Origin: Halodesulfovibrio spirochaetisodalis
GTDB taxonomy: Bacteria > Desulfobacterota > Desulfovibrionia > Desulfovibrionales > Desulfovibrionaceae
Length of the DNA: 64,000 nucleotides
Direction of reading: 5' to 3'
NCBI RefSeq assembly: GCF_001672295.1
Contig: NZ_JXMS01000010.1
Location: 1-64,000, forward strand
How positions within the stretch are numbered: the first letter of the stretch is position 1; each line of letters begins with the position of its first letter. Below are positions 1-64,000 of the stretch, one piece after another. The position numbers and the translations under genes were made by a program. A model generated the notes under the pieces. It worked only from the letters and a program-made list of their open reading frames with translations, did no database searches and was not told the DNA's origin.

Positions 1-35
1 CAAAGCATGCAGGGGGCTTATATATGGAAAACAAT

Positions 36-67
36 GAAGGGAGTAGAAACGCCCTTCTACTCCCTTC
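36..67. terminator. Strong stem-loop at left edge
   Basis: A perfect 13-bp inverted repeat (arms GAAGGGAGTAGAA at 36-48 and TTCTACTCCCTTC at 55-67, 6-nt loop). On the minus strand it is followed by ATTGTTTTCC, so it may end a minus-strand transcript or act as the end signal of a gene to the left of the window. A second, smaller hairpin (GGTACAG/CTGTACC) lies at 112-131. Confidence 0.5.
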
Positions 68-630
68 CACAAGGATATGCAGTCCAACCCAGCGGACGCA
101 TCAGCGATACAGGTACAGCCCACACTGTACCAACCAACCCTACCCAGAGTGGCTACAAAAGCACCCTACATGCCTTTGCCGCTTCCTTATCTTGTTTACC
201 ATTGCGACAACGATGCAAAGCATCTCATCACGTGGTTCCCGGCTGCCCTATGCTAAAAGCAGGCGGTTTGAAATATACTATTCTGCGAAATCAAAAAAAC
301 TGTAGTAGCCAAAGGACTATTTCACATTCCTCGCAGCAATACACTAGAACAGAAAAAAACTCACCCTCGAATCAAGCGTGCTTTTATGCAAAAATAAAAA
401 CAAAAAATCAACATGTTAGACAAGTAAAAACTCACTTAAAAAACAAAAAACAGCAATAGGTTTTTACCCAAAAACACTCTTTTCCTCGCTCGTGAGCGCT
501 CACAGTAACATGCTAATTTCTTTTGAAAACGTTTTATAAAATGTAACTATTTGCTTATCTATAGCAGGGAGCCTTGCAGTTCGTCCAGCTTCAATTTCTA
601 ATAGTGTCAATCATTACAGTGCATAACTAA
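68..630. other. Intergenic region without a supported gene
   Basis: About 560 bp left of the ald terminator. Short open frames are present but have no recognisable domain, no convincing ribosome binding site and biased, low-quality composition. It holds a small hairpin at 112-131 and two short palindromes at 492-535, described separately. Confidence 0.5.
492..535. promoter_or_regulatory. Two LacI-type palindromes (possible operators)
   Basis: GTGAGCGCTCAC at 492-503 is a perfect 12-bp palindrome that resembles the symmetrical core of lac-type operators, and AAAACGTTTT at 526-535 is a perfect 10-bp palindrome. They lie 34 bp apart centre to centre in gene-free DNA. No LacI-family gene is in the window, so the assignment rests only on symmetry. 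Confidence 0.25.
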
Positions 631-660
631 AAAAGCAGCAGCATGAAATCATGCTGCTGC
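631..660 (-). terminator. Rho-independent terminator of the taurine operon
   Basis: A perfect 10-bp stem (GCAGCAGCAT 635-644 with ATGCTGCTGC 651-660) is followed on the minus strand by TTTTAGTT. It lies 125 bp past the ald stop and would end the permease-sarD-tpa-ald transcript. Confidence 0.85.
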
Positions 661-785
661 TTATATGACCCAAATAGCTTGTGCTACTTAGACGCGTATA
701 TACGCTTGCAAGGAGTTATCCTTACTTGTCATTCACTTCCGGATATAAGAGTTATGCTGAGCCGAAAGCGGATTGACAATCAAAC

Positions 786-1898
786 TTATAATACGTCTTC
801 AACAGGGGTGTATTCAAGGCCGAATGCGTCGCAAACAGCTTTGTATGTGAGTTTGCCTTCGTGAACGTTAAGACCGAGTTTGATCTCTTCGTTTTCCTGA
901 CAAGCTTTTTTCCAGCCTTTGTCAGCGATTTCGAGAGCGTAAGGAAGAGTTGCGTTAGTAAGAGCCATGGTGGAAGTCATAGGAACAGCACCAGGGATGT
1001 TAGCTACGCAGTAGTGAACAACGCCTTCTACTTCGTAAGTTGGGTTCTCATGAGTAGTAGCTTTAGAAGTTTCGAAGCAACCACCCTGGTCGATAGCAAC
1101 GTCAACGAGTGCAGAACCTTTCTTCATGAGTTTGAGGTCTTCACGAGTGATAACTGCAGGAGCTTTAGCACCTGGGATAAGTACAGCACCAACAACCATA
1201 TCCATTTCTGGAAGGAGTTCCTGGATTGCACCTTTAGAAGACATGAGAGTTGTGCAGTTAGCAGGCATTACGTCAGCGAGGTAACGGAGACGATCAAGGT
1301 TGATGTCCATGAGGTAAACCTGTGCGCCGAGGCCACAAGCCATTTTAGCAGCCTGAACACCTACAACACCGCCACCGATAACCATAACTTTAGCTGGTGC
1401 TACACCAGGAACGCCGCCGAGGAGTTTACCGAGGCCACCGTTGGTTTTTTCGAGAGCTTTAGCACCCTGCTGAATAGCCATACGGCCAGCAACTTCAGAC
1501 ATAGGAGTAAGAAGCGGGAGGGAACGGTCAGCTTTCTGAACGGTTTCGTATGCGATACAAGTAGCGCCGGATTCCATGAGACCTTTGGTCTGTGGCTCGT
1601 CAGCTGCAAGGTGGAGGTAAGTAAAGAGGATCTGGCCTTTACGGAGCATGCCGTATTCGGAAGGCTGAGGTTCTTTAACGTGCATTACCATTTCAGCTTT
1701 GTCGCAGATTTCCTGCGGAGTATCGATGATGGTTGCACCTGCTGCTACGTATTCTTCGTCAGCGAAACCGGAGCCAACACCAGCATTTTTCTCAACGAGA
1801 ACTTCGTGACCACGGGATACCATAGTGGTAACGCCAGCTGGAGTCATACAAACACGGTTTTCTTTAACTTTAATTTCTTTAAGTACGCCTACGATCAT
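786..1898 (-). CDS. ald: Alanine dehydrogenase
   Basis: NAD-dependent alanine dehydrogenase (L-alanine + H2O + NAD+ to pyruvate + ammonia + NADH), a cytoplasmic homohexamer in the family. The 370-residue length is the usual one. The catalytic Lys75 (in [11 protein letters not shown]) and His96 (in [11 protein letters not shown]) are visible, as is the NAD-binding GGGVVG at about 175-180. The ATG at 1898 has an AGGAGA ribosome binding site. It is the last gene of the minus-strand operon, 34 bp after the aminotransferase. In that setting it regenerates pyruvate, the amino acceptor for taurine transamination, and releases the taurine nitrogen as ammonia, as known for Bilophila. The family assignment is firm; the taurine role is inferred from context. 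Confidence 0.95.
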
Positions 1899-1932
1899 TG
1901 TCTTATCTCCTAAGAATATCGAATTATTTTAC

Positions 1933-3309
1933 TTATGCAGAAACAGATGCAAAGGATTTATCAAGTGCATCAATAATTTCATCAATTTCAGATTTGCCAG
2001 CAATCAGTGCAGGGCTGAAGCAAAGAGTGTTGTTGAATTCTTTGAAGGAACGGTTGGTACGACCGATGATAACGCCTTCTTTTGCACAACCGCCTGCAAC
2101 AGCTGCTGCAACAGATTCTTCAACAGGCTCTTTAGTAGCACGATCTTTAACGAGTTCCAGACCCTGGAAGAGGCCTTTACCGCGAACATCGCCGATGATG
2201 GAGTACTTGTCTTTCAGTTCAAAGAGACGATCCTGGAAGTAGTCACCCATTTTAACAACGTTTTCGAGAAGGTTTTCTCTCTGGATGATTTCCATGTTTG
2301 CAAGTGCAGCTGCTGGACCTGCGGTACAACCACCGAAAGTGGAGATATCGCGGAAGTAGTGCATGCGATCGGAAGGATCTGCTTTGAACTGCTCAAAAAC
2401 TTTATCAGTAGTTACAGTACAGGAAATGCCTGCGTAACCGGATGCAACACCTTTAGCCATGGTTACCATGTCTGGGGTGAAGTCAAAGTGCTGGTAGCCG
2501 AACCATTTACCTGTACGACCAAGACCACATACAACTTCGTCGATGTGGAGAAGTACATCGTACTTGTCACAGATCTGACGAATGATTGGGAAGTACTCAG
2601 GAACAGGTACGATTACGCCACCACCAGCGGTGATTGGTTCGAGAACAACGCCACCAACGGTTTCAGGACCTTCATTCTGGATGAGAGTCTCAAGAGCGTG
2701 AGCACATTCAATGCCACAGCTGCCGTATTCTTTACCGAACGGACAGCGGTAACAGTTACAGTTTGCAAGCTCGATAAAGCCAGGTGCAAACGGACCGTAC
2801 TGGTTTTTACGCTCGAACTGACCAGTGGAGGAAAGTGCACCAATGGTAGTACCGTGGTAGTCGCGGTCACGGAAAATAATTTTGTGTTTAGAGCCGTCAC
2901 CTTTGAGGTGTGCAAGCTGACGTACAATTTTGTATGCTTTTTCGTTAGCTTCGGAACCGGAGTTTGAGTAGTACACACGGCCCATACCAGGCATTTTGTC
3001 AATGAGAGCGTCAGCGAACTGAGCACCAGGAATGCTGCCGGCAGTACCAGCGAAGTAACAAAGAGTTTTCAGCTGTTCGTAAACTGCTTTAGCAATTTCT
3101 TCACGACCGTAGCCTACGTTAACAGTCCATACGCCACCGGAAACAGCGTCGAGGAACTCATTACCGTTTGCATCTTTGATACGCATGCCTTTACCTTCAA
3201 CAACAACCATCGGGCTTGCATCGCCATCGAAAGCTTTGTGCTGGGTGAGGTGGTGCCAAACATTTTCTTTATTCTGCTGTACAGCGTTTGTTACTTCTGC
3301 ATTGCTCAT
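1933..3309 (-). CDS. tpa: Taurine:pyruvate aminotransferase (class III)
   Basis: A PLP-dependent class III (omega) aminotransferase of 458 residues. Tpa transfers the amino group of taurine to pyruvate, giving sulfoacetaldehyde and L-alanine. The PLP-contacting Asp257 (HIDEVVCGLGRTG) and Schiff-base Lys286 (TMAKGVASGYAG) are clear, and the C-terminal YFRDISTFGGCTAG segment matches what I recall of Tpa proteins. A cysteine-rich segment (C184, C186, C189, C198, C202) is an insert found in some relatives. The start is ATG 3309 with AGAAGGGT upstream. Its neighbours are alanine dehydrogenase and a sarD-like reductase, the same trio as in Bilophila wadsworthia taurine metabolism. An alternative omega-amino acid substrate (such as beta-alanine or hypotaurine) cannot be excluded by sequence alone. 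Confidence 0.82.
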   Translation of the reverse strand: MSNAEVTNAVQQNKENVWHHLTQHKAFDGDASPMVVVEGKGMRIKDANGNEFLDAVSGGVWTVNVGYGREEIAKAVYEQLKTLCYFAGTAGSIPGAQFADALIDKMPGMGRVYYSNSGSEANEKAYKIVRQLAHLKGDGSKHKIIFRDRDYHGTTIGALSSTGQFERKNQYGPFAPGFIELANCNCYRCPFGKEYGSCGIECAHALETLIQNEGPETVGGVVLEPITAGGGVIVPVPEYFPIIRQICDKYDVLLHIDEVVCGLGRTGKWFGYQHFDFTPDMVTMAKGVASGYAGISCTVTTDKVFEQFKADPSDRMHYFRDISTFGGCTAGPAAALANMEIIQRENLLENVVKMGDYFQDRLFELKDKYSIIGDVRGKGLFQGLELVKDRATKEPVEESVAAAVAGGCAKEGVIIGRTNRSFKEFNNTLCFSPALIAGKSEIDEIIDALDKSFASVSA

Positions 3310-3369
3310 TTTTTTACCCTTCTACTAAAATCAAAGTATAATAATAAAATATATAGTCAGCTTTTAGGA

Positions 3370-3426
3370 GGGGGAACCCCTTAGTCGCGACGGTGATAAC
3401 GGCTCCGGCGCTGCTAAGGGGGCCCC
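3370..3426 (-). promoter_or_regulatory. Structured intercistronic spacer sarD-tpa
   Basis: The 123-bp gap between sarD and tpa carries CCCCTTAG (3377-3384) complementary to CTAAGGGG (3414-3421), flanked by two short GC palindromes (GGGGAACCCC and GGGGGCCCC). No T-run follows on the minus strand, so it looks more like an RNA processing or stability element that adjusts expression inside the operon than a full terminator. Confidence 0.45.
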
Positions 3427-3432
3427 TATGCG

Positions 3433-4587
3433 CTAAAACGTTTTCTGTAAGTGGTCGAGAAGCTGCTTCTCAGTACACTGGCGCGGGTTGTTGTCCATAA
3501 GACGTTTTGCAGCCATTGCACGGGTAGCGATACCCTCGAGATCAGATTCCTGCACACCGTAAGGAGCGAGACCAACTTTAATGTCGAGGTCTTCGAGCAT
3601 TGCGATGAATGCGTCTGCACAACCTTCTGCACGCTCAAGAACAGGACCGAAAGTTTCTTCGCCGTTCAGGATGTCAGCTACGATTGCATATTTCTCAGGG
3701 TTAGCCATGTAGTTGAAGCTAATACCAACTGGTGCGAAACATGCCATCAAAAGGCCGTGAGGCAGTTTGTATTTTGCAGGAACAGAGGTACCTACTGCGT
3801 GGATAACACCGTTCTGAGTGTTACCGAAGCCGAGACCTGCGAGAGCGGAACCGTAAAGCATTGCTTCACGTGCTTCGAGGTTGGAACCGTTGGTGTAAGC
3901 TTTGCGGATGTTCGCTGCGATCATCTTCATAGCTGCAAGGTTCTGAGCATCGGTAAATGGAGTAGCACGCAGACCTACGAAAGATTCCATAGCGTGAACA
4001 AATGCGTCTACACCTGTCATTGCGGTAACGTGAGCTGGAAGACCAGTTGTGATTGCTGGATCAAGGATTACTGTGTTCGCGTACAGGTAATCACTCACAA
4101 CACCCATTTTGGCACCAGTTTCGTTGTTGGTCAGTACGGAAATGGAAGTCATTTCAGAACCGGTACCCGCAGTAGTAGGAACTGCGATCATCGGCATACA
4201 TGGACCAGGAACAACGTTTACGCCGAAGTACTTGGAGATAGGACCTTCGTGTACTGCGAGAACAGAAGCTGCTTTTGCAGTATCGAGTGCACTACCGCCA
4301 CCGAAACCGATCATAACGTCAGCTTTGAATTCGGTTGCTGCGCTGGCGCAATCCTGGATAGAGTCAGCATTTGGCTCGAGTTCTGCTTTTGCGTAGAGAA
4401 CAAACTCAACACCTGCAGCTTCGAGAGCCTCTTCTACCGGCTTGTGAAGGCCGAGAGAAGCAAGACCCGGGTCAGTTACGATAATTGCACGTTTACCACC
4501 GAGGTTTTTAACTTCGTCGCCAGCCTGTGCAATAGAACCTACGCCGTGTACAGTTTTGCTTACTGAATGGAATGTGTGATGCATCAC
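3433..4587 (-). CDS. sarD: Iron-containing alcohol dehydrogenase, probable sulfoacetaldehyde reductase
   Basis: A 384-residue group III metal-dependent alcohol dehydrogenase. The nucleotide-binding GGGS (97-100, in GFGGGSALDTAK) and the TTAGTGSE motif are present, with metal ligands Asp194 and His198 (GVDAFVHAME) and two further His residues in the HAVGTSVPAKYKLPHG segment. Placed directly before tpa and ald and after a permease, it fits SarD, which reduces sulfoacetaldehyde to isethionate with NADH in Bilophila. The family is certain; the substrate is inferred from the neighbourhood. No isethionate lyase (islA/islB) lies in this window. Confidence 0.75.
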   Translation of the reverse strand: MMHHTFHSVSKTVHGVGSIAQAGDEVKNLGGKRAIIVTDPGLASLGLHKPVEEALEAAGVEFVLYAKAELEPNADSIQDCASAATEFKADVMIGFGGGSALDTAKAASVLAVHEGPISKYFGVNVVPGPCMPMIAVPTTAGTGSEMTSISVLTNNETGAKMGVVSDYLYANTVILDPAITTGLPAHVTAMTGVDAFVHAMESFVGLRATPFTDAQNLAAMKMIAANIRKAYTNGSNLEAREAMLYGSALAGLGFGNTQNGVIHAVGTSVPAKYKLPHGLLMACFAPVGISFNYMANPEKYAIVADILNGEETFGPVLERAEGCADAFIAMLEDLDIKVGLAPYGVQESDLEGIATRAMAAKRLMDNNPRQCTEKQLLDHLQKTF

Positions 4588-4632
4588 TTTCTATCCTTTT
4601 TATTTGTTTAGTACCTTGAAATTATGATTCTT

Positions 4633-6078
4633 CTATTTTTTGAAGAATACCGGAAGATCTACGCCGCCCATCATCAGTGAACGCTGTGTCTTAAGATCAA
4701 GGCCTTTGAATTCGCTCATTTTCATTTTGTAGAAAAACGCGCCGAGAAGGGTCCAGAGTACCAGCGCAACCCAGGATTCAGTACCGATGGAACCAGGGGA
4801 ACCAGGAACGGTAAGAAGCAGGATACAGATGATAGAGCTCACAGAGCCAATCGCCGCAAAAATAATCTTCTTAGAGGTTGTCTCTTCACTGCGGAACGCT
4901 ACAGCAACTTTGTATGCAGCAAGGCAGGTAAAGAGGTAACCAATAACAGTACCAACCGCGGACATGTCTACTACCCAGTTGAGTACCTCACGACCGAAGA
5001 ACGGTGCGATGATGGTAAGCAGGGTTACAAACACAATGGATTTATGCGGAGTACCGTGCTGTGGATGAATGTCTCCGAACCATGCAGGGAGGATTCTTGC
5101 GCGGCCGATGCTGAAGAGCAGTCGGGAAGATGCGATAAAGAAGCCGTTAATGCCGGTGAAGATCGCTGCGGATACTGCGATTGCGAGAATCACACTACCT
5201 GCTTTACCAAGGGAAATGTGAGCAACATGGCCCGTAGCCCAAGGTACATCCAGAGCTAAAAGTTCTTTGTAAGGCATGAGACCGGCTACAGCGAGAGTAA
5301 CCATTGAGTAGAGAACTACACCACAGATGATTGCTGTCACCATCAGTTTAGTTGCCATCTCATGCGGAAAATCAAATTCTTCAGCAGCCTGTGGAATGGT
5401 ATCAAAGCCAACGTAGAGCCAAGGTGCAATAGCTACGATTGCCATGATAGATGCCATAGGACTGCGTCCTTCTGCGTACAGAGGGAACAAGTTGGAAAGT
5501 GAAGAGGTTTCGTGCATTGTTGTACCGGCGAAGAGCGCGAAAACGCCGCCCACGAGTGCAATTGCCAAGAAAACCTGAATCTTACCAACAAGATCCGCAC
5601 CGCGGTAGTTGATCCAGCCACAGCCTACGAGGATAGCAACAAGCATTGCCAGTTCGCCGGCGTAAACATCCCAACCCACGATTGTGTACAGATATCCAAC
5701 TTCAAATACCCCTGGAAGGAGGAATCTAAAGAGCAGCGCAAGCGCTGACGCGTTAAGTGCAATAATACAAATATAACCAAGCGCTAATGCCCAGCCGCAT
5801 ATAAATGCCGCTGTAGGGCCGAATCCGACATATGCAAATACAAATTCGCCACCAGCTACTGGGTACTTGCCAATCATGTCACCATAGCTCATGGCAACAA
5901 ACAGAAGCATAATTCCGCCGAGTGCGAAACCGATGCATGAAGCAAGTGGCCCCGCTGTAGGCAAAAATCGTAATGCAGGCAGTACAAACGCGCCCCAACC
6001 CAAAATTGCGCCAAGCGCTAACGCCCAAGCCTGACTAGGCTTAATTGTCTTTTTTAATGTAGTCTGTGTTTCAGCCAT
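4633..6078 (-). CDS. APC-superfamily amino acid permease, probable taurine importer
   Basis: A 481-residue, roughly 12-segment membrane protein of the amino acid-polyamine-organocation superfamily, with the early GWGAFVLPALRFLPTAGP helix that corresponds to the substrate-binding unwound TM1 and a later GFDTIPQAAEEFDFP segment. The start chosen is ATG 6078, which has a strong GGAGGG site. The frame is open further upstream to 6249, but that would place the start before the predicted transcription start of the sigma54 promoter, so the longer form is rejected. It is the first gene of the operon with sarD, tpa and ald and most likely imports taurine or a related sulfonate or amino acid. This role is inferred; other uptake systems such as TauABC or TRAP are unrelated. 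Confidence 0.8.
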   Translation of the reverse strand: MAETQTTLKKTIKPSQAWALALGAILGWGAFVLPALRFLPTAGPLASCIGFALGGIMLLFVAMSYGDMIGKYPVAGGEFVFAYVGFGPTAAFICGWALALGYICIIALNASALALLFRFLLPGVFEVGYLYTIVGWDVYAGELAMLVAILVGCGWINYRGADLVGKIQVFLAIALVGGVFALFAGTTMHETSSLSNLFPLYAEGRSPMASIMAIVAIAPWLYVGFDTIPQAAEEFDFPHEMATKLMVTAIICGVVLYSMVTLAVAGLMPYKELLALDVPWATGHVAHISLGKAGSVILAIAVSAAIFTGINGFFIASSRLLFSIGRARILPAWFGDIHPQHGTPHKSIVFVTLLTIIAPFFGREVLNWVVDMSAVGTVIGYLFTCLAAYKVAVAFRSEETTSKKIIFAAIGSVSSIICILLLTVPGSPGSIGTESWVALVLWTLLGAFFYKMKMSEFKGLDLKTQRSLMMGGVDLPVFFKK

Positions 6079-6136
6079 GTAGTTTTGCCCTCCAAAACCT
6101 TTCGGCAGCAGCGTAACGCTGCATAATCTCACTTTT

Positions 6137-6160
6137 TTTGACGTAATAAGATACGTCAAA
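6137..6160. promoter_or_regulatory. 9-bp-arm palindrome in permease 5' leader
   Basis: Arms TTTGACGTA (6137-6145) and TACGTCAAA (6152-6160) with a 6-nt spacer form a perfect interrupted palindrome between the sigma54 promoter and the permease start. There is no T-run on the minus strand (A residues follow), so a dimeric regulator site or an RNA leader hairpin fits better than a terminator. Confidence 0.5.
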
Positions 6161-6226
6161 CCTATAGAGTAGTATGTAACCTGTCCCACGAAGTTCATTC
6201 TACTGCTTTGCAACACTTCTCTTAGA

Positions 6227-6241
6227 GCAAGCCTTGTGCCA
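6227..6241 (-). promoter_or_regulatory. Sigma54 (-24/-12) promoter of the taurine operon
   Basis: On the minus strand the sequence reads TGGCACAAGGCTTGC, an excellent match to the RpoN consensus TGGCAC-N5-TTGC, with the GG and GC in the required spacing. It lies about 150 bp before the permease ATG and faces away from a sigma54-dependent activator gene. Transcription would start near 6215. Confidence 0.88.
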
Positions 6242-6313
6242 ATAATCACATTTTACACAACCTCTCGCATTATAAGGATTTTTACTGAACGCCCGATGAA
6301 CACCATCTAACAG

Positions 6314-6328
6314 GCAAGTCATTCTTGC
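6314..6328. promoter_or_regulatory. Candidate upstream activator site
   Basis: GCAAG and CTTGC arms with a 5-nt spacer lie about 75-90 bp upstream of the -24 element, the usual distance for enhancer binding by a sigma54 activator. A second palindrome (ATGCA/TGCAT, 6379-6392) sits next to the activator start and could mediate autoregulation. Both are predictions from symmetry and position. Confidence 0.4.
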
Positions 6329-6401
6329 ATTGCTTTTAAAAAAAACTTAATGAGATGTATAAATTTTCTGAAAAAACGATGCAGAAATGCATTAACTAGA
6401 A

Positions 6402-8153
6402 ATGAGGGACCCAATGCCAACATCTCGAACAACTCTTTCCAACTCGCCAAATGAGAATTTTTTCTCAACCGTACTTTGTAAAGGAGAAGAGTGGGTTATA
6501 GAAAAATTTACTAACAACCTACGTACACTTTTCCCTACTTTTTCACAAACTGAGACTCCTAAGTCATTTTTGAATCACATGCAACAGTACGCACTTCCTG
6601 CGGACCTTTTGCAACTTACAAATATGCCAGAAGGAGGAACAATTTTTGTAAAAATTCACAATGTTAACTACGGGGTCACCTGGCACTGGATTGATGACTC
6701 AACCAAGTTTCGTGCTGTTACTATCTACAGCATTGCAGATGAAGGCTTCCAAAACGCTGCGCTGCACAAAGAGGAACTGGATGTTCTGTTTGAGTCCATG
6801 CACGACGGCATCTGGGTTATTGATGGCGACGGTATTACCCAGCGAGTAAACAAAGCGATGGAGCGTATTGCCGGAATTAAGGCAGAAGGGGTGATAGGCA
6901 AGCATGTTTCGGAAGCGGTAGAAATGGGCTACACAACCACGTGTGTAACCTTGCGAGCTCTTGAAGCAGGTCACTCTGTAACAATGTTTGACGACTACAG
7001 CAACGGTGTGCGCTGCCTGAACACCAGTACCCCTATCTTTGACGCAAATGGTGAAGCATGGCGAGCCATTGCGTGTATCCGAGACATCAGTGAACTGAAG
7101 TCATTGCAAAGCAAGCTCAGTAAATATGAGCTGGAAGCACAGGTATATAAAGATAAGCTTAAAACGTTGGAAAAAGGACAAACTGAGGGTGTACTTGGCA
7201 ACAGCCCTGCCATGCTGCAACTTTCGCAGGATATCCAGCGCGCTGCGCAGGTCGATGCTCCTGTGCTGCTGCTTGGGGAAACTGGTACAGGTAAGACCCT
7301 TACAGCGGACACGATCCACAACAAAAGTGGACGAGGAGAAGGTGCCTTCATTTCCATCAACTGTGGTGCTATCCCGAGTGAACTGCTTGAAGCCGAACTC
7401 TTCGGCTATGAACCGGGGGCGTTCTCCGGTGCTTCCGATAAAGGTAAAGCCGGTATGTTCGAACTGGCAGACGGCGGCACTCTCTTTCTTGATGAAGTTG
7501 CGGAACTCCCTTTGCTCATGCAGGTAAAACTGCTGCACGTTCTGGATGGAGACGGCTACCGGAAAGTTGGCGGTACAACACAGCTGAAACCGAACGTGCG
7601 AATCATTGCCGCTACCAACAAGTCGTTTGAACAGCTCCTTGCCTCCGGCAAATTCAGGGAAGACCTCTACTACCGTTTGCGTGTTCTCATTGTTTCCATC
7701 CCGCCGTTACGCGAACGTGCAGAAGATATCCCACTTCTGGTGCAGCACTTCCTTACCAGCGCAAATCTTAAATACAACCTGCGTAAAACCCTGTCACCGG
7801 ATCTGCTGACAACACTTTCTCAAAACACATGGCCGGGTAACGTGCGAGAACTCCGAGCTGCTGTCGTCTACCTCGTTGCCATGTGTGATCAGGATCTCAT
7901 TACTCCTGATTATCTTCCGCCCCACTTCATTTCTGGAAATGATGAAAACATGGCTGCCATGTCCAGCGCAACGCGCATCAATATGAAAGACGAAGTAGAA
8001 ACTCTTGAGCGGAAACTCATTAAGCAAGCATTAATTGAAGGCAAAAGCACCTATAAGGCTGCAAAATTGCTCGGAACAAGTCAGTCCACCATTGTACGCA
8101 AAGCACAACGGTATAAAATCGGTCTGGTGGAAGTCAGCCACGACCTTACGTAA
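6402..8153 (+). CDS. Sigma54-dependent transcriptional activator with PAS domain
   Basis: A 583-residue enhancer-binding protein. An N-terminal region of about 120 residues has no clear family. A PAS sensor follows at about 125-235 (FESMHDGIWVIDGDG), then the AAA+ domain at about 260-490 with Walker A GETGTGKT near 292-299 and a Walker B/DE segment (GTLFLDEVAELP), and a C-terminal Fis-type helix-turn-helix (STYKAAKLLGTSQSTIVRKA). The sigma54-contacting loop reads GAFSGA (near 339-344) in place of the usual GAFTGA. It is divergent from the permease-sarD-tpa-ald operon, whose RpoN promoter it presumably activates in response to taurine or a metabolite. The in-frame ATG at 6414 has a better GAGGGA site and may be the true start. 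Confidence 0.92.
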   Translation: MRDPMPTSRTTLSNSPNENFFSTVLCKGEEWVIEKFTNNLRTLFPTFSQTETPKSFLNHMQQYALPADLLQLTNMPEGGTIFVKIHNVNYGVTWHWIDDSTKFRAVTIYSIADEGFQNAALHKEELDVLFESMHDGIWVIDGDGITQRVNKAMERIAGIKAEGVIGKHVSEAVEMGYTTTCVTLRALEAGHSVTMFDDYSNGVRCLNTSTPIFDANGEAWRAIACIRDISELKSLQSKLSKYELEAQVYKDKLKTLEKGQTEGVLGNSPAMLQLSQDIQRAAQVDAPVLLLGETGTGKTLTADTIHNKSGRGEGAFISINCGAIPSELLEAELFGYEPGAFSGASDKGKAGMFELADGGTLFLDEVAELPLLMQVKLLHVLDGDGYRKVGGTTQLKPNVRIIAATNKSFEQLLASGKFREDLYYRLRVLIVSIPPLRERAEDIPLLVQHFLTSANLKYNLRKTLSPDLLTTLSQNTWPGNVRELRAAVVYLVAMCDQDLITPDYLPPHFISGNDENMAAMSSATRINMKDEVETLERKLIKQALIEGKSTYKAAKLLGTSQSTIVRKAQRYKIGLVEVSHDLT

Positions 8154-8229
8154 CATTATATATGGAGTCCCTGCTTAAGACTTCTTTATCTCCCAGATTG
8201 AGACAAATCTGTGCAGTGTAAGGCGCGAG

Positions 8230-8280
8230 AGAAACTCAAGGGCGAAGCATCGTATGTTCTATGAGGGCGTTTGAGTTTTT
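8230..8280 (+). other. Stem-loop downstream of activator gene
   Basis: A 10-bp stem (8230-8239 with 8271-8280, arms based on GAAACTCAA and TTGAGTTTT) with a 31-nt loop sits ahead of the strong terminator. It may be part of a structured 3' untranslated region or a small RNA made from this end. Confidence 0.35.
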
Positions 8281-8320
8281 CGAAGCAACGCCACAATGTG
8301 CGGGTTTGTCATCAATCTGA

Positions 8321-8356
8321 GAAAACCTCTGCATTCGTATGCAGAGGTTTTCTTTC
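8321..8356 (+). terminator. Rho-independent terminator after the activator
   Basis: A perfect 14-bp stem (GAAAACCTCTGCAT 8321-8334 with ATGCAGAGGTTTTC 8339-8352) and a TCGT tetraloop, followed by TTTCG. It lies 170 bp past the activator stop. Confidence 0.85.
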
Positions 8357-8485
8357 GACTTTCTTTCCGACATCCTATACAAATTTACCCACTATTTTAT
8401 ATAAATGGATATGAGTCTATCCATTTTACAACAACCACTGATCGCTATTCGCATACAGAATCACCCGCCCTACCGGAGTCTCACT

Positions 8486-9574
8486 ATGCCTTATCGCTAT
8501 CGTTCTGTTTTCTTGTGCATGACCCTGGCACTGCTTACGCTCATTTGCGGATGCTCTAATCGACAGTTTATTTCTGGTACCCGTACTTACCAGAGTCGTA
8601 ACTGCATAAACGTGTTGGATGTATCTGAGAATGAAGCATGGAAAATAGGTATAGCTGCTGCTTCCAATGCCTTCGATAAGGTTTCCGCAACACCGGGAAC
8701 AAACCAGATCCACATAAACCACTATGGTATCATCGCCGGACAAGCCCGTGCGACGATTGAACCTGTGGAAATGCGATCTAAAAGCAACAAACATGCTTCC
8801 GGTTTTGTCTATGATGTCTACGCAAAAGGCGCTGGCCTTAACCGTACACTCATGCCCGGATATGTAGCCAAGGACTTTGCCAAGGAACTGGAAAGCTACA
8901 TTGCAATCCAAAAAGTTCGTCGCAAGGTGCTCTGCGGATTTGAGAAAAGCATGGTACAAGGTTCGCTTAGCAGATCATCCGGTACATGCTGGCTTGTGGA
9001 TTCCCGAGGGTATCTTGTCACCTGTGAACATGTTGCTGGAAACAAAAAAACACTCGAGGTGATTCTTCCCGATGGGACAACACATCCCGCGGCAGTGGTT
9101 ATTACGGATAAGGCAAACGATCTTGCTATCTTAAAAATAAACCCGCTTCCTGAAAAATACCGCCCTATCCCTGTTGCGTTGAGCGGTATCAGCAATACCG
9201 GTGAAAAAATCTATGTACTCGGTTTCCCTGAAGGGGAGCGCATAGGCAATGCCCTGAAAATGTCTGACGGCATTATCAGTTCCAACCTCGGTTTTAAAAA
9301 CAACATCACAGAATATCAGGTTAATGCTTCCATAAACGGCGGAAACAGTGGAGGCCCTGTACTCGACGCGCATGGTAAAGCTATCGGCGTTGTCAGCGCC
9401 AAACTTGTCAGCCTCGAACTTGAAGGAATCGGATATATTAAGAAGTCAACCGCACTTGCACTTCTGTTTGCGCAAGTCGGTATATCTCCGATGCCTACCA
9501 TCACAGAAGAATTCTCTTCTGAAGAAATTTATTCCCAATACCGTAATTCTGTTTTTCTTATCAAGCGGTATTAA
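8486..9574 (+). CDS. Trypsin-like serine protease lipoprotein
   Basis: A 362-residue protein with a probable lipoprotein signal (LTLICGC, Cys near residue 22), so likely anchored in the cell envelope. Residues of about 25-150 form an unassigned domain. The C-terminal half is a trypsin-like (S1C/DegP-like) protease with the triad visible as His in TCEHVAG, Asp in ANDLAILKI and Ser in GGNSGGPVL. No PDZ domain is present, which separates it from DegP/DegS. The start ATG 8486 has GGAG upstream and places the signal peptide correctly; the frame is open further upstream to 8405, but that extension would bury the signal. The substrate is unknown. It lies 19 bp before the HAD gene and is probably cotranscribed. 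Confidence 0.82.
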   Translation: MPYRYRSVFLCMTLALLTLICGCSNRQFISGTRTYQSRNCINVLDVSENEAWKIGIAAASNAFDKVSATPGTNQIHINHYGIIAGQARATIEPVEMRSKSNKHASGFVYDVYAKGAGLNRTLMPGYVAKDFAKELESYIAIQKVRRKVLCGFEKSMVQGSLSRSSGTCWLVDSRGYLVTCEHVAGNKKTLEVILPDGTTHPAAVVITDKANDLAILKINPLPEKYRPIPVALSGISNTGEKIYVLGFPEGERIGNALKMSDGIISSNLGFKNNITEYQVNASINGGNSGGPVLDAHGKAIGVVSAKLVSLELEGIGYIKKSTALALLFAQVGISPMPTITEEFSSEEIYSQYRNSVFLIKRY

Positions 9575-9593
9575 CCCCTGCACGGATACCCTA

Positions 9594-10406
9594 ATGAAAT
9601 CTTCCCCTACGCAATTGATTGACTATTCGACATATATTTTTGATCTGGACGGCTGTATCCATTTTGGAAACACCGTTGCAGAAGGTGCTCCTGAACTTAT
9701 TCATTTTTTGCGCAAACGAAAAAAACGCGTGTTATTTTTAAGTAACAACTCAACTCATTCACCAGAATCCATCAACCTGATGCTTAACGGAATGGGAATT
9801 ACGGCTGCACCTGAAGACATTTATCTGGCATCATCCATCACTGCCCGATTTATTATGGAGGCACATGGAGAAAGCACCTTGTGTGTTGCCGGAACCGACG
9901 ACCTGATCGAAACCTTGCGCGCACAAGGCCATAGTATTGTTCCTCCTGAGTCTGACACGGAAACCGATATTTTCGTACTCGGACGCGACCTGACCTTTTC
10001 ATTTTCACGGTTAAAAGCCTGTGCGAACCGTATTCTTCGCGGAGCCACATTTTACGCATGTAACTGCGACAATACGCATCCATCACTGGACGGTGGCAAA
10101 GAACCGGAAACAGGAGCCATTGCCGCTGCTATTACGGCAATGACCGGCAACAGTCCCCGCACGTTCGGAAAACCCGAACGGTATGCATATGAATGCATCA
10201 TGGAAGACTTTGCGCTTGAACCGGATGAATGCCTGATGATTGGCGACAACCCTTCAACAGATATACAAGGCGCACACGCCGCAGGTATCGACGCATGCTG
10301 GCTCATGCTGGCTGCGCAACCGGAAATTTTACCGGACGGCACAACGCACACGTATCGCACAATTACTGATGTTTACATTGCCATGCAAAAACAGGCATCC
10401 GAATAA
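9594..10406 (+). CDS. HAD-IIA family phosphatase (NagD/phosphoglycolate phosphatase-like)
   Basis: A 270-residue haloacid dehalogenase superfamily hydrolase of the IIA subclass. Motif I is FDLDGCIHFGN, motif II is LSNNST, the conserved Lys is in FGKPE, and motif III is MIGDNPSTDI, so all catalytic residues are present. The family dephosphorylates small metabolites such as phosphoglycolate, nucleotides or sugar phosphates; the actual substrate is not readable from sequence. The start ATG 9594 lies just after the protease stop and gives the normal family length; the frame is open upstream inside the protease gene but has no support. Confidence 0.88.
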   Translation: MKSSPTQLIDYSTYIFDLDGCIHFGNTVAEGAPELIHFLRKRKKRVLFLSNNSTHSPESINLMLNGMGITAAPEDIYLASSITARFIMEAHGESTLCVAGTDDLIETLRAQGHSIVPPESDTETDIFVLGRDLTFSFSRLKACANRILRGATFYACNCDNTHPSLDGGKEPETGAIAAAITAMTGNSPRTFGKPERYAYECIMEDFALEPDECLMIGDNPSTDIQGAHAAGIDACWLMLAAQPEILPDGTTHTYRTITDVYIAMQKQASE

Positions 10407-10418
10407 CTCCACAATTAC

Positions 10419-10447
10419 AGAGCGCTACACGCGCTCTTTCCTTTTTG
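10419..10447 (+). terminator. Rho-independent terminator
   Basis: A 7-bp stem (AGAGCGC 10419-10425 with GCGCTCT 10431-10437) followed by TTCCTTTTT, 12 bp past the HAD stop. Confidence 0.8.
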
Positions 10448-10530
10448 ACGAACCAACCATGATGATTATATAGAGAGCTGCGTTATTGTAACGACAACCA
10501 GCACTATACATTTCATAGAAAGAGTACCGA

Positions 10531-12096
10531 ATGAAACCAGTAACCGAACAACAAACGGTTGAGGTCAAAATTGACCCGCGCGACATCCATAATCCGAAAG
10601 CTGTACGCAAAGCTGCCCTGCGAAAGGCAGGACTTCCGGATACACGGGAAATAAAACTGCACATTGTGCGGCGCTCTATTGATGCGCGCTCAAGAAGCCC
10701 GAAGTATGTATGCCAGATACAGCTTGGAGAAGCCCCGCAAGAAGAAAGTGGCTCCGTTTTTTGTCCGGTAAAGCTGACCGGTAAGCGTGTTGTTATTGTC
10801 GGCGCCGGCCCTGCCGGATACTTTGCCGCCCTGACACTTCTTGAAAAAGGGATTAAACCGATCATCCTTGAACGCGGTAAAGATGTGACAACACGCAGAT
10901 ATGACCTGAAGAAAATTCAGGCAGACGGTGTGGTTGATCCTCACTCAAACTACTGCTTCGGGGAAGGCGGTGCCGGAACGTATTCTGACGGCAAGCTTTA
11001 CACACGCGCCACTAAACGTGGAAACGTGAAACGCATTCTGAACCTGTTTATTGAAAACGGTGCCGATGCAGACATCCGCATCGACGCGCATCCTCATCTT
11101 GGTTCAAACATGCTGCCGCGTATTGTGAGCAGCATGCGTGAAGCTATTCTCGCAGCAGGCGGAGAAATCCACTTCGGTGCTCATGTGGCAGACCTGGTAA
11201 AAAACGGGGATACTGTGACCGGCGCTGTACTCGCATCAGGAGAACGTATCGATGCTGATGCGGTAATTCTTGCAACAGGCCACTCTGCCCGCGACATTTT
11301 TCATATGCTGGTTCGCAACAACATTCCTGTTGAAGCAAAGCCGTTTGCGCTGGGTGTGCGCATTGAGCACCCTCAGCCATTGATTGACCAGATTTTTTAT
11401 CACCAATCACCACGCCATGAAAACCTGCCTGCGGCCAGCTACCGCATTACTACGCAAGTTGAAGAACGCGGAGTATTCTCGTTCTGCATGTGCCCTGGCG
11501 GATTCGTTGTCCCTGCGTCCACAGCTCCGGGCGAGCTTGTGCTCAACGGCATGAGCATGTCCAGCCGCAGTGCACCGTTTGCCAACGCAGGACTGGTTGT
11601 GGAAATCCGCCTTGATGATGTTGGCGGTGATCCTTCAGATCCTCTGGCAGCACTTGCGTTTCAGGCTGCTGTAGAAAAAACCATGTTTGAAGCAGGAGAC
11701 GGTGTTTCCCAAAAAGCACCTGCACAACGTGTAGGAGACTTTATCGAAGGAAAGCTCTCCAGCTCATTGCCGGACTCATCCTATGTTCCGGGGCTGTACT
11801 CAGCGCCGCTCAACGAGCTGCTCCCGCACACTGTTGCTGACCGTCTGGCCAAAGCGCTGCCTGTATTCGGCAAAAAATATAAGGGATTTGATTCCAACGA
11901 AGCAAAAATGATGGCAGTTGAATCCCGCACCAGCTCACCGGTTCGCGTTCTGCGTGACCGCCAGACACTTGAGCATCCTTCTGTGCAGGGATTGTTCCCA
12001 TGCGGGGAAGGTGCAGGCTATGCAGGTGGCATCGTTTCTGCCGCAATTGACGGCGAACGCGTAGCAGCAGCAGTCGCTACTAAGCTTTGCGCATAA
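10531..12096 (+). CDS. FAD-dependent dehydrogenase of the COG2509 family
   Basis: A 521-residue flavoprotein. After about 85 residues of an N-terminal alpha/beta domain comes the dinucleotide-binding VVIVGAGPAGYFAAL motif (about 88-102), then GEGGAGTYSDGKLYTR, ILATGHSARD, and a C-terminal FPCGEGAGYAGGIVSAAIDG that closes the FAD site. This architecture is that of the uncharacterised FAD-dependent dehydrogenase family widespread in anaerobes. The reaction and partner are unknown. It has its own terminator and no functional neighbours. The start ATG 10531 follows an AGAAAGAG site. Confidence 0.88.
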   Translation: MKPVTEQQTVEVKIDPRDIHNPKAVRKAALRKAGLPDTREIKLHIVRRSIDARSRSPKYVCQIQLGEAPQEESGSVFCPVKLTGKRVVIVGAGPAGYFAALTLLEKGIKPIILERGKDVTTRRYDLKKIQADGVVDPHSNYCFGEGGAGTYSDGKLYTRATKRGNVKRILNLFIENGADADIRIDAHPHLGSNMLPRIVSSMREAILAAGGEIHFGAHVADLVKNGDTVTGAVLASGERIDADAVILATGHSARDIFHMLVRNNIPVEAKPFALGVRIEHPQPLIDQIFYHQSPRHENLPAASYRITTQVEERGVFSFCMCPGGFVVPASTAPGELVLNGMSMSSRSAPFANAGLVVEIRLDDVGGDPSDPLAALAFQAAVEKTMFEAGDGVSQKAPAQRVGDFIEGKLSSSLPDSSYVPGLYSAPLNELLPHTVADRLAKALPVFGKKYKGFDSNEAKMMAVESRTSSPVRVLRDRQTLEHPSVQGLFPCGEGAGYAGGIVSAAIDGERVAAAVATKLCA

Positions 12097-12128
12097 TTCA
12101 ACATCTGAATTTACCAATCATCACAATA

Positions 12129-12159
12129 AGCCGTTATCTTTCAGGATAGCGGCTTTTTT
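12129..12159 (+). terminator. Rho-independent terminator
   Basis: A 10-bp stem (AGCCGTTATC with GATAGCGGCT, 12129-12154; one pairing is G-T) with a TTTCAG loop, followed by TTTTTC, 32 bp past the flavoprotein stop. Confidence 0.88.
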
Positions 12160-12179
12160 CATGTTTTCGTATTTTTTCG

Positions 12180-12360
12180 TTGACAGGGCTCTCAAGAGTT
12201 ACTACCTACTTAACTACTGATTGAGTAATCAATCCAAGGCACACGATGCGATTCCGCAAGCATCACTGCTCCACCACCACTGGCAGGTGCCGCACTCATA
12301 AAATTTTCTTTATGAAACGCTCTTCAAAGCCCCCTTTTCTCACCAGAAGGGGGCTTTACC
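12180..12360 (+). ncRNA. Candidate small RNA gene
   Basis: In a 414-bp gap, a -35-like TTGACA (12180-12185) and TACCTA (12203-12208, 17-bp spacing) are followed by about 110 nt without a coding frame and then by an 11-bp stem-loop (AAAGCCCCCTT 12326-12336 with AAGGGGGCTTT 12347-12357). The T-run after the stem is weak. It may be a small RNA or only a promoter fragment plus a bidirectional hairpin; there is no match to an RNA family I know. Confidence 0.25.
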
Positions 12361-12409
12361 TTTGCACAAGCTTCTGAAGCAGAGCTTCTACCAGCATTGA
12401 GAACCACAC

Positions 12410-12447
12410 AAAAGAGAAAGCGCTTGCTGTTACGCAAACGCTTTCTC
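12410..12447 (-). terminator. Terminator of the PilZ gene
   Basis: A 9-bp stem (GAGAAAGCG 12414-12422 with CGCTTTCTC 12439-12447), extended inward by TTGC/GCAA, is followed on the minus strand by TTTTGTG. It lies about 125 bp past the PilZ stop. Confidence 0.75.
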
Positions 12448-12573
12448 AAACAAAGACTGACAAAAAATAGCATACAGATTGTACGCACCACTGGACACTA
12501 CTTCTGTCAAAAAATGGTTCTACAAATACAATGTGTTGTATCAGAAAATCTGTAAAAAATCGTATAACAACCC

Positions 12574-12912
12574 TTAGCAGGCATGCATAAACTCGGAGAA
12601 CAATTCTCTGTGCTCTCCACGCTGACTCATGTGGACACCAAGGGTGACCGCACCGTCATCTGTCACGATTCTCTTAATGACTGCATCGATCATCACAGAG
12701 CGCGTTGCGCCAAACTGTGTGATATCCAGCATGATCTTCTGATCCTCCATAAACGCAAACTGCTGCGCCTCACCAGTAACTGAAGACGTTGCGAGCAAGA
12801 TTCTACCACCATTTCCAGAGATGTTAATTAACATCCCCTCTTTAGTGCTATCACCATGACGCACAGCTACCGGACAAAAGCAGTTATAGCTAGACTCATT
12901 TCGTAATTGCAT
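12574..12912 (-). CDS. Small PilZ domain protein
   Basis: A 112-residue single-domain protein with the PilZ pattern: an N-terminal R-x-E segment (LRNESS), the LINISGNGG motif (N-x-S-x-x-G, about 28-36) and a closing LGVHMS strand. PilZ domains bind cyclic di-GMP and act on motility, attachment or exopolysaccharide. The first-loop RxxxR motif is not intact here (R4 is followed by N, E, S, S), so c-di-GMP binding is uncertain. The start ATG 12912 has AGGAAG upstream. It is monocistronic, with its own terminator. Confidence 0.7.
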   Translation of the reverse strand: MQLRNESSYNCFCPVAVRHGDSTKEGMLINISGNGGRILLATSSVTGEAQQFAFMEDQKIMLDITQFGATRSVMIDAVIKRIVTDDGAVTLGVHMSQRGEHRELFSEFMHAC

Positions 12913-13454
12913 CCGTTCTACTTCCTGTGGGAAATGCAGGACTACTTGCGAGAATGGCTCAGTCAGGTGCTACATTACTTCTTTCTACCCGCACCGGAGG
13001 TTCTTCCGCCGATCTTCATCGCCGTACACTTAAGAACTCCATGGCAGAAAAGAGAGAGTTGCGATTTACCGGTTAATACAAAGGCATCATATCCTCTGTA
13101 AAAATCCAAACACTCCCCCCCAGCAACATTGCCCCATGCTAGCTAACTGGATAAAAAACTATTTACCGATGTCTACTCTTACAAATTAACGGTACACCTA
13201 CTGTTCTCAGCAATAACATCAACCGAGATTGTTAGCGGCAACACTACTAAATTGTTTAAAAAAAATAAAGTACGTTAACAATTTTTATTGAAGACCTTGG
13301 ACACGAAGAATCTCGCAGTTCACTAGGAGAAAATAGTGTTCACCAATTCATGTAAATTTTTTTTACATTTCATTTTGCCCTGCACACAACAGTAGTGCCA
13401 CTCTATTATGCGCTTTTTTACAATATGTTATCAGCCTTCTTTGTATCACTAAAT
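12913..13454. other. Intergenic region, no supported gene
   Basis: About 540 bp between the divergent-facing ends of the PilZ promoter and the alanine racemase terminator. It is AT-rich in its right half with homopolymer A and T tracts. I see no domain-bearing frame and no tRNA or known RNA fold. It presumably contains the PilZ promoter near 12930-13000. Confidence 0.4.
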
Positions 13455-13486
13455 AAAAAAGCCGGAACACTGCATGTTCCGGCTTT
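13455..13486 (-). terminator. Terminator of alanine racemase
   Basis: A perfect 9-bp stem (GCCGGAACA 13461-13469 with TGTTCCGGC 13475-13483) is followed on the minus strand by TTTTTTATTT, 23 bp past the alr stop. Confidence 0.88.
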
Positions 13487-13508
13487 CGTTTTACAAATGT
13501 CATGCGGG

Positions 13509-14648
13509 CTATACATATACCCTGCGAACCCGAGCCATAAGGCGGGCAACGATTTCATAATTGATGGTTCCAAGCATCCGTGCTGTTTCGTCTGCAGTAA
13601 TGGAGCTTTCACCCTGTGTTCCAAGAATGACAACTTCATCGCCGCAATCAGCACCAGCCACTTCACCAAGATCAATCATTGTCTGATCCATGCAGACCCT
13701 GCCGACAACCGGAACACGCTTACCATGAACAAGCATTATTCCTTTAGAAGAAAGAAGTCGGTCGTAGCCGTCTGCATAACCGATAGGGACAACACCTATC
13801 CGCGTGTCATTGTCACACACATGTGTATGCCCGTAACTTACAGTAGTACCACACGGCGCCTCTTTAACACTCACTAATGACGCTTTCACGGTCATGGCAG
13901 GTTTAAGATCAAAGATATTCCGGTCAACAACATCGGACGGATACAAACCATACGTCACTATCCCCGGACGCACCATATTGAAATGGGATTCCGGCATAGT
14001 CATAATGGCTGCACTGTTAGCAGCATGAATGAGCGGGAATTCATATCCGGCGGCTTTTAATGAATCAATCGTCTGTGTAAACAGCGCAAGCTGTTTATAG
14101 GCATTCTCCAGACATTCAGCATCACTTGCCGCAAAATGCGTACAGATACCTTCCAGTTCAAACACCCCGTGGCGATTGATGCTCTCAATCCTGTCCACAA
14201 TGGATGACTGCCCCGGAGAACAATCAGGCAATAACCCTAACCGTCCCATACCTGTATCTATCTTGATATGAACAGTAAGTTTTGCATTGGCGCAGTGTAA
14301 AAAAGAAGCGAGGCGATCTGCATATTCGCATGAATGCACAGTCTGCGTCAGTTTAAGATCAACAAGACGCGGTGCACAATCCGGCGGAGTATAGCCAAGA
14401 ATAAGAATAGGCGCCTTAATGCCCGCATTGCGTAAAACAATAGCCTCACTTAACCGGGCAACGCCGAGGTACTCTACCCCTTCACGCACAACAGCGTTGG
14501 CCACCTGAATAGCTCCATGCCCGTAAGCATTGCCTTTTACAACAACAAGCATAGACTTCTGGCTGCCAACCACCCGTCTGATCTCACGTATGTTGTGACG
14601 AATTGCAGAAAGATCAATTTCAGCCCATAACGGTTCTGAATGCAGCAT
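13509..14648 (-). CDS. alr: Alanine racemase
   Basis: PLP-dependent alanine racemase, 379 residues, supplying D-alanine for peptidoglycan. The PLP lysine is Lys38 in VVVKGNAYGHG (most relatives have VKANAYGHG), and the second catalytic base tyrosine lies in the VSYGHTH segment with the GVVPIGYADGY motif following. The start ATG 14648 has a strong AGGAAGG site; the frame is open 21 codons further upstream without a site. It is flanked by its own terminator downstream and glmS upstream on the same strand; both supply cell-wall precursors, but glmS has its own terminator, so they are probably separate units. Confidence 0.92.
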   Translation of the reverse strand: MLHSEPLWAEIDLSAIRHNIREIRRVVGSQKSMLVVVKGNAYGHGAIQVANAVVREGVEYLGVARLSEAIVLRNAGIKAPILILGYTPPDCAPRLVDLKLTQTVHSCEYADRLASFLHCANAKLTVHIKIDTGMGRLGLLPDCSPGQSSIVDRIESINRHGVFELEGICTHFAASDAECLENAYKQLALFTQTIDSLKAAGYEFPLIHAANSAAIMTMPESHFNMVRPGIVTYGLYPSDVVDRNIFDLKPAMTVKASLVSVKEAPCGTTVSYGHTHVCDNDTRIGVVPIGYADGYDRLLSSKGIMLVHGKRVPVVGRVCMDQTMIDLGEVAGADCGDEVVILGTQGESSITADETARMLGTINYEIVARLMARVRRVYV

Positions 14649-14871
14649 GTTTCCTTCCTTAGATGTCAAACAGCTCTCTCTTTCCCCCATATGTAATCCA
14701 TACGGATACACGGCAACGCAGAATACAGGCCAGCACCGTTCTGATTATGCAGTAACAAACCGAGGTTCTGGCAAAATCAAAACACCTGTTCGCAAAGGCT
14801 ATAAAAAGCGCAGCAGCCTTCGCAGTTCCAACGCAGCAGACTATCCGTTTTTCTCAACCATTATGTATAAA

Positions 14872-14909
14872 TAAAAAACCTTCCTTAATTTGTTACCAAA
14901 GCAGGAAGG
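14872..14909 (-). terminator. Terminator of glmS
   Basis: The stem CCTTCCT (14879-14885) with AGGAAGG (14903-14909) is followed on the minus strand by TTTTTTATTTAT. It lies about 35 bp past the glmS stop. Confidence 0.8.
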
Positions 14910-14943
14910 CTTTTCTCTCCGATTACCAATAAAAACTGACCTG

Positions 14944-16767
14944 CTACTCTACAGTAACACTCTTCGCAAGGTTACGCGGTTGATCCACGTCTTTACCAAG
15001 ATAGTCAGCAGATTCGTAGCTGAACAGCTGTAATGCCGGAAGCACCATAAACGATGAAAGCGGGTAGGTAACATCCGGAAGAACCCATTTATGTTTCACA
15101 GAAAGATCCGAGTTCGGGTTCGTAAGAGCAATAACATCACCGGCGCGAGCCTGTACTTCTTCGAGGTTTGATTTAACCTTGGCAAAGAACTGGTCATTCA
15201 GCGCAATGGCAAATGTTGGAAACTCGGGATCAATAAGGGCGATAGGACCGTGTTTCATTTCACCGGCGGCATACCCTTCAGCATGAATATAGGAAAGTTC
15301 TTTAAGCTTAAGAGCCCCTTCCATAGCGAGCGGGTATCCTACACCGCGACCAAGGAAGAAAAAGCTGCGAGCTGATGAATATTCACGGGCAAGGCGTTTC
15401 GCATCTTCGCGGATACGCGGTAATTCCGCTTCAAGTAAATTAGGAAGCTTGCGAAGGCCGTCAAACATTTCAGTCCGCAATGAGGCATCGAGAAGATTCT
15501 TTCTTTCAGCCCATGAAAGCCCCATAAGCAGCAGCACAGCCATCTGGGAACACATTGCTTTTGTAGAGGCTACGGAAATCTCAGGGCCAGCCTGTGTGTA
15601 TACTGTGACATTGGATTCACGTGCGATGGATGACCCCACCACATTACACAGTCCGACAACCGGAATACCCTGTTCTTTAGCAATACGAAGTGCTGCCAGA
15701 GTATCCGCAGTCTCCCCTGACTGACTGATAACCAGTACCATATCCCCTTCTTCGAGGATAACGTCGCGGTATCTGAACTCAGAGGCGATTTCCATGGAAA
15801 CAGGAATACGTGCCCAGCTTTCAAAAAGATGCTGCGCCCACATACCTGCGTTAAAACTTGTACCACATGCAACAATGTGCAGACGTTTCGGAACAGGCAA
15901 GGTTCCCAGTTCCGGTAACAGTACTTCCTGCTTCTGCCAGTCAACGCGACCAGCTAAACAATCTGTTACAACACGCGGCTGTTCAAAAATCTCTTTAAGC
16001 ATAAAATGCTTGTATCCATCTTTCTGCGCAGCCTGCACATCCCATTCAATATGGTGTACTTCTTTCTCAATAGGTTCCAGTGTGCGCGCGTTCTTTACTT
16101 CCCAGCTGTTTGCATCAATACGCACAAGTTCACCGTCATCAAGGAAAACAACATTACGTGTGTATGCAAGAAACGCTGGAACATCGGAAGCAACAAAGTT
16201 TTCACCCTGTCCTACACCCAGTACAAACGGGCACGCACAACGGGCACCGTAAATAACATTCGGGTTGCTTTCTTCCATAACAAGAACAGAATACGCGCCT
16301 TCCGCCTGAGTAACAGCCCAGCTTAACCCTTTTTCAAGAGAACCGGTCTGCTTAACCCCTTCAGCAATGAGGTTACAAAATACTTCAGAATCAGTTTCAG
16401 AACGGAAGCCATACCCTTTGGAGCTCAACTGGTCTTTCAGTTCCTGATAGTTCTCAATAATGCCGTTGTGAACAATGGCAAGAGACTCGTCCCAGGACTT
16501 ATGCGGATGAGCGTTGCGCTCAATCGGCGCACCGTGTGTTGCCCAACGGGTATGTCCCATGCAGGAAGTGGCTATCGAGATATTCATGGTTTCAAGCTTG
16601 GACTCGAGGTTTCCGAGCTTGCCTTCCGCACGGACTGTTGTGAGCTTATTGTTCTGCACAAAAGCCACACCGGCGGAATCATATCCACGATATTCAAGAC
16701 TCTTAAGTCCTTTCACAGCAAGGGGAACAGCAGGCCTGTGGCCTGTATACCCAATAATTCCACACAT
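14944..16767 (-). CDS. glmS: Glutamine--fructose-6-phosphate aminotransferase (isomerizing)
   Basis: A 607-residue enzyme that makes glucosamine-6-phosphate from fructose-6-phosphate and glutamine, the first step to UDP-GlcNAc. The N-terminal nucleophile Cys2 (MCGIIGYTG) marks the class II glutaminase domain (about 1-225), followed by two SIS sugar-isomerase domains (ISQSGETADTLAAL in the first, ERGVG-type loop FLGRGVGYPLAMEGALKLKE in the second) and the usual C-terminus LAKSVTVE. The start ATG 16767 has AGGAGA upstream. The short leader (about 90 bp to the next gene) leaves no room for a glmS ribozyme, and I see none. Confidence 0.97.
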   Translation of the reverse strand: MCGIIGYTGHRPAVPLAVKGLKSLEYRGYDSAGVAFVQNNKLTTVRAEGKLGNLESKLETMNISIATSCMGHTRWATHGAPIERNAHPHKSWDESLAIVHNGIIENYQELKDQLSSKGYGFRSETDSEVFCNLIAEGVKQTGSLEKGLSWAVTQAEGAYSVLVMEESNPNVIYGARCACPFVLGVGQGENFVASDVPAFLAYTRNVVFLDDGELVRIDANSWEVKNARTLEPIEKEVHHIEWDVQAAQKDGYKHFMLKEIFEQPRVVTDCLAGRVDWQKQEVLLPELGTLPVPKRLHIVACGTSFNAGMWAQHLFESWARIPVSMEIASEFRYRDVILEEGDMVLVISQSGETADTLAALRIAKEQGIPVVGLCNVVGSSIARESNVTVYTQAGPEISVASTKAMCSQMAVLLLMGLSWAERKNLLDASLRTEMFDGLRKLPNLLEAELPRIREDAKRLAREYSSARSFFFLGRGVGYPLAMEGALKLKELSYIHAEGYAAGEMKHGPIALIDPEFPTFAIALNDQFFAKVKSNLEEVQARAGDVIALTNPNSDLSVKHKWVLPDVTYPLSSFMVLPALQLFSYESADYLGKDVDQPRNLAKSVTVE

Positions 16768-16854
16768 ATAATACGTCTCCTAATCTAGAGAGATTCAAGT
16801 CTTTTTACGGTTATGTATATGCTTTCCGAGTATTAGGCAAGAAAAGCGCCCTGA

Positions 16855-17244
16855 CTACTCAACCACTGGAAATCGTAAACGTTTCCACTCTTCTATGCCG
16901 CCATCCATGTGTATGACCTCATACCCCATATCCTGAAGCATACGGGCAGTTCGGATACTTCGATAGCCGGTGGCGCAGAAGACAATGTATGTAACATCCC
17001 GTGGTAATGCGGCAAGATTTTGCTCAAAATCCTCATCATGGTAATCAAGTAATGTTGATCCGGTTAGATGCGCCTGTTCATATTCTTCAGGGGTTCGGAC
17101 ATCCAGAAGAACTACATGTCCATCTGTTTTCATCAAAAACTGACGTACTTCTTCTGCTGAATAATGCTTCAAAACAGCCGCTAAAGACAAGCAAACTGTT
17201 CCTGCCCACAACAGCAGAAAAAACACCATGCTTTTTTGCTTCAT
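16855..17244 (-). CDS. Exported single-domain rhodanese
   Basis: A 129-residue protein with an N-terminal hydrophobic segment (MVFFLLLWAGTVCLSLAAV) that is probably a signal peptide or anchor, followed by one rhodanese domain (LDVRTPEEYEQAH; active-site loop CATGYRS with the catalytic Cys; DMGYEVIHMDGGIEEW). Such proteins carry persulfide sulfur in the periplasm; no donor or acceptor can be named here. The start ATG 17244 has AGGAG upstream; a longer frame to 17349 would disrupt the signal. It lies 87 bp before glmS on the same strand and may be read together with it. Confidence 0.85.
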   Translation of the reverse strand: MKQKSMVFFLLLWAGTVCLSLAAVLKHYSAEEVRQFLMKTDGHVVLLDVRTPEEYEQAHLTGSTLLDYHDEDFEQNLAALPRDVTYIVFCATGYRSIRTARMLQDMGYEVIHMDGGIEEWKRLRFPVVE

Positions 17245-17374
17245 CCTGTTCTCCTTATTAGATCTTTCAGTATACATATTCCAGCAAAAGAAACAATAAT
17301 TGTTCCTAACGTGGCCGGGTGGCAGAAATATATGATGGGAAATCCCCACTTTTTAGTGAAAACGAGGTGATGAT

Positions 17375-17680
17375 ATGGGCCAGCGAGTACCGGATATTGA
17401 TTTCCAACTCATCCGTCGCGGCGATTTAGCCATTGAATCGATGGATCGGGCTGTAAAAGCCACAGGTGTCAAACAATGCTACCCGTACCGGGCACGGTGG
17501 CAGTGGATGCGGCGTCTCTACCTGCAAGGACGAGCCACGTCCTCGCTTCTGCGGACATTCATCATCCGTCTTTCAAGGCACACACCATACTCCTTGCGGA
17601 CGCTGATGGATCTTCATATTCGTTCCGGGGTAGATCTGGTGTGTCCTGTGATGGATGAAAAAGGGCGCTTTGACTTATAA
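17375..17680 (+). CDS. Small conserved hypothetical protein
   Basis: A 101-residue, Arg-rich protein (predicted basic and soluble) containing CYPYRARWQWMRRLYLQG and a second helical half ending in KGRFDL. I recognise no domain. A GAGG site at the right distance (GAGGTGATGAT before the ATG) and a good terminator downstream support expression. It is divergent from the rhodanese gene. Basic aromatic-rich patches hint at nucleic acid or membrane binding, but that is only a guess. Confidence 0.6.
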   Translation: MGQRVPDIDFQLIRRGDLAIESMDRAVKATGVKQCYPYRARWQWMRRLYLQGRATSSLLRTFIIRLSRHTPYSLRTLMDLHIRSGVDLVCPVMDEKGRFDL

Positions 17681-17704
17681 TATTCCAGCATAATAGAATT
17701 TCAG

Positions 17705-17740
17705 ACAGGGCTATCGTTCTAACGGTAGCCCTGTTATTAT
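17705..17740 (+). terminator. Rho-independent terminator
   Basis: A long stem (ACAGGGCTA with TAGCCCTGT, extended inward by CGTT/AACG) spans 17705-17734 and is followed by TATTATG, 24 bp past the small gene. Confidence 0.7.
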
Positions 17741-17932
17741 GTTGAGCAGGTGAACATTGTGCACCCTTGTTTGTAATAACTAACTTGTGTACTTTGCTTG
17801 ACTCAAGCTTTCCTATCGTTGTTGAATATATTAGGAACAAGAGGCCTGCGCGGGTACTTTTATTCACAATATTCCATTTATTCCCATATTAAGTACAAGA
17901 TATATACGCTACAGGTAGTTAAGGAGTGTTAC

Positions 17933-18412
17933 ATGATTTATACAATCTCAGCGTTGGTTAACAACCAGCCGGGTGTTGTTGCGGATGTCACCGCTGTCTT
18001 CCGTGACCGCAACATAAATTTTAAATCTATTTCCTGTGCCGAGACTGAAGAATTTGAAGTGTCCAGACTTGTAATCACACTCGATTGCGAATCTGCCATC
18101 ATCAAATCTCTTCTCGAAGAGATCGCTAATCTTTCCGCGGTTTCCGAAGTCGACACACTTGAGCGAAACGACTTTGTTGATCGTCAGATGGCGCTTATCA
18201 AAGTAGGTTTCACAAAAGACACCATGACTCAGGTCATGCAAATTTTTGAAGTATTCCGTGCAGACGTTGTCAGCATGGGGCAGGAGACTATCACTGTAGA
18301 AATTACAGGTGATGAAGATAAAGTTGACGGTCTCATTAAGATGCTCCGCCCGCATGGAATCCGCAGCTTATGCAGAACCGGCGTTGTCGCCCTTAAACGT
18401 GGTGACGAATAA
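17933..18412 (+). CDS. ilvN: Acetolactate synthase small (regulatory) subunit
   Basis: A 159-residue IlvN/IlvH-type protein: an N-terminal ACT domain (ISALVNNQPGVVADVTAVF, valine-binding loop region) and the C-terminal subunit domain (RQMALIKV..., then FRADVVSMG, ITVEITGDEDKVDG and CRTGVVALKRG). The family activates the catalytic subunit IlvB/IlvI and gives valine feedback. The start ATG 17933 has an AAGGAG site; the open frame further upstream lacks support. No catalytic subunit is nearby; instead it is 18 bp before ptb and probably cotranscribed with ptb and buk. Confidence 0.87.
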   Translation: MIYTISALVNNQPGVVADVTAVFRDRNINFKSISCAETEEFEVSRLVITLDCESAIIKSLLEEIANLSAVSEVDTLERNDFVDRQMALIKVGFTKDTMTQVMQIFEVFRADVVSMGQETITVEITGDEDKVDGLIKMLRPHGIRSLCRTGVVALKRGDE

Positions 18413-18430
18413 CAGGCCGGAGTACGCACT

Positions 18431-19351
18431 ATGCCTATTAATTCCCTTCAGTCCCTTGCAGAGTACATTATAGAAGGCCACGCAAACACCAAACTCGCTG
18501 TTGCGGCTTGTGCGGAAGGTTTTGTTTTGCGTGCATGTGTGGAAGCACACGCCAAAGGTATTGCCGAGCCAATTCTGGTCGGCGACATTGAACTTGCTGA
18601 AAAACTTGCTGCTGAACGTGGTCTTGATCTTTCCCCATTTGAGAAATATCACGTTCCCGAACCTGCTGAAGCTGTTGCAAAATGTATCACTTTAGTTAAA
18701 GAAGGCCATGCCAGTGCTATTATGAAAGGTAAGGTCAACACCGACGTACTGCTGCGCGGTGTCCTTAACAAAGAGTCCGGCATGCCTCCAAAGGGCGTTC
18801 TCTCTCATATCGGTGTGTTTAATGCGCCTAATGAAGAGCGTCTGATGCTTATTACAGATGCAGGTATCAACATTGCGCCGAACATGCAGCGCAAAGTGGA
18901 CATTGTAAAAAACGCATTGCGTGTTGCAAAGGTACTCAAGATTGAAGAACCTAAAGTTGCAATGCTCGCTGCGACAGAAAAAGTTATTTACCCTGCTATG
19001 CCGGCAACCCTTGATGCTCAGATGGTTGCTAAAATGGCAGAACAGGGTGAATTCGGCGATGCAAAAGTCGCTGGCCCGTTTGCACTCGACCTTGCAGTTT
19101 CAAAACGTGCAGTCGAATGTAAAGGTGTTGAAAATCCGGTTGCAGGCAAGGCCGATATCCTTGTTGCGCCGGACATTGAGAGCGGTAACATTCTTTACAA
19201 ATCCCTTACCGCACTTATGAATCTGGATATGGCCGGTATGGTAGCCGGCAGCGAAGTACCTATTGTACTTCCATCTCGTGGTGACACTGATCGTACTAAA
19301 TTCTATTCGATTGCTCTGGCCATTGCTATGGCCATGGAAGAAAAGGAGTAG
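18431..19351 (+). CDS. ptb: Phosphate butyryltransferase
   Basis: A 306-residue phosphotransacylase (acyl-CoA + phosphate to acyl-phosphate + CoA) of the Ptb/Pta C-terminal family. The family hallmarks include the SAIMKGKVNTDVLLRGVLNK segment, the GVENPVAGKADILVAPDIE segment and a final IVLPSRGD. It is 5 bp before buk, the standard Ptb-Buk pairing for ATP synthesis from butyryl-CoA or branched-chain acyl-CoA. Pta itself would be longer and paired with ackA, which is absent here. Confidence 0.92.
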   Translation: MPINSLQSLAEYIIEGHANTKLAVAACAEGFVLRACVEAHAKGIAEPILVGDIELAEKLAAERGLDLSPFEKYHVPEPAEAVAKCITLVKEGHASAIMKGKVNTDVLLRGVLNKESGMPPKGVLSHIGVFNAPNEERLMLITDAGINIAPNMQRKVDIVKNALRVAKVLKIEEPKVAMLAATEKVIYPAMPATLDAQMVAKMAEQGEFGDAKVAGPFALDLAVSKRAVECKGVENPVAGKADILVAPDIESGNILYKSLTALMNLDMAGMVAGSEVPIVLPSRGDTDRTKFYSIALAIAMAMEEKE

Positions 19352-19356
19352 CCTTA

Positions 19357-20475
19357 ATGGCTGAGCATATTCTGGTTATCAATCCAGGTTCTACCTCTAC
19401 CAAAGTTGCTGTATTCGACGGGGAAAAAGAGCTCTTTTCCCACACCGTTGAACATGACAAGCAAGAGACCCTTGCTTTTAACACTGCCGCAGAACAGATG
19501 GGTATGCGCCACAATACCATTAAAGCAGTGCTGAAAGAACACGGTATGGATGCGATCAAATTTGACGGCATCGCAGGCCGGGGCGGTCTACTTGCACCAA
19601 TGCAGGGCGGTACATGGAATGTAACCCCTGCCATGCTTGATGATCTGAATTCTGCCAGATACGGAGAGCACCCTTGCAACCTTGGTGCCCCGATAGCACT
19701 TGAATTTGCGAAAGAGCACGGTGTTCAGGCATACATTGTTGATCCTGTCGTTACCGACGAGATGGACAGTCGTGCCAGAATCACCGGACTACCGGAACTT
19801 CCACGCCGCAGCGTATTTCATGCTCTGTCTCAACGAGCAGCTGCACGAAAAGCGGCAGAACAGCTTGGAAAAGAATATGCAGAATGCCGTTTTCTCGTAT
19901 GCCACATGGGTGGCGGCGTATCTGTAGCAGCTCACCGTAACGGTAAAATCTGCGATGTGGTCAATGCGCTGGAAGGCGACGGACCATTTTCTCCGGAACG
20001 TACCGGCCGCCTTACTGCACTGGGAGTGCTCGACCTGGTCAAAGACGGTACCTTTACGTACGAAGAGCTGCGGTCACGCATCATCAAAACCGGAGGTATC
20101 TGGGCACACCTGGGTACTAACGACCTGCGAGTTGTTGAAAAACGTATGGCCGAAGGCGATGCAAAAGCACAGCTCGTATTCGATGCTCTTGCGTACAATA
20201 TTGCGAAAGAGCTTTCAGGTCTTACTCCGGCACTTATGCACCTTGAAGAAGGTGAATGTGCTCCTGTTGTCATCGACGGCATTGTCCTTACCGGTGGCAT
20301 GGCAAACAGCAAGAAACTTGTTGAAACTATCATTAACAATTTACCTCCGCTTGCTCCGGCAATTATCTTTCCTGCTGTGGAAGAGATGCATGCGCTTGCA
20401 GGCGGTGTTTTACGCGTACTTCGGGGCAAAGAAAGTGCCCGTGATTACACAGGAACTCCAAAGGATTTGCTGTAA
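19357..20475 (+). CDS. buk: Butyrate kinase
   Basis: A 372-residue acetokinase-family (ASKHA) kinase that makes ATP and butyrate (or isobutyrate/isovalerate) from acyl-phosphate. The N-terminal phosphate-1 motif is ILVINPGSTSTKVAVF, followed by CHMGGGVSVAAHRNGK and a late VLTGGMANSKKLVE adenosine motif. The length and the RSVFHALSQRAAARK segment are typical of Buk rather than AckA. The start ATG 19357 follows an AAGGAG site that lies within the end of ptb. Confidence 0.93.
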   Translation: MAEHILVINPGSTSTKVAVFDGEKELFSHTVEHDKQETLAFNTAAEQMGMRHNTIKAVLKEHGMDAIKFDGIAGRGGLLAPMQGGTWNVTPAMLDDLNSARYGEHPCNLGAPIALEFAKEHGVQAYIVDPVVTDEMDSRARITGLPELPRRSVFHALSQRAAARKAAEQLGKEYAECRFLVCHMGGGVSVAAHRNGKICDVVNALEGDGPFSPERTGRLTALGVLDLVKDGTFTYEELRSRIIKTGGIWAHLGTNDLRVVEKRMAEGDAKAQLVFDALAYNIAKELSGLTPALMHLEEGECAPVVIDGIVLTGGMANSKKLVETIINNLPPLAPAIIFPAVEEMHALAGGVLRVLRGKESARDYTGTPKDLL

Positions 20476-20490
20476 CATCACAACGCATTG

Positions 20491-20526
20491 ATTATCCTTC
20501 CTTTTTCCACAATCTGGCAGGATAAT
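20491..20526. promoter_or_regulatory. Inverted repeat between buk and tetR
   Basis: Perfect 8-bp arms ATTATCCT (20491-20498) and AGGATAAT (20519-20526) lie in the 79-bp gap before the TetR-family gene. They could be a weak terminator for buk or an operator for the regulator. Confidence 0.4.
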
Positions 20527-20554
20527 TTCCATCATTTAACATTGTGGGGCAGAT

Positions 20555-21118
20555 ATGGGTTCATCCAAAGAACTAATCCTTAATAACGCTCGCCAACTCT
20601 TTGCAGAGAAAGGTTTTAAGGGCACTACAGTTGCGCTTATAGCTCAACTTTCTCATGTAACAGACGCTGCTATCTACAGACACTACAAGTCCAAGCAGCA
20701 AATCTTCGATCAGATTATTGAAGAGCTTCTGACAGAATACAAAAGCATGCTTGATGAGATCAAAGCTCGCCAAAAGTCCGGCTATTGTCTGTTGGAAACC
20801 CTCATTCAGGACGTTGTTGTCTTCGTAAACGACCATGAAACAGGGTACAAAGTAATCTTGACGACACACGCCACTATTCCAAGCGCCAAAATCGCTATGG
20901 AAAATATGACCGACGCACTGAAAGGAACCATCGTGGCCTGTCTTGAGCGAGGCATCACCGACGGTACTGTGCGCGAGGATGTTGAGGTAGATAATACCGC
21001 AGAAATCATCACATGGCTCATTGCCGGTCTTAATCGACGTCGCATTTTCTGGCCTGAAAGCAAGGAAATTACCGACGCCGCGGTTACCTTCTGCCTTAAT
21101 TCCATCAAAGGCTTCTAA
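20555..21118 (+). CDS. TetR/AcrR family transcriptional regulator
   Basis: A 187-residue TetR-family protein. The N-terminal helix-turn-helix is clear (ILNNARQLFAEKGFKGTTVALIAQ... then AAIYRHYKSKQQIFDQII), followed by a ligand-binding domain of about 130 residues without recognisable specificity. The start ATG 20555 follows GGGGCAG. It lies just downstream of ilvN-ptb-buk, and its target may be that operon, itself, or a gene elsewhere; the RND efflux operon is 2.8 kb further on, too far to assume a link. Confidence 0.88.
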   Translation: MGSSKELILNNARQLFAEKGFKGTTVALIAQLSHVTDAAIYRHYKSKQQIFDQIIEELLTEYKSMLDEIKARQKSGYCLLETLIQDVVVFVNDHETGYKVILTTHATIPSAKIAMENMTDALKGTIVACLERGITDGTVREDVEVDNTAEIITWLIAGLNRRRIFWPESKEITDAAVTFCLNSIKGF

Positions 21119-21194
21119 GCCGCACTTTTTGAGATCGCACTGCGCGGTCTCCACTGGCAGATGGGCATTTAGTCTGTCCAGTGCACACAATTTG

Positions 21195-21245
21195 AAAAAG
21201 CCGGATGCATGCATAACAAACCTTATGCGCATCCGGCTTTTTCCT
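21195..21245. terminator. Terminator (bidirectional) after tetR
   Basis: A long stem (AAAAAGCCGGATGC with GCATCCGGCTTTTT) with an inner GCATAA/TTATGC stem spans about 21195-21242. It carries A and T tracts on both sides and could serve both strands. Confidence 0.85.
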
Positions 21246-21324
21246 ATTGAACATTTCCACTGTACTGCACCTGTCGCGTTTTGCAATCTACCCTGCCGTT
21301 CCACGAAACAGATTCGAACGGACA

Positions 21325-21365
21325 TAAAAAAAGCTCCCCCCGCACTTCATGTTTCGGAGAGAGCT
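21325..21365 (-). terminator. Terminator of the Spy-like gene
   Basis: Arms AGCTCCCCCC (21332-21341) and GGAGAGAGCT (21356-21365) pair with some G-U pairs, and the minus strand continues with TTTTTTT. It lies about 50 bp past the gene's stop. Confidence 0.75.
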
Positions 21366-21412
21366 TATTCTCGCTATGCTAAGGGAGAGCGACCTGCTTT
21401 CCCCTGTTTGCT

Positions 21413-21796
21413 TCACTTCTTTTTATGCATTTTCCGCTGTTCCATTTTACTGCGGATAAATTCCTGATATTTCTTTTGCTGCTCTTCTGTCAGCACAGTA
21501 TTCAATTCGTCTCTGAAACGTTTATGCTGCTCCAGAATCTCCATTTTTATTTCCCGCTGCTCTTCTTTATCGGTTGCTTTGCTTAACGATACAAAGAGCG
21601 GCTCCATTTCTGCGTCCCTACGGGTTATTATATCTTTCACCTTTGTCTGTTGCTCAGGAGTCAGATCAAGCAACTTATTCATACGCTGCATACGCTCTTC
21701 AGGAGATTTTTTCTGATACTTGTAGTCATGAGCTAAAGCAGAAGTGCATAGCACCGCAGTCAACAAAGCTACCCATACCATTACCAGTCTGTTCAT
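21413..21796 (-). CDS. Spy/CpxP-type periplasmic protein
   Basis: A 127-residue exported protein: a signal peptide ending near SALAHD, then a highly charged helical domain with two LTxxQ-type motifs (DLTPEQQTKVKDI and VLTEEQQKKYQEF). This motif pair defines the Spy/CpxP family of periplasmic stress chaperones and metal-stress sensors. The role here is inferred; no cpxAR-like two-component system is adjacent. The start ATG 21796 has GAGAGGCGG upstream. The tail is Lys/Met/His rich (SKMEQRKMHKKK), which may bind metal. Confidence 0.82.
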   Translation of the reverse strand: MNRLVMVWVALLTAVLCTSALAHDYKYQKKSPEERMQRMNKLLDLTPEQQTKVKDIITRRDAEMEPLFVSLSKATDKEEQREIKMEILEQHKRFRDELNTVLTEEQQKKYQEFIRSKMEQRKMHKKK

Positions 21797-21899
21797 ATCC
21801 GCCTCTCACTCTAAAAAGTTCATGCAGCAAAAGCACTGCACGAGGGATTCAGACTAGTATGTAAGTATAGCGGTATGTTGTCATAGTATATTCATCAGA

Positions 21900-22955
21900 C
21901 TAATCAGTCACCACATCCAGATGTTTTAAAAGCTGACCTGCCACATACTCCGGATCAAGGCCGGTCAAACATGTGTAGCCCACAGGACATGTGCTTTTGT
22001 TACATGGGCGACAGTCAATATCTGAATTAACTGTAGTGTGAGCATCTGACGGGAACCGCCACGCATCGCTGCTGGAACCAAGTGTAACAAACGTCGGCGT
22101 ACCCACAGCCACGGCCATATGACGCGGCGCAGAGCAGTTGCCGAAATGCATAACACACCGCTCCTGACAGGCAGCAACTTCACGAAGCTGTAAACTCGGA
22201 GTTGGAACAATCACTGCGTCCGGCGTGTCGCAGTCATCCAGAATTTCGGCAAAAATACCTTCTTCACCAGGCCCTGCCAGTAAAACAAACCGCAATTCAG
22301 GATGTTTTTTTGCCAGAATGCTGATGACCTTGGCGTAATTCTTTGCAGGGTATTTACGTCCAAGATCATGATGGGTGGCATCAACGGTAATAAGCTTATG
22401 TTCATCTGTTACACCCCACTCCTGCATGCGTGCTGACATGGCATCGCGTTCAGCATCTGTCAGGAACAGCTTTGGAGTCGTGCAGTCCCACTCAATACCA
22501 AGCGGAGCAAGGATTGCCGCTTTGGACTCAGATGCATATCCATCTTTAGCAGGCGTTAAATGGGTGTAGCCTATATCGTTAATCCACGAGGAATGGTAAC
22601 TCAGCTTAACCGGTGCATCCGTAAGATAGGATATCCACCGGATTCTTGGCAGGTGCTGTAACCCCACCATCAAATCAAATCCTTGCCGTGCCACCTTTCT
22701 GTAGAAGGCAAATTCTTTAATCGGGTTGGACAACTCTTTCTTGTCCAACGCCCATATCTTCGAAATATATGGATTGTTCTCCAGCACAGCTACACACTTC
22801 TTTTCTGTGAAGTAATGAATCTGCGCATCAGGAAATTTTTTGGCAAGCAATTCCGCCACAGGGGTGGAAAGCATTACGTCCCCAATCTGCCTGAGCTGGC
22901 AGACCAGAATTTTTTTTACGTTGGCAGGGTCAAGGGTAATCGTGGTGTCAGTCAC
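21900..22955 (-). CDS. Glycosyltransferase family 9 (heptosyltransferase-like)
   Basis: A 351-residue GT-B fold enzyme of the GT9 family (ADP-heptose:LPS heptosyltransferases). The N-terminal ILVCQLRQIGDVMLSTPV motif, the sugar-nucleotide region with VLLAGPGEE and the C-terminal CSAPRHMAVAVGTPTFVTLG motif are characteristic. A four-cysteine group (CRPCNKSTCPVGYTCL) follows near the C-terminus, as in several relatives. It probably adds heptose to the LPS core, but the acceptor is unknown. I chose GTG 22955, which has a GGAG site at ideal spacing; ATG 23003 and TTG 23027 lie in frame further upstream without a good site. Confidence 0.8.
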   Translation of the reverse strand: MTDTTITLDPANVKKILVCQLRQIGDVMLSTPVAELLAKKFPDAQIHYFTEKKCVAVLENNPYISKIWALDKKELSNPIKEFAFYRKVARQGFDLMVGLQHLPRIRWISYLTDAPVKLSYHSSWINDIGYTHLTPAKDGYASESKAAILAPLGIEWDCTTPKLFLTDAERDAMSARMQEWGVTDEHKLITVDATHHDLGRKYPAKNYAKVISILAKKHPELRFVLLAGPGEEGIFAEILDDCDTPDAVIVPTPSLQLREVAACQERCVMHFGNCSAPRHMAVAVGTPTFVTLGSSSDAWRFPSDAHTTVNSDIDCRPCNKSTCPVGYTCLTGLDPEYVAGQLLKHLDVVTD

Positions 22956-23337
22956 AGGTACTCCGAATAATCTTGCAATAGTATTGGTGCGACCAACGAG
23001 CATAATGCGCCATGCAACACTCGTCAACGCGCGCCATATTACAACTTAGTAACGCTACTATAGAAGATTTGTTAGCGAAACACTGCAAAAATCTGCCATT
23101 CGTTATGCCTGCTCAACAAAAATTGTATAAAATCAATACAGTTTTCGGCTTTAAAAAACGACAGCTTCTCTATAAAGTTTTGTAAAACTCAATCGTGCAT
23201 TATTGACATGACAACAACAAACAGACTACACAACTATTGACATGACAACAAAACAAAAAATCCAGTTTTATTACTTTCAAATCAACACGTTAAAATAAAA
23301 AAACGTCTGTCATCACACCTAGTTTTAGAAGGACTGT
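22956..23337. other. Intergenic region upstream of the efflux operon
   Basis: A 380-bp AT-rich divergent region between the GT9 gene and the efflux operon. Its main feature is the 17-bp direct repeat described separately. No gene or RNA fold is recognised in the remainder. Confidence 0.5.
23201..23251. promoter_or_regulatory. Tandem 17-bp direct repeat upstream of RND operon
   Basis: The same 17 bases (TATTGACATGACAACAA) occur at 23201-23217 and 23235-23251, a 34-bp period (about three helical turns). Each copy contains a near-palindrome (TTGACATGACAA), which could be the half sites of a dimeric repressor, and a TTGACA that could act as a -35 element. It lies about 90-135 bp before the outer-membrane factor gene. 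Confidence 0.55.
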
Positions 23338-24780
23338 ATGCCGAAATTTTATTTCCCTGCGCTATTATTGAGCATTGTACTGTGCTCTGCATGCGCTCCT
23401 TTTGCACCGACAAAAACAATGCAACCTGAAGTACCACTTGATAAGCCGTACTCAATTCAAGTGATTGACGAACCCTCTAACGTACTCTGGTGGAAAAACT
23501 TCCAAAGTAATGAGCTGAATGCACTCATTGCGGAAGCACTTTCGGATAACTTCACCATTAATGCTGCTTACGCCCGTGTAAAACAGGCAAGCGCTAATTT
23601 AGAACGCGCCGGAGCTGCGCAGTACCCGACACTGAATCTTACCGGTGACGCCAAAGCCGGAAGAACCGGTTCAAAAGCAGATTCCGGTTCCCCTTCCATA
23701 TACGATGATACCCAGCGCTACAGTCTGGCTGCCGCCGCTGCGTATGAAGTCGATTTATGGGGACGCATCGAAGCTCAACGAAGTGCCAGTGAACAGCAGT
23801 TTTATGCCACACAGGCAGACCTTGATGCTGCAGCAGTTACCGTAGCGGCCTCTGTTGCAAGCACATGGGTGGATCTGCTGCGCGTTCGGCAAGAGATAAG
23901 CATCTTAACGTCCCAGATTGAAACAAACAAAAAACAGCTCGGTTTTCAGGAGCTGCGGTTTGCCAACGGTCTTGCTCAATCTGTCGACGTACTTCAACAA
24001 CGTCAGATTCTCGCATCCAGCCAATCGGAACTTCCGTTACTGGTTGCACGGGAGCAGGTGCTGTTAAACGCACTGGCAGTTCTGATCGGGCGCACTCCGC
24101 TTGATACGCCTGAAGTTCAGGAACAGACACTGCCTGTACTCATCAATCTTCCACCTACAGGGCTTCCTACAGACCTGCTTGTAAACAGGCCAGATGTCCG
24201 CGCCTCAGGCTTCCAGCTGTTCTCAGCCAAGTGGAGCGTAGCCGAAGCCAGAGCGAACAGACTGCCCCAGTTTTCCATAAACGCTGATGCTGCCCTGACC
24301 AGCAGTGTCGCGGCCGTACTCTTCAATAACTGGGCAGCAACGCTGGCTGGCAAAATTATGCAGCCTGTTCTGGACGGCGGCCTGCGTGCCGCAGAAGTGG
24401 AACGAACCCGTGCCGTTGTTGAAGAGCGCTCAGCCCTTTACAGCGACACCGTGGCAAAAGCCATTCAAGAAGTTGAAGATGCTCTTATCAATGAAGAGCA
24501 GCAACAAAAGTACATCACACTGCTTTCTGCACAACGCGACGCTACAGCTAAAACTCTTGAAGATGCGCAATTGCGCTATCTCCAAGGACAAAGCGGCTAT
24601 CTTCCGTTATTACAGGAAGTTTTGAATGTACAAAGTCTGGAACGGAAAATGATCCAGCAGCAGGCTGAACTCATTAAATTCAGAATTTCGTTGTACCGCG
24701 CACTGGGAGGCAGTTGGACCTACGACCTTGCAGATGTCCGGAGTACAGCTTCAACCGATGCTAACAATAAAGGGATTTAA
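23338..24780 (+). CDS. Outer membrane efflux lipoprotein (NodT/OprM family)
   Basis: A 480-residue TolC-like outer membrane channel with a lipoprotein signal (IVLCSAC, Cys near residue 19). The NodT-type pattern is present: WWKNFQSNELNALIAEAL early, AAAAAYEVDLWGRI, the mid-protein NRPDVRASGFQL hinge and a second repeated helical half ending in LYRALGG. It forms the exit duct of the tripartite pump with the next two genes. The start ATG 23338 has AGAAGG upstream. Confidence 0.92.
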   Translation: MPKFYFPALLLSIVLCSACAPFAPTKTMQPEVPLDKPYSIQVIDEPSNVLWWKNFQSNELNALIAEALSDNFTINAAYARVKQASANLERAGAAQYPTLNLTGDAKAGRTGSKADSGSPSIYDDTQRYSLAAAAAYEVDLWGRIEAQRSASEQQFYATQADLDAAAVTVAASVASTWVDLLRVRQEISILTSQIETNKKQLGFQELRFANGLAQSVDVLQQRQILASSQSELPLLVAREQVLLNALAVLIGRTPLDTPEVQEQTLPVLINLPPTGLPTDLLVNRPDVRASGFQLFSAKWSVAEARANRLPQFSINADAALTSSVAAVLFNNWAATLAGKIMQPVLDGGLRAAEVERTRAVVEERSALYSDTVAKAIQEVEDALINEEQQQKYITLLSAQRDATAKTLEDAQLRYLQGQSGYLPLLQEVLNVQSLERKMIQQQAELIKFRISLYRALGGSWTYDLADVRSTASTDANNKGI

Positions 24781-24785
24781 ACAGC

Positions 24786-26054
24786 ATGCAGACCCATTCT
24801 TCATCCCGCAAAAAAATATTCATCAACGGTGGCATATTCATCCTCACGCTTCTCATTGGTGTTGGCGGCTACAAATACTTCATGACCTCAAAGCCGAAAG
24901 TAACCAAGAAAGCACCTGTTCAAAAAGTCACTACCGTTGCTGTTACACACATATCAAAAGAAAACGTACCTGTTGAAATCCAAGGAACAGGTACGGTCAT
25001 TGCTGCCCAAAAAGTAGAGCTCAAGCCTGATGTATCAGGTACCGTTGCCTGGATTTCACCGCAGTTTGCTGCAGGTGGCATCATCAAACAAGGTGATGTC
25101 ATTCTACGCATCGACACAAGCGATTATGAAATTGCTCTACGTAAGAGCGTCAGCGCACTCGACAGCGCACAGGCAGAACTCATGCTTGAAGAAGGGCAGC
25201 AGCGAGTTGCCAAGGAAAGCGTGCGTCTTCTGGATGCCAATAAAAGTTCAGGGAAATACAGTACCGAGCTGGCACTGCGTAAGCCACAGCTTATGAAAGC
25301 ACAGGCAGCGCTGGACAAGGCCAAGGCGGATGTTGAACAGGCTGAATTGAATCTTTCACGGTGTACGCTGCGTGCCCCGTTTGACATCATGGTACAGACT
25401 ACCGGCGTCAATCTGGGATCACGCGTTACCGCTTCCACCACTCTGGCAACCCTTGTCGGTATCGAAGAATACTGGGTTGAAACCGCCCTGCCTGTTGACC
25501 GCCTTGAATATCTCGGTCTCTCACGCACTGGCGTTAAAGCAACAATCGTGCGCCAAGGCGGCACATCCAAATGGAAAGGCGAAGTTCTCAGACTTACAGG
25601 AACACTCACTGAATCCACCCGTCTTGCTCGTGTTGTTGTCGCCATCAAAGACCCGCGCGGTCTTGAATCCAGTGACTTTTCCATGCCGCTCATGCTTGGA
25701 GACTATGTGGATGTAACCATTCAGGGTAAGACTCTTGAATCTGTATACAGAATCCCGCGCGATCTCGTGCGTAATGACGATGAAGTATGGGTCTACAAGA
25801 ATGGCGCACTGAAAGTGAACAGGCTCAATATTGTGTGGAAATCTAATGACGCAGTCTATGCTTCAAACGGTGTCTCTGAGTCTGATGCAGTAATCCGCTC
25901 CTACCTCAGCAACGCTTACTCAGGTATGTCACTGGCACTCGAAGGTGACACCACTCCGAACGTTGCTGGTGAACCGGTCAAAAACAACTCGTCCGGTCAA
26001 AATAATAAATCTGGCAAGAACGCTGCAAAAAGCAATGTGGCAAGCGCGGAGTAA
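24786..26054 (+). CDS. RND efflux periplasmic adaptor
   Basis: A 422-residue membrane fusion protein: an N-terminal anchor (FINGGIFILTLLIGVGG), a lipoyl-like/hairpin region (VEIQGTGTVIAAQKVELKPDVSG, then a coiled coil of about 90 residues), a beta-barrel domain and a C-terminal Asn/Lys/Ser-rich tail. It links the inner-membrane pump to the outer-membrane channel. It starts 5 bp after the outer-membrane gene. The substrate is not readable. Confidence 0.92.
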   Translation: MQTHSSSRKKIFINGGIFILTLLIGVGGYKYFMTSKPKVTKKAPVQKVTTVAVTHISKENVPVEIQGTGTVIAAQKVELKPDVSGTVAWISPQFAAGGIIKQGDVILRIDTSDYEIALRKSVSALDSAQAELMLEEGQQRVAKESVRLLDANKSSGKYSTELALRKPQLMKAQAALDKAKADVEQAELNLSRCTLRAPFDIMVQTTGVNLGSRVTASTTLATLVGIEEYWVETALPVDRLEYLGLSRTGVKATIVRQGGTSKWKGEVLRLTGTLTESTRLARVVVAIKDPRGLESSDFSMPLMLGDYVDVTIQGKTLESVYRIPRDLVRNDDEVWVYKNGALKVNRLNIVWKSNDAVYASNGVSESDAVIRSYLSNAYSGMSLALEGDTTPNVAGEPVKNNSSGQNNKSGKNAAKSNVASAE

Positions 26055-26057
26055 TAC

Positions 26058-29000
26058 ATGGGAACATCACCGCTTGCATCAAAACACAAAAAACCACGTA
26101 CTCCTGAACCAGAAAAACCACGCGGAGCTGTTGCATGGATGGCCGGCAACTCAGTTGCAGCCAACTTGCTCATGTTTATCTTTCTCATAGGCGGCTTAGT
26201 TCTAAGCTCTCAAGTTACTCAAGAAGTTTTTCCCGAAATCACACTCGATTCTGTTACTATTTCTGTTTCCTACCCCGGTGCAAGCCCCGAGGAAATTGAA
26301 CGTTCTATTGTTCAGGCCGTTGAGGAATCTATTCAGGGCATCGAAGGCATCAAGGACATCACCTCCACCGCCAATGAAAATCTGGCAACCGTCAGAGCAG
26401 AGCTGCTGGACGGGGCAGATGTTGATCGCGTGTGGCAGGATATACAGACAGAAGTCGACAGAATTTCCACATTCCCTGACGAAGCGGAAGACCCGCGCAT
26501 AACCATTGATTCCAAAAAGCGAAGTGTACTGACGCTGGTGATCAGCGGAAATGTATCTGAACTAGCGCTACGCGACTATGCGAACCAGCTTGAGGACGCC
26601 CTGCTGAGAAGCCCGGGAATTACACAGGCTGAAGTTGCAGGTGTCAGGGATCTGGAAACCCATATTGAAATATCCCGTAACACGTTACGTAAATACAATC
26701 TCACCCTCACTGACGTGGCTGGAAAGATACGAAAAGCCTCTGTAGAGCTTGGCGGCGGTAGCCTGAAAACGACTCAAGGAGAAATCCTTGTGCGGGTAGC
26801 AGACCGTAAGCTTGTTGCCAAAGATTTTGAACGGATTCCTGTCCTTACCGACAAGGACGGCGGTTCCATTTACCTTGGCGAGATTGCAACTATCTGGGAC
26901 GGGTTTGAGGACACAGACACTTGGGGCAGTTTTGACAGTAACAGAGCAGCTTCAGTAAACGTGTACCGTGTCGGTTCCCAGACTCCTATGAGTATTGCAA
27001 CCGCTGCCCTCGAAGTAGTGGAAGAGTTTAAACAGGATCTTCCTCCGGGGATCAAAATCGGTTCGCACCATAACCGCTACATCATGTTCAAAGACCGTAC
27101 TGAGCTGCTTCTCAACAACGCCTATCTAGGTCTTGCGCTTGTATTTATCTTCCTTGCTCTGTTTTTGGAAATCCGTCTTGCCTTCTGGGTAAGTCTCGGT
27201 ATCCCGATATCGTTCCTTGGTGCCTTTGTGTTTTTGCCGTTCACTGACTTCAGCATCAACATGATTACCATGTTTGCGTTTATCATTACGCTGGGTATTG
27301 TTGTGGACGATGCCATTGTTGTGGGCGAAAACATCTACTACCACCGCAATCTTGGTAAAAGCAGGCTGCAAGCAGCTATTGACGGTGCAAAGGAAGTTAT
27401 GGTGCCGGTAACATTCAGTGTTATTACCAACATCATCACCTTCCTTCCGCTCTATTTTGTTCCGGGAACCATGGGAAAAATTTTCAAATACATTCCGGTA
27501 GTTGTCGGCATTGTATTTGCCATTTCCCTTATTGAAAGTGTCTTCATTCTTCCGGCACACCTTGCGCACGGGAGCAACCGAACCAATCTGCCGGGACTCA
27601 ACTGGCTTGTGGCATTCCAGCAGCGATTCAGTCACCGGTTCGAAGCGTTTATTGCCCATCGCTACGGTAACTTTATTCAAAAACTTATCGGCTACCGATA
27701 TGCGGTTCTCGGCACTGCCATTGCTATCCTTCTCCTGACAGTGGGTTTTGCAATGTCAGGTCGACTCGGCATGGTTCTTTTCCCGACCGTTGAATCCGAC
27801 TACGCCTACGGCTCTGTAACAATGCCGTACGGCACACCGGTACACCGCATCAAAGAAGTAGAAGACCAGCTTTTCGACGCAGCATACAAAGTTATTGAAA
27901 AGCACGGCGGCGACAAGCTCAGTACCGGTGTGTTCACAAGCATCTCAAACAATGAGCTTTCTGCACGCATTTACCTTACACCACCGGATGTACGCCCTGC
28001 ATCAACCTCTACAGTCACAGCCGAATGGCGTGACGCAGTAGGCACTGTTGCAGGAGCGGAGACAGTTGATTTTCTTGCAGACAAAGGCGGCCCTGGCTCC
28101 GGTAAAGGGGTTACTATTCAGCTTGCGCACCGTGACAACAAAGTTCTGGAAAAAGCAGCAGAAGATCTGGCCTACGCCCTGTCACTACTCAAAGGCGTCA
28201 GCGATGTTGACGACGGAACCGCACGCGGCAAACGTCAGTTTGACATCACCCTCCTGCCAGCAGGCGAAGCAGCAGGCTTAACCTCCCGCGAAATCGCAAA
28301 CCAGCTGCGTAACGCCTTCTACGGTGCAGAAGCAGTCAAGCAGCAGGTTGGACAGGACGAAGTTACCGTGCGCGTGCGTCTGCCAGAAGCAGAACGAGCC
28401 TCCGTGGCAGCCTTTGATGATCTCATCCTCAAATTACCATCCGGTGGTGAGATGCTGCTGCGCGATGCTGCCCGCATTTCCCGAGGCTATGCAGATACCT
28501 CTATTAAACGTGAAGACGGCAGACGCGTACGAAGCGTCACAGGCAACGTAACACCGCGTAAGCTCTCCGAGCAGGTAGTCAACACTGTTACAGCTGATAT
28601 TCTACCGGAGCTCATGAACAAGTACCCCGGCCTCAGCTACTCCTTAAAAGGAAAGCAAGCCGATATGCGCGACAGCACAAACAGCCTGATATCAGGCTTG
28701 CTGCTTACGCTGCTGGCTATCTATGCCCTGCTGGCTATTCCGTTTAAAAGCTATACCCAGCCGCTCATTGTTCTGTTGGCTATCCCGTTCGGCATGGTCG
28801 GTGCCGTTATCGGACACTTACTTATGGGCTACTCGCTCAGCCTCATGAGTATGTTCGGTCTGGTTGCACTGGCAGGGGTTGTTGTGAACGATTCCCTCGT
28901 GCTTGTTGACTTTACCAACAGGCTACGCCGCGAAGGCTATTCACCGGAAGAAGCAGTTGTCGCCGGTGCAATCAAGCGCTTCAGACCAATCCTGCTGACC

Positions 29001-29222
29001 ACCATCACCACATGCGGTGGACTGGCTCCGATGATTCTGGAAACATCGCGACAAGCCCGTTTCCTTATCCCGATGGCAATCTCACTCGGATTCGGTATCC
29101 TGTTCGCAACAATCATTACGCTAGTGCTGGTGCCATGCTTCTACCTTGTCTTTGACGACGCAGGGCAGCTTATTTCGTCCAAAAAGAAACAACCAGAAGG
29201 AATGGAAGAACATCCAGTGTAG
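26058..29222 (+). CDS. RND efflux transporter, inner-membrane pump (AcrB/MexB-like)
   Basis: A 1054-residue proton-driven efflux pump with 12 transmembrane segments and two large periplasmic loops. The proton-relay region includes GIVVDDAIVVGENI with the Asp-Asp pair in TM4, and GLVALAGVVVNDSLVLVDF in the second half. The ATG overlaps the GGAG site near the end of the adaptor gene, so translation is probably coupled. Together with the two preceding genes it is a complete drug/metal/lipid-type pump; the substrate class (hydrophobic compounds rather than metals) is suggested by the AcrB-like family, not proven. A strong terminator follows. Confidence 0.94.
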   Translation: MGTSPLASKHKKPRTPEPEKPRGAVAWMAGNSVAANLLMFIFLIGGLVLSSQVTQEVFPEITLDSVTISVSYPGASPEEIERSIVQAVEESIQGIEGIKDITSTANENLATVRAELLDGADVDRVWQDIQTEVDRISTFPDEAEDPRITIDSKKRSVLTLVISGNVSELALRDYANQLEDALLRSPGITQAEVAGVRDLETHIEISRNTLRKYNLTLTDVAGKIRKASVELGGGSLKTTQGEILVRVADRKLVAKDFERIPVLTDKDGGSIYLGEIATIWDGFEDTDTWGSFDSNRAASVNVYRVGSQTPMSIATAALEVVEEFKQDLPPGIKIGSHHNRYIMFKDRTELLLNNAYLGLALVFIFLALFLEIRLAFWVSLGIPISFLGAFVFLPFTDFSINMITMFAFIITLGIVVDDAIVVGENIYYHRNLGKSRLQAAIDGAKEVMVPVTFSVITNIITFLPLYFVPGTMGKIFKYIPVVVGIVFAISLIESVFILPAHLAHGSNRTNLPGLNWLVAFQQRFSHRFEAFIAHRYGNFIQKLIGYRYAVLGTAIAILLLTVGFAMSGRLGMVLFPTVESDYAYGSVTMPYGTPVHRIKEVEDQLFDAAYKVIEKHGGDKLSTGVFTSISNNELSARIYLTPPDVRPASTSTVTAEWRDAVGTVAGAETVDFLADKGGPGSGKGVTIQLAHRDNKVLEKAAEDLAYALSLLKGVSDVDDGTARGKRQFDITLLPAGEAAGLTSREIANQLRNAFYGAEAVKQQVGQDEVTVRVRLPEAERASVAAFDDLILKLPSGGEMLLRDAARISRGYADTSIKREDGRRVRSVTGNVTPRKLSEQVVNTVTADILPELMNKYPGLSYSLKGKQADMRDSTNSLISGLLLTLLAIYALLAIPFKSYTQPLIVLLAIPFGMVGAVIGHLLMGYSLSLMSMFGLVALAGVVVNDSLVLVDFTNRLRREGYSPEEAVVAGAIKRFRPILLTTITTCGGLAPMILETSRQARFLIPMAISLGFGILFATIITLVLVPCFYLVFDDAGQLISSKKKQPEGMEEHPV

Positions 29223-29249
29223 GGTTAAGTTGATTAGGTAATTTTAGTT

Positions 29250-29300
29250 ATGGAAGAAATGCAGGCGGGCTTTGCCCCCTGGACACCGTCCCCTTGACCC
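29250..29300. repeat. Dispersed GC-rich repeat fragment
   Basis: A short GC-rich segment (GGCGGGCTTTGCCCCCTGG and flank) that resembles intergenic repeats widespread in Desulfovibrionaceae. A related GC-rich element lies at 44221-44280 in this window. Confidence 0.35.
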
Positions 29301-29370
29301 CAAGTATACGCGTCCCCAGCACGTTTATTACAGCGCTGGAAGCCGCGAACACACTACCTTGCAAAATAAC

Positions 29371-29411
29371 AAAAACGGCTTGTCCTAAGTACAAGGACAA
29401 GCCGTTTTTTG
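29371..29411 (+). terminator. Terminator of the RND operon
   Basis: A perfect 15-bp stem (AAAACGGCTTGTCCT 29372-29386 with AGGACAAGCCGTTTT 29394-29408) followed by TTGTG. It lies about 150 bp past the pump stop. Confidence 0.88.
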
Positions 29412-29529
29412 TGTAAAAGATATGGGTATTCCATCATTCATCATAAATACCACGACATTTTATTACACCAGCACCTAGCGATCAAATCAGGCAAGTCTCT
29501 AGCGTACTAAGAAGATAAAAGAGATTTGA

Positions 29530-29560
29530 GGTGACACGTAGACAACATATGTGTCACTTC
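29530..29560. other. Inverted repeat in the RND-TIM barrel gap
   Basis: GGTGACAC (29530-29537) pairs with GTGTCACT (29551-29558), with a 13-nt loop. There is no clear T-run; it may be an operator or a weak terminator. Confidence 0.35.
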
Positions 29561-29609
29561 TGACCTCTTTCATAATAACGTCGCATTATACAGAAATGAC
29601 ATTACTCTA

Positions 29610-29690
29610 ATAAAGTTTTTAGGAAGGGGGTCTGGGGGAAAGCCCTTTTTGCAAAAAGGGTTTCCCCCAGCCGTCGGAGACATCTAAAAA
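29610..29690. repeat. Dispersed hairpin repeat (copy 1)
   Basis: A 39-nt near-perfect hairpin: CTGGGGGAAA (29632-29641) with TTTCCCCCAG (29661-29670) and an inner 9-bp stem CCCTTTTTG/CAAAAAGGG. It is flanked by AAAGTTTTT on one side and GCCGTCGGAG on the other. The same frame of AAAAACTTTA ... hairpin ... CCTTCGGCG occurs inverted at 63475-63532, and a degraded copy at 46665-46720. Confidence 0.7.
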
Positions 29691-29730
29691 AAGCGTCGCA
29701 GACCAGTCAAAGACAACCGCATCCCCCTTG

Positions 29731-30537
29731 CTACTCACTCACAAGAAAGCAGACAGAGGTACTGTGCGCTTCTAAAAATTCAATAGATGCGGGGAAGGCA
29801 TCTTCGGTATGCGGTTCCAGTGTTGCTGACGGGGTAAGGTCTTGTGTCTGAATATAGTCAAACAGGTCGTAGAGAGGGATGGTTCCTGCGCCGAGAGCCA
29901 GATGCTGGTCTGCTGTTCCGTCATTATCATGCAGATGCAGATGTCCCAGACGCGGTGCAAAAGCTTCCAGCCACTCAGTAAGATTGTTCTTTTGTGAACC
30001 TTTGGCAAAAGAATACCAGTGCCCCACATCAAAACAGAGCCCCACTTTTTCCACAGGGAGCATCTGAACAAGATCTACAATTGGTTTTGGAGAAAGTTCA
30101 AACGTATTTTCCAGAAAGAACGGAGCAGTTCCGCCATACTCTTTAATAAGTAGTGACCATGTCACTTCGGAGCGTGAAAGCCATTCTTCGTAATATGGTT
30201 CATGCTGACCGGCATCATAATGAGGATGTCCGACAAAATGGTCAGGTTCATACGCTTGTGAAAGTTCGAGCGCTTGCAAAAGGCTTTCGCGTGTTGCTGT
30301 GAGAATACGGTTGTTCAGGCTACCCGCTGCCAGATCAAAAAAAGGCAGATGAATACCACAGGAAAGTCCTGCATCTTTGAACCGCGCAGCGGTTTCCTTA
30401 TGCCACTCCATAGGCAGCTCCTGAATTGCGTATGTATCCATCCCTAATTCAGGCGACACACCCTGCTCTATCAACATCTCGATATACCGTGGTTCCTTGG
30501 CGGCAAAGCTCAACGGTAAATTAACATACAGGCTCAT
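29731..30537 (-). CDS. Xylose isomerase-like TIM-barrel protein
   Basis: A 268-residue protein of the AP-endonuclease-2/xylose isomerase-like TIM-barrel superfamily, whose members are sugar-phosphate isomerases, epimerases or endonucleases with a divalent metal site. The barrel strands carry the expected carboxylate and His residues: CGIHLPFFD, FVGHPHYDAG, FFLENTF, LCFDVGHWYS, GHLHLHDNDG and ATLEPH. The substrate cannot be assigned. It faces away from the hmc operon with a 541-bp divergent region. The start ATG 30537 has GGAAGG upstream. Confidence 0.8.
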   Translation of the reverse strand: MSLYVNLPLSFAAKEPRYIEMLIEQGVSPELGMDTYAIQELPMEWHKETAARFKDAGLSCGIHLPFFDLAAGSLNNRILTATRESLLQALELSQAYEPDHFVGHPHYDAGQHEPYYEEWLSRSEVTWSLLIKEYGGTAPFFLENTFELSPKPIVDLVQMLPVEKVGLCFDVGHWYSFAKGSQKNNLTEWLEAFAPRLGHLHLHDNDGTADQHLALGAGTIPLYDLFDYIQTQDLTPSATLEPHTEDAFPASIEFLEAHSTSVCFLVSE

Positions 30538-30804
30538 ACGTTCAATCCTTCCATATCGGCTTCTTGATAATGCGTGTTGATTAGGCTGTTCCTCTCAGAG
30601 CAGCCTATTTGGTTGTATGCATGATACACGTTTTCAGCGCAGGACACTACGTTCCGCACCTGCCATTTTGATTGTCTACTCAAGAGTGAGAAAATAAATC
30701 CTACTTTTTTTGTATATTTTTGAACAAAAGTTTTTATCCTTATTTTTCAAACAGATAAATACAAAAACATTCCACCTTCACTCTTCTCCCTCTCTTGACG
30801 AAAC

Positions 30805-30834
30805 CTGACAAATACCCTACCCCGTCGGTATGAT
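30805..30834 (+). promoter_or_regulatory. Predicted hmc promoter
   Basis: CTGACA (30805-30810) and TATGAT (30829-30834), spaced by 18 bp, form a good sigma70-type promoter. The start would be near 30841, about 240 nt before hmcA. The -10 element lies inside the operator arm. Confidence 0.6.
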
Positions 30835-30858
30835 AATAACTCATACCGAATCGGTAGG
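30816..30858. promoter_or_regulatory. 18-bp inverted repeat over the hmc promoter, probable operator
   Basis: The left arm (30816-30833) and the right arm (30841-30858) match in 15 of 18 positions and are separated by 7 bp. The right arm itself contains ACCGATTCGGT, a perfect 11-bp palindrome; the left arm has the degenerate ACCCCGTCGGT. It covers the -10 box and start site, so binding would block initiation. In D. vulgaris, Rrf1/Rrf2 repress hmc expression; the binding protein here is inferred. Confidence 0.72.
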
Positions 30859-31078
30859 TTTTAAAATCGCCGAATAAACGATGAGTTACGGAGCAATGCA
30901 GACTTTTTTGCGGCGCTCGTGCAACCGCATACATATCCAGACTGCCACAGTGCCCTTGGGCCGCATGGCTAGTTCTGCGCGGTTCTGCTTTTTCTCTTGA
31001 GGTTGGGGAACTTTCAAGAGGCTGATGGCTAAGGGGTGTCTGAGGACGAGTTAATATTTCATCGAAAGGACTGCCACT

Positions 31079-32635
31079 ATGATGAAGGGAAGATCACTGC
31101 TTCGCGGGGCGGGCATGCTGATGGTTGTAGCGCTTGTATCGATTGTCGGTATCAAAGCACACAGCTCAAATGTTACAGCTGCACCTGCTAAGCAACATGC
31201 TGATGTCATTACAATTGATGTTATCGGCAAGTTGGGTGATATGGAATTGCCAGCCGTTACGTATCGTCACGATCTGCATACGGACGCGCTGAGAGAAATG
31301 AATAAAGACTGTGCTAGCTGTCACGAAAACAAAGACGGCAACATGGATCTTATGTTTAAGCGAACCGGTGAGATGTCTGCAAAAGAATTGCAGAATCTGT
31401 ATCACCAAAACTGTGTAGGTTGTCATGCCGACATGGCTAAAGCCGGTCAGGACACTGGCCCGCTGGAAAGCGAATGTCGTACATGTCACAATCCAAACCC
31501 TGACGTGAAAGCTTCTGCGCTTCCTGTCAACATGGATAAATCCCTGCACTACAAACATATTTCTTCTAAAAAAATTATTGTCCCTCAGCAGGACAAAAAC
31601 TGTGGCGCCTGTCATATGCAGGTTGATGCAGCTAAAGGTACTGCGACTTACGTGCCTGACACAGAAGACGCTGACAACGGCTACGGCAAAGGACCTCTTG
31701 AGTACAAGAACCCACGTGCTGCTGCCCACTCCAGCTGTATTAGCTGTCACATGACAGAAGCGAAAAAAGATTCCGCATTCACAGGTCCTGTTACCTGTGG
31801 TGGCTGTCACAGTGTAAAAACTGAAAAAGAAATGAATGCTGTTGCTCCTGAGCGTCTCTTCCGCGGACAGCCGGACACAACACTCATCGTACCTGCCACT
31901 TCCGCTAAGAGTGACATTGCACCTGTGGCATTTGACCACAAACTTCACGAAGCAAACGTAGAAGAGTGCAGCACTTGTCACATCAACGGTATCGGTAATA
32001 AAAAAGACGGCTTCAAGCCGCTTTACAGCGACATGCACGATGCAAAGTCCACAGCAAGCTGTGTTGGTTGTCACGCTAAGCGTATTACCAAAGACGCATC
32101 CTGTGCAGGCTGTCACACCATGATTCCAGTTCAGAACTTCAACGAACAGTCTTGTGCTACCTGTCACAACGCTAACGGCGTTACTGCAGAACAGGCTGCA
32201 AACATGAGCAAAGAAGAACGCACCGCTGTTGCGAATGCTGTTATCGCTGCCCGTGAAGCAGGCACAGTGACCTACACCGCTGATGAAATTCCTGAATTCG
32301 TGAAAATTGACGCTATTGCTGACAAATACGAAGCATCCAACATGCCGCACCGCAAGATCGTAGAGTCTATGCTTAAGGGTACTGTGAACAGCAAACTTGC
32401 TGGCAGCTTCCACGCTGAAAAAGGCAAAGTTTGTCAGGCTTGTCACCACCAGAGCCCTGCGAGCATCAAGCCTCCGAAATGTCAGAGCTGTCATAACAAA
32501 GCATTCACTACCGGTGACCGTCCGGGTCTTAAAGCTGCTTTCCATCAGCAGTGCATGACCTGTCACACCGAAATGAATATTCAGAAGCCAAAGAACACTG
32601 AGTGCGCAGGCTGCCACGCCGCACGCGCTAACTAG
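31079..32635 (+). CDS. hmcA: High-molecular-weight cytochrome c, HmcA
   Basis: A 518-residue periplasmic multihaem cytochrome with an N-terminal signal peptide ([16 protein letters not shown]). I count 14 CxxCH haem motifs, arranged as groups of 3, 3, 4 and 4, consistent with repeated cytochrome c3-like domains. Established HmcA of D. vulgaris has 16. It takes electrons from periplasmic hydrogenase/cytochrome c3 and passes them to the membrane complex HmcB-F. It is the first gene of the operon, 17 bp before hmcB, with an AAGGA site for ATG 31079. The class is certain; the reduced haem number is what I see in the sequence. Confidence 0.95.
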
Positions 32636-32651
32636 GAATCAAGGAGCAATT

Positions 32652-33758
32652 ATGCATCGCAGAAAATTCCTAAGCCTGCTTGGCGGCGCCGGTATTGCTT
32701 CCACCTTGGGAACTACTAAGGCGAAGGCTGCCAGCAACGCTTCATTTGACGGATATCCCGACGCAATGGGCGTACTTCATGACAGCAGCCGTTGTATCGG
32801 TTGTCGTAAATGTGAAGAAGGCTGTAACACTGTAAACCATCTGCCTAAACCAGAGAAAAGCTTTGACGACCTCTCTGTTTTAGACACAAAACGCAGAACC
32901 TCCGCCACCGTGCACACTGTAGTGAACAAGTACAATGTTGCCGGTCTGGATCACCCTATCTTCCGTAAACAGCAGTGTAACCACTGTATGGAACCTGCAT
33001 GTGCGTCTGCATGTTTTGTTAAAGCGTTCACCAAAAACTCTGACGGCTCCGTTACTTACAACGGCGACGTTTGTGTTGGTTGTCGCTACTGCATGATCGC
33101 ATGTCCGTACTCTGTTCCTACTTTTGAATACGATGATCCATTAGATCCACTCATTCAAAAATGTACTATGTGTCACCCGCTCATCAAAGAAGGCAAACTC
33201 CCGGGCTGTGTTCAGTCATGTCCTAAGGAAGCTCTTACCTTCGGTAAGCGTTCTGACCTTATTGAAATCGCACGCGAACGTATCCGCAAGTACCCTGAAC
33301 GCTACGTAAATAAAATTTACGGCGAAACAGAAGCTGGCGGAACCAACTGGCTCTACCTTGCTCCGGTTAAACACACCGAACTCGGTCAGCCTGTAGTTGG
33401 TAAAAAGTCCGCTCCAGAGCTTACCGCTGGTGCTCTTGGTGCTGTTCCTATGGTAGTAGGCATCTGGCCTGTACTCCTCACCGGTGCATATGCAATCAGC
33501 AAGCGTAAAGAAAAAATCGCTGCTGAAGACCAGAAAGCCGCTGTAGCACAGGCTATCAACGAAACTCAGTCCGCTGCTGACGACAAGCTCAAAGCTGCAA
33601 TGGAAAAAGCTGCTAAAGATAAAGAAGCTTCCATTGAGCGTGAAACTAAGAAAGCTGTCGCTAACGCTGAGAAAGAGTTTGAAGCAAAGCTTGCTGCACT
33701 CCAGAACCCTGAGAGCGAAGAAGTAGAAGAAAGCTCCAAGCCTGAGGGAGATGCATAA
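32652..33758 (+). CDS. hmcB: Hmc complex iron-sulfur protein HmcB
   Basis: A 368-residue ferredoxin-like subunit with a twin-arginine signal ([13 protein letters not shown]), so assembled on the periplasmic side. Cys clusters for four [4Fe-4S] centres are visible: [35 protein letters not shown] and CTMC...CVQSC. A transmembrane segment ([16 protein letters not shown]) and an unusual charged coiled-coil tail of about 80 residues (Ala/Lys/Glu rich) follow. It transfers electrons from HmcA to the membrane. Its stop overlaps the hmcC start by 1 base (TAATG), so translation is coupled. Confidence 0.95.
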
Positions 33759-34918
33759 TGAGTCACGATCAGAAAAAATTCTGGCATGCAGGAAACATCC
33801 TTACCGCTATCATTCTTGCCGGCGGTCTGGTTCTTACCTTCCTGCGTTTTTATAAAGGCATCGGCGCTGTATCCAACCTTGATGATAACAACCCTTGGGG
33901 TCTCTGGATCGGCTTCGACCTTATGTGTGGCGTAGCACTGGCTGCTGGTGGTTATGTAACCTCCGCTTCCTGCTACCTCTTCGGCATGAAGCACTACCAC
34001 TCTGCAGTGCGTCCTGCTATCACCACAGCATTTCTTGGCTACTTCTTCGTAGTTGTAGCTCTTCTGTACGATCTGGGTCACCCATGGAGACTCCCGTACC
34101 CGCTGGTATACTCTCAGGGCACCACTTCCCTTCTTTTCGAAGTTGGTCTGTGTGTATCCCTGTACGTATCCGTTCTTTTCATTGAGTGGTCTCCTGCAGC
34201 ATTCGAATGGCTCGGCATGCGCAAGCTCCGCAACATTGCGGTTAAGCTTACCCTGCCTCTCACCATCATGGGTGTTGTACTTTCCACCATGCACCAGAGC
34301 TCCCTTGGCGCGCTGTTCCTCATCGCTCCTGGCAAGCTCCACCCACTTTGGTACTCCAGCTTTATGCCGGTGTTCTTCTTCATCTCTTCCATGGTAGCTG
34401 GAACATCCATGGTAATTTTTGAGGGCACGTTAGCGCATAAAGGTCTGCACCGTATGATGGACGAAACACACCTGAAAGAAGCAAACGGCGTTGCGTTCGG
34501 CTTTGCTAAAGCCGCCTCCTTCATTCTTGCCGGTTACTTCTTCATCAAAGTGTTCGACATCACTATGGATGACGACTGGAAATACCTTGCTACCGGTTAC
34601 GGTGCTATCTTCCTCGTTGAAATGTTCGGTTTTGTACTGCTGCCTTCTTTCCTCTACGCAATCGGCGTACGTGAAAAGAACCTCAAGATTGTACGTATCG
34701 CATCCGTGCTAGGCGTACTCGGCATTGTAGTAAACCGCTTCAACGTAAGCATGGTTGCGTTCAACTGGCAGCTTCCTGCTGCTGAGCGCTACTTCCCGAG
34801 CCTCATGGAAGTCGGCATTTCTATCTTTGTTGTAACTCTTATTATTACAACTTACCGCTTCATCACTACCCGTATGCCTGTATTGTTCGAGCATCCGGAG
34901 TACAAAGACGCTCATTAG
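33758..34918 (+). CDS. hmcC: Hmc complex membrane subunit HmcC (NrfD family)
   Basis: A 386-residue polytopic membrane protein of the NrfD/PsrC family (about ten segments, such as ILTAIILAGGLVLTFLRF and the conserved GHPWRLPYPL and STMHQSSLGALFLIAP loops). NrfD-type subunits bind quinol and transfer electrons to the iron-sulfur partner. It overlaps hmcB by one base and is 16 bp before hmcD. Confidence 0.95.
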   Translation: MSHDQKKFWHAGNILTAIILAGGLVLTFLRFYKGIGAVSNLDDNNPWGLWIGFDLMCGVALAAGGYVTSASCYLFGMKHYHSAVRPAITTAFLGYFFVVVALLYDLGHPWRLPYPLVYSQGTTSLLFEVGLCVSLYVSVLFIEWSPAAFEWLGMRKLRNIAVKLTLPLTIMGVVLSTMHQSSLGALFLIAPGKLHPLWYSSFMPVFFFISSMVAGTSMVIFEGTLAHKGLHRMMDETHLKEANGVAFGFAKAASFILAGYFFIKVFDITMDDDWKYLATGYGAIFLVEMFGFVLLPSFLYAIGVREKNLKIVRIASVLGVLGIVVNRFNVSMVAFNWQLPAAERYFPSLMEVGISIFVVTLIITTYRFITTRMPVLFEHPEYKDAH

Positions 34919-34934
34919 TCCGGAGGATATTACT

Positions 34935-35078
34935 ATGGAAAACCTTATCTATACTCTCCACGACTTCATGCTCCACACAAAAACCATCACATACGTTTTG
35001 ATGGGTGTGGCACTGGTCAGCTTTGTCGGTTACTGGAAGTTCCTGACCGGCAGAGAAGAAAAAATGAGAAAGTACTAG
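34935..35078 (+). CDS. hmcD: Small membrane subunit HmcD
   Basis: A 47-residue protein, one transmembrane helix (TYVLMGVALVSFVGYWKFL) with a charged C-terminus (TGREEKMRKY). It lies exactly where hmcD is found in Desulfovibrio, between hmcC and hmcE. The GGAGGATATT site precedes ATG 34935. Its role in the complex is unknown; it is short enough to be missed by automatic gene calling. Confidence 0.92.
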   Translation: MENLIYTLHDFMLHTKTITYVLMGVALVSFVGYWKFLTGREEKMRKY

Positions 35079-35120
35079 TCAGGAAGGGAGGGCAACCTCC
35101 CTCTAGACAAGGAGATAACA

Positions 35121-35801
35121 ATGATAGCATTTCTTACCGGACCGATGCTGTGGGTATCACTGCTGGTATTCTTTGGCGGTCTTACAGTTCGTGCCGTAAT
35201 GTACGTACGCGGTCTCAGCTGGCAGCTCGACCGTGTTGCATATAAGCCGCATATGGCTCGTGGCCTTCGCGGTGCAGTTCACTCCATCCGCATGTGGCTC
35301 ATTCCGGGCGGCACATACGGATGGCGTCAGCAGCCGTTCATGGCAGCAGGCTTCTTCCTGTTCCATATCGGCGCAATCCTGCTTCCGCTGTTCCTGATCG
35401 GCCATCAGGAACTTCTTCAGATGGCATTCGGCTTCAGCTTGCCGACATTACCTTCCAGCGTTGCAGATACACTTACAGTACTCGCAATCATCGGTGGCCT
35501 TATGCTTGCCATCCGTCGCATTGCGCTTCCTGAAGTACGTATTCTCACAACTACTTACGACTGGTTTATTCTTGCCATTTCCGTAGCTCCGTTTGTGACC
35601 GGCTTCATTGCCCGTCTGCACCTCGGCAACTACGATTTCTGGCTCACATGCCACATCCTTACCGGTGAAGCTGTATTGATTCTGGCACCATTCACCAAGC
35701 TGTCCCACATCGTTCTGTTCTTCATGTCCCGTGGTCAGCTCGGCATGGATTACAACATCAAGCGCGGTGGCGCTAAACGCGAAACCGCATTCCCGTGGTA
35801 A
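35121..35801 (+). CDS. hmcE: Hmc complex cytochrome b-like subunit HmcE
   Basis: A 226-residue membrane protein with about five hydrophobic helices and conserved His residues (FHIGAILLPLFLIGHQE; FWLTCHILTGEAVLI; KLSHIVLFF), similar to DsrM and NarI-type haem b subunits. It works with HmcF to carry electrons across the membrane. The start ATG 35121 has AAGGAGAT upstream. Confidence 0.92.
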   Translation: MIAFLTGPMLWVSLLVFFGGLTVRAVMYVRGLSWQLDRVAYKPHMARGLRGAVHSIRMWLIPGGTYGWRQQPFMAAGFFLFHIGAILLPLFLIGHQELLQMAFGFSLPTLPSSVADTLTVLAIIGGLMLAIRRIALPEVRILTTTYDWFILAISVAPFVTGFIARLHLGNYDFWLTCHILTGEAVLILAPFTKLSHIVLFFMSRGQLGMDYNIKRGGAKRETAFPW

Positions 35802-35824
35802 CAGCAAGTCGCTAGGAGAAACCA

Positions 35825-37210
35825 ATGCCTCAAGGTACTTTTTGTAACACCACACCTATTGGTACCGAAGATGAGCTCAAAGCTCTGCTCGGTGACAAAG
35901 GTGGCGCTCAGTACTACGAAGAAATGAAAGAGCTTGACGTTGATTCCGACGCCATTGCTGCTTTACTTGAAAAAACATGTCAGTCCCGTATCCGTACGTG
36001 GCTTGAAATATGTGCCCACTGTGGCATGTGTGCAGATTCCTGCTTCCTGTACCGCGTAAACGATCGCGATCCTAAACAGGTTCCTGCATACAAAATCCAG
36101 TCTACCCTTGGTGAACTGGTTAAGAAAAAAGGTAAAGTGACCAACGAGTTTATGCGCCACTGCGTAGACGTTGCATGGTCACAGTGTACCTGTTGTAACC
36201 GCTGCGGCATGTACTGCCCGCACGGCATCGACATGGGTGTCATGTTCAGCTACCTGCGCGGTATTCTCAACTCTCAGGGTTTTGTGCCTTGGGAAATGAA
36301 AATCGGCTCCGGTATGCACCGTGTGTACAACGCCCAGATGGACGTTACCACCGAGGACTGGATTGATACCTGTGAGTGGATGGCTGAAGAGTACGAAGAA
36401 GAGTGGCCGGGTCTTGAGATTCCTATTGATAAGGAAGACGCGGACATCATGTACACTCTGAACGCTCGCGAGCCTAAGCACTACCCGGAAGACCTTGCTG
36501 AAGCTGCTATCCTGTTCCACCTCGCCGGAGAAAACTGGACTGTGCCGAGCACAGGTTGGGAGCAGACCTCCCTTTCCATGTTTGCCGGTGACTGGGCAGC
36601 ATGTAAGATGCAGGTTGAATCCGTATACAACGCTATCGAAAAACTTCGTCCAAAGCGTGTTATCGGTACCGAGTGCGGCCACGCACACCGCGCAACCGTA
36701 ATCGAAGGTCCTTACTGGGCCGGTCGTGAAGACGGTCTTCCGCCAGCACCGTACATTCACTACGTTGAATGGGTTGCTGAAGCACTGCGCACAGGCAAGA
36801 TTAAAATCGACCCTGAGAAAAAGATTAAAGAACCTGTTACTCTTCAGGACTCCTGTAACTACGTGCGTAACCACGGCTTAGCAAAAGCTACCCGTGAAAT
36901 CATGAGTTACATTGCTGAAGACTTCCGTGAAATGGGTCCTAACCGTGAGCACAACTACTGCTGTGGCGGTGGTGGCGGCTTTAACGGTATCGGTAAATAC
37001 CGTAAAGAGCGTAACAAAGCGCTCCAGACCAAACGCGACCAGATTCTTGCTACAGGCTGTAAGCTCGTTATTGCTCCTTGTCACAACTGCTGGGACGCAA
37101 TCCGTGACCTCGAAGAGGAATACGAAATCGGCATCCGCTGGTCATTCCTCAAGCCGTTACTCATCAAAATGGCAATTGTTCCGGATCACCTTAAGCTTCC
37201 GGAAGAATAG
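35825..37210 (+). CDS. hmcF: Hmc complex cytoplasmic HdrD-like subunit HmcF
   Basis: A 461-residue iron-sulfur protein facing the cytoplasm. Two [4Fe-4S] binding sets are visible ([11 protein letters not shown] near residue 62 and [11 protein letters not shown] near 120). A CCG-type domain follows with [16 protein letters not shown] and CHNC at the C-terminal end, as in heterodisulfide reductase HdrD and DsrK. It probably delivers electrons to the cytoplasmic sulfur-reducing system. The start ATG 35825 has AGGAGA upstream; 24 bp after hmcE. Confidence 0.95.
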
Positions 37211-37293
37211 TCCATGTTTCTTGAAGGCCATCCCTGCTCCTCTTGCATAAAGAGGTTTCAGTCTATGTCGTCTTCAAGTTAGCTGGTTATGCA

Positions 37294-37331
37294 ACCGGAG
37301 CGGAGAGCTACCGCTATCCGCTCCGGTTTTT
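37294..37331 (+). terminator. Strong terminator between hmcF and rrf1
   Basis: A perfect 11-bp stem (ACCGGAGCGGA 37294-37304 with TCCGCTCCGGT 37317-37327) followed by TTTTAT, in the 169-bp gap. It would make most transcripts end after hmcF, so rrf1 and rrf2 are either read through at a low level or have their own promoter. Confidence 0.85.
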
Positions 37332-37379
37332 ATCTTGGTGCCCTGCCGGTGCCCGCAACGTCTATCCAAAGAGTACGGT

Positions 37380-37736
37380 ATGAGAAAGCGTATCCTTGTT
37401 ATTGAGGATGATCCTAATGTCCTCGAGTACATGATCAATTTTCTACAGTCTGGTGATTACGATGCAGTGGGTGCCCAAAACGGGAATACTGCCCTTGATC
37501 TTGCTTCAGGAACTCCGTTTGATTTAATCACACTGAATATGGAAATGCGGCACGATTCCGGTGCAGTCGTCTATAAGCAGCTTTGTTCCGGCAACTGTAA
37601 CAAGGAAACCCCGTTTATTTTTGTGGGCGGGCCACAGGAAATCCATCAGGCCATTCCCAATGCAGTGGCAACCGTAAATAAGCCTTTTGACCCCGATCGA
37701 ATGCTCAACATCATTCGACAGACTCTCGGCGAATAG
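37380..37736 (+). CDS. rrf1: Receiver-only response regulator Rrf1
   Basis: A 118-residue single receiver domain without an output domain, the position and size of Rrf1 in the hmc operon. The acidic pair (IEDDPN, residues 9-11) and the conserved Lys in VNKPFD are present. The phospho-acceptor position that is Asp in normal receivers is Asn53 here (LITLNMEM), and the usual Ser/Thr switch residue is Gly (FIFVGG). It therefore looks like a pseudo-receiver that works without phosphorylation. In D. vulgaris, Rrf1 and Rrf2 regulate hmc. The start ATG 37380 has only a weak site. Confidence 0.87.
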   Translation: MRKRILVIEDDPNVLEYMINFLQSGDYDAVGAQNGNTALDLASGTPFDLITLNMEMRHDSGAVVYKQLCSGNCNKETPFIFVGGPQEIHQAIPNAVATVNKPFDPDRMLNIIRQTLGE

Positions 37737-37756
37737 CTTTAACGTCTGGTCCGGTT

Positions 37757-38206
37757 ATGAAATTCACCACACGAAGCCGTTACGCAACCCGTATGCTCCT
37801 CGACATTGCCATGAACGAGGAAGATGGTCCCGTATCCATTAAGGACGTGGCCATGCGGCAGGAAATCTCCATTAAATACCTTGAAAAACTGATGCGTGAC
37901 CTCAAAAAAGAGGGCTACCTCACCAGCACTCTGGGTGCAAAGGGCGGGTATCATTTAGCACGTAATCCTTCCAGAATACGCCTCGGCGAACTTGTTCAGG
38001 CCTTGGAAAAAACAGAACCATGCTACGGCTGTGATGAAAATCACTCCTGCTGCCCTAGAGTACATGTATGCCTTACCCGCACCATGTGGGAAGAAGCATC
38101 CAAGGCCATGTATCAAAAGCTGAACCAGTTCTCTCTGGCTGATCTTATCCGCGACACATCCTTGTGCCCGAAAAACCAGCCGGACTCTGTTCCGCCACGG
38201 GTGTAA
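37757..38206 (+). CDS. rrf2: Rrf2-family transcriptional regulator Rrf2
   Basis: A 149-residue founding-family member. The N-terminal winged helix (MKFTTRSRYATRMLLDIA; EISIKYLEKLMRDLKKEGY; TSTLGAKGGYHLARNPSRI) is followed by a cysteine cluster (C89, C92, C98, C99, C105) that may bind an iron-sulfur cluster as in IscR/NsrR. It is expected to repress hmc by binding the inverted repeat at 30816-30858. Cotranscribed with rrf1, 20 bp away. Confidence 0.95.
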   Translation: MKFTTRSRYATRMLLDIAMNEEDGPVSIKDVAMRQEISIKYLEKLMRDLKKEGYLTSTLGAKGGYHLARNPSRIRLGELVQALEKTEPCYGCDENHSCCPRVHVCLTRTMWEEASKAMYQKLNQFSLADLIRDTSLCPKNQPDSVPPRV

Positions 38207-38220
38207 CACCTGCCTGTACA

Positions 38221-38242
38221 TTATAATGCATTGGCATTATAA
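38221..38242. terminator. AT-rich palindrome after rrf2
   Basis: TTATAATGC (38221-38229) and GCATTATAA (38234-38242) form a perfect 9-bp palindrome with a 4-nt loop, 14 bp past the rrf2 stop. It could be a weak end signal or a regulatory site for the next operon. Confidence 0.5.
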
Positions 38243-38336
38243 TCTTCTGCCAGATACCTATTTATAAAAGCCAGAAACCGCTTACATTTATAAAAAAACA
38301 GCTTGACAGGTTATCAAAAACTTTCTGCCCCATCCC

Positions 38337-38365
38337 TTGACTTTGGATACGTAAGGGCATAGTTA
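38337..38365 (+). promoter_or_regulatory. Predicted promoter of the rimP-nusA operon
   Basis: TTGACT (38337-38342) and TAGTTA (38360-38365) with 17-bp spacing. A second TTGACA lies at 38303-38308 without a good -10. The start would be near 38372, giving a leader of about 170 nt. Confidence 0.5.
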
Positions 38366-38464
38366 GTACCAGTTCAGCGCTTGCTGTCGTGCTATTGTTG
38401 CGCGCCAAGATAGAGCATAAGGGTTCGCCCTGCGCACTGTTTGCTGAAAACATCCTGTGGCCGT

Positions 38465-38514
38465 GAGGCCGTCGTTTACGGGGTGGCCTTTGTTCAGGGG
38501 CCTCCTTTTTTTTA
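38465..38514 (+). promoter_or_regulatory. Terminator/antiterminator-like leader of rimP-nusA-infB
   Basis: GAGGCC (38465-38470) can pair with GGCCTC (38499-38504), which is followed by an 8-T run and would stop transcription before rimP. An alternative pairing AGGCC (38466-38470) with GGCCT (38485-38489) would prevent it. Overlapping hairpins with a T-run just before nusA suggest attenuation, perhaps NusA-sensitive, of the kind known in the E. coli nusA leader. This is a structural prediction only. Confidence 0.55.
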
Positions 38515-38543
38515 TTTGAGCGACAGGAAATAAGGAAGCAAAA

Positions 38544-39047
38544 ATGACCGGAAACGGACTGTACCAGCAGATCAAAGATATTATCACACCACTCGTGGAA
38601 GATGCGGAACTCACCCTTTGGGGTTTCGAGCTCGGCTCCGGACAGCGCATGGTGGTTAGAATTTATGTAGAAGGCTCTGACGGTGTCACCATCGATCAGT
38701 GCGCAAAGCTTTCCAGACACATTGGCTTGACGCTCGAAGTTGAAGACGTCCTTTCTGATGCATACACACTGGAAGTTTCTTCCCCGGGGCTTGAACGACC
38801 ATTTTTCACCGCCGAGCAGGTTTCACAGTATGTAGGAAAACCTGTGGCGATTGTATTGCGCGACCCGCATGACGAGTTCCCGGGACGCCGTAAATTCCAA
38901 GGCGAAGTCAAGTCCGTAACAGACAACACTATTGTCCTCTCCCTTCCGGATGATGAGGGCGACCTGACTGTCGATTGGAACGATCTGAAAAAAGCACACT
39001 TGGTACATATTTTTCCTGATACCAGCAAAGGCAAGAAAAAGAAGTAG
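38544..39047 (+). CDS. rimP: Ribosome maturation factor RimP
   Basis: A 167-residue RimP (formerly YhbC), needed for 30S subunit maturation. The N-terminal domain ends with the family motif AYTLEVSSPGLERPF, followed by an Sm-like C-terminal barrel (KFQGEVKSVTDNTIVLSL). First gene of the nusA operon, as in most bacteria; ATG 38544 has AAGGAAG upstream. Confidence 0.95.
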   Translation: MTGNGLYQQIKDIITPLVEDAELTLWGFELGSGQRMVVRIYVEGSDGVTIDQCAKLSRHIGLTLEVEDVLSDAYTLEVSSPGLERPFFTAEQVSQYVGKPVAIVLRDPHDEFPGRRKFQGEVKSVTDNTIVLSLPDDEGDLTVDWNDLKKAHLVHIFPDTSKGKKKK

Positions 39048-39083
39048 GCAGACTTAGCGCAAGAGCGAGTCGGAGGAATTCAA

Positions 39084-40475
39084 ATGAGCATGGATATTAA
39101 AAAAGCCATCGATCAGATCAGCAAAGACCGCGGCCTTGACCGTGACATGCTGATCGACACTTTAGAAGAAGCGGTTCGCACATCTGTTATTCGCAAATAC
39201 GGCGAAGACCTTGATGTGGAAGTAAGCTTTAACGAAGACACCGGCGAAATTGAGGTGTTCCAGTTTAAAGTTGTTACCCGCGACGAAGATATCGAAAACG
39301 ATATTACCCAAATTTCTATTGATGAGGCTCGTGAACACGACCCTTCAGTACAGCTCGACGACGAGATGGGCTTCCGCCTCAAGGTAGAAGACCTCGGCCG
39401 TATTGCGGCGCAGTCTGCCAAGCAGGTAATTATCCAGCGTATGCGTGATGCTGAACAGGAAATTATCTACGAAGAATTCAAAGACAGACAAGGTGAGATC
39501 CTCAGCGGTATTATCCAGCGCCGTGACAAAGCGGGTTGGATCATCAACCTTGGCCGTACTGAAGCTCTGCTGCCGAAAGACGAGCAAATCCCGCGCGAAC
39601 ACTACAAACGCGGTGACCGTGTTCAGGCACTGGTTATCGACGTTCGCAAAGAAGGCCGCGGCCCTCAGGTTATTGTTTCCCGCTCCCACCCGGACTACAT
39701 GGCTATGCTCTTCAAGCGTGAAGTACCGGAAGTTGACGACGGCACCGTTGTTATCATGAACATTGCACGTGATCCGGGCAGCCGCGCAAAAGCTGCTGTA
39801 ATGACCCGCGATCGTGATGTTGATCCTGTAGGTGCATGTGTTGGTATCCGTGGCTCCCGTATCCAGAACATTGTTCAGGAACTGCGCGGCGAACGCATCG
39901 ACATCGTTGTCTGGAGCCCTGAGATCGCAACTTACGCGCGTAATGCATTATCTCCTGCTGTTATCACCCGCATTGTTGTGGATGAAGAAGAAAACATGCT
40001 GGAAGTAATCGTACCAGATAACCAGCTGACCAACGCCATCGGCCGTAAAGGTCAGAACGTTAAGCTTGCATCCAAGCTTCTCGGCTGGAAAATCGATATA
40101 TTTACTGAAACCCGCTACAACGAAGGTCATGCTATCGGCAAAGGTCTCGACCAGCTTGCAAGTGTTGCAGAAGTTCCGCTTCAGGCATTTGTTGACGCCG
40201 GATTCCAGACCATTGAAAAACTGCAGGAAGCTTCTGATGAAGAACTTCTCACAGTTGAGGGACTTACTGAGTCTAAGATTACCGACCTTCGTACTGCCAT
40301 CAACTTCCTTTCCTCTGCAATTGAAGGAACCCTTTCCACAGAGGACATTGATGAATCTGTAGTTGAAGATGACGCTGCCGAAGCTCCTGTAGCAGCTGAA
40401 GAAGCACCTGCAGAAGAAGTTGAAGAAGCAGAAGAGACTGAGGAAGACGTAACCGGTAAGAAAGAAACGGAATAA
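39084..40475 (+). CDS. nusA: Transcription termination/antitermination factor NusA
   Basis: A 463-residue NusA: an N-terminal RNA-polymerase-binding domain (about 1-130), an S1 domain (LSGIIQRRDKAGWIINLG), two KH domains (VDPVGACVGIRGSRIQNIV and VVPDNQLTNAIGRKGQNVKLAS) and a C-terminal Glu-rich tail of about 45 residues. A helix-hairpin-helix-like segment (LQEASDEELLTVEGLTE) is the only C-terminal repeat, so it lacks the two acidic AR domains of E. coli NusA. ATG 39084 has GGAGG upstream. Confidence 0.96.
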   Translation: MSMDIKKAIDQISKDRGLDRDMLIDTLEEAVRTSVIRKYGEDLDVEVSFNEDTGEIEVFQFKVVTRDEDIENDITQISIDEAREHDPSVQLDDEMGFRLKVEDLGRIAAQSAKQVIIQRMRDAEQEIIYEEFKDRQGEILSGIIQRRDKAGWIINLGRTEALLPKDEQIPREHYKRGDRVQALVIDVRKEGRGPQVIVSRSHPDYMAMLFKREVPEVDDGTVVIMNIARDPGSRAKAAVMTRDRDVDPVGACVGIRGSRIQNIVQELRGERIDIVVWSPEIATYARNALSPAVITRIVVDEEENMLEVIVPDNQLTNAIGRKGQNVKLASKLLGWKIDIFTETRYNEGHAIGKGLDQLASVAEVPLQAFVDAGFQTIEKLQEASDEELLTVEGLTESKITDLRTAINFLSSAIEGTLSTEDIDESVVEDDAAEAPVAAEEAPAEEVEEAEETEEDVTGKKETE

Positions 40476-40481
40476 TACCGG

Positions 40482-40709
40482 ATGCACAAAGCCATCCGGA
40501 AACACCATACACCCGTCCGCAGATGTGTAATATGCCGCACAAACTTTCCTAAGAGTGAGCTTAGGCGGTATGTTTGCACACAGACAGAATCCGGTGATAC
40601 AGTACCAGTCTTCGACGATAAGCAAGTAATGCCGGGTAGAGGTTACTATATCTGCAGCAGCCAGGAATGCGAAAAACGTTTCGCAAAGTTCAAAGGCTGG
40701 CGGAAGTAA
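40482..40709 (+). CDS. ylxR: YlxR family RNA-binding protein
   Basis: A 75-residue DUF448/YlxR protein with CVICR and [10 protein letters not shown] cysteines and the GRGYYIC motif. YlxR is found between nusA and infB in most bacteria and is thought to bind RNA and act in ribosome-related regulation. It starts 6 bp after nusA; no strong ribosome site is seen. Confidence 0.92.
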
Positions 40710-40725
40710 AGGGGGTTTTTGCTAC

Positions 40726-43700
40726 ATGAGTGATAAGAAAATTAAAGTTAAAGAATTAAAAACAGAGCTGGGTGTTCCTACCAAGGATATCCTCTCAGCT
40801 CTGCGCGAGCTTGGGGTCTCCGCTAAAAGCGGTGAAACCTCTATACCGACTGAAATGATAGAGCAGGTTCGCGAACACATTACAAACGGTCCGGCTAAAA
40901 AAGAAGTAATGCGCAAGGAGACCTCCTCCGGCGTTATTGTTCGTCGCCGTAAAAAGGCTGATAAGCCGGCCGCCGCTAAGCCTGCAGAAGAAAAACAGGC
41001 AGCCGACGCAGAAAAGGTTCAGGAAGAAGTGAAAGAAGCTCCTGCTAAAAAAGAAGCTCCTAACGCTAAAGTTGTTACCCCTAAAAAGGAAACAAAGCCT
41101 GCTCCTGCTGCTGAAAGTGCCAAACCTGCTAAAGATGAGGCACCAAAGGTGCGCGTAGTGAAACCTGAAGAACTTGAAAAGCCTGCAGCTAAAGAAAAGA
41201 CAGCTGATACCCCCCAGCAGTCCGCTAAAGCTGAGGCTCCTAAAAAAGAGCAGCCAGCTACTGAAGCTAAAAAAGAAGCAGCCCCGAAAGCTGAAGCTAA
41301 GAAAGTTGAAAAAGCAGAAAAGGTGGAACAGGCTGAACCTGCTCCGAAAAAAGCCGCTCCTGCTAAAGCTGCTGCTAAAGAAAAAGCTGAAGCACCTGCA
41401 GATGCAGATGCTAAGAAAAAGAAAAAGCCAGCTAAAAAACGTGAGGAAGCACCGGCTGCTCCGGCTGCACCTCAGGTTCGAATTATTTCCCGTCCTGACC
41501 CTGCTGTAGCTGCAGCAGAGGCCAGAGAACGCGAACAGCGTGCTGCTCGTCCGCAACAGCGTCGTGATGATCGTGGTGGTCGCCCTAACGGCGGCGGTCG
41601 TCCAAACGGAGGCCAAGGTCGTCCGGGTGGCGGTCAAGGTCGTCCAGGCGGTGGTCAGGGTCGCCCAGGTGGCGCTCAGGGTCGTCCGGGTGGCGGACAG
41701 GGTCGTCCTGCTGGCGGTGCTCCGCGTCCAGGTGGCGGCGGTGGTCGTCCAGCTCCAAACTTTACCGACGCTCCTTCACCGGATAAAAGCGGCGCACGTA
41801 ATAAGAAACGCGGTGGTAAGAACAAACGCACCGTAGATTTCAACCAGCGTGACGGTTTCGATAAGAAAAAACGCGGTGGTAAGGATGCTTTTGCTTCTGA
41901 TGAATGGCAGCGCAGTAAGCGTAAGCGTAAGAAGCAGGAACAGGCTCCTTCTACCCAGCCTCTGAAGGCTGCAAAGCGTAAAATTAAAGTGGATGACCAC
42001 ATTCGTGTATCCGACCTTGCTCACCAGATGGGTATTAAAGGTTCCGAGATCATTAAAGTGCTCATGCAGCTGGGCGTTATGGCTACTATCAACCAGTCAC
42101 TCGACTTTGACACTGCGATTGTTGTAGCTGGCGAATTCCAGTACGAAATCGAAAAAGTAGGTTTCTCTGAAGAAGATTACCTCACTCCACGTGAAAATGA
42201 TAAAGCGGAAGATCTGGAAATCAGACCTCCAGTTGTTACTATCATGGGTCACGTTGACCACGGTAAAACTTCTTTGCTTGATGCTATCCGCAAATCCAGC
42301 ATTACCGACCGTGAAGCAGGTGGTATTACCCAGCACATCGGTGCGTACCACGTATCCACCCCTAACGGTGACCTCTGCTTCCTCGATACTCCTGGTCACG
42401 AAGCGTTTACCGCAATGCGTGCCCGTGGTGCTAAGGTAACGGATATTGTTATCCTTGTTGTTGCTGCTGACGACGGTGTAATGGAACAGACCCGTGAGGC
42501 TGTATCCCACGCCAAAGCTGCTGAAGTACCTATTATCGTAGCAGTTAACAAAATGGATAAAGAAGGTGCCAACCCTGACCGTGTAATGCGCGAACTTTCC
42601 GAAATCGGACTCGTTGCAGAATCATGGGGCGGTGACACCATCTTCGCTAACGTATCTGCAAAAACCGGCCTCGGTCTGGAAGAACTCCTTGAGATTCTTG
42701 CACTGCAGGCTGAAGTACTTGAACTGAAAGCTAACCCGAACAAGCCTGCTCGCGGTCACATTGTTGAAGCTAAGCTCGACAAAGGTCGCGGTGCGGTAGC
42801 TACCGTTCTTGTTCAGGAAGGTACCCTGAAACAGAGCGACATCTTCGTATGTGGCACCTTCTCAGGTCGTGTTCGTGCAATGTTCAACGATCAGGGCAAG
42901 AAAGTTCAAAAAGCTGGTCCTTCTACTCCGGTAGAAGTACAGGGCTTTGACGGTGTACCGGAAGCTGGTGAAGAGTTCGTAGCTCTTGATGACGAAAAAG
43001 TAGCACGCCGCATTGCGGATCAGCGTTCCATTAAAGAACGTGAACGTGCGCTTGCCCGTGAGTCTAAAGTTACTCTCGAAACCTTCCTTGCAAGCCGTGC
43101 TGATGCTGAAGAAGCTCAGGTTCTGAACGTTGTTGTTAAAGCTGACGTACAGGGCTCTGTAGAAGCAATCATTGATGCGCTTAAGAAGCAGGCAACTGAG
43201 AAAGTTAAGGTTGATGTAATCCACTCCGGTGCTGGTTCCATTACCGAATCTGATATTCTCCTCGCTTCTGCTTCCAACGCTGTTATCATCGGCTTTAACG
43301 TTCGCCCTACAGTGAAAGTTAAAGAGGTTGCTGAACAGGAAGGCGTAGACATCCGCTTCTACGACATCATCTACAAGCTCGTGGAAGAAGTTCGCGCAGC
43401 TATGGCCGGTATTCTTGCTCCTATCGTTAAGGAACAGTACCTCGGTCAGGCAACAGTTCGTGAAACATTCAGCGTACCGAAAATCGGTGTTATTGCCGGT
43501 TGTCACGTTGATGACGGTAAAATCAGCCGTAACGCTGGTGTTCGTCTGCTTCGCGACGGTGTGGTTATCTATACTGGTACTATCTCTTCCCTCAAACGCT
43601 TCAAAGACGATGCTAAAGAAGTAATGAAGGGCTACGAGTGTGGTATCGGACTCGAACGCTTTAACGACATCAAAATTGGTGACGCTATCGAAGCATTCGA

Positions 43701-43728
43701 AGAAGTTGAAGAAGCCGCAACTCTGTAA
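40726..43728 (+). CDS. infB: Translation initiation factor IF-2
   Basis: A 1000-residue IF-2, the GTPase that places fMet-tRNA on the 30S subunit. The C-terminal two thirds hold the G domain (G1 [15 protein letters not shown]3 [22 protein letters not shown]) and domains II-IV. The N-terminal third carries a small IF2N helix domain, a long Lys/Ala/Pro/Glu-rich linker, and at about 285-345 a run of glycine-arginine repeats (units like GQGRPGG, about seven copies). A second IF2N unit precedes the G domain. The start ATG 40726 follows AGGGGG. Confidence 0.97.
41575..41757 (+). repeat. Gly-Arg-Pro coding repeat in infB
   Basis: DNA encoding about seven imperfect units of GQGRPGG, each 21 bp long, in a disordered linker. 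Such arrays are prone to slippage and could vary in copy number among strains. Confidence 0.85.
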
Positions 43729-43742
43729 GCAATGCTAGTATG

Positions 43743-43790
43743 AGCGGAACCGGATGTTTCGTCCGGTTCCGCTATTTATATTTATTTTCT
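43743..43790 (+). terminator. Hairpin between infB and ylxP
   Basis: A perfect 12-bp stem (AGCGGAACCGGA 43743-43754 with TCCGGTTCCGCT 43762-43773) followed by the T-rich ATTTATATTTATTTT. It may be a partial terminator that lowers expression of the downstream genes. Confidence 0.7.
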
Positions 43791-43840
43791 GTATCCACGC
43801 GAGACAGAAAAAGCATGATCAAACGTTTTTTGGTGCTGTT

Positions 43841-44131
43841 ATGATTATCGGAGTCCTGCGAGTTGAATACGCGTTGCATGGCAATGAATCGTTGAAAGAC
43901 AAACGGCGTGTAGCCAACAGTCTGAAAACAAAAGTTCGTAACAAATTCAATGTGTCCATTGCTGAAGTCGGCTCGGAAAATTCAATGTCGACTCTGGCAC
44001 TCAGCCTTGTCAGCGTGAGCAATAGTGAAAAGCACCTGCAAAGCAGACTCACAAAATGTCTGAGCATGATGGAAGCAGTGTGCCACGAAGAAATGACATA
44101 CAGTGACATGGAATTTTTTGGTGTTGAGTAG
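43841..44131 (+). CDS. ylxP: YlxP/DUF503 family protein
   Basis: A 96-residue DUF503 protein (MIIGVLRVEYALHGNESLKDKRR start, then KTKVRNKFNVSIAEVGSENSMSTLALSLVSV). These small proteins lie between infB and rbfA in Firmicutes and Desulfobacterota; the function is not known. The ATG 43841 gives the family length. There is no good ribosome site; the frame is open upstream to 43754 but overlaps the hairpin. Confidence 0.85.
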   Translation: MIIGVLRVEYALHGNESLKDKRRVANSLKTKVRNKFNVSIAEVGSENSMSTLALSLVSVSNSEKHLQSRLTKCLSMMEAVCHEEMTYSDMEFFGVE

Positions 44132-44310
44132 CCAAACACGAAAAGTATGCGTTCCCAACTCAACTCCATCCAACACCATCACTTGCGGACATAGTAGTCC
44201 AACATAATTTTTTACACCTTTCCGCGGTCACAGGGCGCGCCCCCTGCGGGTACAGGGCAGAGCCCTTACCCGTCGAAGATTCGCCAAAGGCACTCAACAA
44301 AGAATAGTAC
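44132..44310. repeat. Gap with GC-rich repeat where rbfA is expected
   Basis: A 179-bp spacer between ylxP and nrnA. It contains an AGGGC-AGA-GCCCT hairpin with an outer CGGGT/ACCCG stem (44247-44272) plus a CAGGG/CCCTG stem before it, which resembles dispersed GC-rich repeats of this group. No rbfA-like frame is present. Confidence 0.5.
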
Positions 44311-45297
44311 ATGCCAAACACAGTATCACAAATTGCACAGGCGATTCACGCCAATGAAGCGTTTCTTCTGACAGCCCACATCAATCCGGATGGTGACGCT
44401 GTCGGTTCTGTTGCTGCTATGGCATGGCTGCTTACCAAGCTTGATAAAAAGCCGATTATTTTTCTTGAGTCAGGCATTCCTGCGTATCTTGACTGGGTAG
44501 AACTTCCATGTGCTGTTCTCTCCACAGCAGGAGAGCTTGCAACCTGCAAACCGGAACAGATTATTGTAATGGACTGCGGCGACGCAGAACGTTCCGGCGA
44601 AATCATGACCAGCTACCTTGCTGAAACGGAAGCTTCCGTCATCAACATAGACCATCACCTGCATAACCCTATGTTCGGTGCAATCAATCTTGTTGATACA
44701 GCAGTCAGTTCCACAGGTGAACTGGTTGCGAACATTGCAGAAGAGCTTGGTCTTGCCTTTGAAGGATTTCTCGGAGAAGGACTGTATCTTGCGATCAGTT
44801 CCGACACAGGGCGTTTTGCATTCAACAACACAACTGCTCGCGCGCATGAAATTGCATCTCAAGTTGTACGTTCCGGATTAAGAGCCGGTGATTTCAACGA
44901 AAAACTGGACAGTGACTGGAGTGTAAACAAAATCAGACTCTGGGCTGAACTCTTTTCAAATATTGAAATTGCGCTTAACGGAAAAGTAGCATATCTGACA
45001 CTTCCCAAAGCACTTTTCGAACGTACCGGTACTGAATATTCTGACATAGAATTAATCATCAACTATCTCCGTAAAATAGAGAATGTTGACGTGGCTATGA
45101 CCGTGCGTGAAACAGAGACAGGTTCCAAGGCAAGCCTGCGTTCTCACGGTGCTGTGGATGTACAGAAAATGGCAGCAAGCCTTGGCGGCGGCGGGCATAA
45201 AAATGCTGCCGGTATCAGCCTGGATCTTCCGCTGGATGCAGCAGTAGAAACCCTGCTTGCCACTATTGATCAGAATCTGGTATTAAACGAGGCATAA
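44311..45297 (+). CDS. nrnA: Bifunctional oligoribonuclease/pAp phosphatase NrnA
   Basis: A 328-residue DHH/DHHA1-family phosphoesterase that degrades nanoRNAs and pAp. The motifs HINPDGDAVGS, VMDCGDAERSG, the DHH motif in NIDHHLHNP and the C-terminal GGGGHKNAAG of DHHA1 are all present. It occupies the usual place before truB; the ribosome site is weak. Confidence 0.92.
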   Translation: MPNTVSQIAQAIHANEAFLLTAHINPDGDAVGSVAAMAWLLTKLDKKPIIFLESGIPAYLDWVELPCAVLSTAGELATCKPEQIIVMDCGDAERSGEIMTSYLAETEASVINIDHHLHNPMFGAINLVDTAVSSTGELVANIAEELGLAFEGFLGEGLYLAISSDTGRFAFNNTTARAHEIASQVVRSGLRAGDFNEKLDSDWSVNKIRLWAELFSNIEIALNGKVAYLTLPKALFERTGTEYSDIELIINYLRKIENVDVAMTVRETETGSKASLRSHGAVDVQKMAASLGGGGHKNAAGISLDLPLDAAVETLLATIDQNLVLNEA

Positions 45298-45303
45298 ATT
45301 TTC

Positions 45304-46227
45304 ATGGCACAAGTACCACAACAGCACGGTATTCTGCTTCTCAATAAGCCCAAAGGTCCTTCTTCCGGTGGATGTATCGGAAAGATTAAACGCCTCGGGC
45401 AAAAAAAGATCGGTCACGCTGGTACTCTCGACCCTATGGCACAAGGGGTACTGATCGTTTTACTCGGACAGGGCACTAAACTGTCCAACTACCTTATGGC
45501 CGGCGGTGAAAAAGTGTATTCCGGTACCATTAAACTTGGTGAAACTACGGATACATGGGATGCCGAAGGTCAGGTTACAGCCACTGCGGACTGGCAGCAC
45601 ATCACTGAAGAAGATGTGCGTAATGAAGTAGCGCACTGGCTTGAAATTACCGAGCAGGAAGTTCCTGCATTCTCAGCGGCAAAGCACAAAGGGAAATCCT
45701 TGTATAAGCTGGCGAGAGAGGGTAAAGAAACACCGGTTAAGATAAAAACCGTTAAAATTTCTGAAGCAGCAACTCTATCGGTTGAGTTGCCGTTTCTCCG
45801 TTTCCGGGTTCGGTGCAGCTCCGGCACATATATTCGGTCCCTGGCCCACAGCTTGGGGATTCGATTGCAGTGCGGGGCGGTACTCACCGAGCTTATCCGG
45901 GAATACAGCCATCCGTTCTCGCTGGACAATGCCTGCGAGCCCGATGAACTGGTTGAGAACCCAGAACTGCTTGCATCAAAGATTATTCCTTTGGAGCAGG
46001 CACTGCCTACATGGCCTAAGATTGTCCTCAGCGATGAGGAAACTGCTTTGGTCAAAAACGGCAACCCGATTCCGTATGATCCGGAAAAAGTTGCGCAGAT
46101 GCCGTTTTCTATCGGTATTAACGCAATGCTTCTGGATGCAGACAGAACGCCTCTGGCTCTTGCTGAAACCAACATCGTGCAACGTCAGCCTGTATGGTCC
46201 ATCCTGCGCGGCCTTTGGCAATCTTAA
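45304..46227 (+). CDS. truB: tRNA pseudouridine(55) synthase TruB
   Basis: A 307-residue TruB that makes pseudouridine 55 in tRNA T-loops. The catalytic Asp43 is in GHAGTLDPMAQGVL, followed by YSGTIKLGETTDTWDAEG and the SGTYIRSLAHSLG motif. The start ATG 45304 is 6 bp after nrnA with a GAGG site. Confidence 0.95.
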   Translation: MAQVPQQHGILLLNKPKGPSSGGCIGKIKRLGQKKIGHAGTLDPMAQGVLIVLLGQGTKLSNYLMAGGEKVYSGTIKLGETTDTWDAEGQVTATADWQHITEEDVRNEVAHWLEITEQEVPAFSAAKHKGKSLYKLAREGKETPVKIKTVKISEAATLSVELPFLRFRVRCSSGTYIRSLAHSLGIRLQCGAVLTELIREYSHPFSLDNACEPDELVENPELLASKIIPLEQALPTWPKIVLSDEETALVKNGNPIPYDPEKVAQMPFSIGINAMLLDADRTPLALAETNIVQRQPVWSILRGLWQS

Positions 46228-46257
46228 TTAACCTTATTATCCTTGGAGGATATCGCT

Positions 46258-46527
46258 GTGGTAATGACACCTGAAACCAAGCAGGCAGTTATTAATGAAT
46301 TTGCTCAGAAAGAAGGAGACACCGGTTCTCCAGAAGTACAGGTAGCTCTTCTGACTGCCCGTATCAAATACCTTACCGAGCACTTCAAAGAGCACAAACA
46401 CGACTACCACTCCCGTACTGGTCTGTTGAAGCTCGTAGGTCAGCGTCGTAAGCTTCTGAAGTACCTTGCTAACAAGGACGTTCAGCGCTACCGTGATCTC
46501 ATCAAAAGACTTGGCCTCCGTAAGTAG
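46258..46527 (+). CDS. rpsO: 30S ribosomal protein S15
   Basis: An 89-residue S15 ([46 protein letters not shown]). I chose GTG 46258, which has GGAGG 8 bp upstream and yields the standard length. The next in-frame ATG at 46264 and an upstream TTG at 46243 are less likely. Confidence 0.96.
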
Positions 46528-46536
46528 GCAACTTTA

Positions 46537-46566
46537 CAGGGGAATCTTAACGATTCCCCTGTTCTC
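46537..46566 (+). terminator. Terminator after rpsO
   Basis: A perfect 10-bp stem (CAGGGGAATC 46537-46546 with GATTCCCCTG 46552-46561) followed by TTCTC, so only partly efficient; pnp may be reached by read-through. Confidence 0.7.
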
Positions 46567-46664
46567 ATATATTTATTGTATCCGTTGAGTATACTGAACC
46601 GAAAGGTCAGTCTGAAACCGCAGTACACTCTGCGAAGTAATCAGCGAGATACCTATGCAGTATC

Positions 46665-46720
46665 GCGAAAGGGGGGTCCGGGAAGAAGGTTTTTCCCAGC
46701 CTGCCGAATGACGGCATGTA
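46665..46720. repeat. Degraded dispersed repeat in the pnp leader
   Basis: AAAGGGGGGTCCGGGAAG, then a GGTTTTTCCCAGCC segment and a TGCCG/CGGCA hairpin. It resembles the hairpin repeats at 29610-29690 and 63475-63532 but has lost most of the central hairpin. It lies 60-115 nt before pnp and may shape pnp mRNA processing. Confidence 0.5.
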
Positions 46721-46782
46721 GTTGCTTGCTAAAAGCACTCTCCCCGGAATCCCCTTCGCTAATAAACGATGAGGATTTTATA

Positions 46783-49026
46783 ATGGAAAATAAATTTGGC
46801 GCACAGCGCCTCAGCGCCACCATCGGCGGCAAAGAAATTACTATTGAGACAGGCCGCCTTGCCAATCAGGCTGACGGTTCTATCTGGATTCAGTGCGGCG
46901 GCACAGTAGTTCTCGTAACTGCTTGTACACAGCCAACTGACCGCGATCTCGGCTTCTTCCCGCTCACTGTTGAGTACACTGAAAAAATGTACGCAGCAGG
47001 CCGTATCCCGGGTTCTTTCTTCCGTCGTGAAATGGGTCGTCCATCCGAGCGTGAAACTCTTTGCGCACGTGTAATTGACCGCCCTATCCGTCCAATGTTC
47101 CCTAAAGGCTTCCGCGACGAAGTTCAGGTTCTTGCAAACGTTATCTCTTCTGACCAGCTCAACGAGTCTGACGTTCTTGCTCTTACCGGTGCTTCTGCAG
47201 CACTTACCATCTCTTCCATTCCATTCGACGGCCCGATTGCAGGTGCACGTGTTTGTCGAGTTAACGGCGAGTTCGTACTGAACCCGACTGTTAAAGAACA
47301 GGAAGGTGCTGACCTTAACCTCGTATTCGCAGCATCCCGTGACGCTGTAGTAATGGTAGAAGGTGAAGCTAACTTCGTTCCTGAAGCTGTTATTGCTGAC
47401 GCACTCAGCTGGGGTCACAAAGAAATCGAACCTCTCTTTGACCTGCAGGACGAACTTCGCAAACTTTGCGGTAAAGAAAAGCTCGAATTTACTCCACCTG
47501 TTCCAAACGAAGAGCTCAAAGCGCGCGTTGAAGAACTGGCAACTGAAGACCTCAAAGCAGCGCTTCAGGTTGCAGACAAAATGGAACGTAAAGAAGCTCG
47601 CAAAGCTGTTAAAGTTAAGGTTATGGAAACTCTTTCTGCTGAAGAACAGTACGAAGAAGATCCTTCCCCGCTTGCAGAAGTTGGCGATATTCTCGGCGCA
47701 CTTGAAAAAGATATTGTACGTACCCGTATCCACAAAGAAGGCCTGCGTATTGACGGTCGTGACGTAAGCACTGTACGTCCGATTGTTATTGAAACCGGCG
47801 TCCTTCCTCGTGCACACGGTTCTTCTATTTTTGCACGTGGCGAAACCAAGTCCATGGTAGTTGCTACCCTTGGTTCAACCACAGACGAGCAGCGTATGGA
47901 CTCCCTCATGGGTGATGTAACCAAACGCTTTATGCTCCACTACAACTTTGCTCCGTACTGCGTTGGCGAAGTTAAAATGGTTCGTGTATCCCGCCGCGAA
48001 ATCGGTCACGGTGCACTTGCTGAAAAAGCTCTCCGTCCAATCCTTCCTTCCAGCGAAGACTTCCCGTTCACTGTTCGCGTAGTTTCTGAAACTATGGAAT
48101 CCAACGGTTCTTCTTCCATGGCAGCGGTAACCGGCGGTTGTATGTCCCTTATGGACGCAGGTATCCCTGTTAAAGCTCCTGTTGCTGGTATTGCAATGGG
48201 TCTTATCAAAGAAGGCGACGACTACATCGTTCTTACCGACATTCTCGGTGACGAAGACGCTCTCGGCGATATGGACTTTAAAATTGCCGGTACAGCTGAA
48301 GGTATCACCGCAGTTCAGATGGATATCAAAATTTCCGGTATCCCTTCTGAGGTTATGGTACGCGCTCTTGAACAGGCTCGTGACGCTCGTCTGCACATCC
48401 TTGATGAAATGGCAAAAGAGCTTCCTGCTTCCCGCGAAGAGCTTTCCAAATACGCTCCGCAGATTGCAACTCTTGAAGTTAACCCGGACGTTATCCGCGT
48501 TATCATCGGCCCTGGTGGTAAGAACATCAAAGCTATTACTGCTGCAACCGATGCTTCCATTGATATTGAAGACAGCGGTAAAGTAACCATCTTTGCTCCT
48601 ACTCTCGAATCCCTTGAACAGGCACGTGAGATGGTTCAGTACTACGACCAGCGCGCAGAGCTTGGCAAAGACTACATGGGTAAAGTTAAGAAAATTCTCG
48701 AAATCGGTGCGATTGTAGAGATTCTTCCTAACGTTGAAGCTCTTGTACACATTTCCCAGCTCGATATCGCTCGTATCGAAAAAGTTGAAGACCTCGTGTC
48801 CCTCGGTGAAGACATGAAAGTTAAAGTCATCGAAATTAATGATGGCCGTGTTCGTGCTTCCCGCAAAGCAGTACTTCTCGAAGCTCAGGGTACCCCTTGG
48901 ACTCCGGAATCCACTGCACGCCCGCAGCGTCGCCCGGGTGGTCGTGATGATCGCCGTGGTGGCGGCCGTGATGACCGTCGCAATGGTGGTCGCCGCGATG
49001 ACCGTCGTGGTGGCGGACGCCGCTAG
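46783..49026 (+). CDS. pnp: Polyribonucleotide nucleotidyltransferase (PNPase)
   Basis: A 747-residue 3'-5' exoribonuclease/phosphorylase. Two RNase PH-like domains (SFFRREMGRPSERE; RAHGSSIFARGETKSMV), an intervening helical domain, a KH domain (IRVIIGPGGKNIKAI) and an S1 domain (IGAIVEILPNVEALVHISQL) are in order. The C-terminal ~35 residues are a Gly-Arg-Asp repeat (units such as GGRDDRR). ATG 46783 has GAGGAT upstream; the frame is open further upstream into the spacer, but without support. Confidence 0.97.
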   Translation: MENKFGAQRLSATIGGKEITIETGRLANQADGSIWIQCGGTVVLVTACTQPTDRDLGFFPLTVEYTEKMYAAGRIPGSFFRREMGRPSERETLCARVIDRPIRPMFPKGFRDEVQVLANVISSDQLNESDVLALTGASAALTISSIPFDGPIAGARVCRVNGEFVLNPTVKEQEGADLNLVFAASRDAVVMVEGEANFVPEAVIADALSWGHKEIEPLFDLQDELRKLCGKEKLEFTPPVPNEELKARVEELATEDLKAALQVADKMERKEARKAVKVKVMETLSAEEQYEEDPSPLAEVGDILGALEKDIVRTRIHKEGLRIDGRDVSTVRPIVIETGVLPRAHGSSIFARGETKSMVVATLGSTTDEQRMDSLMGDVTKRFMLHYNFAPYCVGEVKMVRVSRREIGHGALAEKALRPILPSSEDFPFTVRVVSETMESNGSSSMAAVTGGCMSLMDAGIPVKAPVAGIAMGLIKEGDDYIVLTDILGDEDALGDMDFKIAGTAEGITAVQMDIKISGIPSEVMVRALEQARDARLHILDEMAKELPASREELSKYAPQIATLEVNPDVIRVIIGPGGKNIKAITAATDASIDIEDSGKVTIFAPTLESLEQAREMVQYYDQRAELGKDYMGKVKKILEIGAIVEILPNVEALVHISQLDIARIEKVEDLVSLGEDMKVKVIEINDGRVRASRKAVLLEAQGTPWTPESTARPQRRPGGRDDRRGGGRDDRRNGGRRDDRRGGGRR

Positions 49027-49039
49027 TATACAAAACGTC

Positions 49040-49073
49040 AAAGAGCGGAAGCACAGCTTCCGCTCTTTTTTTA
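49040..49073 (+). terminator. Terminator of the nusA-pnp operon
   Basis: A perfect 13-bp stem (AAAGAGCGGAAGC 49040-49052 with GCTTCCGCTCTTT 49056-49068), 3-nt loop and following TTTTAT, 13 bp past the pnp stop. Confidence 0.92.
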
Positions 49074-49235
49074 TATCCTGTTCACAACCTGCACATGCAC
49101 TTTTCCATAAAAACATCTATCCAGATGTTCTGTTCTCCCACTTTTTTTGCATAAAACATGGCAAAACAACACTCCGCAGTAAGCCGTAACTTCCCTACAT
49201 GAAACGAAAAAAATGCGTTAATAACGGAAATCCAA

Positions 49236-49263
49236 TTGACATAAGTTATATCTGCTAGATAAT
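49236..49263 (+). promoter_or_regulatory. Predicted promoter of the small coiled-coil gene
   Basis: TTGACA (49236-49241) and GATAAT (49258-49263), 16 bp apart, a close match to the sigma70 consensus. The start would be near 49270. Confidence 0.75.
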
Positions 49264-49277
49264 GTGCCTCTGGCATC

Positions 49278-49344
49278 GTGTCCGGTAGGGGCGGACACAT
49301 ATCGCGTTCAGATTCAACACGCCGTTACCGGGGGGCAACGGTAA
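49278..49344 (+). other. Structured 5' leader with alternative pairings
   Basis: A GTGTCCG/CGGACAC hairpin (49278-49298), then CCGTT (49322-49326)/AACGG (49337-49341), or alternatively TTACCG (49325-49330)/CGGTAA (49339-49344). The two second pairings exclude each other and end 11-14 nt before the ATG, over the ribosome binding site region. It does not match a riboswitch class I recognise. Confidence 0.45.
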
Positions 49345-49355
49345 GAGAGAAGACT

Positions 49356-49586
49356 ATGTACACAGTGGATCACCTTCAGGCTCAGCATCTTGAGACAATG
49401 CAGCGCCTTTCCAAGGATCAGGAAAAAAGTGCTCGAAAATTACAGCACCAGCTTGATCAGATCAATGAAGCATTCGGCGAATTAAACGAGGCACTCATGG
49501 CAAGCTTTACTTCTGCTTCTCCGGCAAACGTAAAAGCTCCTCGTATCGGTGGCTTTTTCTCACAGGTTAAAGGCTTGTTTCTGTAG
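49356..49586 (+). CDS. Small coiled-coil protein, hypothetical
   Basis: A 76-residue protein with a helical, coiled-coil-like stretch (HLETMQRLSKDQEKSARKLQ, about 11-30; then INEAFGELNEALMAS) and a C-terminal hydrophobic amphipathic end (IGGFFSQVKGLFL). I do not recognise the family. A strong promoter, a structured leader and a terminator indicate a real, independently regulated gene. ATG 49356 follows GAGAG; the upstream part of the frame is leader RNA. Confidence 0.65.
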   Translation: MYTVDHLQAQHLETMQRLSKDQEKSARKLQHQLDQINEAFGELNEALMASFTSASPANVKAPRIGGFFSQVKGLFL

Positions 49587-49647
49587 TCTTCCTGCTGGCT
49601 ATCAGCCACTTTCTATCAACATTTTCCCCATCAAATTTTCTAGAAAA

Positions 49648-49687
49648 AACATCCTGCCCGAACTTGCTCGGACAGGATGTTTTTTCT
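49648..49687 (+). terminator. Terminator after the small gene
   Basis: ACATCCTGCCCG pairs (one mismatch) with CGGACAGGATGT and is followed by TTTTTTC, 60 bp past the stop. Confidence 0.82.
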
Positions 49688-49727
49688 GTTTTTGTACGAC
49701 TGCTCGCTTTCAAATGACTGCTGGCAG

Positions 49728-50309
49728 TTAGCGGGATCGGAAATCATCTCTATCAAGCGTATACAAATCTCTGGCTTCCGGAGCCGGAGGTCTGCCGCTT
49801 ACCTTATCCGGACTGAGTACCATGACACGGGCAATCACTTTTCGGCCTATCAAACGGTCATACACATCAACCTTGTAGCCCGGTGCGACAGGGTGACCTG
49901 TACTTTTGATGTAATCTAGATATCTGCGATATTCCAGACTGGTATTCCCTGTATCAAGTTGATAGGAACCGCTACGCCAACCTGTCCCCCATCTTGAGGC
50001 AGTTGAGCCTTTTAATGGGCGGACAAAGTATCTGTTACCGGAAACATTCATTGTCTGGGATAAAATATACGATTCGCCTTGTCCAAACACTGTTGTGTTA
50101 AATGTCTGATACGGGAATGCCCCGCTTTCCCATGTTTGCGGTTCTACATTAACACTGACATTGCCTACCTTCTCATATCCTTCAGGCAACTTGAACTTGG
50201 AAGTACCATAGACAGTGTACATCCGTGTTTCAGGATTCAATCTGGAACCACAACCTACAACAATTACTGCAGTAACGAGCAGCAGCAATATTTTGCCCAG
50301 TTTAACCAT
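49728..50309 (-). CDS. Lipoprotein of a local three-member family (paralogue A)
   Basis: A 193-residue predicted lipoprotein (lipobox VVGC, Cys20). The body contains the block VYGTSKFKLPEGY, FPYQTFNTTVFGQG, SRWGTGWRSGSYQL, SLEYRRYLDYI, VDVYD and VIARVMVLSP, which aligns with the next two genes on the same strand. The likely start is ATG 50309 with GAGGTG upstream; ATG 50321 is less supported. Not a family I know. Probably envelope-exposed; the repeated W/G/Y motifs suggest a compact beta-rich domain. Confidence 0.75.
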   Translation of the reverse strand: MVKLGKILLLLVTAVIVVGCGSRLNPETRMYTVYGTSKFKLPEGYEKVGNVSVNVEPQTWESGAFPYQTFNTTVFGQGESYILSQTMNVSGNRYFVRPLKGSTASRWGTGWRSGSYQLDTGNTSLEYRRYLDYIKSTGHPVAPGYKVDVYDRLIGRKVIARVMVLSPDKVSGRPPAPEARDLYTLDRDDFRSR

Positions 50310-50390
50310 TACGCACCTCATCTCTTTTTATGACCTGAATACCGGGTCGAAAAATTGTCATTATTAATACAGCTTGTACCGTTCCCAGCG

Positions 50391-51026
50391 TCACTCAACT
50401 GTTCTGTATGTTCTGACTGGATATAATTCGGGAAATTGCGGCACAAGCACACTTGCACCTGTTGCAGGACGTAACTCAAGAACACGAATAATCACGCGAC
50501 CGGAAAAACGTTTTGCATATACATTTATAGCGAACGAGTCCGAAAGCTCTTCATCTTGTTGCTGTAAAAAATTGAAATATTGAGAATACTCAGAATTAGC
50601 TGTATCTGCAGGAACTGTAAATGTTGTGAGCTGCCATGTGGTGCCCCAACGCTCAACATCCTCATTGACTAGTGGTTCAAAATAATATTTATCACTTCCG
50701 AGACGTGTCCACTGGGTAAAATAATACGTACCGTTATACGCATACACTGTTGTAGATAAATATTGCGGAACGGTCAGATCCGGTATGGGTACAGATGGCT
50801 GCCATGCAACCTCAACTGTGCCAAGGTTAGAATATGTTGATGGAATATCTATAAAGACATGACCATAAACTACCTTGCGCACATCCTCTGCTTTTTGACC
50901 GATAGCAACTTCTTCTCCGAAGGTGCCCGGGTATATGGTAGACATAACATTGCTTGAACAACCTGCCGCAATCAGGCTGAACAGCCCCACAATAAGCCGC
51001 ACCGCTATTGTATAACTTTTGTCCAC
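50391..51026 (-). CDS. Lipoprotein of a local three-member family (paralogue B)
   Basis: A 211-residue predicted lipoprotein (Cys23 in IAAGC). It is the most diverged copy: VYGHVFIDIPSTYSNLG, a second block VPQYLSTTVYAYNG, ERWGTTWQLTTFTV, NSEYSQYFNFL, INVYAKRFSGRVIIRVLELRP. It has an extra 25-residue segment between the lipobox and the VYG motif and has lost the GQG motif. It starts with GTG 51026, with GGGGGAAG upstream. No function is known. Confidence 0.72.
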   Translation of the reverse strand: MDKSYTIAVRLIVGLFSLIAAGCSSNVMSTIYPGTFGEEVAIGQKAEDVRKVVYGHVFIDIPSTYSNLGTVEVAWQPSVPIPDLTVPQYLSTTVYAYNGTYYFTQWTRLGSDKYYFEPLVNEDVERWGTTWQLTTFTVPADTANSEYSQYFNFLQQQDEELSDSFAINVYAKRFSGRVIIRVLELRPATGASVLVPQFPELYPVRTYRTVE

Positions 51027-51048
51027 AATTACTTCCCCCTAAAAAAAG

Positions 51049-51080
51049 AATGCCCTCGAAGTATACTCCGAGGGCATTTT
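51049..51080 (-). terminator. Terminator after paralogue C
   Basis: ATGCCCTCG and its partner CGAGGGCAT (51058-51080 region) pair with a 9-nt loop, and the minus strand continues with CTTTTTTT. It also has a T-run on the plus side. It separates paralogue C from paralogue B. Confidence 0.8.
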
Positions 51081-51103
51081 TTACTTATATGATTACCTGA
51101 CAG

Positions 51104-51697
51104 CTAAGATCTGCCGCCACCGAAACCGTTTCCGTAGTCGTAGTACTGGTATAAATCGTTGAATGAAGGCATTGCCGCCACGCCACCAACGTCAGTCGGG
51201 GTAAGGCTGATAACACGTGCAACTACATTCGGTGTAACCTTCTGGTCGTACATGGCAACTCTGTATAATGGAGCCAGCTGACCGCCTTTTTCGCGGATGC
51301 AGGAGAAGTATCGTGCATACTCTTTATCAGTAGTTCCTGATGAAAGGGAGTAATTTCCTTTTCTCCAGCCGCTTCCCCACATCTCTGCTGTGGAGCCTTG
51401 AAGGGCTTTAACATGATAGTATGGAGTTTTGAAAATCATCTTCTGTACAAGAACGTAGCACTGTCCCTGTCCATAAATTTCTGTGTCCCACCATTGGTAC
51501 GGGTACAGACCTTCAATCGGGATATTAATGGTATCAGGCAATACACCAACGGTTGTGGTGCCAACTAATGAATACCCAACAGGTACAACAGTCTTTGCAC
51601 TACCGTACACTCGCATCGGCTCACCAGCCTGAGTTTGAGCGCAGCCTGCAAGCACCATAAGGGCGATCACAACAAACAAGCAACGTGTTAATTTCAT
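51104..51697 (-). CDS. Lipoprotein of a local three-member family (paralogue C)
   Basis: A 197-residue predicted lipoprotein (lipobox VLAGC, Cys19). It shares VYGSAKTVVPVGYSLVGTTTV, YPYQWWDTEIYGQG, EMWGSGWRKGNYSL, DKEYARYFSCI, VAMYD and VVARVISLTP with paralogue A, and ends with a Gly/Tyr-rich tail (DYGNGFGGG). ATG 51697 has a GAGGA site; the frame continues upstream, but without signal-peptide support. Family unknown. Confidence 0.75.
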   Translation of the reverse strand: MKLTRCLFVVIALMVLAGCAQTQAGEPMRVYGSAKTVVPVGYSLVGTTTVGVLPDTINIPIEGLYPYQWWDTEIYGQGQCYVLVQKMIFKTPYYHVKALQGSTAEMWGSGWRKGNYSLSSGTTDKEYARYFSCIREKGGQLAPLYRVAMYDQKVTPNVVARVISLTPTDVGGVAAMPSFNDLYQYYDYGNGFGGGRS

Positions 51698-52179
51698 AGC
51701 ATTCCTCACTAGAGTTATGTGAAAATACTGCTTAACAAGAATAATCATTATAATTCTTTGCCAAGGGACTCTGCTCTATTCAGCATTTCAACAATAGCGG
51801 ATACCAAATCGATTGCCATAATATTTTCAAATAACATCATTCTTTATAACAACTTACTACACTTCTGGCTTGTTCATTTTTTCATACGCACAAAGGAATA
51901 CTTTTTTACCGTCCGACATGTTTGATTGTTTTTATATCCACTGTTGTTGAATACGTTAATCTGATTATATCGCTGTCACAACAGTCTTTTTTTTTATCTA
52001 CGCATGATGATTTCAATACTCTTTTGCACTTTACAATTCTTTTTCGATCCTCATTGCGCAATAGTACAGTATCTTTCATGCTAAATTTCAAAATGTAACG
52101 TACTTTTTCCTTGTTAAACTGATATGTTCACTACCAATATCAAACCAAACTTGGTCAACAGCGTGACATCATCAAAAAA
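51698..52179. other. Intergenic region, no supported gene
   Basis: About 480 bp of AT-rich DNA. A short Cys-rich frame at 51906-52091 on the minus strand has no ribosome site or known domain. Presumably contains the promoter of paralogue C. Confidence 0.4.
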
Positions 52180-52224
52180 TAAAAAACGCGGTATACTCTC
52201 ATAGAAATCTGAGAATATACCGCG
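52180..52224 (-). terminator. Terminator of the 52.3-53.3 kb pair
   Basis: CGCGGTATA/TATACCGCG with an inner TCTCA/TGAGA stem at about 52187-52224; the minus strand continues with TTTTTTATTTTTTG. It lies about 90 bp past the FlgN-like gene. Confidence 0.85.
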
Positions 52225-52315
52225 TACCAAACGCATTATTCGGACACTCGGTCTGAACTATATACTTTAGGTCATCAGCAATATGCAGCAAAGCGTATGC
52301 AATAGCACACAGCCG

Positions 52316-52669
52316 CTACCCTTGCTTGTCCACATAATGGGATATTGAAGCTTCCGGGATAGTAACCGACTTCTGGTACCCGTTATAACCTGATGACTTT
52401 TGTTTGCTTGCTAAAAGTTGAGACTTCAATGAGGCGTGCAGTTTTTTCAATTCATCTGTTAATAACAGTTGAACATTCTGCATTTTCAGCAATTTTTGCC
52501 GAAGTTCACTCTCAATATCACCTGTGCGAAGAGCCCACGCCTCTGAGATAAGACGTTCACGCTCCACAGCAGCCTCGTCAGCAACATCCATGTCACCATT
52601 TTTTAAGGCTTCCAGTTCTTGCTCTCCAATCCGGAGGGCTTCGTCAAGCAATGTAAGGCTGTTTGCCAT
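52316..52669 (-). CDS. Small helical protein, FlgN/FliT-like
   Basis: A 117-residue, almost all-helical protein (LLDEALRIGEQELEALKNGD, then ADEAAVERERLISEAW) in the size range and pattern of flagellar export chaperones FlgN and FliT. The similarity is by pattern only. It lies 5 bp downstream of the next gene on the same strand, sharing a terminator. Flagellar role is inferred. Confidence 0.5.
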   Translation of the reverse strand: MANSLTLLDEALRIGEQELEALKNGDMDVADEAAVERERLISEAWALRTGDIESELRQKLLKMQNVQLLLTDELKKLHASLKSQLLASKQKSSGYNGYQKSVTIPEASISHYVDKQG

Positions 52670-52674
52670 ACCAG

Positions 52675-53277
52675 TTATCCCTCGCAGACGATCTCCAGTT
52701 TTTCACGCATAAAAGCAACAAGCCCTTTCCAATTGGAAACTGCTGCTGCAAAGTCACCGTCAAGAATAGCGGCAAGAGCCTGCCAGTCTTCGCTACCGGT
52801 AGCTTCACTCATGGCTTCAAACTGAGAAGAAACTTCTTCTACAATCTTTTCGAACATATCTTCATTACCTTCTACATATTCAGCACGCAGAACAGCGAGC
52901 ATGCCCATAAAGTCATGAAGAACGTTGAGTAATTCTGTAAACAGTGCCAGAGCTTCGCCTTCCTGACCATTGCGGAACATACCGGCAATGTGGCGGGAGC
53001 TGTTTTCCATAAGGACAACAACTTTTTCAAGCTCATCTACAATACCGAGAGCAAACTCGTTCACAGGAACGCTTTTGATCTCTACGCGGTCAAAGGAACT
53101 GGTTTCCAGTTCGCCAGCCTGATTCGGGTATTCTTCCTGAAACTGTGCTTCATCTACAAGCACATCAGTAACAATCCTGTTTTCAAGCTCGTCTTCCATA
53201 ACCTTAACGAGTAATTCCTCAAGGTTAGCAAAGGTGTTTACATTATATTCTGCTGCATTACCGTCAATAACAATCAT
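52675..53277 (-). CDS. Hypothetical acidic protein, partner of the FlgN-like gene
   Basis: A 200-residue acidic protein with no family I recognise. Helices rich in Leu and Glu dominate (NLEELLVKVMEDELENR; VDELEKVVVLMENSSRH), and the N-terminus has MIVIDGNAAEYN. GGAGG lies upstream of ATG 53277. Its tight linkage with the following chaperone-like gene suggests a joint role, perhaps in flagellar or adhesion control, but this is not shown. Confidence 0.6.
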   Translation of the reverse strand: MIVIDGNAAEYNVNTFANLEELLVKVMEDELENRIVTDVLVDEAQFQEEYPNQAGELETSSFDRVEIKSVPVNEFALGIVDELEKVVVLMENSSRHIAGMFRNGQEGEALALFTELLNVLHDFMGMLAVLRAEYVEGNEDMFEKIVEEVSSQFEAMSEATGSEDWQALAAILDGDFAAAVSNWKGLVAFMREKLEIVCEG

Positions 53278-53573
53278 TATTGAGCCTCCTGATGCCTGTT
53301 AGGGCGATTTTTTCCTTTGCCCCTCTTAGTACAAGTTCTGTGCCACGTAATATTCACTAATTGCAGAAAAAATGAATAAACACTCAAAAACATATTTCTT
53401 CCGACACCAAAAACACCCTATAACCAATTAATTTACATGACTTTATTCAAAAAAAAAGCTTTTTGGTTTTTTTCTCAATCAAGAGAGCATGTTACCTGTT
53501 CAGGACATGATACAATGCAACAAATTCCTGTCTCGTCAACTTACTGACGTAACATGCTGCCAAACAACAGACA
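53278..53573. other. Intergenic region with long A tract
   Basis: About 300 bp, strongly AT-rich with a 9-A run and nearby T runs (53445-53475). Probably contains the promoter of the 52.7-53.3 kb gene pair. No gene is seen. Confidence 0.4.
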
Positions 53574-53609
53574 TAAAAAAACGTAAGTCTGCTTCTGCAT
53601 TCCTTACGT
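53574..53609 (-). terminator. Terminator of the potassium transporter gene
   Basis: ACGTAAG (53581-53587) and CTTACGT (53603-53609) form a 7-bp stem; the minus strand continues with TTTTTTTATG. It lies about 95 bp past the trkH stop. Confidence 0.7.
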
Positions 53610-53703
53610 CATAATACCCAACTGTTATATAGTACGATACAGTGTCACAACGAATCGCTTTTACGGGTAATGAATACTCCACAAGCAACCAAGTTCACCA
53701 AGC

Positions 53704-55035
53704 CTATCCCACAGGCAGATCCACCTCCGGCACCTGATACCGCACATCTGACCGAATATTATGCATAGCGGTCAGCACCCAGACAGGGCCTACGCGCCCC
53801 ACAAACATAATAAACATAATGATGCCCTTACCTGCTGTAGTGAGCTTTGCGGTAAACCCTACACTCAACCCTACTGTCGTAAACGCAGAAACAACTTCAA
53901 AGAAGATCTCTACCAACTGCCCGCGCACTTCAAACTGTGACAAGTTTTTGCCTTCTGTTAATGTCAGCGCAAACGTTGCTAAAAAAATCAGCAGAACAGA
54001 GCCGGACACCAGCATCAAAACCTTATGAATGGTCTTTTGCCCAAGCGCCCTGCCGTTCATTACTACCTGCTCACGCCCTCTGAATTGTGCCGCCAGAAAA
54101 GCCAAAAAACCACGAAACGTCGTCACTTTTATACCGCCGGCACATGATCCGGGTGCTCCGCCGACAAACATCAAAAACAACAAAATCAGCAGAGACATGT
54201 TTGTCATTTCTTCAAGGCGAATCGTACTGAAACCGGTAGTACGCGCAGATACGGAGAAAAAGAGCGATGTAAGAAATGAAGTTGAGATTTCCTCCCCGGA
54301 TGCAACTACGATCAGGTTTACCCCGTACAAGGCAACGGCGCCCCCTAAAACGAGCCAGAAGGATGTCTCAAGCACTATTCGCACAGAGTATCTCATACGC
54401 TTACGCCTGTAACCACGAAGCCACAAAAAGCCTTCATCCAGAACAGAAAATCCCAGAGCTCCCGCCAAAATAAGTCCCATAAAAATACAAGTAATACCTG
54501 TGTCTGTCCTAAATTGCATAAGGCTGTCCGGGAAAAGGGATATTCCGGCATTACAAAAAGCTGACACAGCATGGAACACTGCTGTAAAGGGTGAAAATCG
54601 ACCATTGCCCAGCACATAGAGCAGCACCGCACCAACGGTTTCAAGCCCCAGTACGATAACCAGAAGACGCTGCAAAAACATTCCAAGATGGAACGTATTG
54701 TCGTGCAGTAGCGCAGCTCCCACGGCAAGCCTGTCCGTGAGAGATACCTTTTTTCTCCATAAATAAAAGGCGAGCGTGGAGTATGTCATTACCCCCAGAC
54801 CGCCTAACTGCATCAGACAAAGAATAATCCAATGCCCCTCGCGGGAAAATCCTGTTTCCCACGAAACAACGCCCAGTCCGGTAACACACAGAGCTGACGT
54901 TGCCGTGAACATGGCATCAATCCACGACAATTTACCATCAGCCGATGTTTCATGCAGCAACACCGTTCCGATAAGAATGGTCATAACAAAGACCAAAAGA
55001 GGAAGCACAAAAGGCAGATAGCTTCGTTTAGCCAT
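53704..55035 (-). CDS. TrkH/KtrB family potassium uptake channel
   Basis: A 443-residue membrane protein of the KtrB/TrkH/HKT superfamily with four M1-P-M2 repeats. The pore loops carry the selectivity Gly residues: SALCVTGLGV, SAFCNAGIS, SARTTGFST and SAFTTVGLS. The length fits KtrB better than the longer TrkH. KtrB needs a cytoplasmic RCK regulator (KtrA/TrkA), but none is adjacent. A GGGAG lies close to the ATG. Confidence 0.92.
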   Translation of the reverse strand: MAKRSYLPFVLPLLVFVMTILIGTVLLHETSADGKLSWIDAMFTATSALCVTGLGVVSWETGFSREGHWIILCLMQLGGLGVMTYSTLAFYLWRKKVSLTDRLAVGAALLHDNTFHLGMFLQRLLVIVLGLETVGAVLLYVLGNGRFSPFTAVFHAVSAFCNAGISLFPDSLMQFRTDTGITCIFMGLILAGALGFSVLDEGFLWLRGYRRKRMRYSVRIVLETSFWLVLGGAVALYGVNLIVVASGEEISTSFLTSLFFSVSARTTGFSTIRLEEMTNMSLLILLFLMFVGGAPGSCAGGIKVTTFRGFLAFLAAQFRGREQVVMNGRALGQKTIHKVLMLVSGSVLLIFLATFALTLTEGKNLSQFEVRGQLVEIFFEVVSAFTTVGLSVGFTAKLTTAGKGIIMFIMFVGRVGPVWVLTAMHNIRSDVRYQVPEVDLPVG

Positions 55036-55299
55036 ACTCCCAAAGTACCGTTCACGGTTTTTTATAACAAGTATCTATCCGAAGTTGTTCCTACTTGTCT
55101 CATAAGGATTTTCTTGATTTCACCGGACAAGACGCTTAAAGCCATCTCGCAAGCAATTTTCAACGCATTCTATAAGCAGTGTAACGGCTCCGGTAACTGA
55201 CCTTACGAACAGAGAGCTTATGCCCTGCTAGCCAGTTCCGCCTCCGAACACAACTTACAGCGTGCGCGATTCGCCCAACGTAAACAAAGGTTCAAAATA

Positions 55300-56619
55300 A
55301 TGGCGTTATTCACTAAAGAAGAAGCGCTGGAGTACCACAAGTCTCCTCGCTGCGGTAAAGTTGAAGTTGTTACGGTAAAACCTTGCAGCTCACAAAAAGA
55401 CCTCTCTCTGGCTTACTCGCCCGGCGTAGCAGAAGCATGTAAGGAAATTCATGCTGCCCCCGAAACTGCCGCTCTGTACACCAACCGCTCGAACCTTGTC
55501 GGCGTAATTACTGACGGCACAGCAGTGCTCGGCCTCGGTAACATTGGCCCTCTTGCAGCAAAGCCTGTAATGGAAGGCAAAGGCGTTCTGTTTAAAACAT
55601 TTGCAGACATTGATGTGTTTGACATCAACCTCGCCACTGACAATGCCGACCAGTTCATTGCAACTGTAAAGGCAATGGAGCCAACCTTCGGCGGCATCAA
55701 TCTGGAAGATATCAAAGCTCCTGAGTGTTTCCACATTGAAGAAACACTGAAGCGTGAAATGGACATTCCGGTATTTCATGACGACCAGCACGGAACAGCA
55801 GTTATTTCCGGTGCTGCCATCATTAATGCCTGCGAAATCACCAACCGTGAAATCAGCAACTTGAAAGTTGTGGTGGTAGGTGCCGGAGCAGCGGGCATTG
55901 CCTGTTCAAAATTCTACGTAGAGCTTGGTGTAAAGCGCGAGAACATCTTTATGTTCGACTCCCGCGGTCTCATCCACACCGGCAGAGAAGGCTTGAACAA
56001 ATACAAAGCCGAATTTGCGCAAGACCAAGATCACGGCACACTTGAAGAAGTCCTCAAAGGTGCTGACTGCTTCCTCGGACTTTCCGTCAAAAACCTGCTC
56101 TCCAAAGAGATGGTTGCCTCCATGGCTGACAATCCTATTATTTTTGCCATGGCAAACCCTGATCCGGAAATTCCGTACCCGGATGCAAAAGAAGCTTCTC
56201 CTGACTGTATTATGGGCACTGGCCGTTCAGACTTCCCTAACCAGATCAACAACGTTTCCGGCTTCCCGTATATTTTCCGTGGCGCACTGGATACATGCGC
56301 AACCGAAATCAACGAAGCAATGAAGATTGCTGCAGCACATGCGCTTGCTAAACTTGCTAAAGAGCCAGTTCCGCAAACCATCTGTGAAGCCTATGGTGTT
56401 GAGTCTCTGGAATTTGGTGTAGACTATGTCATCCCGAAGCCGCTCGACCCGCGTATTCTTGAATGGGTTGTGCCGGAAGTAGCCAAAGCCGCTATGGATA
56501 CCAATGTTGCCCGCTTCCAGATTGCCGACCTTGATGCTTACAAAAGCGAGCTTACAGCTCGACTCAAAGCATCGCATAACCGTGTTGATACATTCGTAAA
56601 AAGCTATTATTCCAAGTAA
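55300..56619 (+). CDS. Malic enzyme
   Basis: A 439-residue malate dehydrogenase (oxaloacetate-decarboxylating), malate to pyruvate and CO2 with NAD(P)H. Malic enzyme motifs are present: SLAYSPGVAEACKEI, the catalytic Lys in GNIGPLAAKPVMEGKGVLFK, FHDDQHGTAVISGA and the dinucleotide-binding VVVGAGAAGIACSKF. It lacks the C-terminal phosphotransacetylase-like domain of long MaeB forms. Cofactor preference is not clear. Monocistronic; ATG 55300 follows AAAGG. Confidence 0.94.
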   Translation: MALFTKEEALEYHKSPRCGKVEVVTVKPCSSQKDLSLAYSPGVAEACKEIHAAPETAALYTNRSNLVGVITDGTAVLGLGNIGPLAAKPVMEGKGVLFKTFADIDVFDINLATDNADQFIATVKAMEPTFGGINLEDIKAPECFHIEETLKREMDIPVFHDDQHGTAVISGAAIINACEITNREISNLKVVVVGAGAAGIACSKFYVELGVKRENIFMFDSRGLIHTGREGLNKYKAEFAQDQDHGTLEEVLKGADCFLGLSVKNLLSKEMVASMADNPIIFAMANPDPEIPYPDAKEASPDCIMGTGRSDFPNQINNVSGFPYIFRGALDTCATEINEAMKIAAAHALAKLAKEPVPQTICEAYGVESLEFGVDYVIPKPLDPRILEWVVPEVAKAAMDTNVARFQIADLDAYKSELTARLKASHNRVDTFVKSYYSK

Positions 56620-56681
56620 GTTTACGTATAGCATCTGGACTCCGGCTCATTCCAGCCTTATACTGCCGGATAGATTTAAAA

Positions 56682-56722
56682 AGCGGCGCGTTCTGTCATA
56701 CATTTCGCGCCGCTCTTACACA
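56682..56722 (+). terminator. Hairpin after the malic enzyme
   Basis: AGCGGCGCG (56682-56690) pairs with CGCGCCGCT (56706-56714), followed by CTTACAC. The T-run is weak on the plus strand. Confidence 0.55.
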
Positions 56723-56772
56723 TAGACGTATCAACTACCGGTCATTCCGGATAATCTGCTGTGGAGACAAAC

Positions 56773-58257
56773 ATGGATCTTCGATTTCAACAGGCACCAG
56801 CCGCAGAGTGGCAGGCAAACACAGTTCTTCTTTTTAACTTCAAAGACGAACCGATTACTGAAAGTATCCCGAACCTTCGTGATTCTATTCCGTGGATTAC
56901 CATCACTCCGGCAATTCAGGATGCAAAAGGCGAAAAAAATCAGGTTGTCGTGGCGTACGGTCACCCGTCTGTTCCAATGCCACGCGCTGTCATTGTCGGC
57001 CTTGGTGAACGTAAGAAATTTAAGCTTGAAGTTCTGCGCGACGCAGTAAAAACTGCGGTTCTTAAATGCAGAGAACTTAAAACAGACACCTGCGCTATTC
57101 CTGTTGAAACTCTGGATACCATCGAAGAAGAAAATGCCGTGCTTATCGAAGAGGCAGTTGCTTCTGCATTAATCAGCCTGCACACCTACGATGAGCTTAA
57201 AACAACCCAGAAAGAACCAGCACATACACCTCGCTGGATGGGTCTGCTTTCCACAGAAGACAATTTCCCTGATGACCTCCACGTAGCAGCCCGCCGCGGT
57301 GAAGCTGCAGCAGCTGGCGTAAACTACACCCGCGATCTTGTTAACGCACCTGCCAACATTATCACTCCAGCAGCACTGGCTGAAAAAGCTGAACAACTCG
57401 GCAAAAAATACAATTTCAAACGCACCATCCTCGGTCGTGAAGAAATCATCGAAGCAGGCATGGGTGCATTCATGTCTGTTGCTGCCGGCTCAGATGCGGA
57501 ACCAAAATTTATTGTACTGGAACACGCACCTAAAGGGACAGAAAAAGACGACCCTATCGTAGTAGTAGGTAAAGGTGTTACCTTTGACACAGGCGGAATC
57601 TCCTTAAAGCCGTCCCTCGGTATGCAGGACATGAAATGCGACATGGGTGGCGCAGGTGCCGTGTTCGGTCTGTTCGAAGCACTTGGCAACTCAGATATTG
57701 AGCGTCGCGTCATCGGCATTACTCCGTGCACCGACAACATGCCAAGCTCCACAGCAACTCATCCGGGTGATGTGGTAACGTCCCTCAACGGCAAAACTAT
57801 TGAAGTTATCAACACTGATGCAGAAGGAAGACTCATCCTTGTGGATGCCCTCACCTACGCACAGAAAGAATACAAGCCAGCAGCTATTATCGATCTTGCA
57901 ACCTTAACCGGTGCCTGCATCGTCGCCCTTGGTCAGCACGCTGCCGCAGTCTTTTCAAATGATGACGAACTCTCCAAAGAAATCAATGCTACAGGCGATC
58001 AAGTTGGCGATCTTTACTGGCCTATGCCTATGTGGGATTCCTACTTTGAGACACTCAAATCTGATGTTGCGGACATGAAAAACGTAGGCTCCCGCGAAGG
58101 TGGTTCCATCCACGCAGCACTCTTCCTCAAGCAGTTCATTGAAGAAGATGTACGCTGGGCACACCTTGATATTGCAGGCCCTGCATACAACGCAAAAGGC
58201 GGTGCAACAGGCTTTGGTGTCCGTACTCTGCTTGAGCTTGTTCGCAAGGGTGTGTAA
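56773..58257 (+). CDS. pepA: Leucyl aminopeptidase (M17)
   Basis: A 494-residue cytosol aminopeptidase. The M17 metal- and active-site motifs are present: VGKGVTFDTGGISLKP, the NTDAEGRLILVDAL signature and MKCDMGGAGAV. It functions as a hexamer in peptide turnover and, in some bacteria, as a DNA-binding regulator. ATG 56773 with GGAG upstream is favoured over GTG 56761. Confidence 0.94.
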   Translation: MDLRFQQAPAAEWQANTVLLFNFKDEPITESIPNLRDSIPWITITPAIQDAKGEKNQVVVAYGHPSVPMPRAVIVGLGERKKFKLEVLRDAVKTAVLKCRELKTDTCAIPVETLDTIEEENAVLIEEAVASALISLHTYDELKTTQKEPAHTPRWMGLLSTEDNFPDDLHVAARRGEAAAAGVNYTRDLVNAPANIITPAALAEKAEQLGKKYNFKRTILGREEIIEAGMGAFMSVAAGSDAEPKFIVLEHAPKGTEKDDPIVVVGKGVTFDTGGISLKPSLGMQDMKCDMGGAGAVFGLFEALGNSDIERRVIGITPCTDNMPSSTATHPGDVVTSLNGKTIEVINTDAEGRLILVDALTYAQKEYKPAAIIDLATLTGACIVALGQHAAAVFSNDDELSKEINATGDQVGDLYWPMPMWDSYFETLKSDVADMKNVGSREGGSIHAALFLKQFIEEDVRWAHLDIAGPAYNAKGGATGFGVRTLLELVRKGV

Positions 58258-58290
58258 CACCAACTCTTACCAAGATATCTTACTACAATT

Positions 58291-58328
58291 AAAAGGTTGT
58301 ACTCCTGATGGAGTACAACCTTTTTTTG
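58291..58328 (+). terminator. Terminator of pepA
   Basis: A perfect 14-bp stem (AAAAGGTTGTACTC 58291-58304 with GAGTACAACCTTTT 58311-58324), 6-nt loop, then TTT. Confidence 0.92.
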
Positions 58329-58421
58329 TACACAGAATCTGCCTTCCAACTATACTGCCGCCGAAACTGACGGTGTGATACCGTAGAGGCCATAAACCGC
58401 TTTGCACAGAGGAGCAGCACT

Positions 58422-58829
58422 ATGAATATTGAGATAGATCACCTTACGCTCAATGTAGAAAGCGCAGAAGTATGTGTACAATTTTACAGTACTATTTTAG
58501 GGCTCACGCCGGAAAATCATGATGCATGGAAAGAAGGAAACGCCAAATTTCCTTCTGTACGAATTAATGCCCGCAACATGATTCATTTTTTCCCTCCCGA
58601 TATGTGGGAAGACATGGGCGACCTTATCTGTTCTCCGGGGAAAGCAAACCATGTATGCCTTGCATACACTCGTAATGAATGGGAAAAACTGCTTCAACGC
58701 CTCAATGAGCATGACATTACCATCAACGGCCCGTTCATCATGACTGGGTCACGCGGAAAAGGTACTTCCATATACATTACTGACCCTGAAGGATTTACTG
58801 TAGAATTGAAGACTTACGAACTTATTTAA
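58422..58829 (+). CDS. VOC-superfamily protein (glyoxalase/dioxygenase-like)
   Basis: A 135-residue vicinal oxygen chelate protein (IDHLTLNVESAEVCVQFYSTILG and ITDPEGFTVELKTYEL close the two beta-alpha-beta-beta-beta halves). The metal ligand positions are His near residue 7 and Glu near the C-terminus, with another His in NHVCLAY. Could be a glyoxalase-like or fosfomycin-resistance-like enzyme; the substrate is unknown. AGGAG upstream of ATG 58422. Confidence 0.82.
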   Translation: MNIEIDHLTLNVESAEVCVQFYSTILGLTPENHDAWKEGNAKFPSVRINARNMIHFFPPDMWEDMGDLICSPGKANHVCLAYTRNEWEKLLQRLNEHDITINGPFIMTGSRGKGTSIYITDPEGFTVELKTYELI

Positions 58830-58870
58830 AAGTTTTCTTCCACCACGCTTTATAGTAGACATTTTATATA

Positions 58871-58899
58871 TTGACAGGACTGGCTAATGCCCACTAAAA
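58871..58899 (+). promoter_or_regulatory. Predicted promoter of speA
   Basis: TTGACA (58871-58876) and CTAAAA (58894-58899), 17 bp apart. A leader of about 140 nt follows with two hairpins (GGCAGC/GCTGCC at 58979-59005 and GGTG/CACC after it). Confidence 0.4.
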
Positions 58900-59046
58900 A
58901 TTCGCACGCGTATAGTATGAAATATGCGTGTTCGTGTGCCTTCCGTCCGACGGGATAGCGCACATCTGTAGCGGTTACGGCAGCTGAATAATATATGGTG
59001 CTGCCGGTGGTCACACCATTAATGGAGTATGTATGAGGTACGACAG

Positions 59047-60966
59047 TTGGCAAACAAGAACGCCCTCCAGCAGTGGAGTATTGATGACTCTGCTGAACTG
59101 TATGGCATCCGCAATTGGGGTGCCGGCTACTTTGACATTACTGAAAATGGCGACGTTGCCATCCACCCGTTTGGACGTGGCAGCAACGTAGCTGTCAGTA
59201 TTCCTGAGGTTATTAGAGAACTGAAAGAGCGCGGTCTTGAACTTCCTGTTCTTCTGCGCATTGAAAATATTCTCGATTCACAGATTTCCTCTCTGCACAA
59301 TTCCTTCCGCGACGCCATCAGCACCCTTGAATATAAAGGGGAATACCGGGGCGTTTTTCCTATTAAAGTTAATCAGCAACAGCAGGTGCTTGAAGAAATA
59401 GCCAACTTCGGCTCTTCCTTCCATCACGGTTTTGAAGTGGGCAGCAAAGCAGAGCTTATTGCCGCCATCTCTCAAATGCGTGACCATAAAGCATGCCTTG
59501 TCTGTAACGGCTACAAAGATGAAGAGTTCATTGACCTTGGCCTCCACGCCATGCGCATGGGCTTTAACTGCATCTTCGTTATGGAAATGGGCTGGGAGCT
59601 GTCTACACTGTTGGAACGTGCCGCGTTACTCGGCGTTGAGCCGCAGATAGGTGTTCGTGTAAAACTTTCCGCACAAGGTGGCGGTCACTGGACTGCATCC
59701 GGCGGCGAGCGTTCCTCCTTCGGCCTTTCTATGTCGCAGATAACTGACATTATTGATACGCTGAAGGCACAGGATAAACTTCACTGCCTCAAGTTACTGC
59801 ACTACCACCTCGGTTCACAGATTCCTAACATCCGCAGCATCCGCTCCGCTGTTCAGGAAGCCTCCCGTGTATATGCCGAGCTGGTAAAAGAAGGCGCGCC
59901 AATGGGCTACATCGACCTTGGTGGCGGGCTTGCAGTCGACTATGACGGTTCACATACAAACTACGTCTCCAGCCGAAACTACAGCGTCAATGAATATGCA
60001 ATGGACGTTGTGGAAGCGGTCATGACAACCCTCGATAAGCAGGATATTCCGCATCCGCACATCATCACCGAATCCGGTCGTGCTGTGGTTGCCTACTATT
60101 CTGTCCTGCTGTTCAACATCCTCGACGTAAGCAAAATTGAAGACGGCTGTGTTCCTGAAGAAATTCCAGAAGACACGCCTGAAGCTATTGCTAACATGTA
60201 CGAGGCATACAAGTCTCTCACTCTGCGTAACCTTCAGGAAGCATACAACGACGCACTGTTCTACCGTGACGAAGTGCGCCGCATGTTCCTTGACGGAAGA
60301 GTCAACCTTCGCCAGCGTACTTTGGCGGATAACCTCTTCTGGGCGATAACTAAAGCCGTTGCCAAACTGAAAGACAAACTGAAAATAGTTCCCAAAGAGC
60401 TGGAAGAAATTGATACAGCTCTTGCAGACATATATTACGCGAACTTCAGTGTATTCCAGTCCCTTCCGGACGCATGGGCCATTGATCAGCTGTTCCCGTT
60501 GATGCCGCTGCATCGGCTGAAGGAAGAGCCTACCCGCCACGCCATTATTTCAGACATCACATGTGATTCTGACGGCAAGCTGGATACCTTCATTGACCCT
60601 AAAGGTGAAAAGCCCCTGCTCGACCTGCACCCAATGAAAAACGGCGATGAGTACTACCTCGGTGCGTTCCTTGTCGGTGCATATCAGGAGACCCTTGGCG
60701 ACCTGCATAACCTCTTCGGCGATACAAATGTTGTCAGCGTGCGCATGTACGAAGACGGCAGCTATGAGTTTGTCAGGGAGATTGAAGGCGATACAGTGGG
60801 CGAATTGCTCGAATACGTTGAGTACGATCAGCGCAGAATCATGGAAGACCTGCGCTCTATGGCTGAACAAGCTGTGCGCGAAGGCCGTATCACCGCTGCG
60901 GAACGGTACGATCTTCTTCAGGCATTCTATGCCGGTTTGCGCGGCTACACATATTTTGAAAGATAA
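59047..60966 (+). CDS. speA: Biosynthetic arginine decarboxylase
   Basis: A 639-residue PLP-dependent arginine decarboxylase (alanine-racemase fold, group IV). It starts the polyamine pathway by making agmatine. The PLP Lys is in YRGVFPIKVNQQQQVLEE, with GFEVGSKAEL, LLHYHLGSQIPNI, IDLGGGLAVDYDG and ITESGRAVVAYYS as the remaining core motifs. I chose TTG 59047, with GAGG at good distance; ATG 59029 (645 residues) has a site only one base away. Next genes are the carboxyspermidine pathway. Confidence 0.94.
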   Translation: MANKNALQQWSIDDSAELYGIRNWGAGYFDITENGDVAIHPFGRGSNVAVSIPEVIRELKERGLELPVLLRIENILDSQISSLHNSFRDAISTLEYKGEYRGVFPIKVNQQQQVLEEIANFGSSFHHGFEVGSKAELIAAISQMRDHKACLVCNGYKDEEFIDLGLHAMRMGFNCIFVMEMGWELSTLLERAALLGVEPQIGVRVKLSAQGGGHWTASGGERSSFGLSMSQITDIIDTLKAQDKLHCLKLLHYHLGSQIPNIRSIRSAVQEASRVYAELVKEGAPMGYIDLGGGLAVDYDGSHTNYVSSRNYSVNEYAMDVVEAVMTTLDKQDIPHPHIITESGRAVVAYYSVLLFNILDVSKIEDGCVPEEIPEDTPEAIANMYEAYKSLTLRNLQEAYNDALFYRDEVRRMFLDGRVNLRQRTLADNLFWAITKAVAKLKDKLKIVPKELEEIDTALADIYYANFSVFQSLPDAWAIDQLFPLMPLHRLKEEPTRHAIISDITCDSDGKLDTFIDPKGEKPLLDLHPMKNGDEYYLGAFLVGAYQETLGDLHNLFGDTNVVSVRMYEDGSYEFVREIEGDTVGELLEYVEYDQRRIMEDLRSMAEQAVREGRITAAERYDLLQAFYAGLRGYTYFER

Positions 60967-61104
60967 TTTCTGCGGACAGAACCTGCGGTAACAGCACAAT
61001 GCCGTGCGTGTCGTAATGTCTTCTACTTCCTGCAAAGTACGAAGCCTGCTGACTCTCGCACACCGTTACTACACGTTCCACCCGCTCATGCAAGGAGTAC
61101 AATT

Positions 61105-62301
61105 ATGTCCAAAGTGTTGATCATCGGCGCTGGCGGCGTCGGCGGCGTATGTGTACACAAGTGTGCACAGGTTCCTGAAGTATTCTCTGAGATTGTTCTC
61201 GCATCCCGTACCATTGAAAAATGCGATGCAATTGCAGCTTCCGTAAAAGAAAGAACAGGTCGCGATATCGTGACCGACACCGTTGATGCGGATAACGTAC
61301 CTGAGCTTGTTGAGCTTATTAACAAACACAAGCCGGTTCTCGTTATCAACCTTGCCCTGCCGTATCAGGATCTCACCATCATGGACGCATGTCTCGAAAC
61401 TGGCGTTCATTACCTTGATACTGCCAACTACGAGCCGCTCGACGAAGCAAAGTTCGAATACAAATGGCAGTGGGAGTATCAGGATCGCTTTAAAGAAAAA
61501 GGCCTGATGGCGCTCCTCGGTTCCGGTTTTGATCCAGGCGTAACCAACGTTTTCTGCGCACACGCAATGAAGCACCAGTTTGATGAAATTCATCAGCTTG
61601 ATATCATCGACTGCAACGCAGGCGACCACGGTCATCCGTTTGCAACCAACTTCAACCCGGAAATCAACATCCGTGAAGTAACCGCAAACGGCCGTTACTG
61701 GGAACACGGCGAATGGATTGAAACTGACCCGCTCAGCTTCTCCATGAACTATGACTTCCCTGAAGGCATCGGCCCTAAAAAGTGTTTCCTCATGTACCAC
61801 GAAGAGCTTGAGTCTCTCGTCAAACACCTGAAAGGTCTTAAACGTGCACGTTTCTGGATGACCTTCTCAGACCAGTACCTGAACCACCTTAAAGTGCTCG
61901 AAAACGTAGGCATGACCCGTATCGACACTGTTAAGTATAACGGTCAGGACATTGTACCGCTCAAGTTTCTCAAAGAAGTTCTTCCAGAGCCTGCAGGGCT
62001 TGGCGAACGCACTAAAGGGCGTACATGCATTGGTTGCCGCATTAAAGGTATGAAAGACGGTGAACCGAAAGATTACTACATCTACAACATTTGCGACCAC
62101 GAAGAAGCATTCAAAGAAGTTGCTTCTCAGGCTGTTTCCTACACCACAGGTGTACCAGCCATGATCGGCGCAATGCTTATGCTCACCGGCAAATGGACAG
62201 GCGAAGGCGTATTCAATATGGAAGAGCTTGACCCAGATCCATTCATGGAAAAACTCAACATTCACGGTCTCCCATGGACAGAAGTTACCTTCAAAAATTA
62301 G
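61105..62301 (+). CDS. Carboxyspermidine/carboxynorspermidine dehydrogenase
   Basis: A 398-residue saccharopine-dehydrogenase-like enzyme (CASDH) that condenses putrescine with aspartate semialdehyde and NAD(P)H to carboxyspermidine. The N-terminal dinucleotide fold has VLIIGAGGVGGVCVHKC, followed by INLALPYQDLTIMDACLETG, GSGFDPGVTNVFCAHA and CNAGDHGHPFATNFNPEIN. It is coupled to the following nspC by a 28-bp overlap. ATG 61105 has AAGGAG upstream. Confidence 0.93.
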   Translation: MSKVLIIGAGGVGGVCVHKCAQVPEVFSEIVLASRTIEKCDAIAASVKERTGRDIVTDTVDADNVPELVELINKHKPVLVINLALPYQDLTIMDACLETGVHYLDTANYEPLDEAKFEYKWQWEYQDRFKEKGLMALLGSGFDPGVTNVFCAHAMKHQFDEIHQLDIIDCNAGDHGHPFATNFNPEINIREVTANGRYWEHGEWIETDPLSFSMNYDFPEGIGPKKCFLMYHEELESLVKHLKGLKRARFWMTFSDQYLNHLKVLENVGMTRIDTVKYNGQDIVPLKFLKEVLPEPAGLGERTKGRTCIGCRIKGMKDGEPKDYYIYNICDHEEAFKEVASQAVSYTTGVPAMIGAMLMLTGKWTGEGVFNMEELDPDPFMEKLNIHGLPWTEVTFKN

Positions 62302-63431
62302 ACCTGACCCGCCTGCCTTCTCCATGCTTTGTTGTGGATGAAGCAAAGCTTGCGGATAACGCGGCGATACTGGATTCCGTTCAACAGCGTACAGGAGCTA
62401 AAATCCTCCTCGCGCTCAAAGGATTTGCAACCTACAGCACTTTCCCTGTGCTCAAGGGCATCCTGCACGGAACCTGCGCCAGCTCTCCGCACGAGGCGAG
62501 ACTGGGACGTGAAGAATTTGGCGGCGAAGTGCACAGCTTCGCCGCTGCATATTCTGATGACGATATGGCAGAGCTTATCCAATACTCTGACCACATCGTA
62601 TTCAACTCCTTTGCGCAACTTCGCAAATACCGTCCACTCATTCAGGCAGCAGAACGCACCATCAAAATTGGGGTGCGCGTTAACCCGCAGCATTCAGAAG
62701 GCACAACGCCTATCTATGACCCATGCTCTCCGGGTTCACGCCTTGGTGTACGCCTTGAAAACTTTGATGAACACGACCTCGAAGGAGTGTCCGGTCTGCA
62801 CTTCCACACGCTGTGTGAACAAGATGCCGATGCACTCGACCGTACCCTCGAAGCCGTTGAAAAGCAGTTCGGGCATCTCCTCCACAACATGGAGTGGCTT
62901 AACTTTGGCGGCGGACATCACATCACTCGTGAAGGATACGACATTGAACGCCTCTGCGCCTGCATAGAGCGCGCAAAAAACCGTTACAATGTTCAGGTAT
63001 ACCTTGAACCGGGAGAAGCCGTAGCGCTCGACGCAGGCATCCTCGTAGCCACCGTCCTCGACGTAATCAAAGCAGACATGGATATCGCCATCCTTGATGC
63101 ATCCGCTGCATGCCACATGCCGGATGTGCTCGAAATGCCGTACCGTCCATTCGTCATTGATTCCGCTGAAAAAGGTGGCAAAACCCACTCCTACCGCTTT
63201 GCCGGAAAATCCTGCCTTGCAGGAGACGTTATCGGAGAATATTCCTTCGATACTCCGCTCAAAGCCGGAGACAGGCTCGCTTTCACAGACATGGCAATCT
63301 ACTCCATGGTGAAAACAAACACCTTTAACGGGCTGCAGCTTCCTGCAATCGCTCGATACAACCCGAACTCTGATGAACTGCACATCGTCCGCGAATTTGG
63401 ATACGACGATTTCAAGTGCCGCTTATCGTAG
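62274..63431 (+). CDS. nspC: Carboxynorspermidine/carboxyspermidine decarboxylase
   Basis: A 385-residue PLP enzyme of the alanine-racemase-fold decarboxylases that gives spermidine (or norspermidine). The PLP Lys is in KILLALKGFATYS, with LHFHTLCEQDADAL, LNFGGGHHITREGYD, YLEPGEAVALDAG and DASAACHMPDVLEMP as the other active-site motifs. It overlaps the CASDH gene by 28 bases, so the two are translated together. No agmatinase (speB) or other putrescine-forming gene follows within the window. Confidence 0.93.
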   Translation: MDRSYLQKLDLTRLPSPCFVVDEAKLADNAAILDSVQQRTGAKILLALKGFATYSTFPVLKGILHGTCASSPHEARLGREEFGGEVHSFAAAYSDDDMAELIQYSDHIVFNSFAQLRKYRPLIQAAERTIKIGVRVNPQHSEGTTPIYDPCSPGSRLGVRLENFDEHDLEGVSGLHFHTLCEQDADALDRTLEAVEKQFGHLLHNMEWLNFGGGHHITREGYDIERLCACIERAKNRYNVQVYLEPGEAVALDAGILVATVLDVIKADMDIAILDASAACHMPDVLEMPYRPFVIDSAEKGGKTHSYRFAGKSCLAGDVIGEYSFDTPLKAGDRLAFTDMAIYSMVKTNTFNGLQLPAIARYNPNSDELHIVREFGYDDFKCRLS

Positions 63432-63474
63432 GTTGTTTTGTCGGCGTAGTTCTTATTTTTCTTTTTTTTTGCCT

Positions 63475-63532
63475 TCGGCGACCAGAGAACCTTTTTTGAA
63501 AAAAAGGTCCTCTGGACTCTCCAAAAAACTTT
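63475..63532. repeat. Dispersed hairpin repeat (copy 2, inverted)
   Basis: CCAGAG (63482-63487) with CTCTGG (63510-63515) around an inner ACCTTTTTT/AAAAAAGGT stem. It has the same flanks as the 29610-29690 copy in opposite orientation (CCTTCGGCG and AAAAACTTTA). It also serves as a likely end signal after nspC. Confidence 0.65.
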
Positions 63533-63800
63533 ACCTGCGATTCAATCCCGTTTTTTCCCCCACCTCGCGGCTTTTGCGCCACGACCTTTCATCCCTCACG
63601 TCTCTTTATTCAGTATAACATTTCCTTTTAAAATCTTGCTGCACTCCCCCTGTTACTCAATCCGCTTACGCTTCCAACTCAATTCATTCTCTCTCCCATC
63701 TTTCTTCATATCTTCCACCAAATTCTCAGTTCCTCTTTATTACTATCTGACCATCTCAAGACAATAGCATTTCCCTCGTAATTCCATCAGTCCGACTCAC
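63533..63800. other. Intergenic region, no supported gene
   Basis: About 270 bp of C- and T-rich DNA on the plus strand. No gene or RNA recognised. Confidence 0.4.
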
Positions 63801-63941
63801 GCAGCGAAGTGTCGCTGGTGTTTTCAACGTAAGACCCTCGCGCTGTTTTTCGTACCTAACGCTGTCTGTACACTGAACTGTGTGATTCCGCGAATAGCCC
63901 GAGGGACTGAAGATGAAAACACCAGCAACATTTCGCGCTGC
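63801..63941. repeat. Long imperfect inverted repeat at right edge
   Basis: The arms 63801-63850 and 63892-63941 are inverted copies of about 50 bp with several mismatches (shared core GCTGGTGTTTTCA). The small ORF-like frame inside (minus strand 63756-63956) has been annotated as a short protein in related genomes by similar sequences, as I recall, but it is explained by the repeat. Could be a non-autonomous mobile element or a structured RNA. Confidence 0.6.
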
Positions 63942-64000
63942 TTCCCCCATCCCCAACAGTATTCCTGTGTTGGCACCAGCAGTATTGCCAACAAATTCGA

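Follow-up and report, generated by a model that had tools for sequence, protein, structure and literature searches.

The Mog1/PsbP-like class comprises DcrB, PsbP and MOG1, together with LpqN and Tsi3, which we take to belong to it. Bacterial members of this class can be membrane-anchored adaptors. In E. coli, lipoproteins that do not have Asp at position +2 are sorted to the outer membrane. Sulfate reducers, for their part, possess operons of molybdate/tungstate (Mo/W) regulators of the TunR/TupR type. Here we analysed a window, a stretch of 64,000 nucleotides from Halodesulfovibrio spirochaetisodalis, which harbors three tandem lipoprotein genes (A, B and C) that can be compared with both systems.

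49728..50321, minus strand: gene A, lipoprotein of 197 aa (193 from the second ATG), lipobox VVGC, Gly at +2
50391..51026, minus strand: gene B, lipoprotein of 211 aa with a GTG start, lipobox AAGC, Ser at +2
51104..51697, minus strand: gene C, lipoprotein of 197 aa, lipobox LAGC, Ala at +2

The lipobox Cys is Cys24 in protein A when counted from the first ATG and Cys20 from the second, Cys23 in B and Cys19 in C. For gene C, a longer in-frame ORF begins at 51748. Coordinates, lipoboxes and a full-length alignment all confirmed the original prediction of three consecutive paralogous lipoprotein genes on the minus strand, and the proteins align along their length beyond the lipobox. In that alignment A shares 41% identity with C and 25% with B, and protein B carries about 17 additional residues after the lipobox Cys. 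When protein A was searched against the whole genome at E≤0.001, the sole matches were A itself, C at E 3.6e-39 and B at E 9.7e-16; the similarity among the three is therefore far beyond chance. A profile of A/B/C found no fourth full copy in the window genome, the best other match having an E-value of 0.12 over 35 positions.

The ordered set of shared motifs that had been proposed held up in part. VYG, Y49, W111-G112, W115, E130-Y131, Y134, R165-V166 and L186-Y187 are among the columns invariant in A, B and C, and WG..W and E[YF]..Y each occur in 28 of 29 family rows. FGQG/YGQG is no family feature: it is present in 2 of the 29 rows, namely A and C of the window itself, and the orthologues read FGDG, FAKG, YGMG and the like. 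Thus the supposed loss from copy B is not the loss of a family feature. The lipobox was recognized by pattern in all 18 A/B/C rows, which qualifies them as bacterial lipoproteins on pattern, and Asp at +2 was found in none of the 36 lipobox-bearing rows, a hint at an outer-membrane location.

The prediction had also called the family unfamiliar, and the library searches agreed, with no clear match to a known domain in Pfam, NCBIfam, PHROGs or PADLOC. At E≤10, A, B and C gave nothing above the cut-off in Pfam (one weak match, C to DUF6726, E 0.018) or in NCBIfam (one weak match, C to YgdI/YgdR, E 0.24). PHROGs returned three weak matches at E≤1 (best E 0.077) and PADLOC no match to A/B/C. Neither DcrB nor any other Mog1/PsbP-like Pfam model matched A/B/C (E≤10) or 21 relatives (E≤1), and the same 21 relatives hit six NCBIfam families at E 0.05-0.19, without any pattern. 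The sequences of solved structures yielded 3, 0 and 3 chance-level matches at E≤10 to profiles A1, A2 and A3, respectively, and tblastn at E≤0.1 found no phage or plasmid relatives of A. Titles and opening abstracts on Halodesulfovibrio lipoproteins, on TunR and on Desulfomicrobium lipoproteins, radical SAM proteins or tungsten did not describe the family of the trio. Judged by their sequences, A, B and C are members of a correctly spotted lipoprotein family that is nameless in the searched libraries, ordinary in kind and modest as a new family.

Structure prediction, which had been proposed as a check, gave models of A and B that agree on one small alpha/beta fold. Among the matches listed, the solved structures near these models include several Mog1/PsbP-like ones that recurred for both, all at Z <8; the absence of a fold from these matches is no evidence against that fold. 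The models place the mature domain, by inference, nearest to the Mog1/PsbP-like class. DcrB and the C-terminal domain of RseB were matched in 3 and 5 of 118 genomes, respectively, too few for building the profiles that a profile-profile comparison would need.

Our preferred reading, which we hold tentatively and with somewhat less than even confidence, is that A, B and C act in the periplasm as tethered proteins with a binding or adaptor role. In this view the three old paralogues belong to a small family of envelope proteins that is restricted in lineage and anchored by lipid. The signal peptide would be cut at the lipobox Cys and the protein lipidated. As Asp is not found at +2, the E. coli rule would place the lipoprotein in the outer membrane, facing the periplasm. 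The mature alpha/beta domain would then serve as the tethered binding or adaptor domain, each copy with its own partner.

We checked how widely the family occurs, a count that had been suggested along with that of its neighbours. Searching 348 genomes of the class with a profile of 29 relatives, we found it in 26. These are all 10 genomes of the window genus, 15 from g46 (a genus that we take to be Desulfomicrobium, placed in a different family within the order) and one weak case outside both genera (G339, E 5e-8). In a 395-genome sample of the phylum, profile A3 found the window genome as the sole one. In many genomes only the best 8-11 first-look candidates were scored in the class and phylum searches, so these counts may miss weak copies. 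The window genus falls into two sets, six genomes with the trio in the order C-B-A and four with one copy, the single-copy loci having a GC content of 0.58-0.62 vs 0.48 for the window. Three of the trio genomes also contain 7 scattered paralogues (3, 2 and 2) that have no lipobox. A scan of genome contigs gave one locus, L078, on a contig of G132, a Halodesulfovibrio MAG.

In G339, two adjoining and mutually similar small genes, one of them weakly related to the family, are next to a gene whose product has an NMT1-like domain (L094:8430-9703). Close to the single lipoprotein gene of a high-GC member of the window genus is a gene for a PnrA-like substrate-binding protein (L012:186-1283). Genes for HlyD, a BTLCP protease and an ABC transporter, resembling a type I secretion set, are found near the single lipoprotein gene of the high-GC locus L090 (L090:12996-15999).

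The trio occupies the same place in all six genomes, with the pnp side on one flank and the same two small ORFs, of 117 and 200 aa, on the other. Around it lie pnp, rpsO, truB and small ORFs that have no family match above the cut-off. A tree built from 44 rows separated A, B and C (6 orthologues each), the scattered paralogues, the single copies of the high-GC genomes and the copies from Desulfomicrobium, each group lying to one side of a branch whose support is starred. This tree used 44 of 45 rows, omitting the weak G339 relative (L058); several rows were trimmed N-terminally, and L043 at both ends. Since A, B and C form separate clades, the duplications predate these species. They are old paralogues, kept in place and under constraint on average. 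The dN/dS values were 0.071-0.115 for A (4 pairs), 0.091-0.228 for B (9 pairs) and 0.062-0.159 for C (15 pairs). These come from the 28 of 45 ortholog pairs with finite dS; the other 17 were synonymously saturated and unused, and many of the remaining pairs have dS >1.5, so the ratios are rough. The neighbouring ORFs of 117 and 200 aa and truB gave 0.044-0.162, and a small ORF at 49278-49586 gave 0.042-0.342. A TrkH gene (53704-55035, minus strand) lies beside the two small ORFs in the window; this gene is present in the same region of L078 and not of L095-L098.

The noncoding parts of the locus carry three further features.

51700..51881, minus strand: conserved leader upstream of C, 182 nt, 90% mean nucleotide identity over 6 genomes
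51049..51078, minus strand: terminator-like hairpin between C and B, with a 13-pair stem, a 4-nt loop and a T run
49644..49680, minus strand: hairpin and T run downstream of A, seen by direct reading of the sequence and likely a terminator

The leader, a new finding of this analysis along with the C-B hairpin and the regulator operons of Desulfomicrobium, is conserved as strongly as truB and pnp. Its alignment over the six genomes contains 2 gap columns in 182, and the identities for comparison are 89% for truB and pnp, 94% for rpsO and 59% for the DNA just upstream of the leader. The leader sequence is more constrained than the proteins that it precedes. Each trio genome has a single copy, located upstream of C, which makes 6 of the 10 genomes of the genus; four short matches at E 0.01-0.09 were also obtained. 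A scan found no promoter-like site on the leader strand. As a structured RNA the leader found no clear support: the fold z was 0.13, 1 of 51 predicted pairs showed a double-sided change, and no Rfam match was obtained at E≤1, the two weak Rfam matches both lying outside the leader stretch. A small ORF within it, of 23 aa in the window and 23-34 aa in relatives, was not clearly coding, with 1, 5 and 7 of its 23 codons variable at positions 1, 2 and 3, respectively.

The hairpin between C and B, with its T run, is present in 6/6 genomes with a stem of 10-13 pairs, one pair being changed on both sides in G057. The hairpin after A is absent from the consensus-scan list and is the weaker of the two in evidence. 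With this layout, C would be the main product, made from a separate unit under the control of the leader. B and A would probably be made at lower levels, by terminator readthrough or from a weak promoter of their own.

Tandem duplication and divergence had suggested a surface role under selection for variants, as in adhesins or antigens, or else a part in handling metal or sulfide. It is true that A and B, both lipoproteins, are the fastest of the eight genes compared over the six genomes (mean nucleotide identity 65% and 64%, against 78% for C), but weaker constraint explains this equally well. Wherever it was finite, dN/dS was at most 0.23; therefore the average rates lend no support to selection for variants, and the single clades over six genomes and the preserved gene order point the same way. 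We found no evidence for adhesion, metal or sulfide handling in the trio itself: no adhesin domain was matched in Pfam or NCBIfam, and the A/B/C alignment has no invariant His, or Cys other than the lipobox Cys, the 29-row set having no invariant His or Cys whatever. We consider such diversified adhesins very unlikely. An immunity array, in which Tsi3-like lipoproteins neutralise periplasmic effectors of competitors, appears very unlikely too. The T6SS sheath protein VipB has no match in the window genome and is present in 2 of 10 genomes of the genus (G132 and G142), which weakens this explanation. The trio stays fixed next to truB, rpsO and pnp in all six genomes, with VipB or not. No immunity family was matched above the cut-off in Pfam or NCBIfam, and no linked secretion system or effector of the kind that goes with Tsi3 was found at the window trio.

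More can be said for a role of the family on the envelope side of the molybdate/tungstate economy, the window trio being a duplicated and re-wired version of a Desulfomicrobium operon gene; even so, we regard this as doubtful. In 13 of the 15 Desulfomicrobium loci, the lipoprotein gene is immediately preceded, in the same orientation, by a gene for a TunR-like regulator (5) or a radical SAM protein (8), an apparent operon arrangement that the window trio does not have. Beyond the radical SAM gene in those 8 loci, a TunR-like gene was whole in 5 and partial in 2, and one stretch ends first. The upstream regulator, presumably of the TunR/TupR type, combines an integrase-type part with Mop/TOBE domains in the two proteins scanned, and in L083 and L088 the TunR-like gene still adjoins the lipoprotein gene although the flanks differ. 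However, the 15 loci come from one genus and are not independent, and the short flanks of L047 and L049 show neither gene. In the window genus, the regulator homologue is present in 8 of 10 genomes, on other contigs than the family genes in all 8, and sits beside a modA-like gene in 5/5 genomes examined; we take the product of that gene to be the solute-binding protein ModA (Pfam: SBP_bac_11). The high-GC genome that was tested has the gene for the PnrA-like protein next to its lipoprotein gene. The inverted repeat between the modA-like and TunR-like genes was not found at the trio, the best match in 49500-52400 having 3 mismatches. The neighbourhood link to Mo/W is thus real in the sister genus, but at the window trio it is unproven.

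Two observations on these regulator loci are added. A candidate operator, the inverted repeat GTCACG-N14-CGTGAC, lies at L108:7798-7823 and at the matching places of L109-L112, exact in 5/5 Halodesulfovibrio-type genomes. In L082-L089, the radical SAM gene lies between the TunR-like and lipoprotein genes in 5 of 8, with HxsC and MoaA as the best NCBIfam matches, far under the cut-off.

A bolder extension, which we rate as a long shot, would make this Desulfovibrionales-only family an unrecognised envelope arm of molybdate/tungstate use. Desulfomicrobium would have it as a single copy behind a Mo/W-type regulator. In Halodesulfovibrio there would be three specialised paralogues, their dosage controlled by the conserved 182-nt leader, acting as a new cis element or as the gene of a small protein, and by a built-in terminator.

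Returning to the tethered binding or adaptor proteins that we favour, the 45 members found here give the family a distribution, a set of clades and a first testable link, to the Mo/W-type regulator operons of Desulfomicrobium. The gain is one of annotation and clear experiments, with two useful leads in the leader before C and the regulator linkage; nothing known is overturned.

In comparison with described systems, the C-terminal domain of RseB/MucB differs from the trio family: its coverage of the model is limited to about half, a second domain is absent from the trio family, and no Pfam match was obtained. With the TunR/TupR-type Mo/W operons of sulfate reducers the family has in common that the Desulfomicrobium lipoprotein gene follows such a regulator, whereas the window trio is unlinked to the regulator and has no copy of its putative operator. 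With the Mog1/PsbP-like proteins it would share, by its models, the build of a small single alpha/beta domain that in bacteria is often a lipoprotein.
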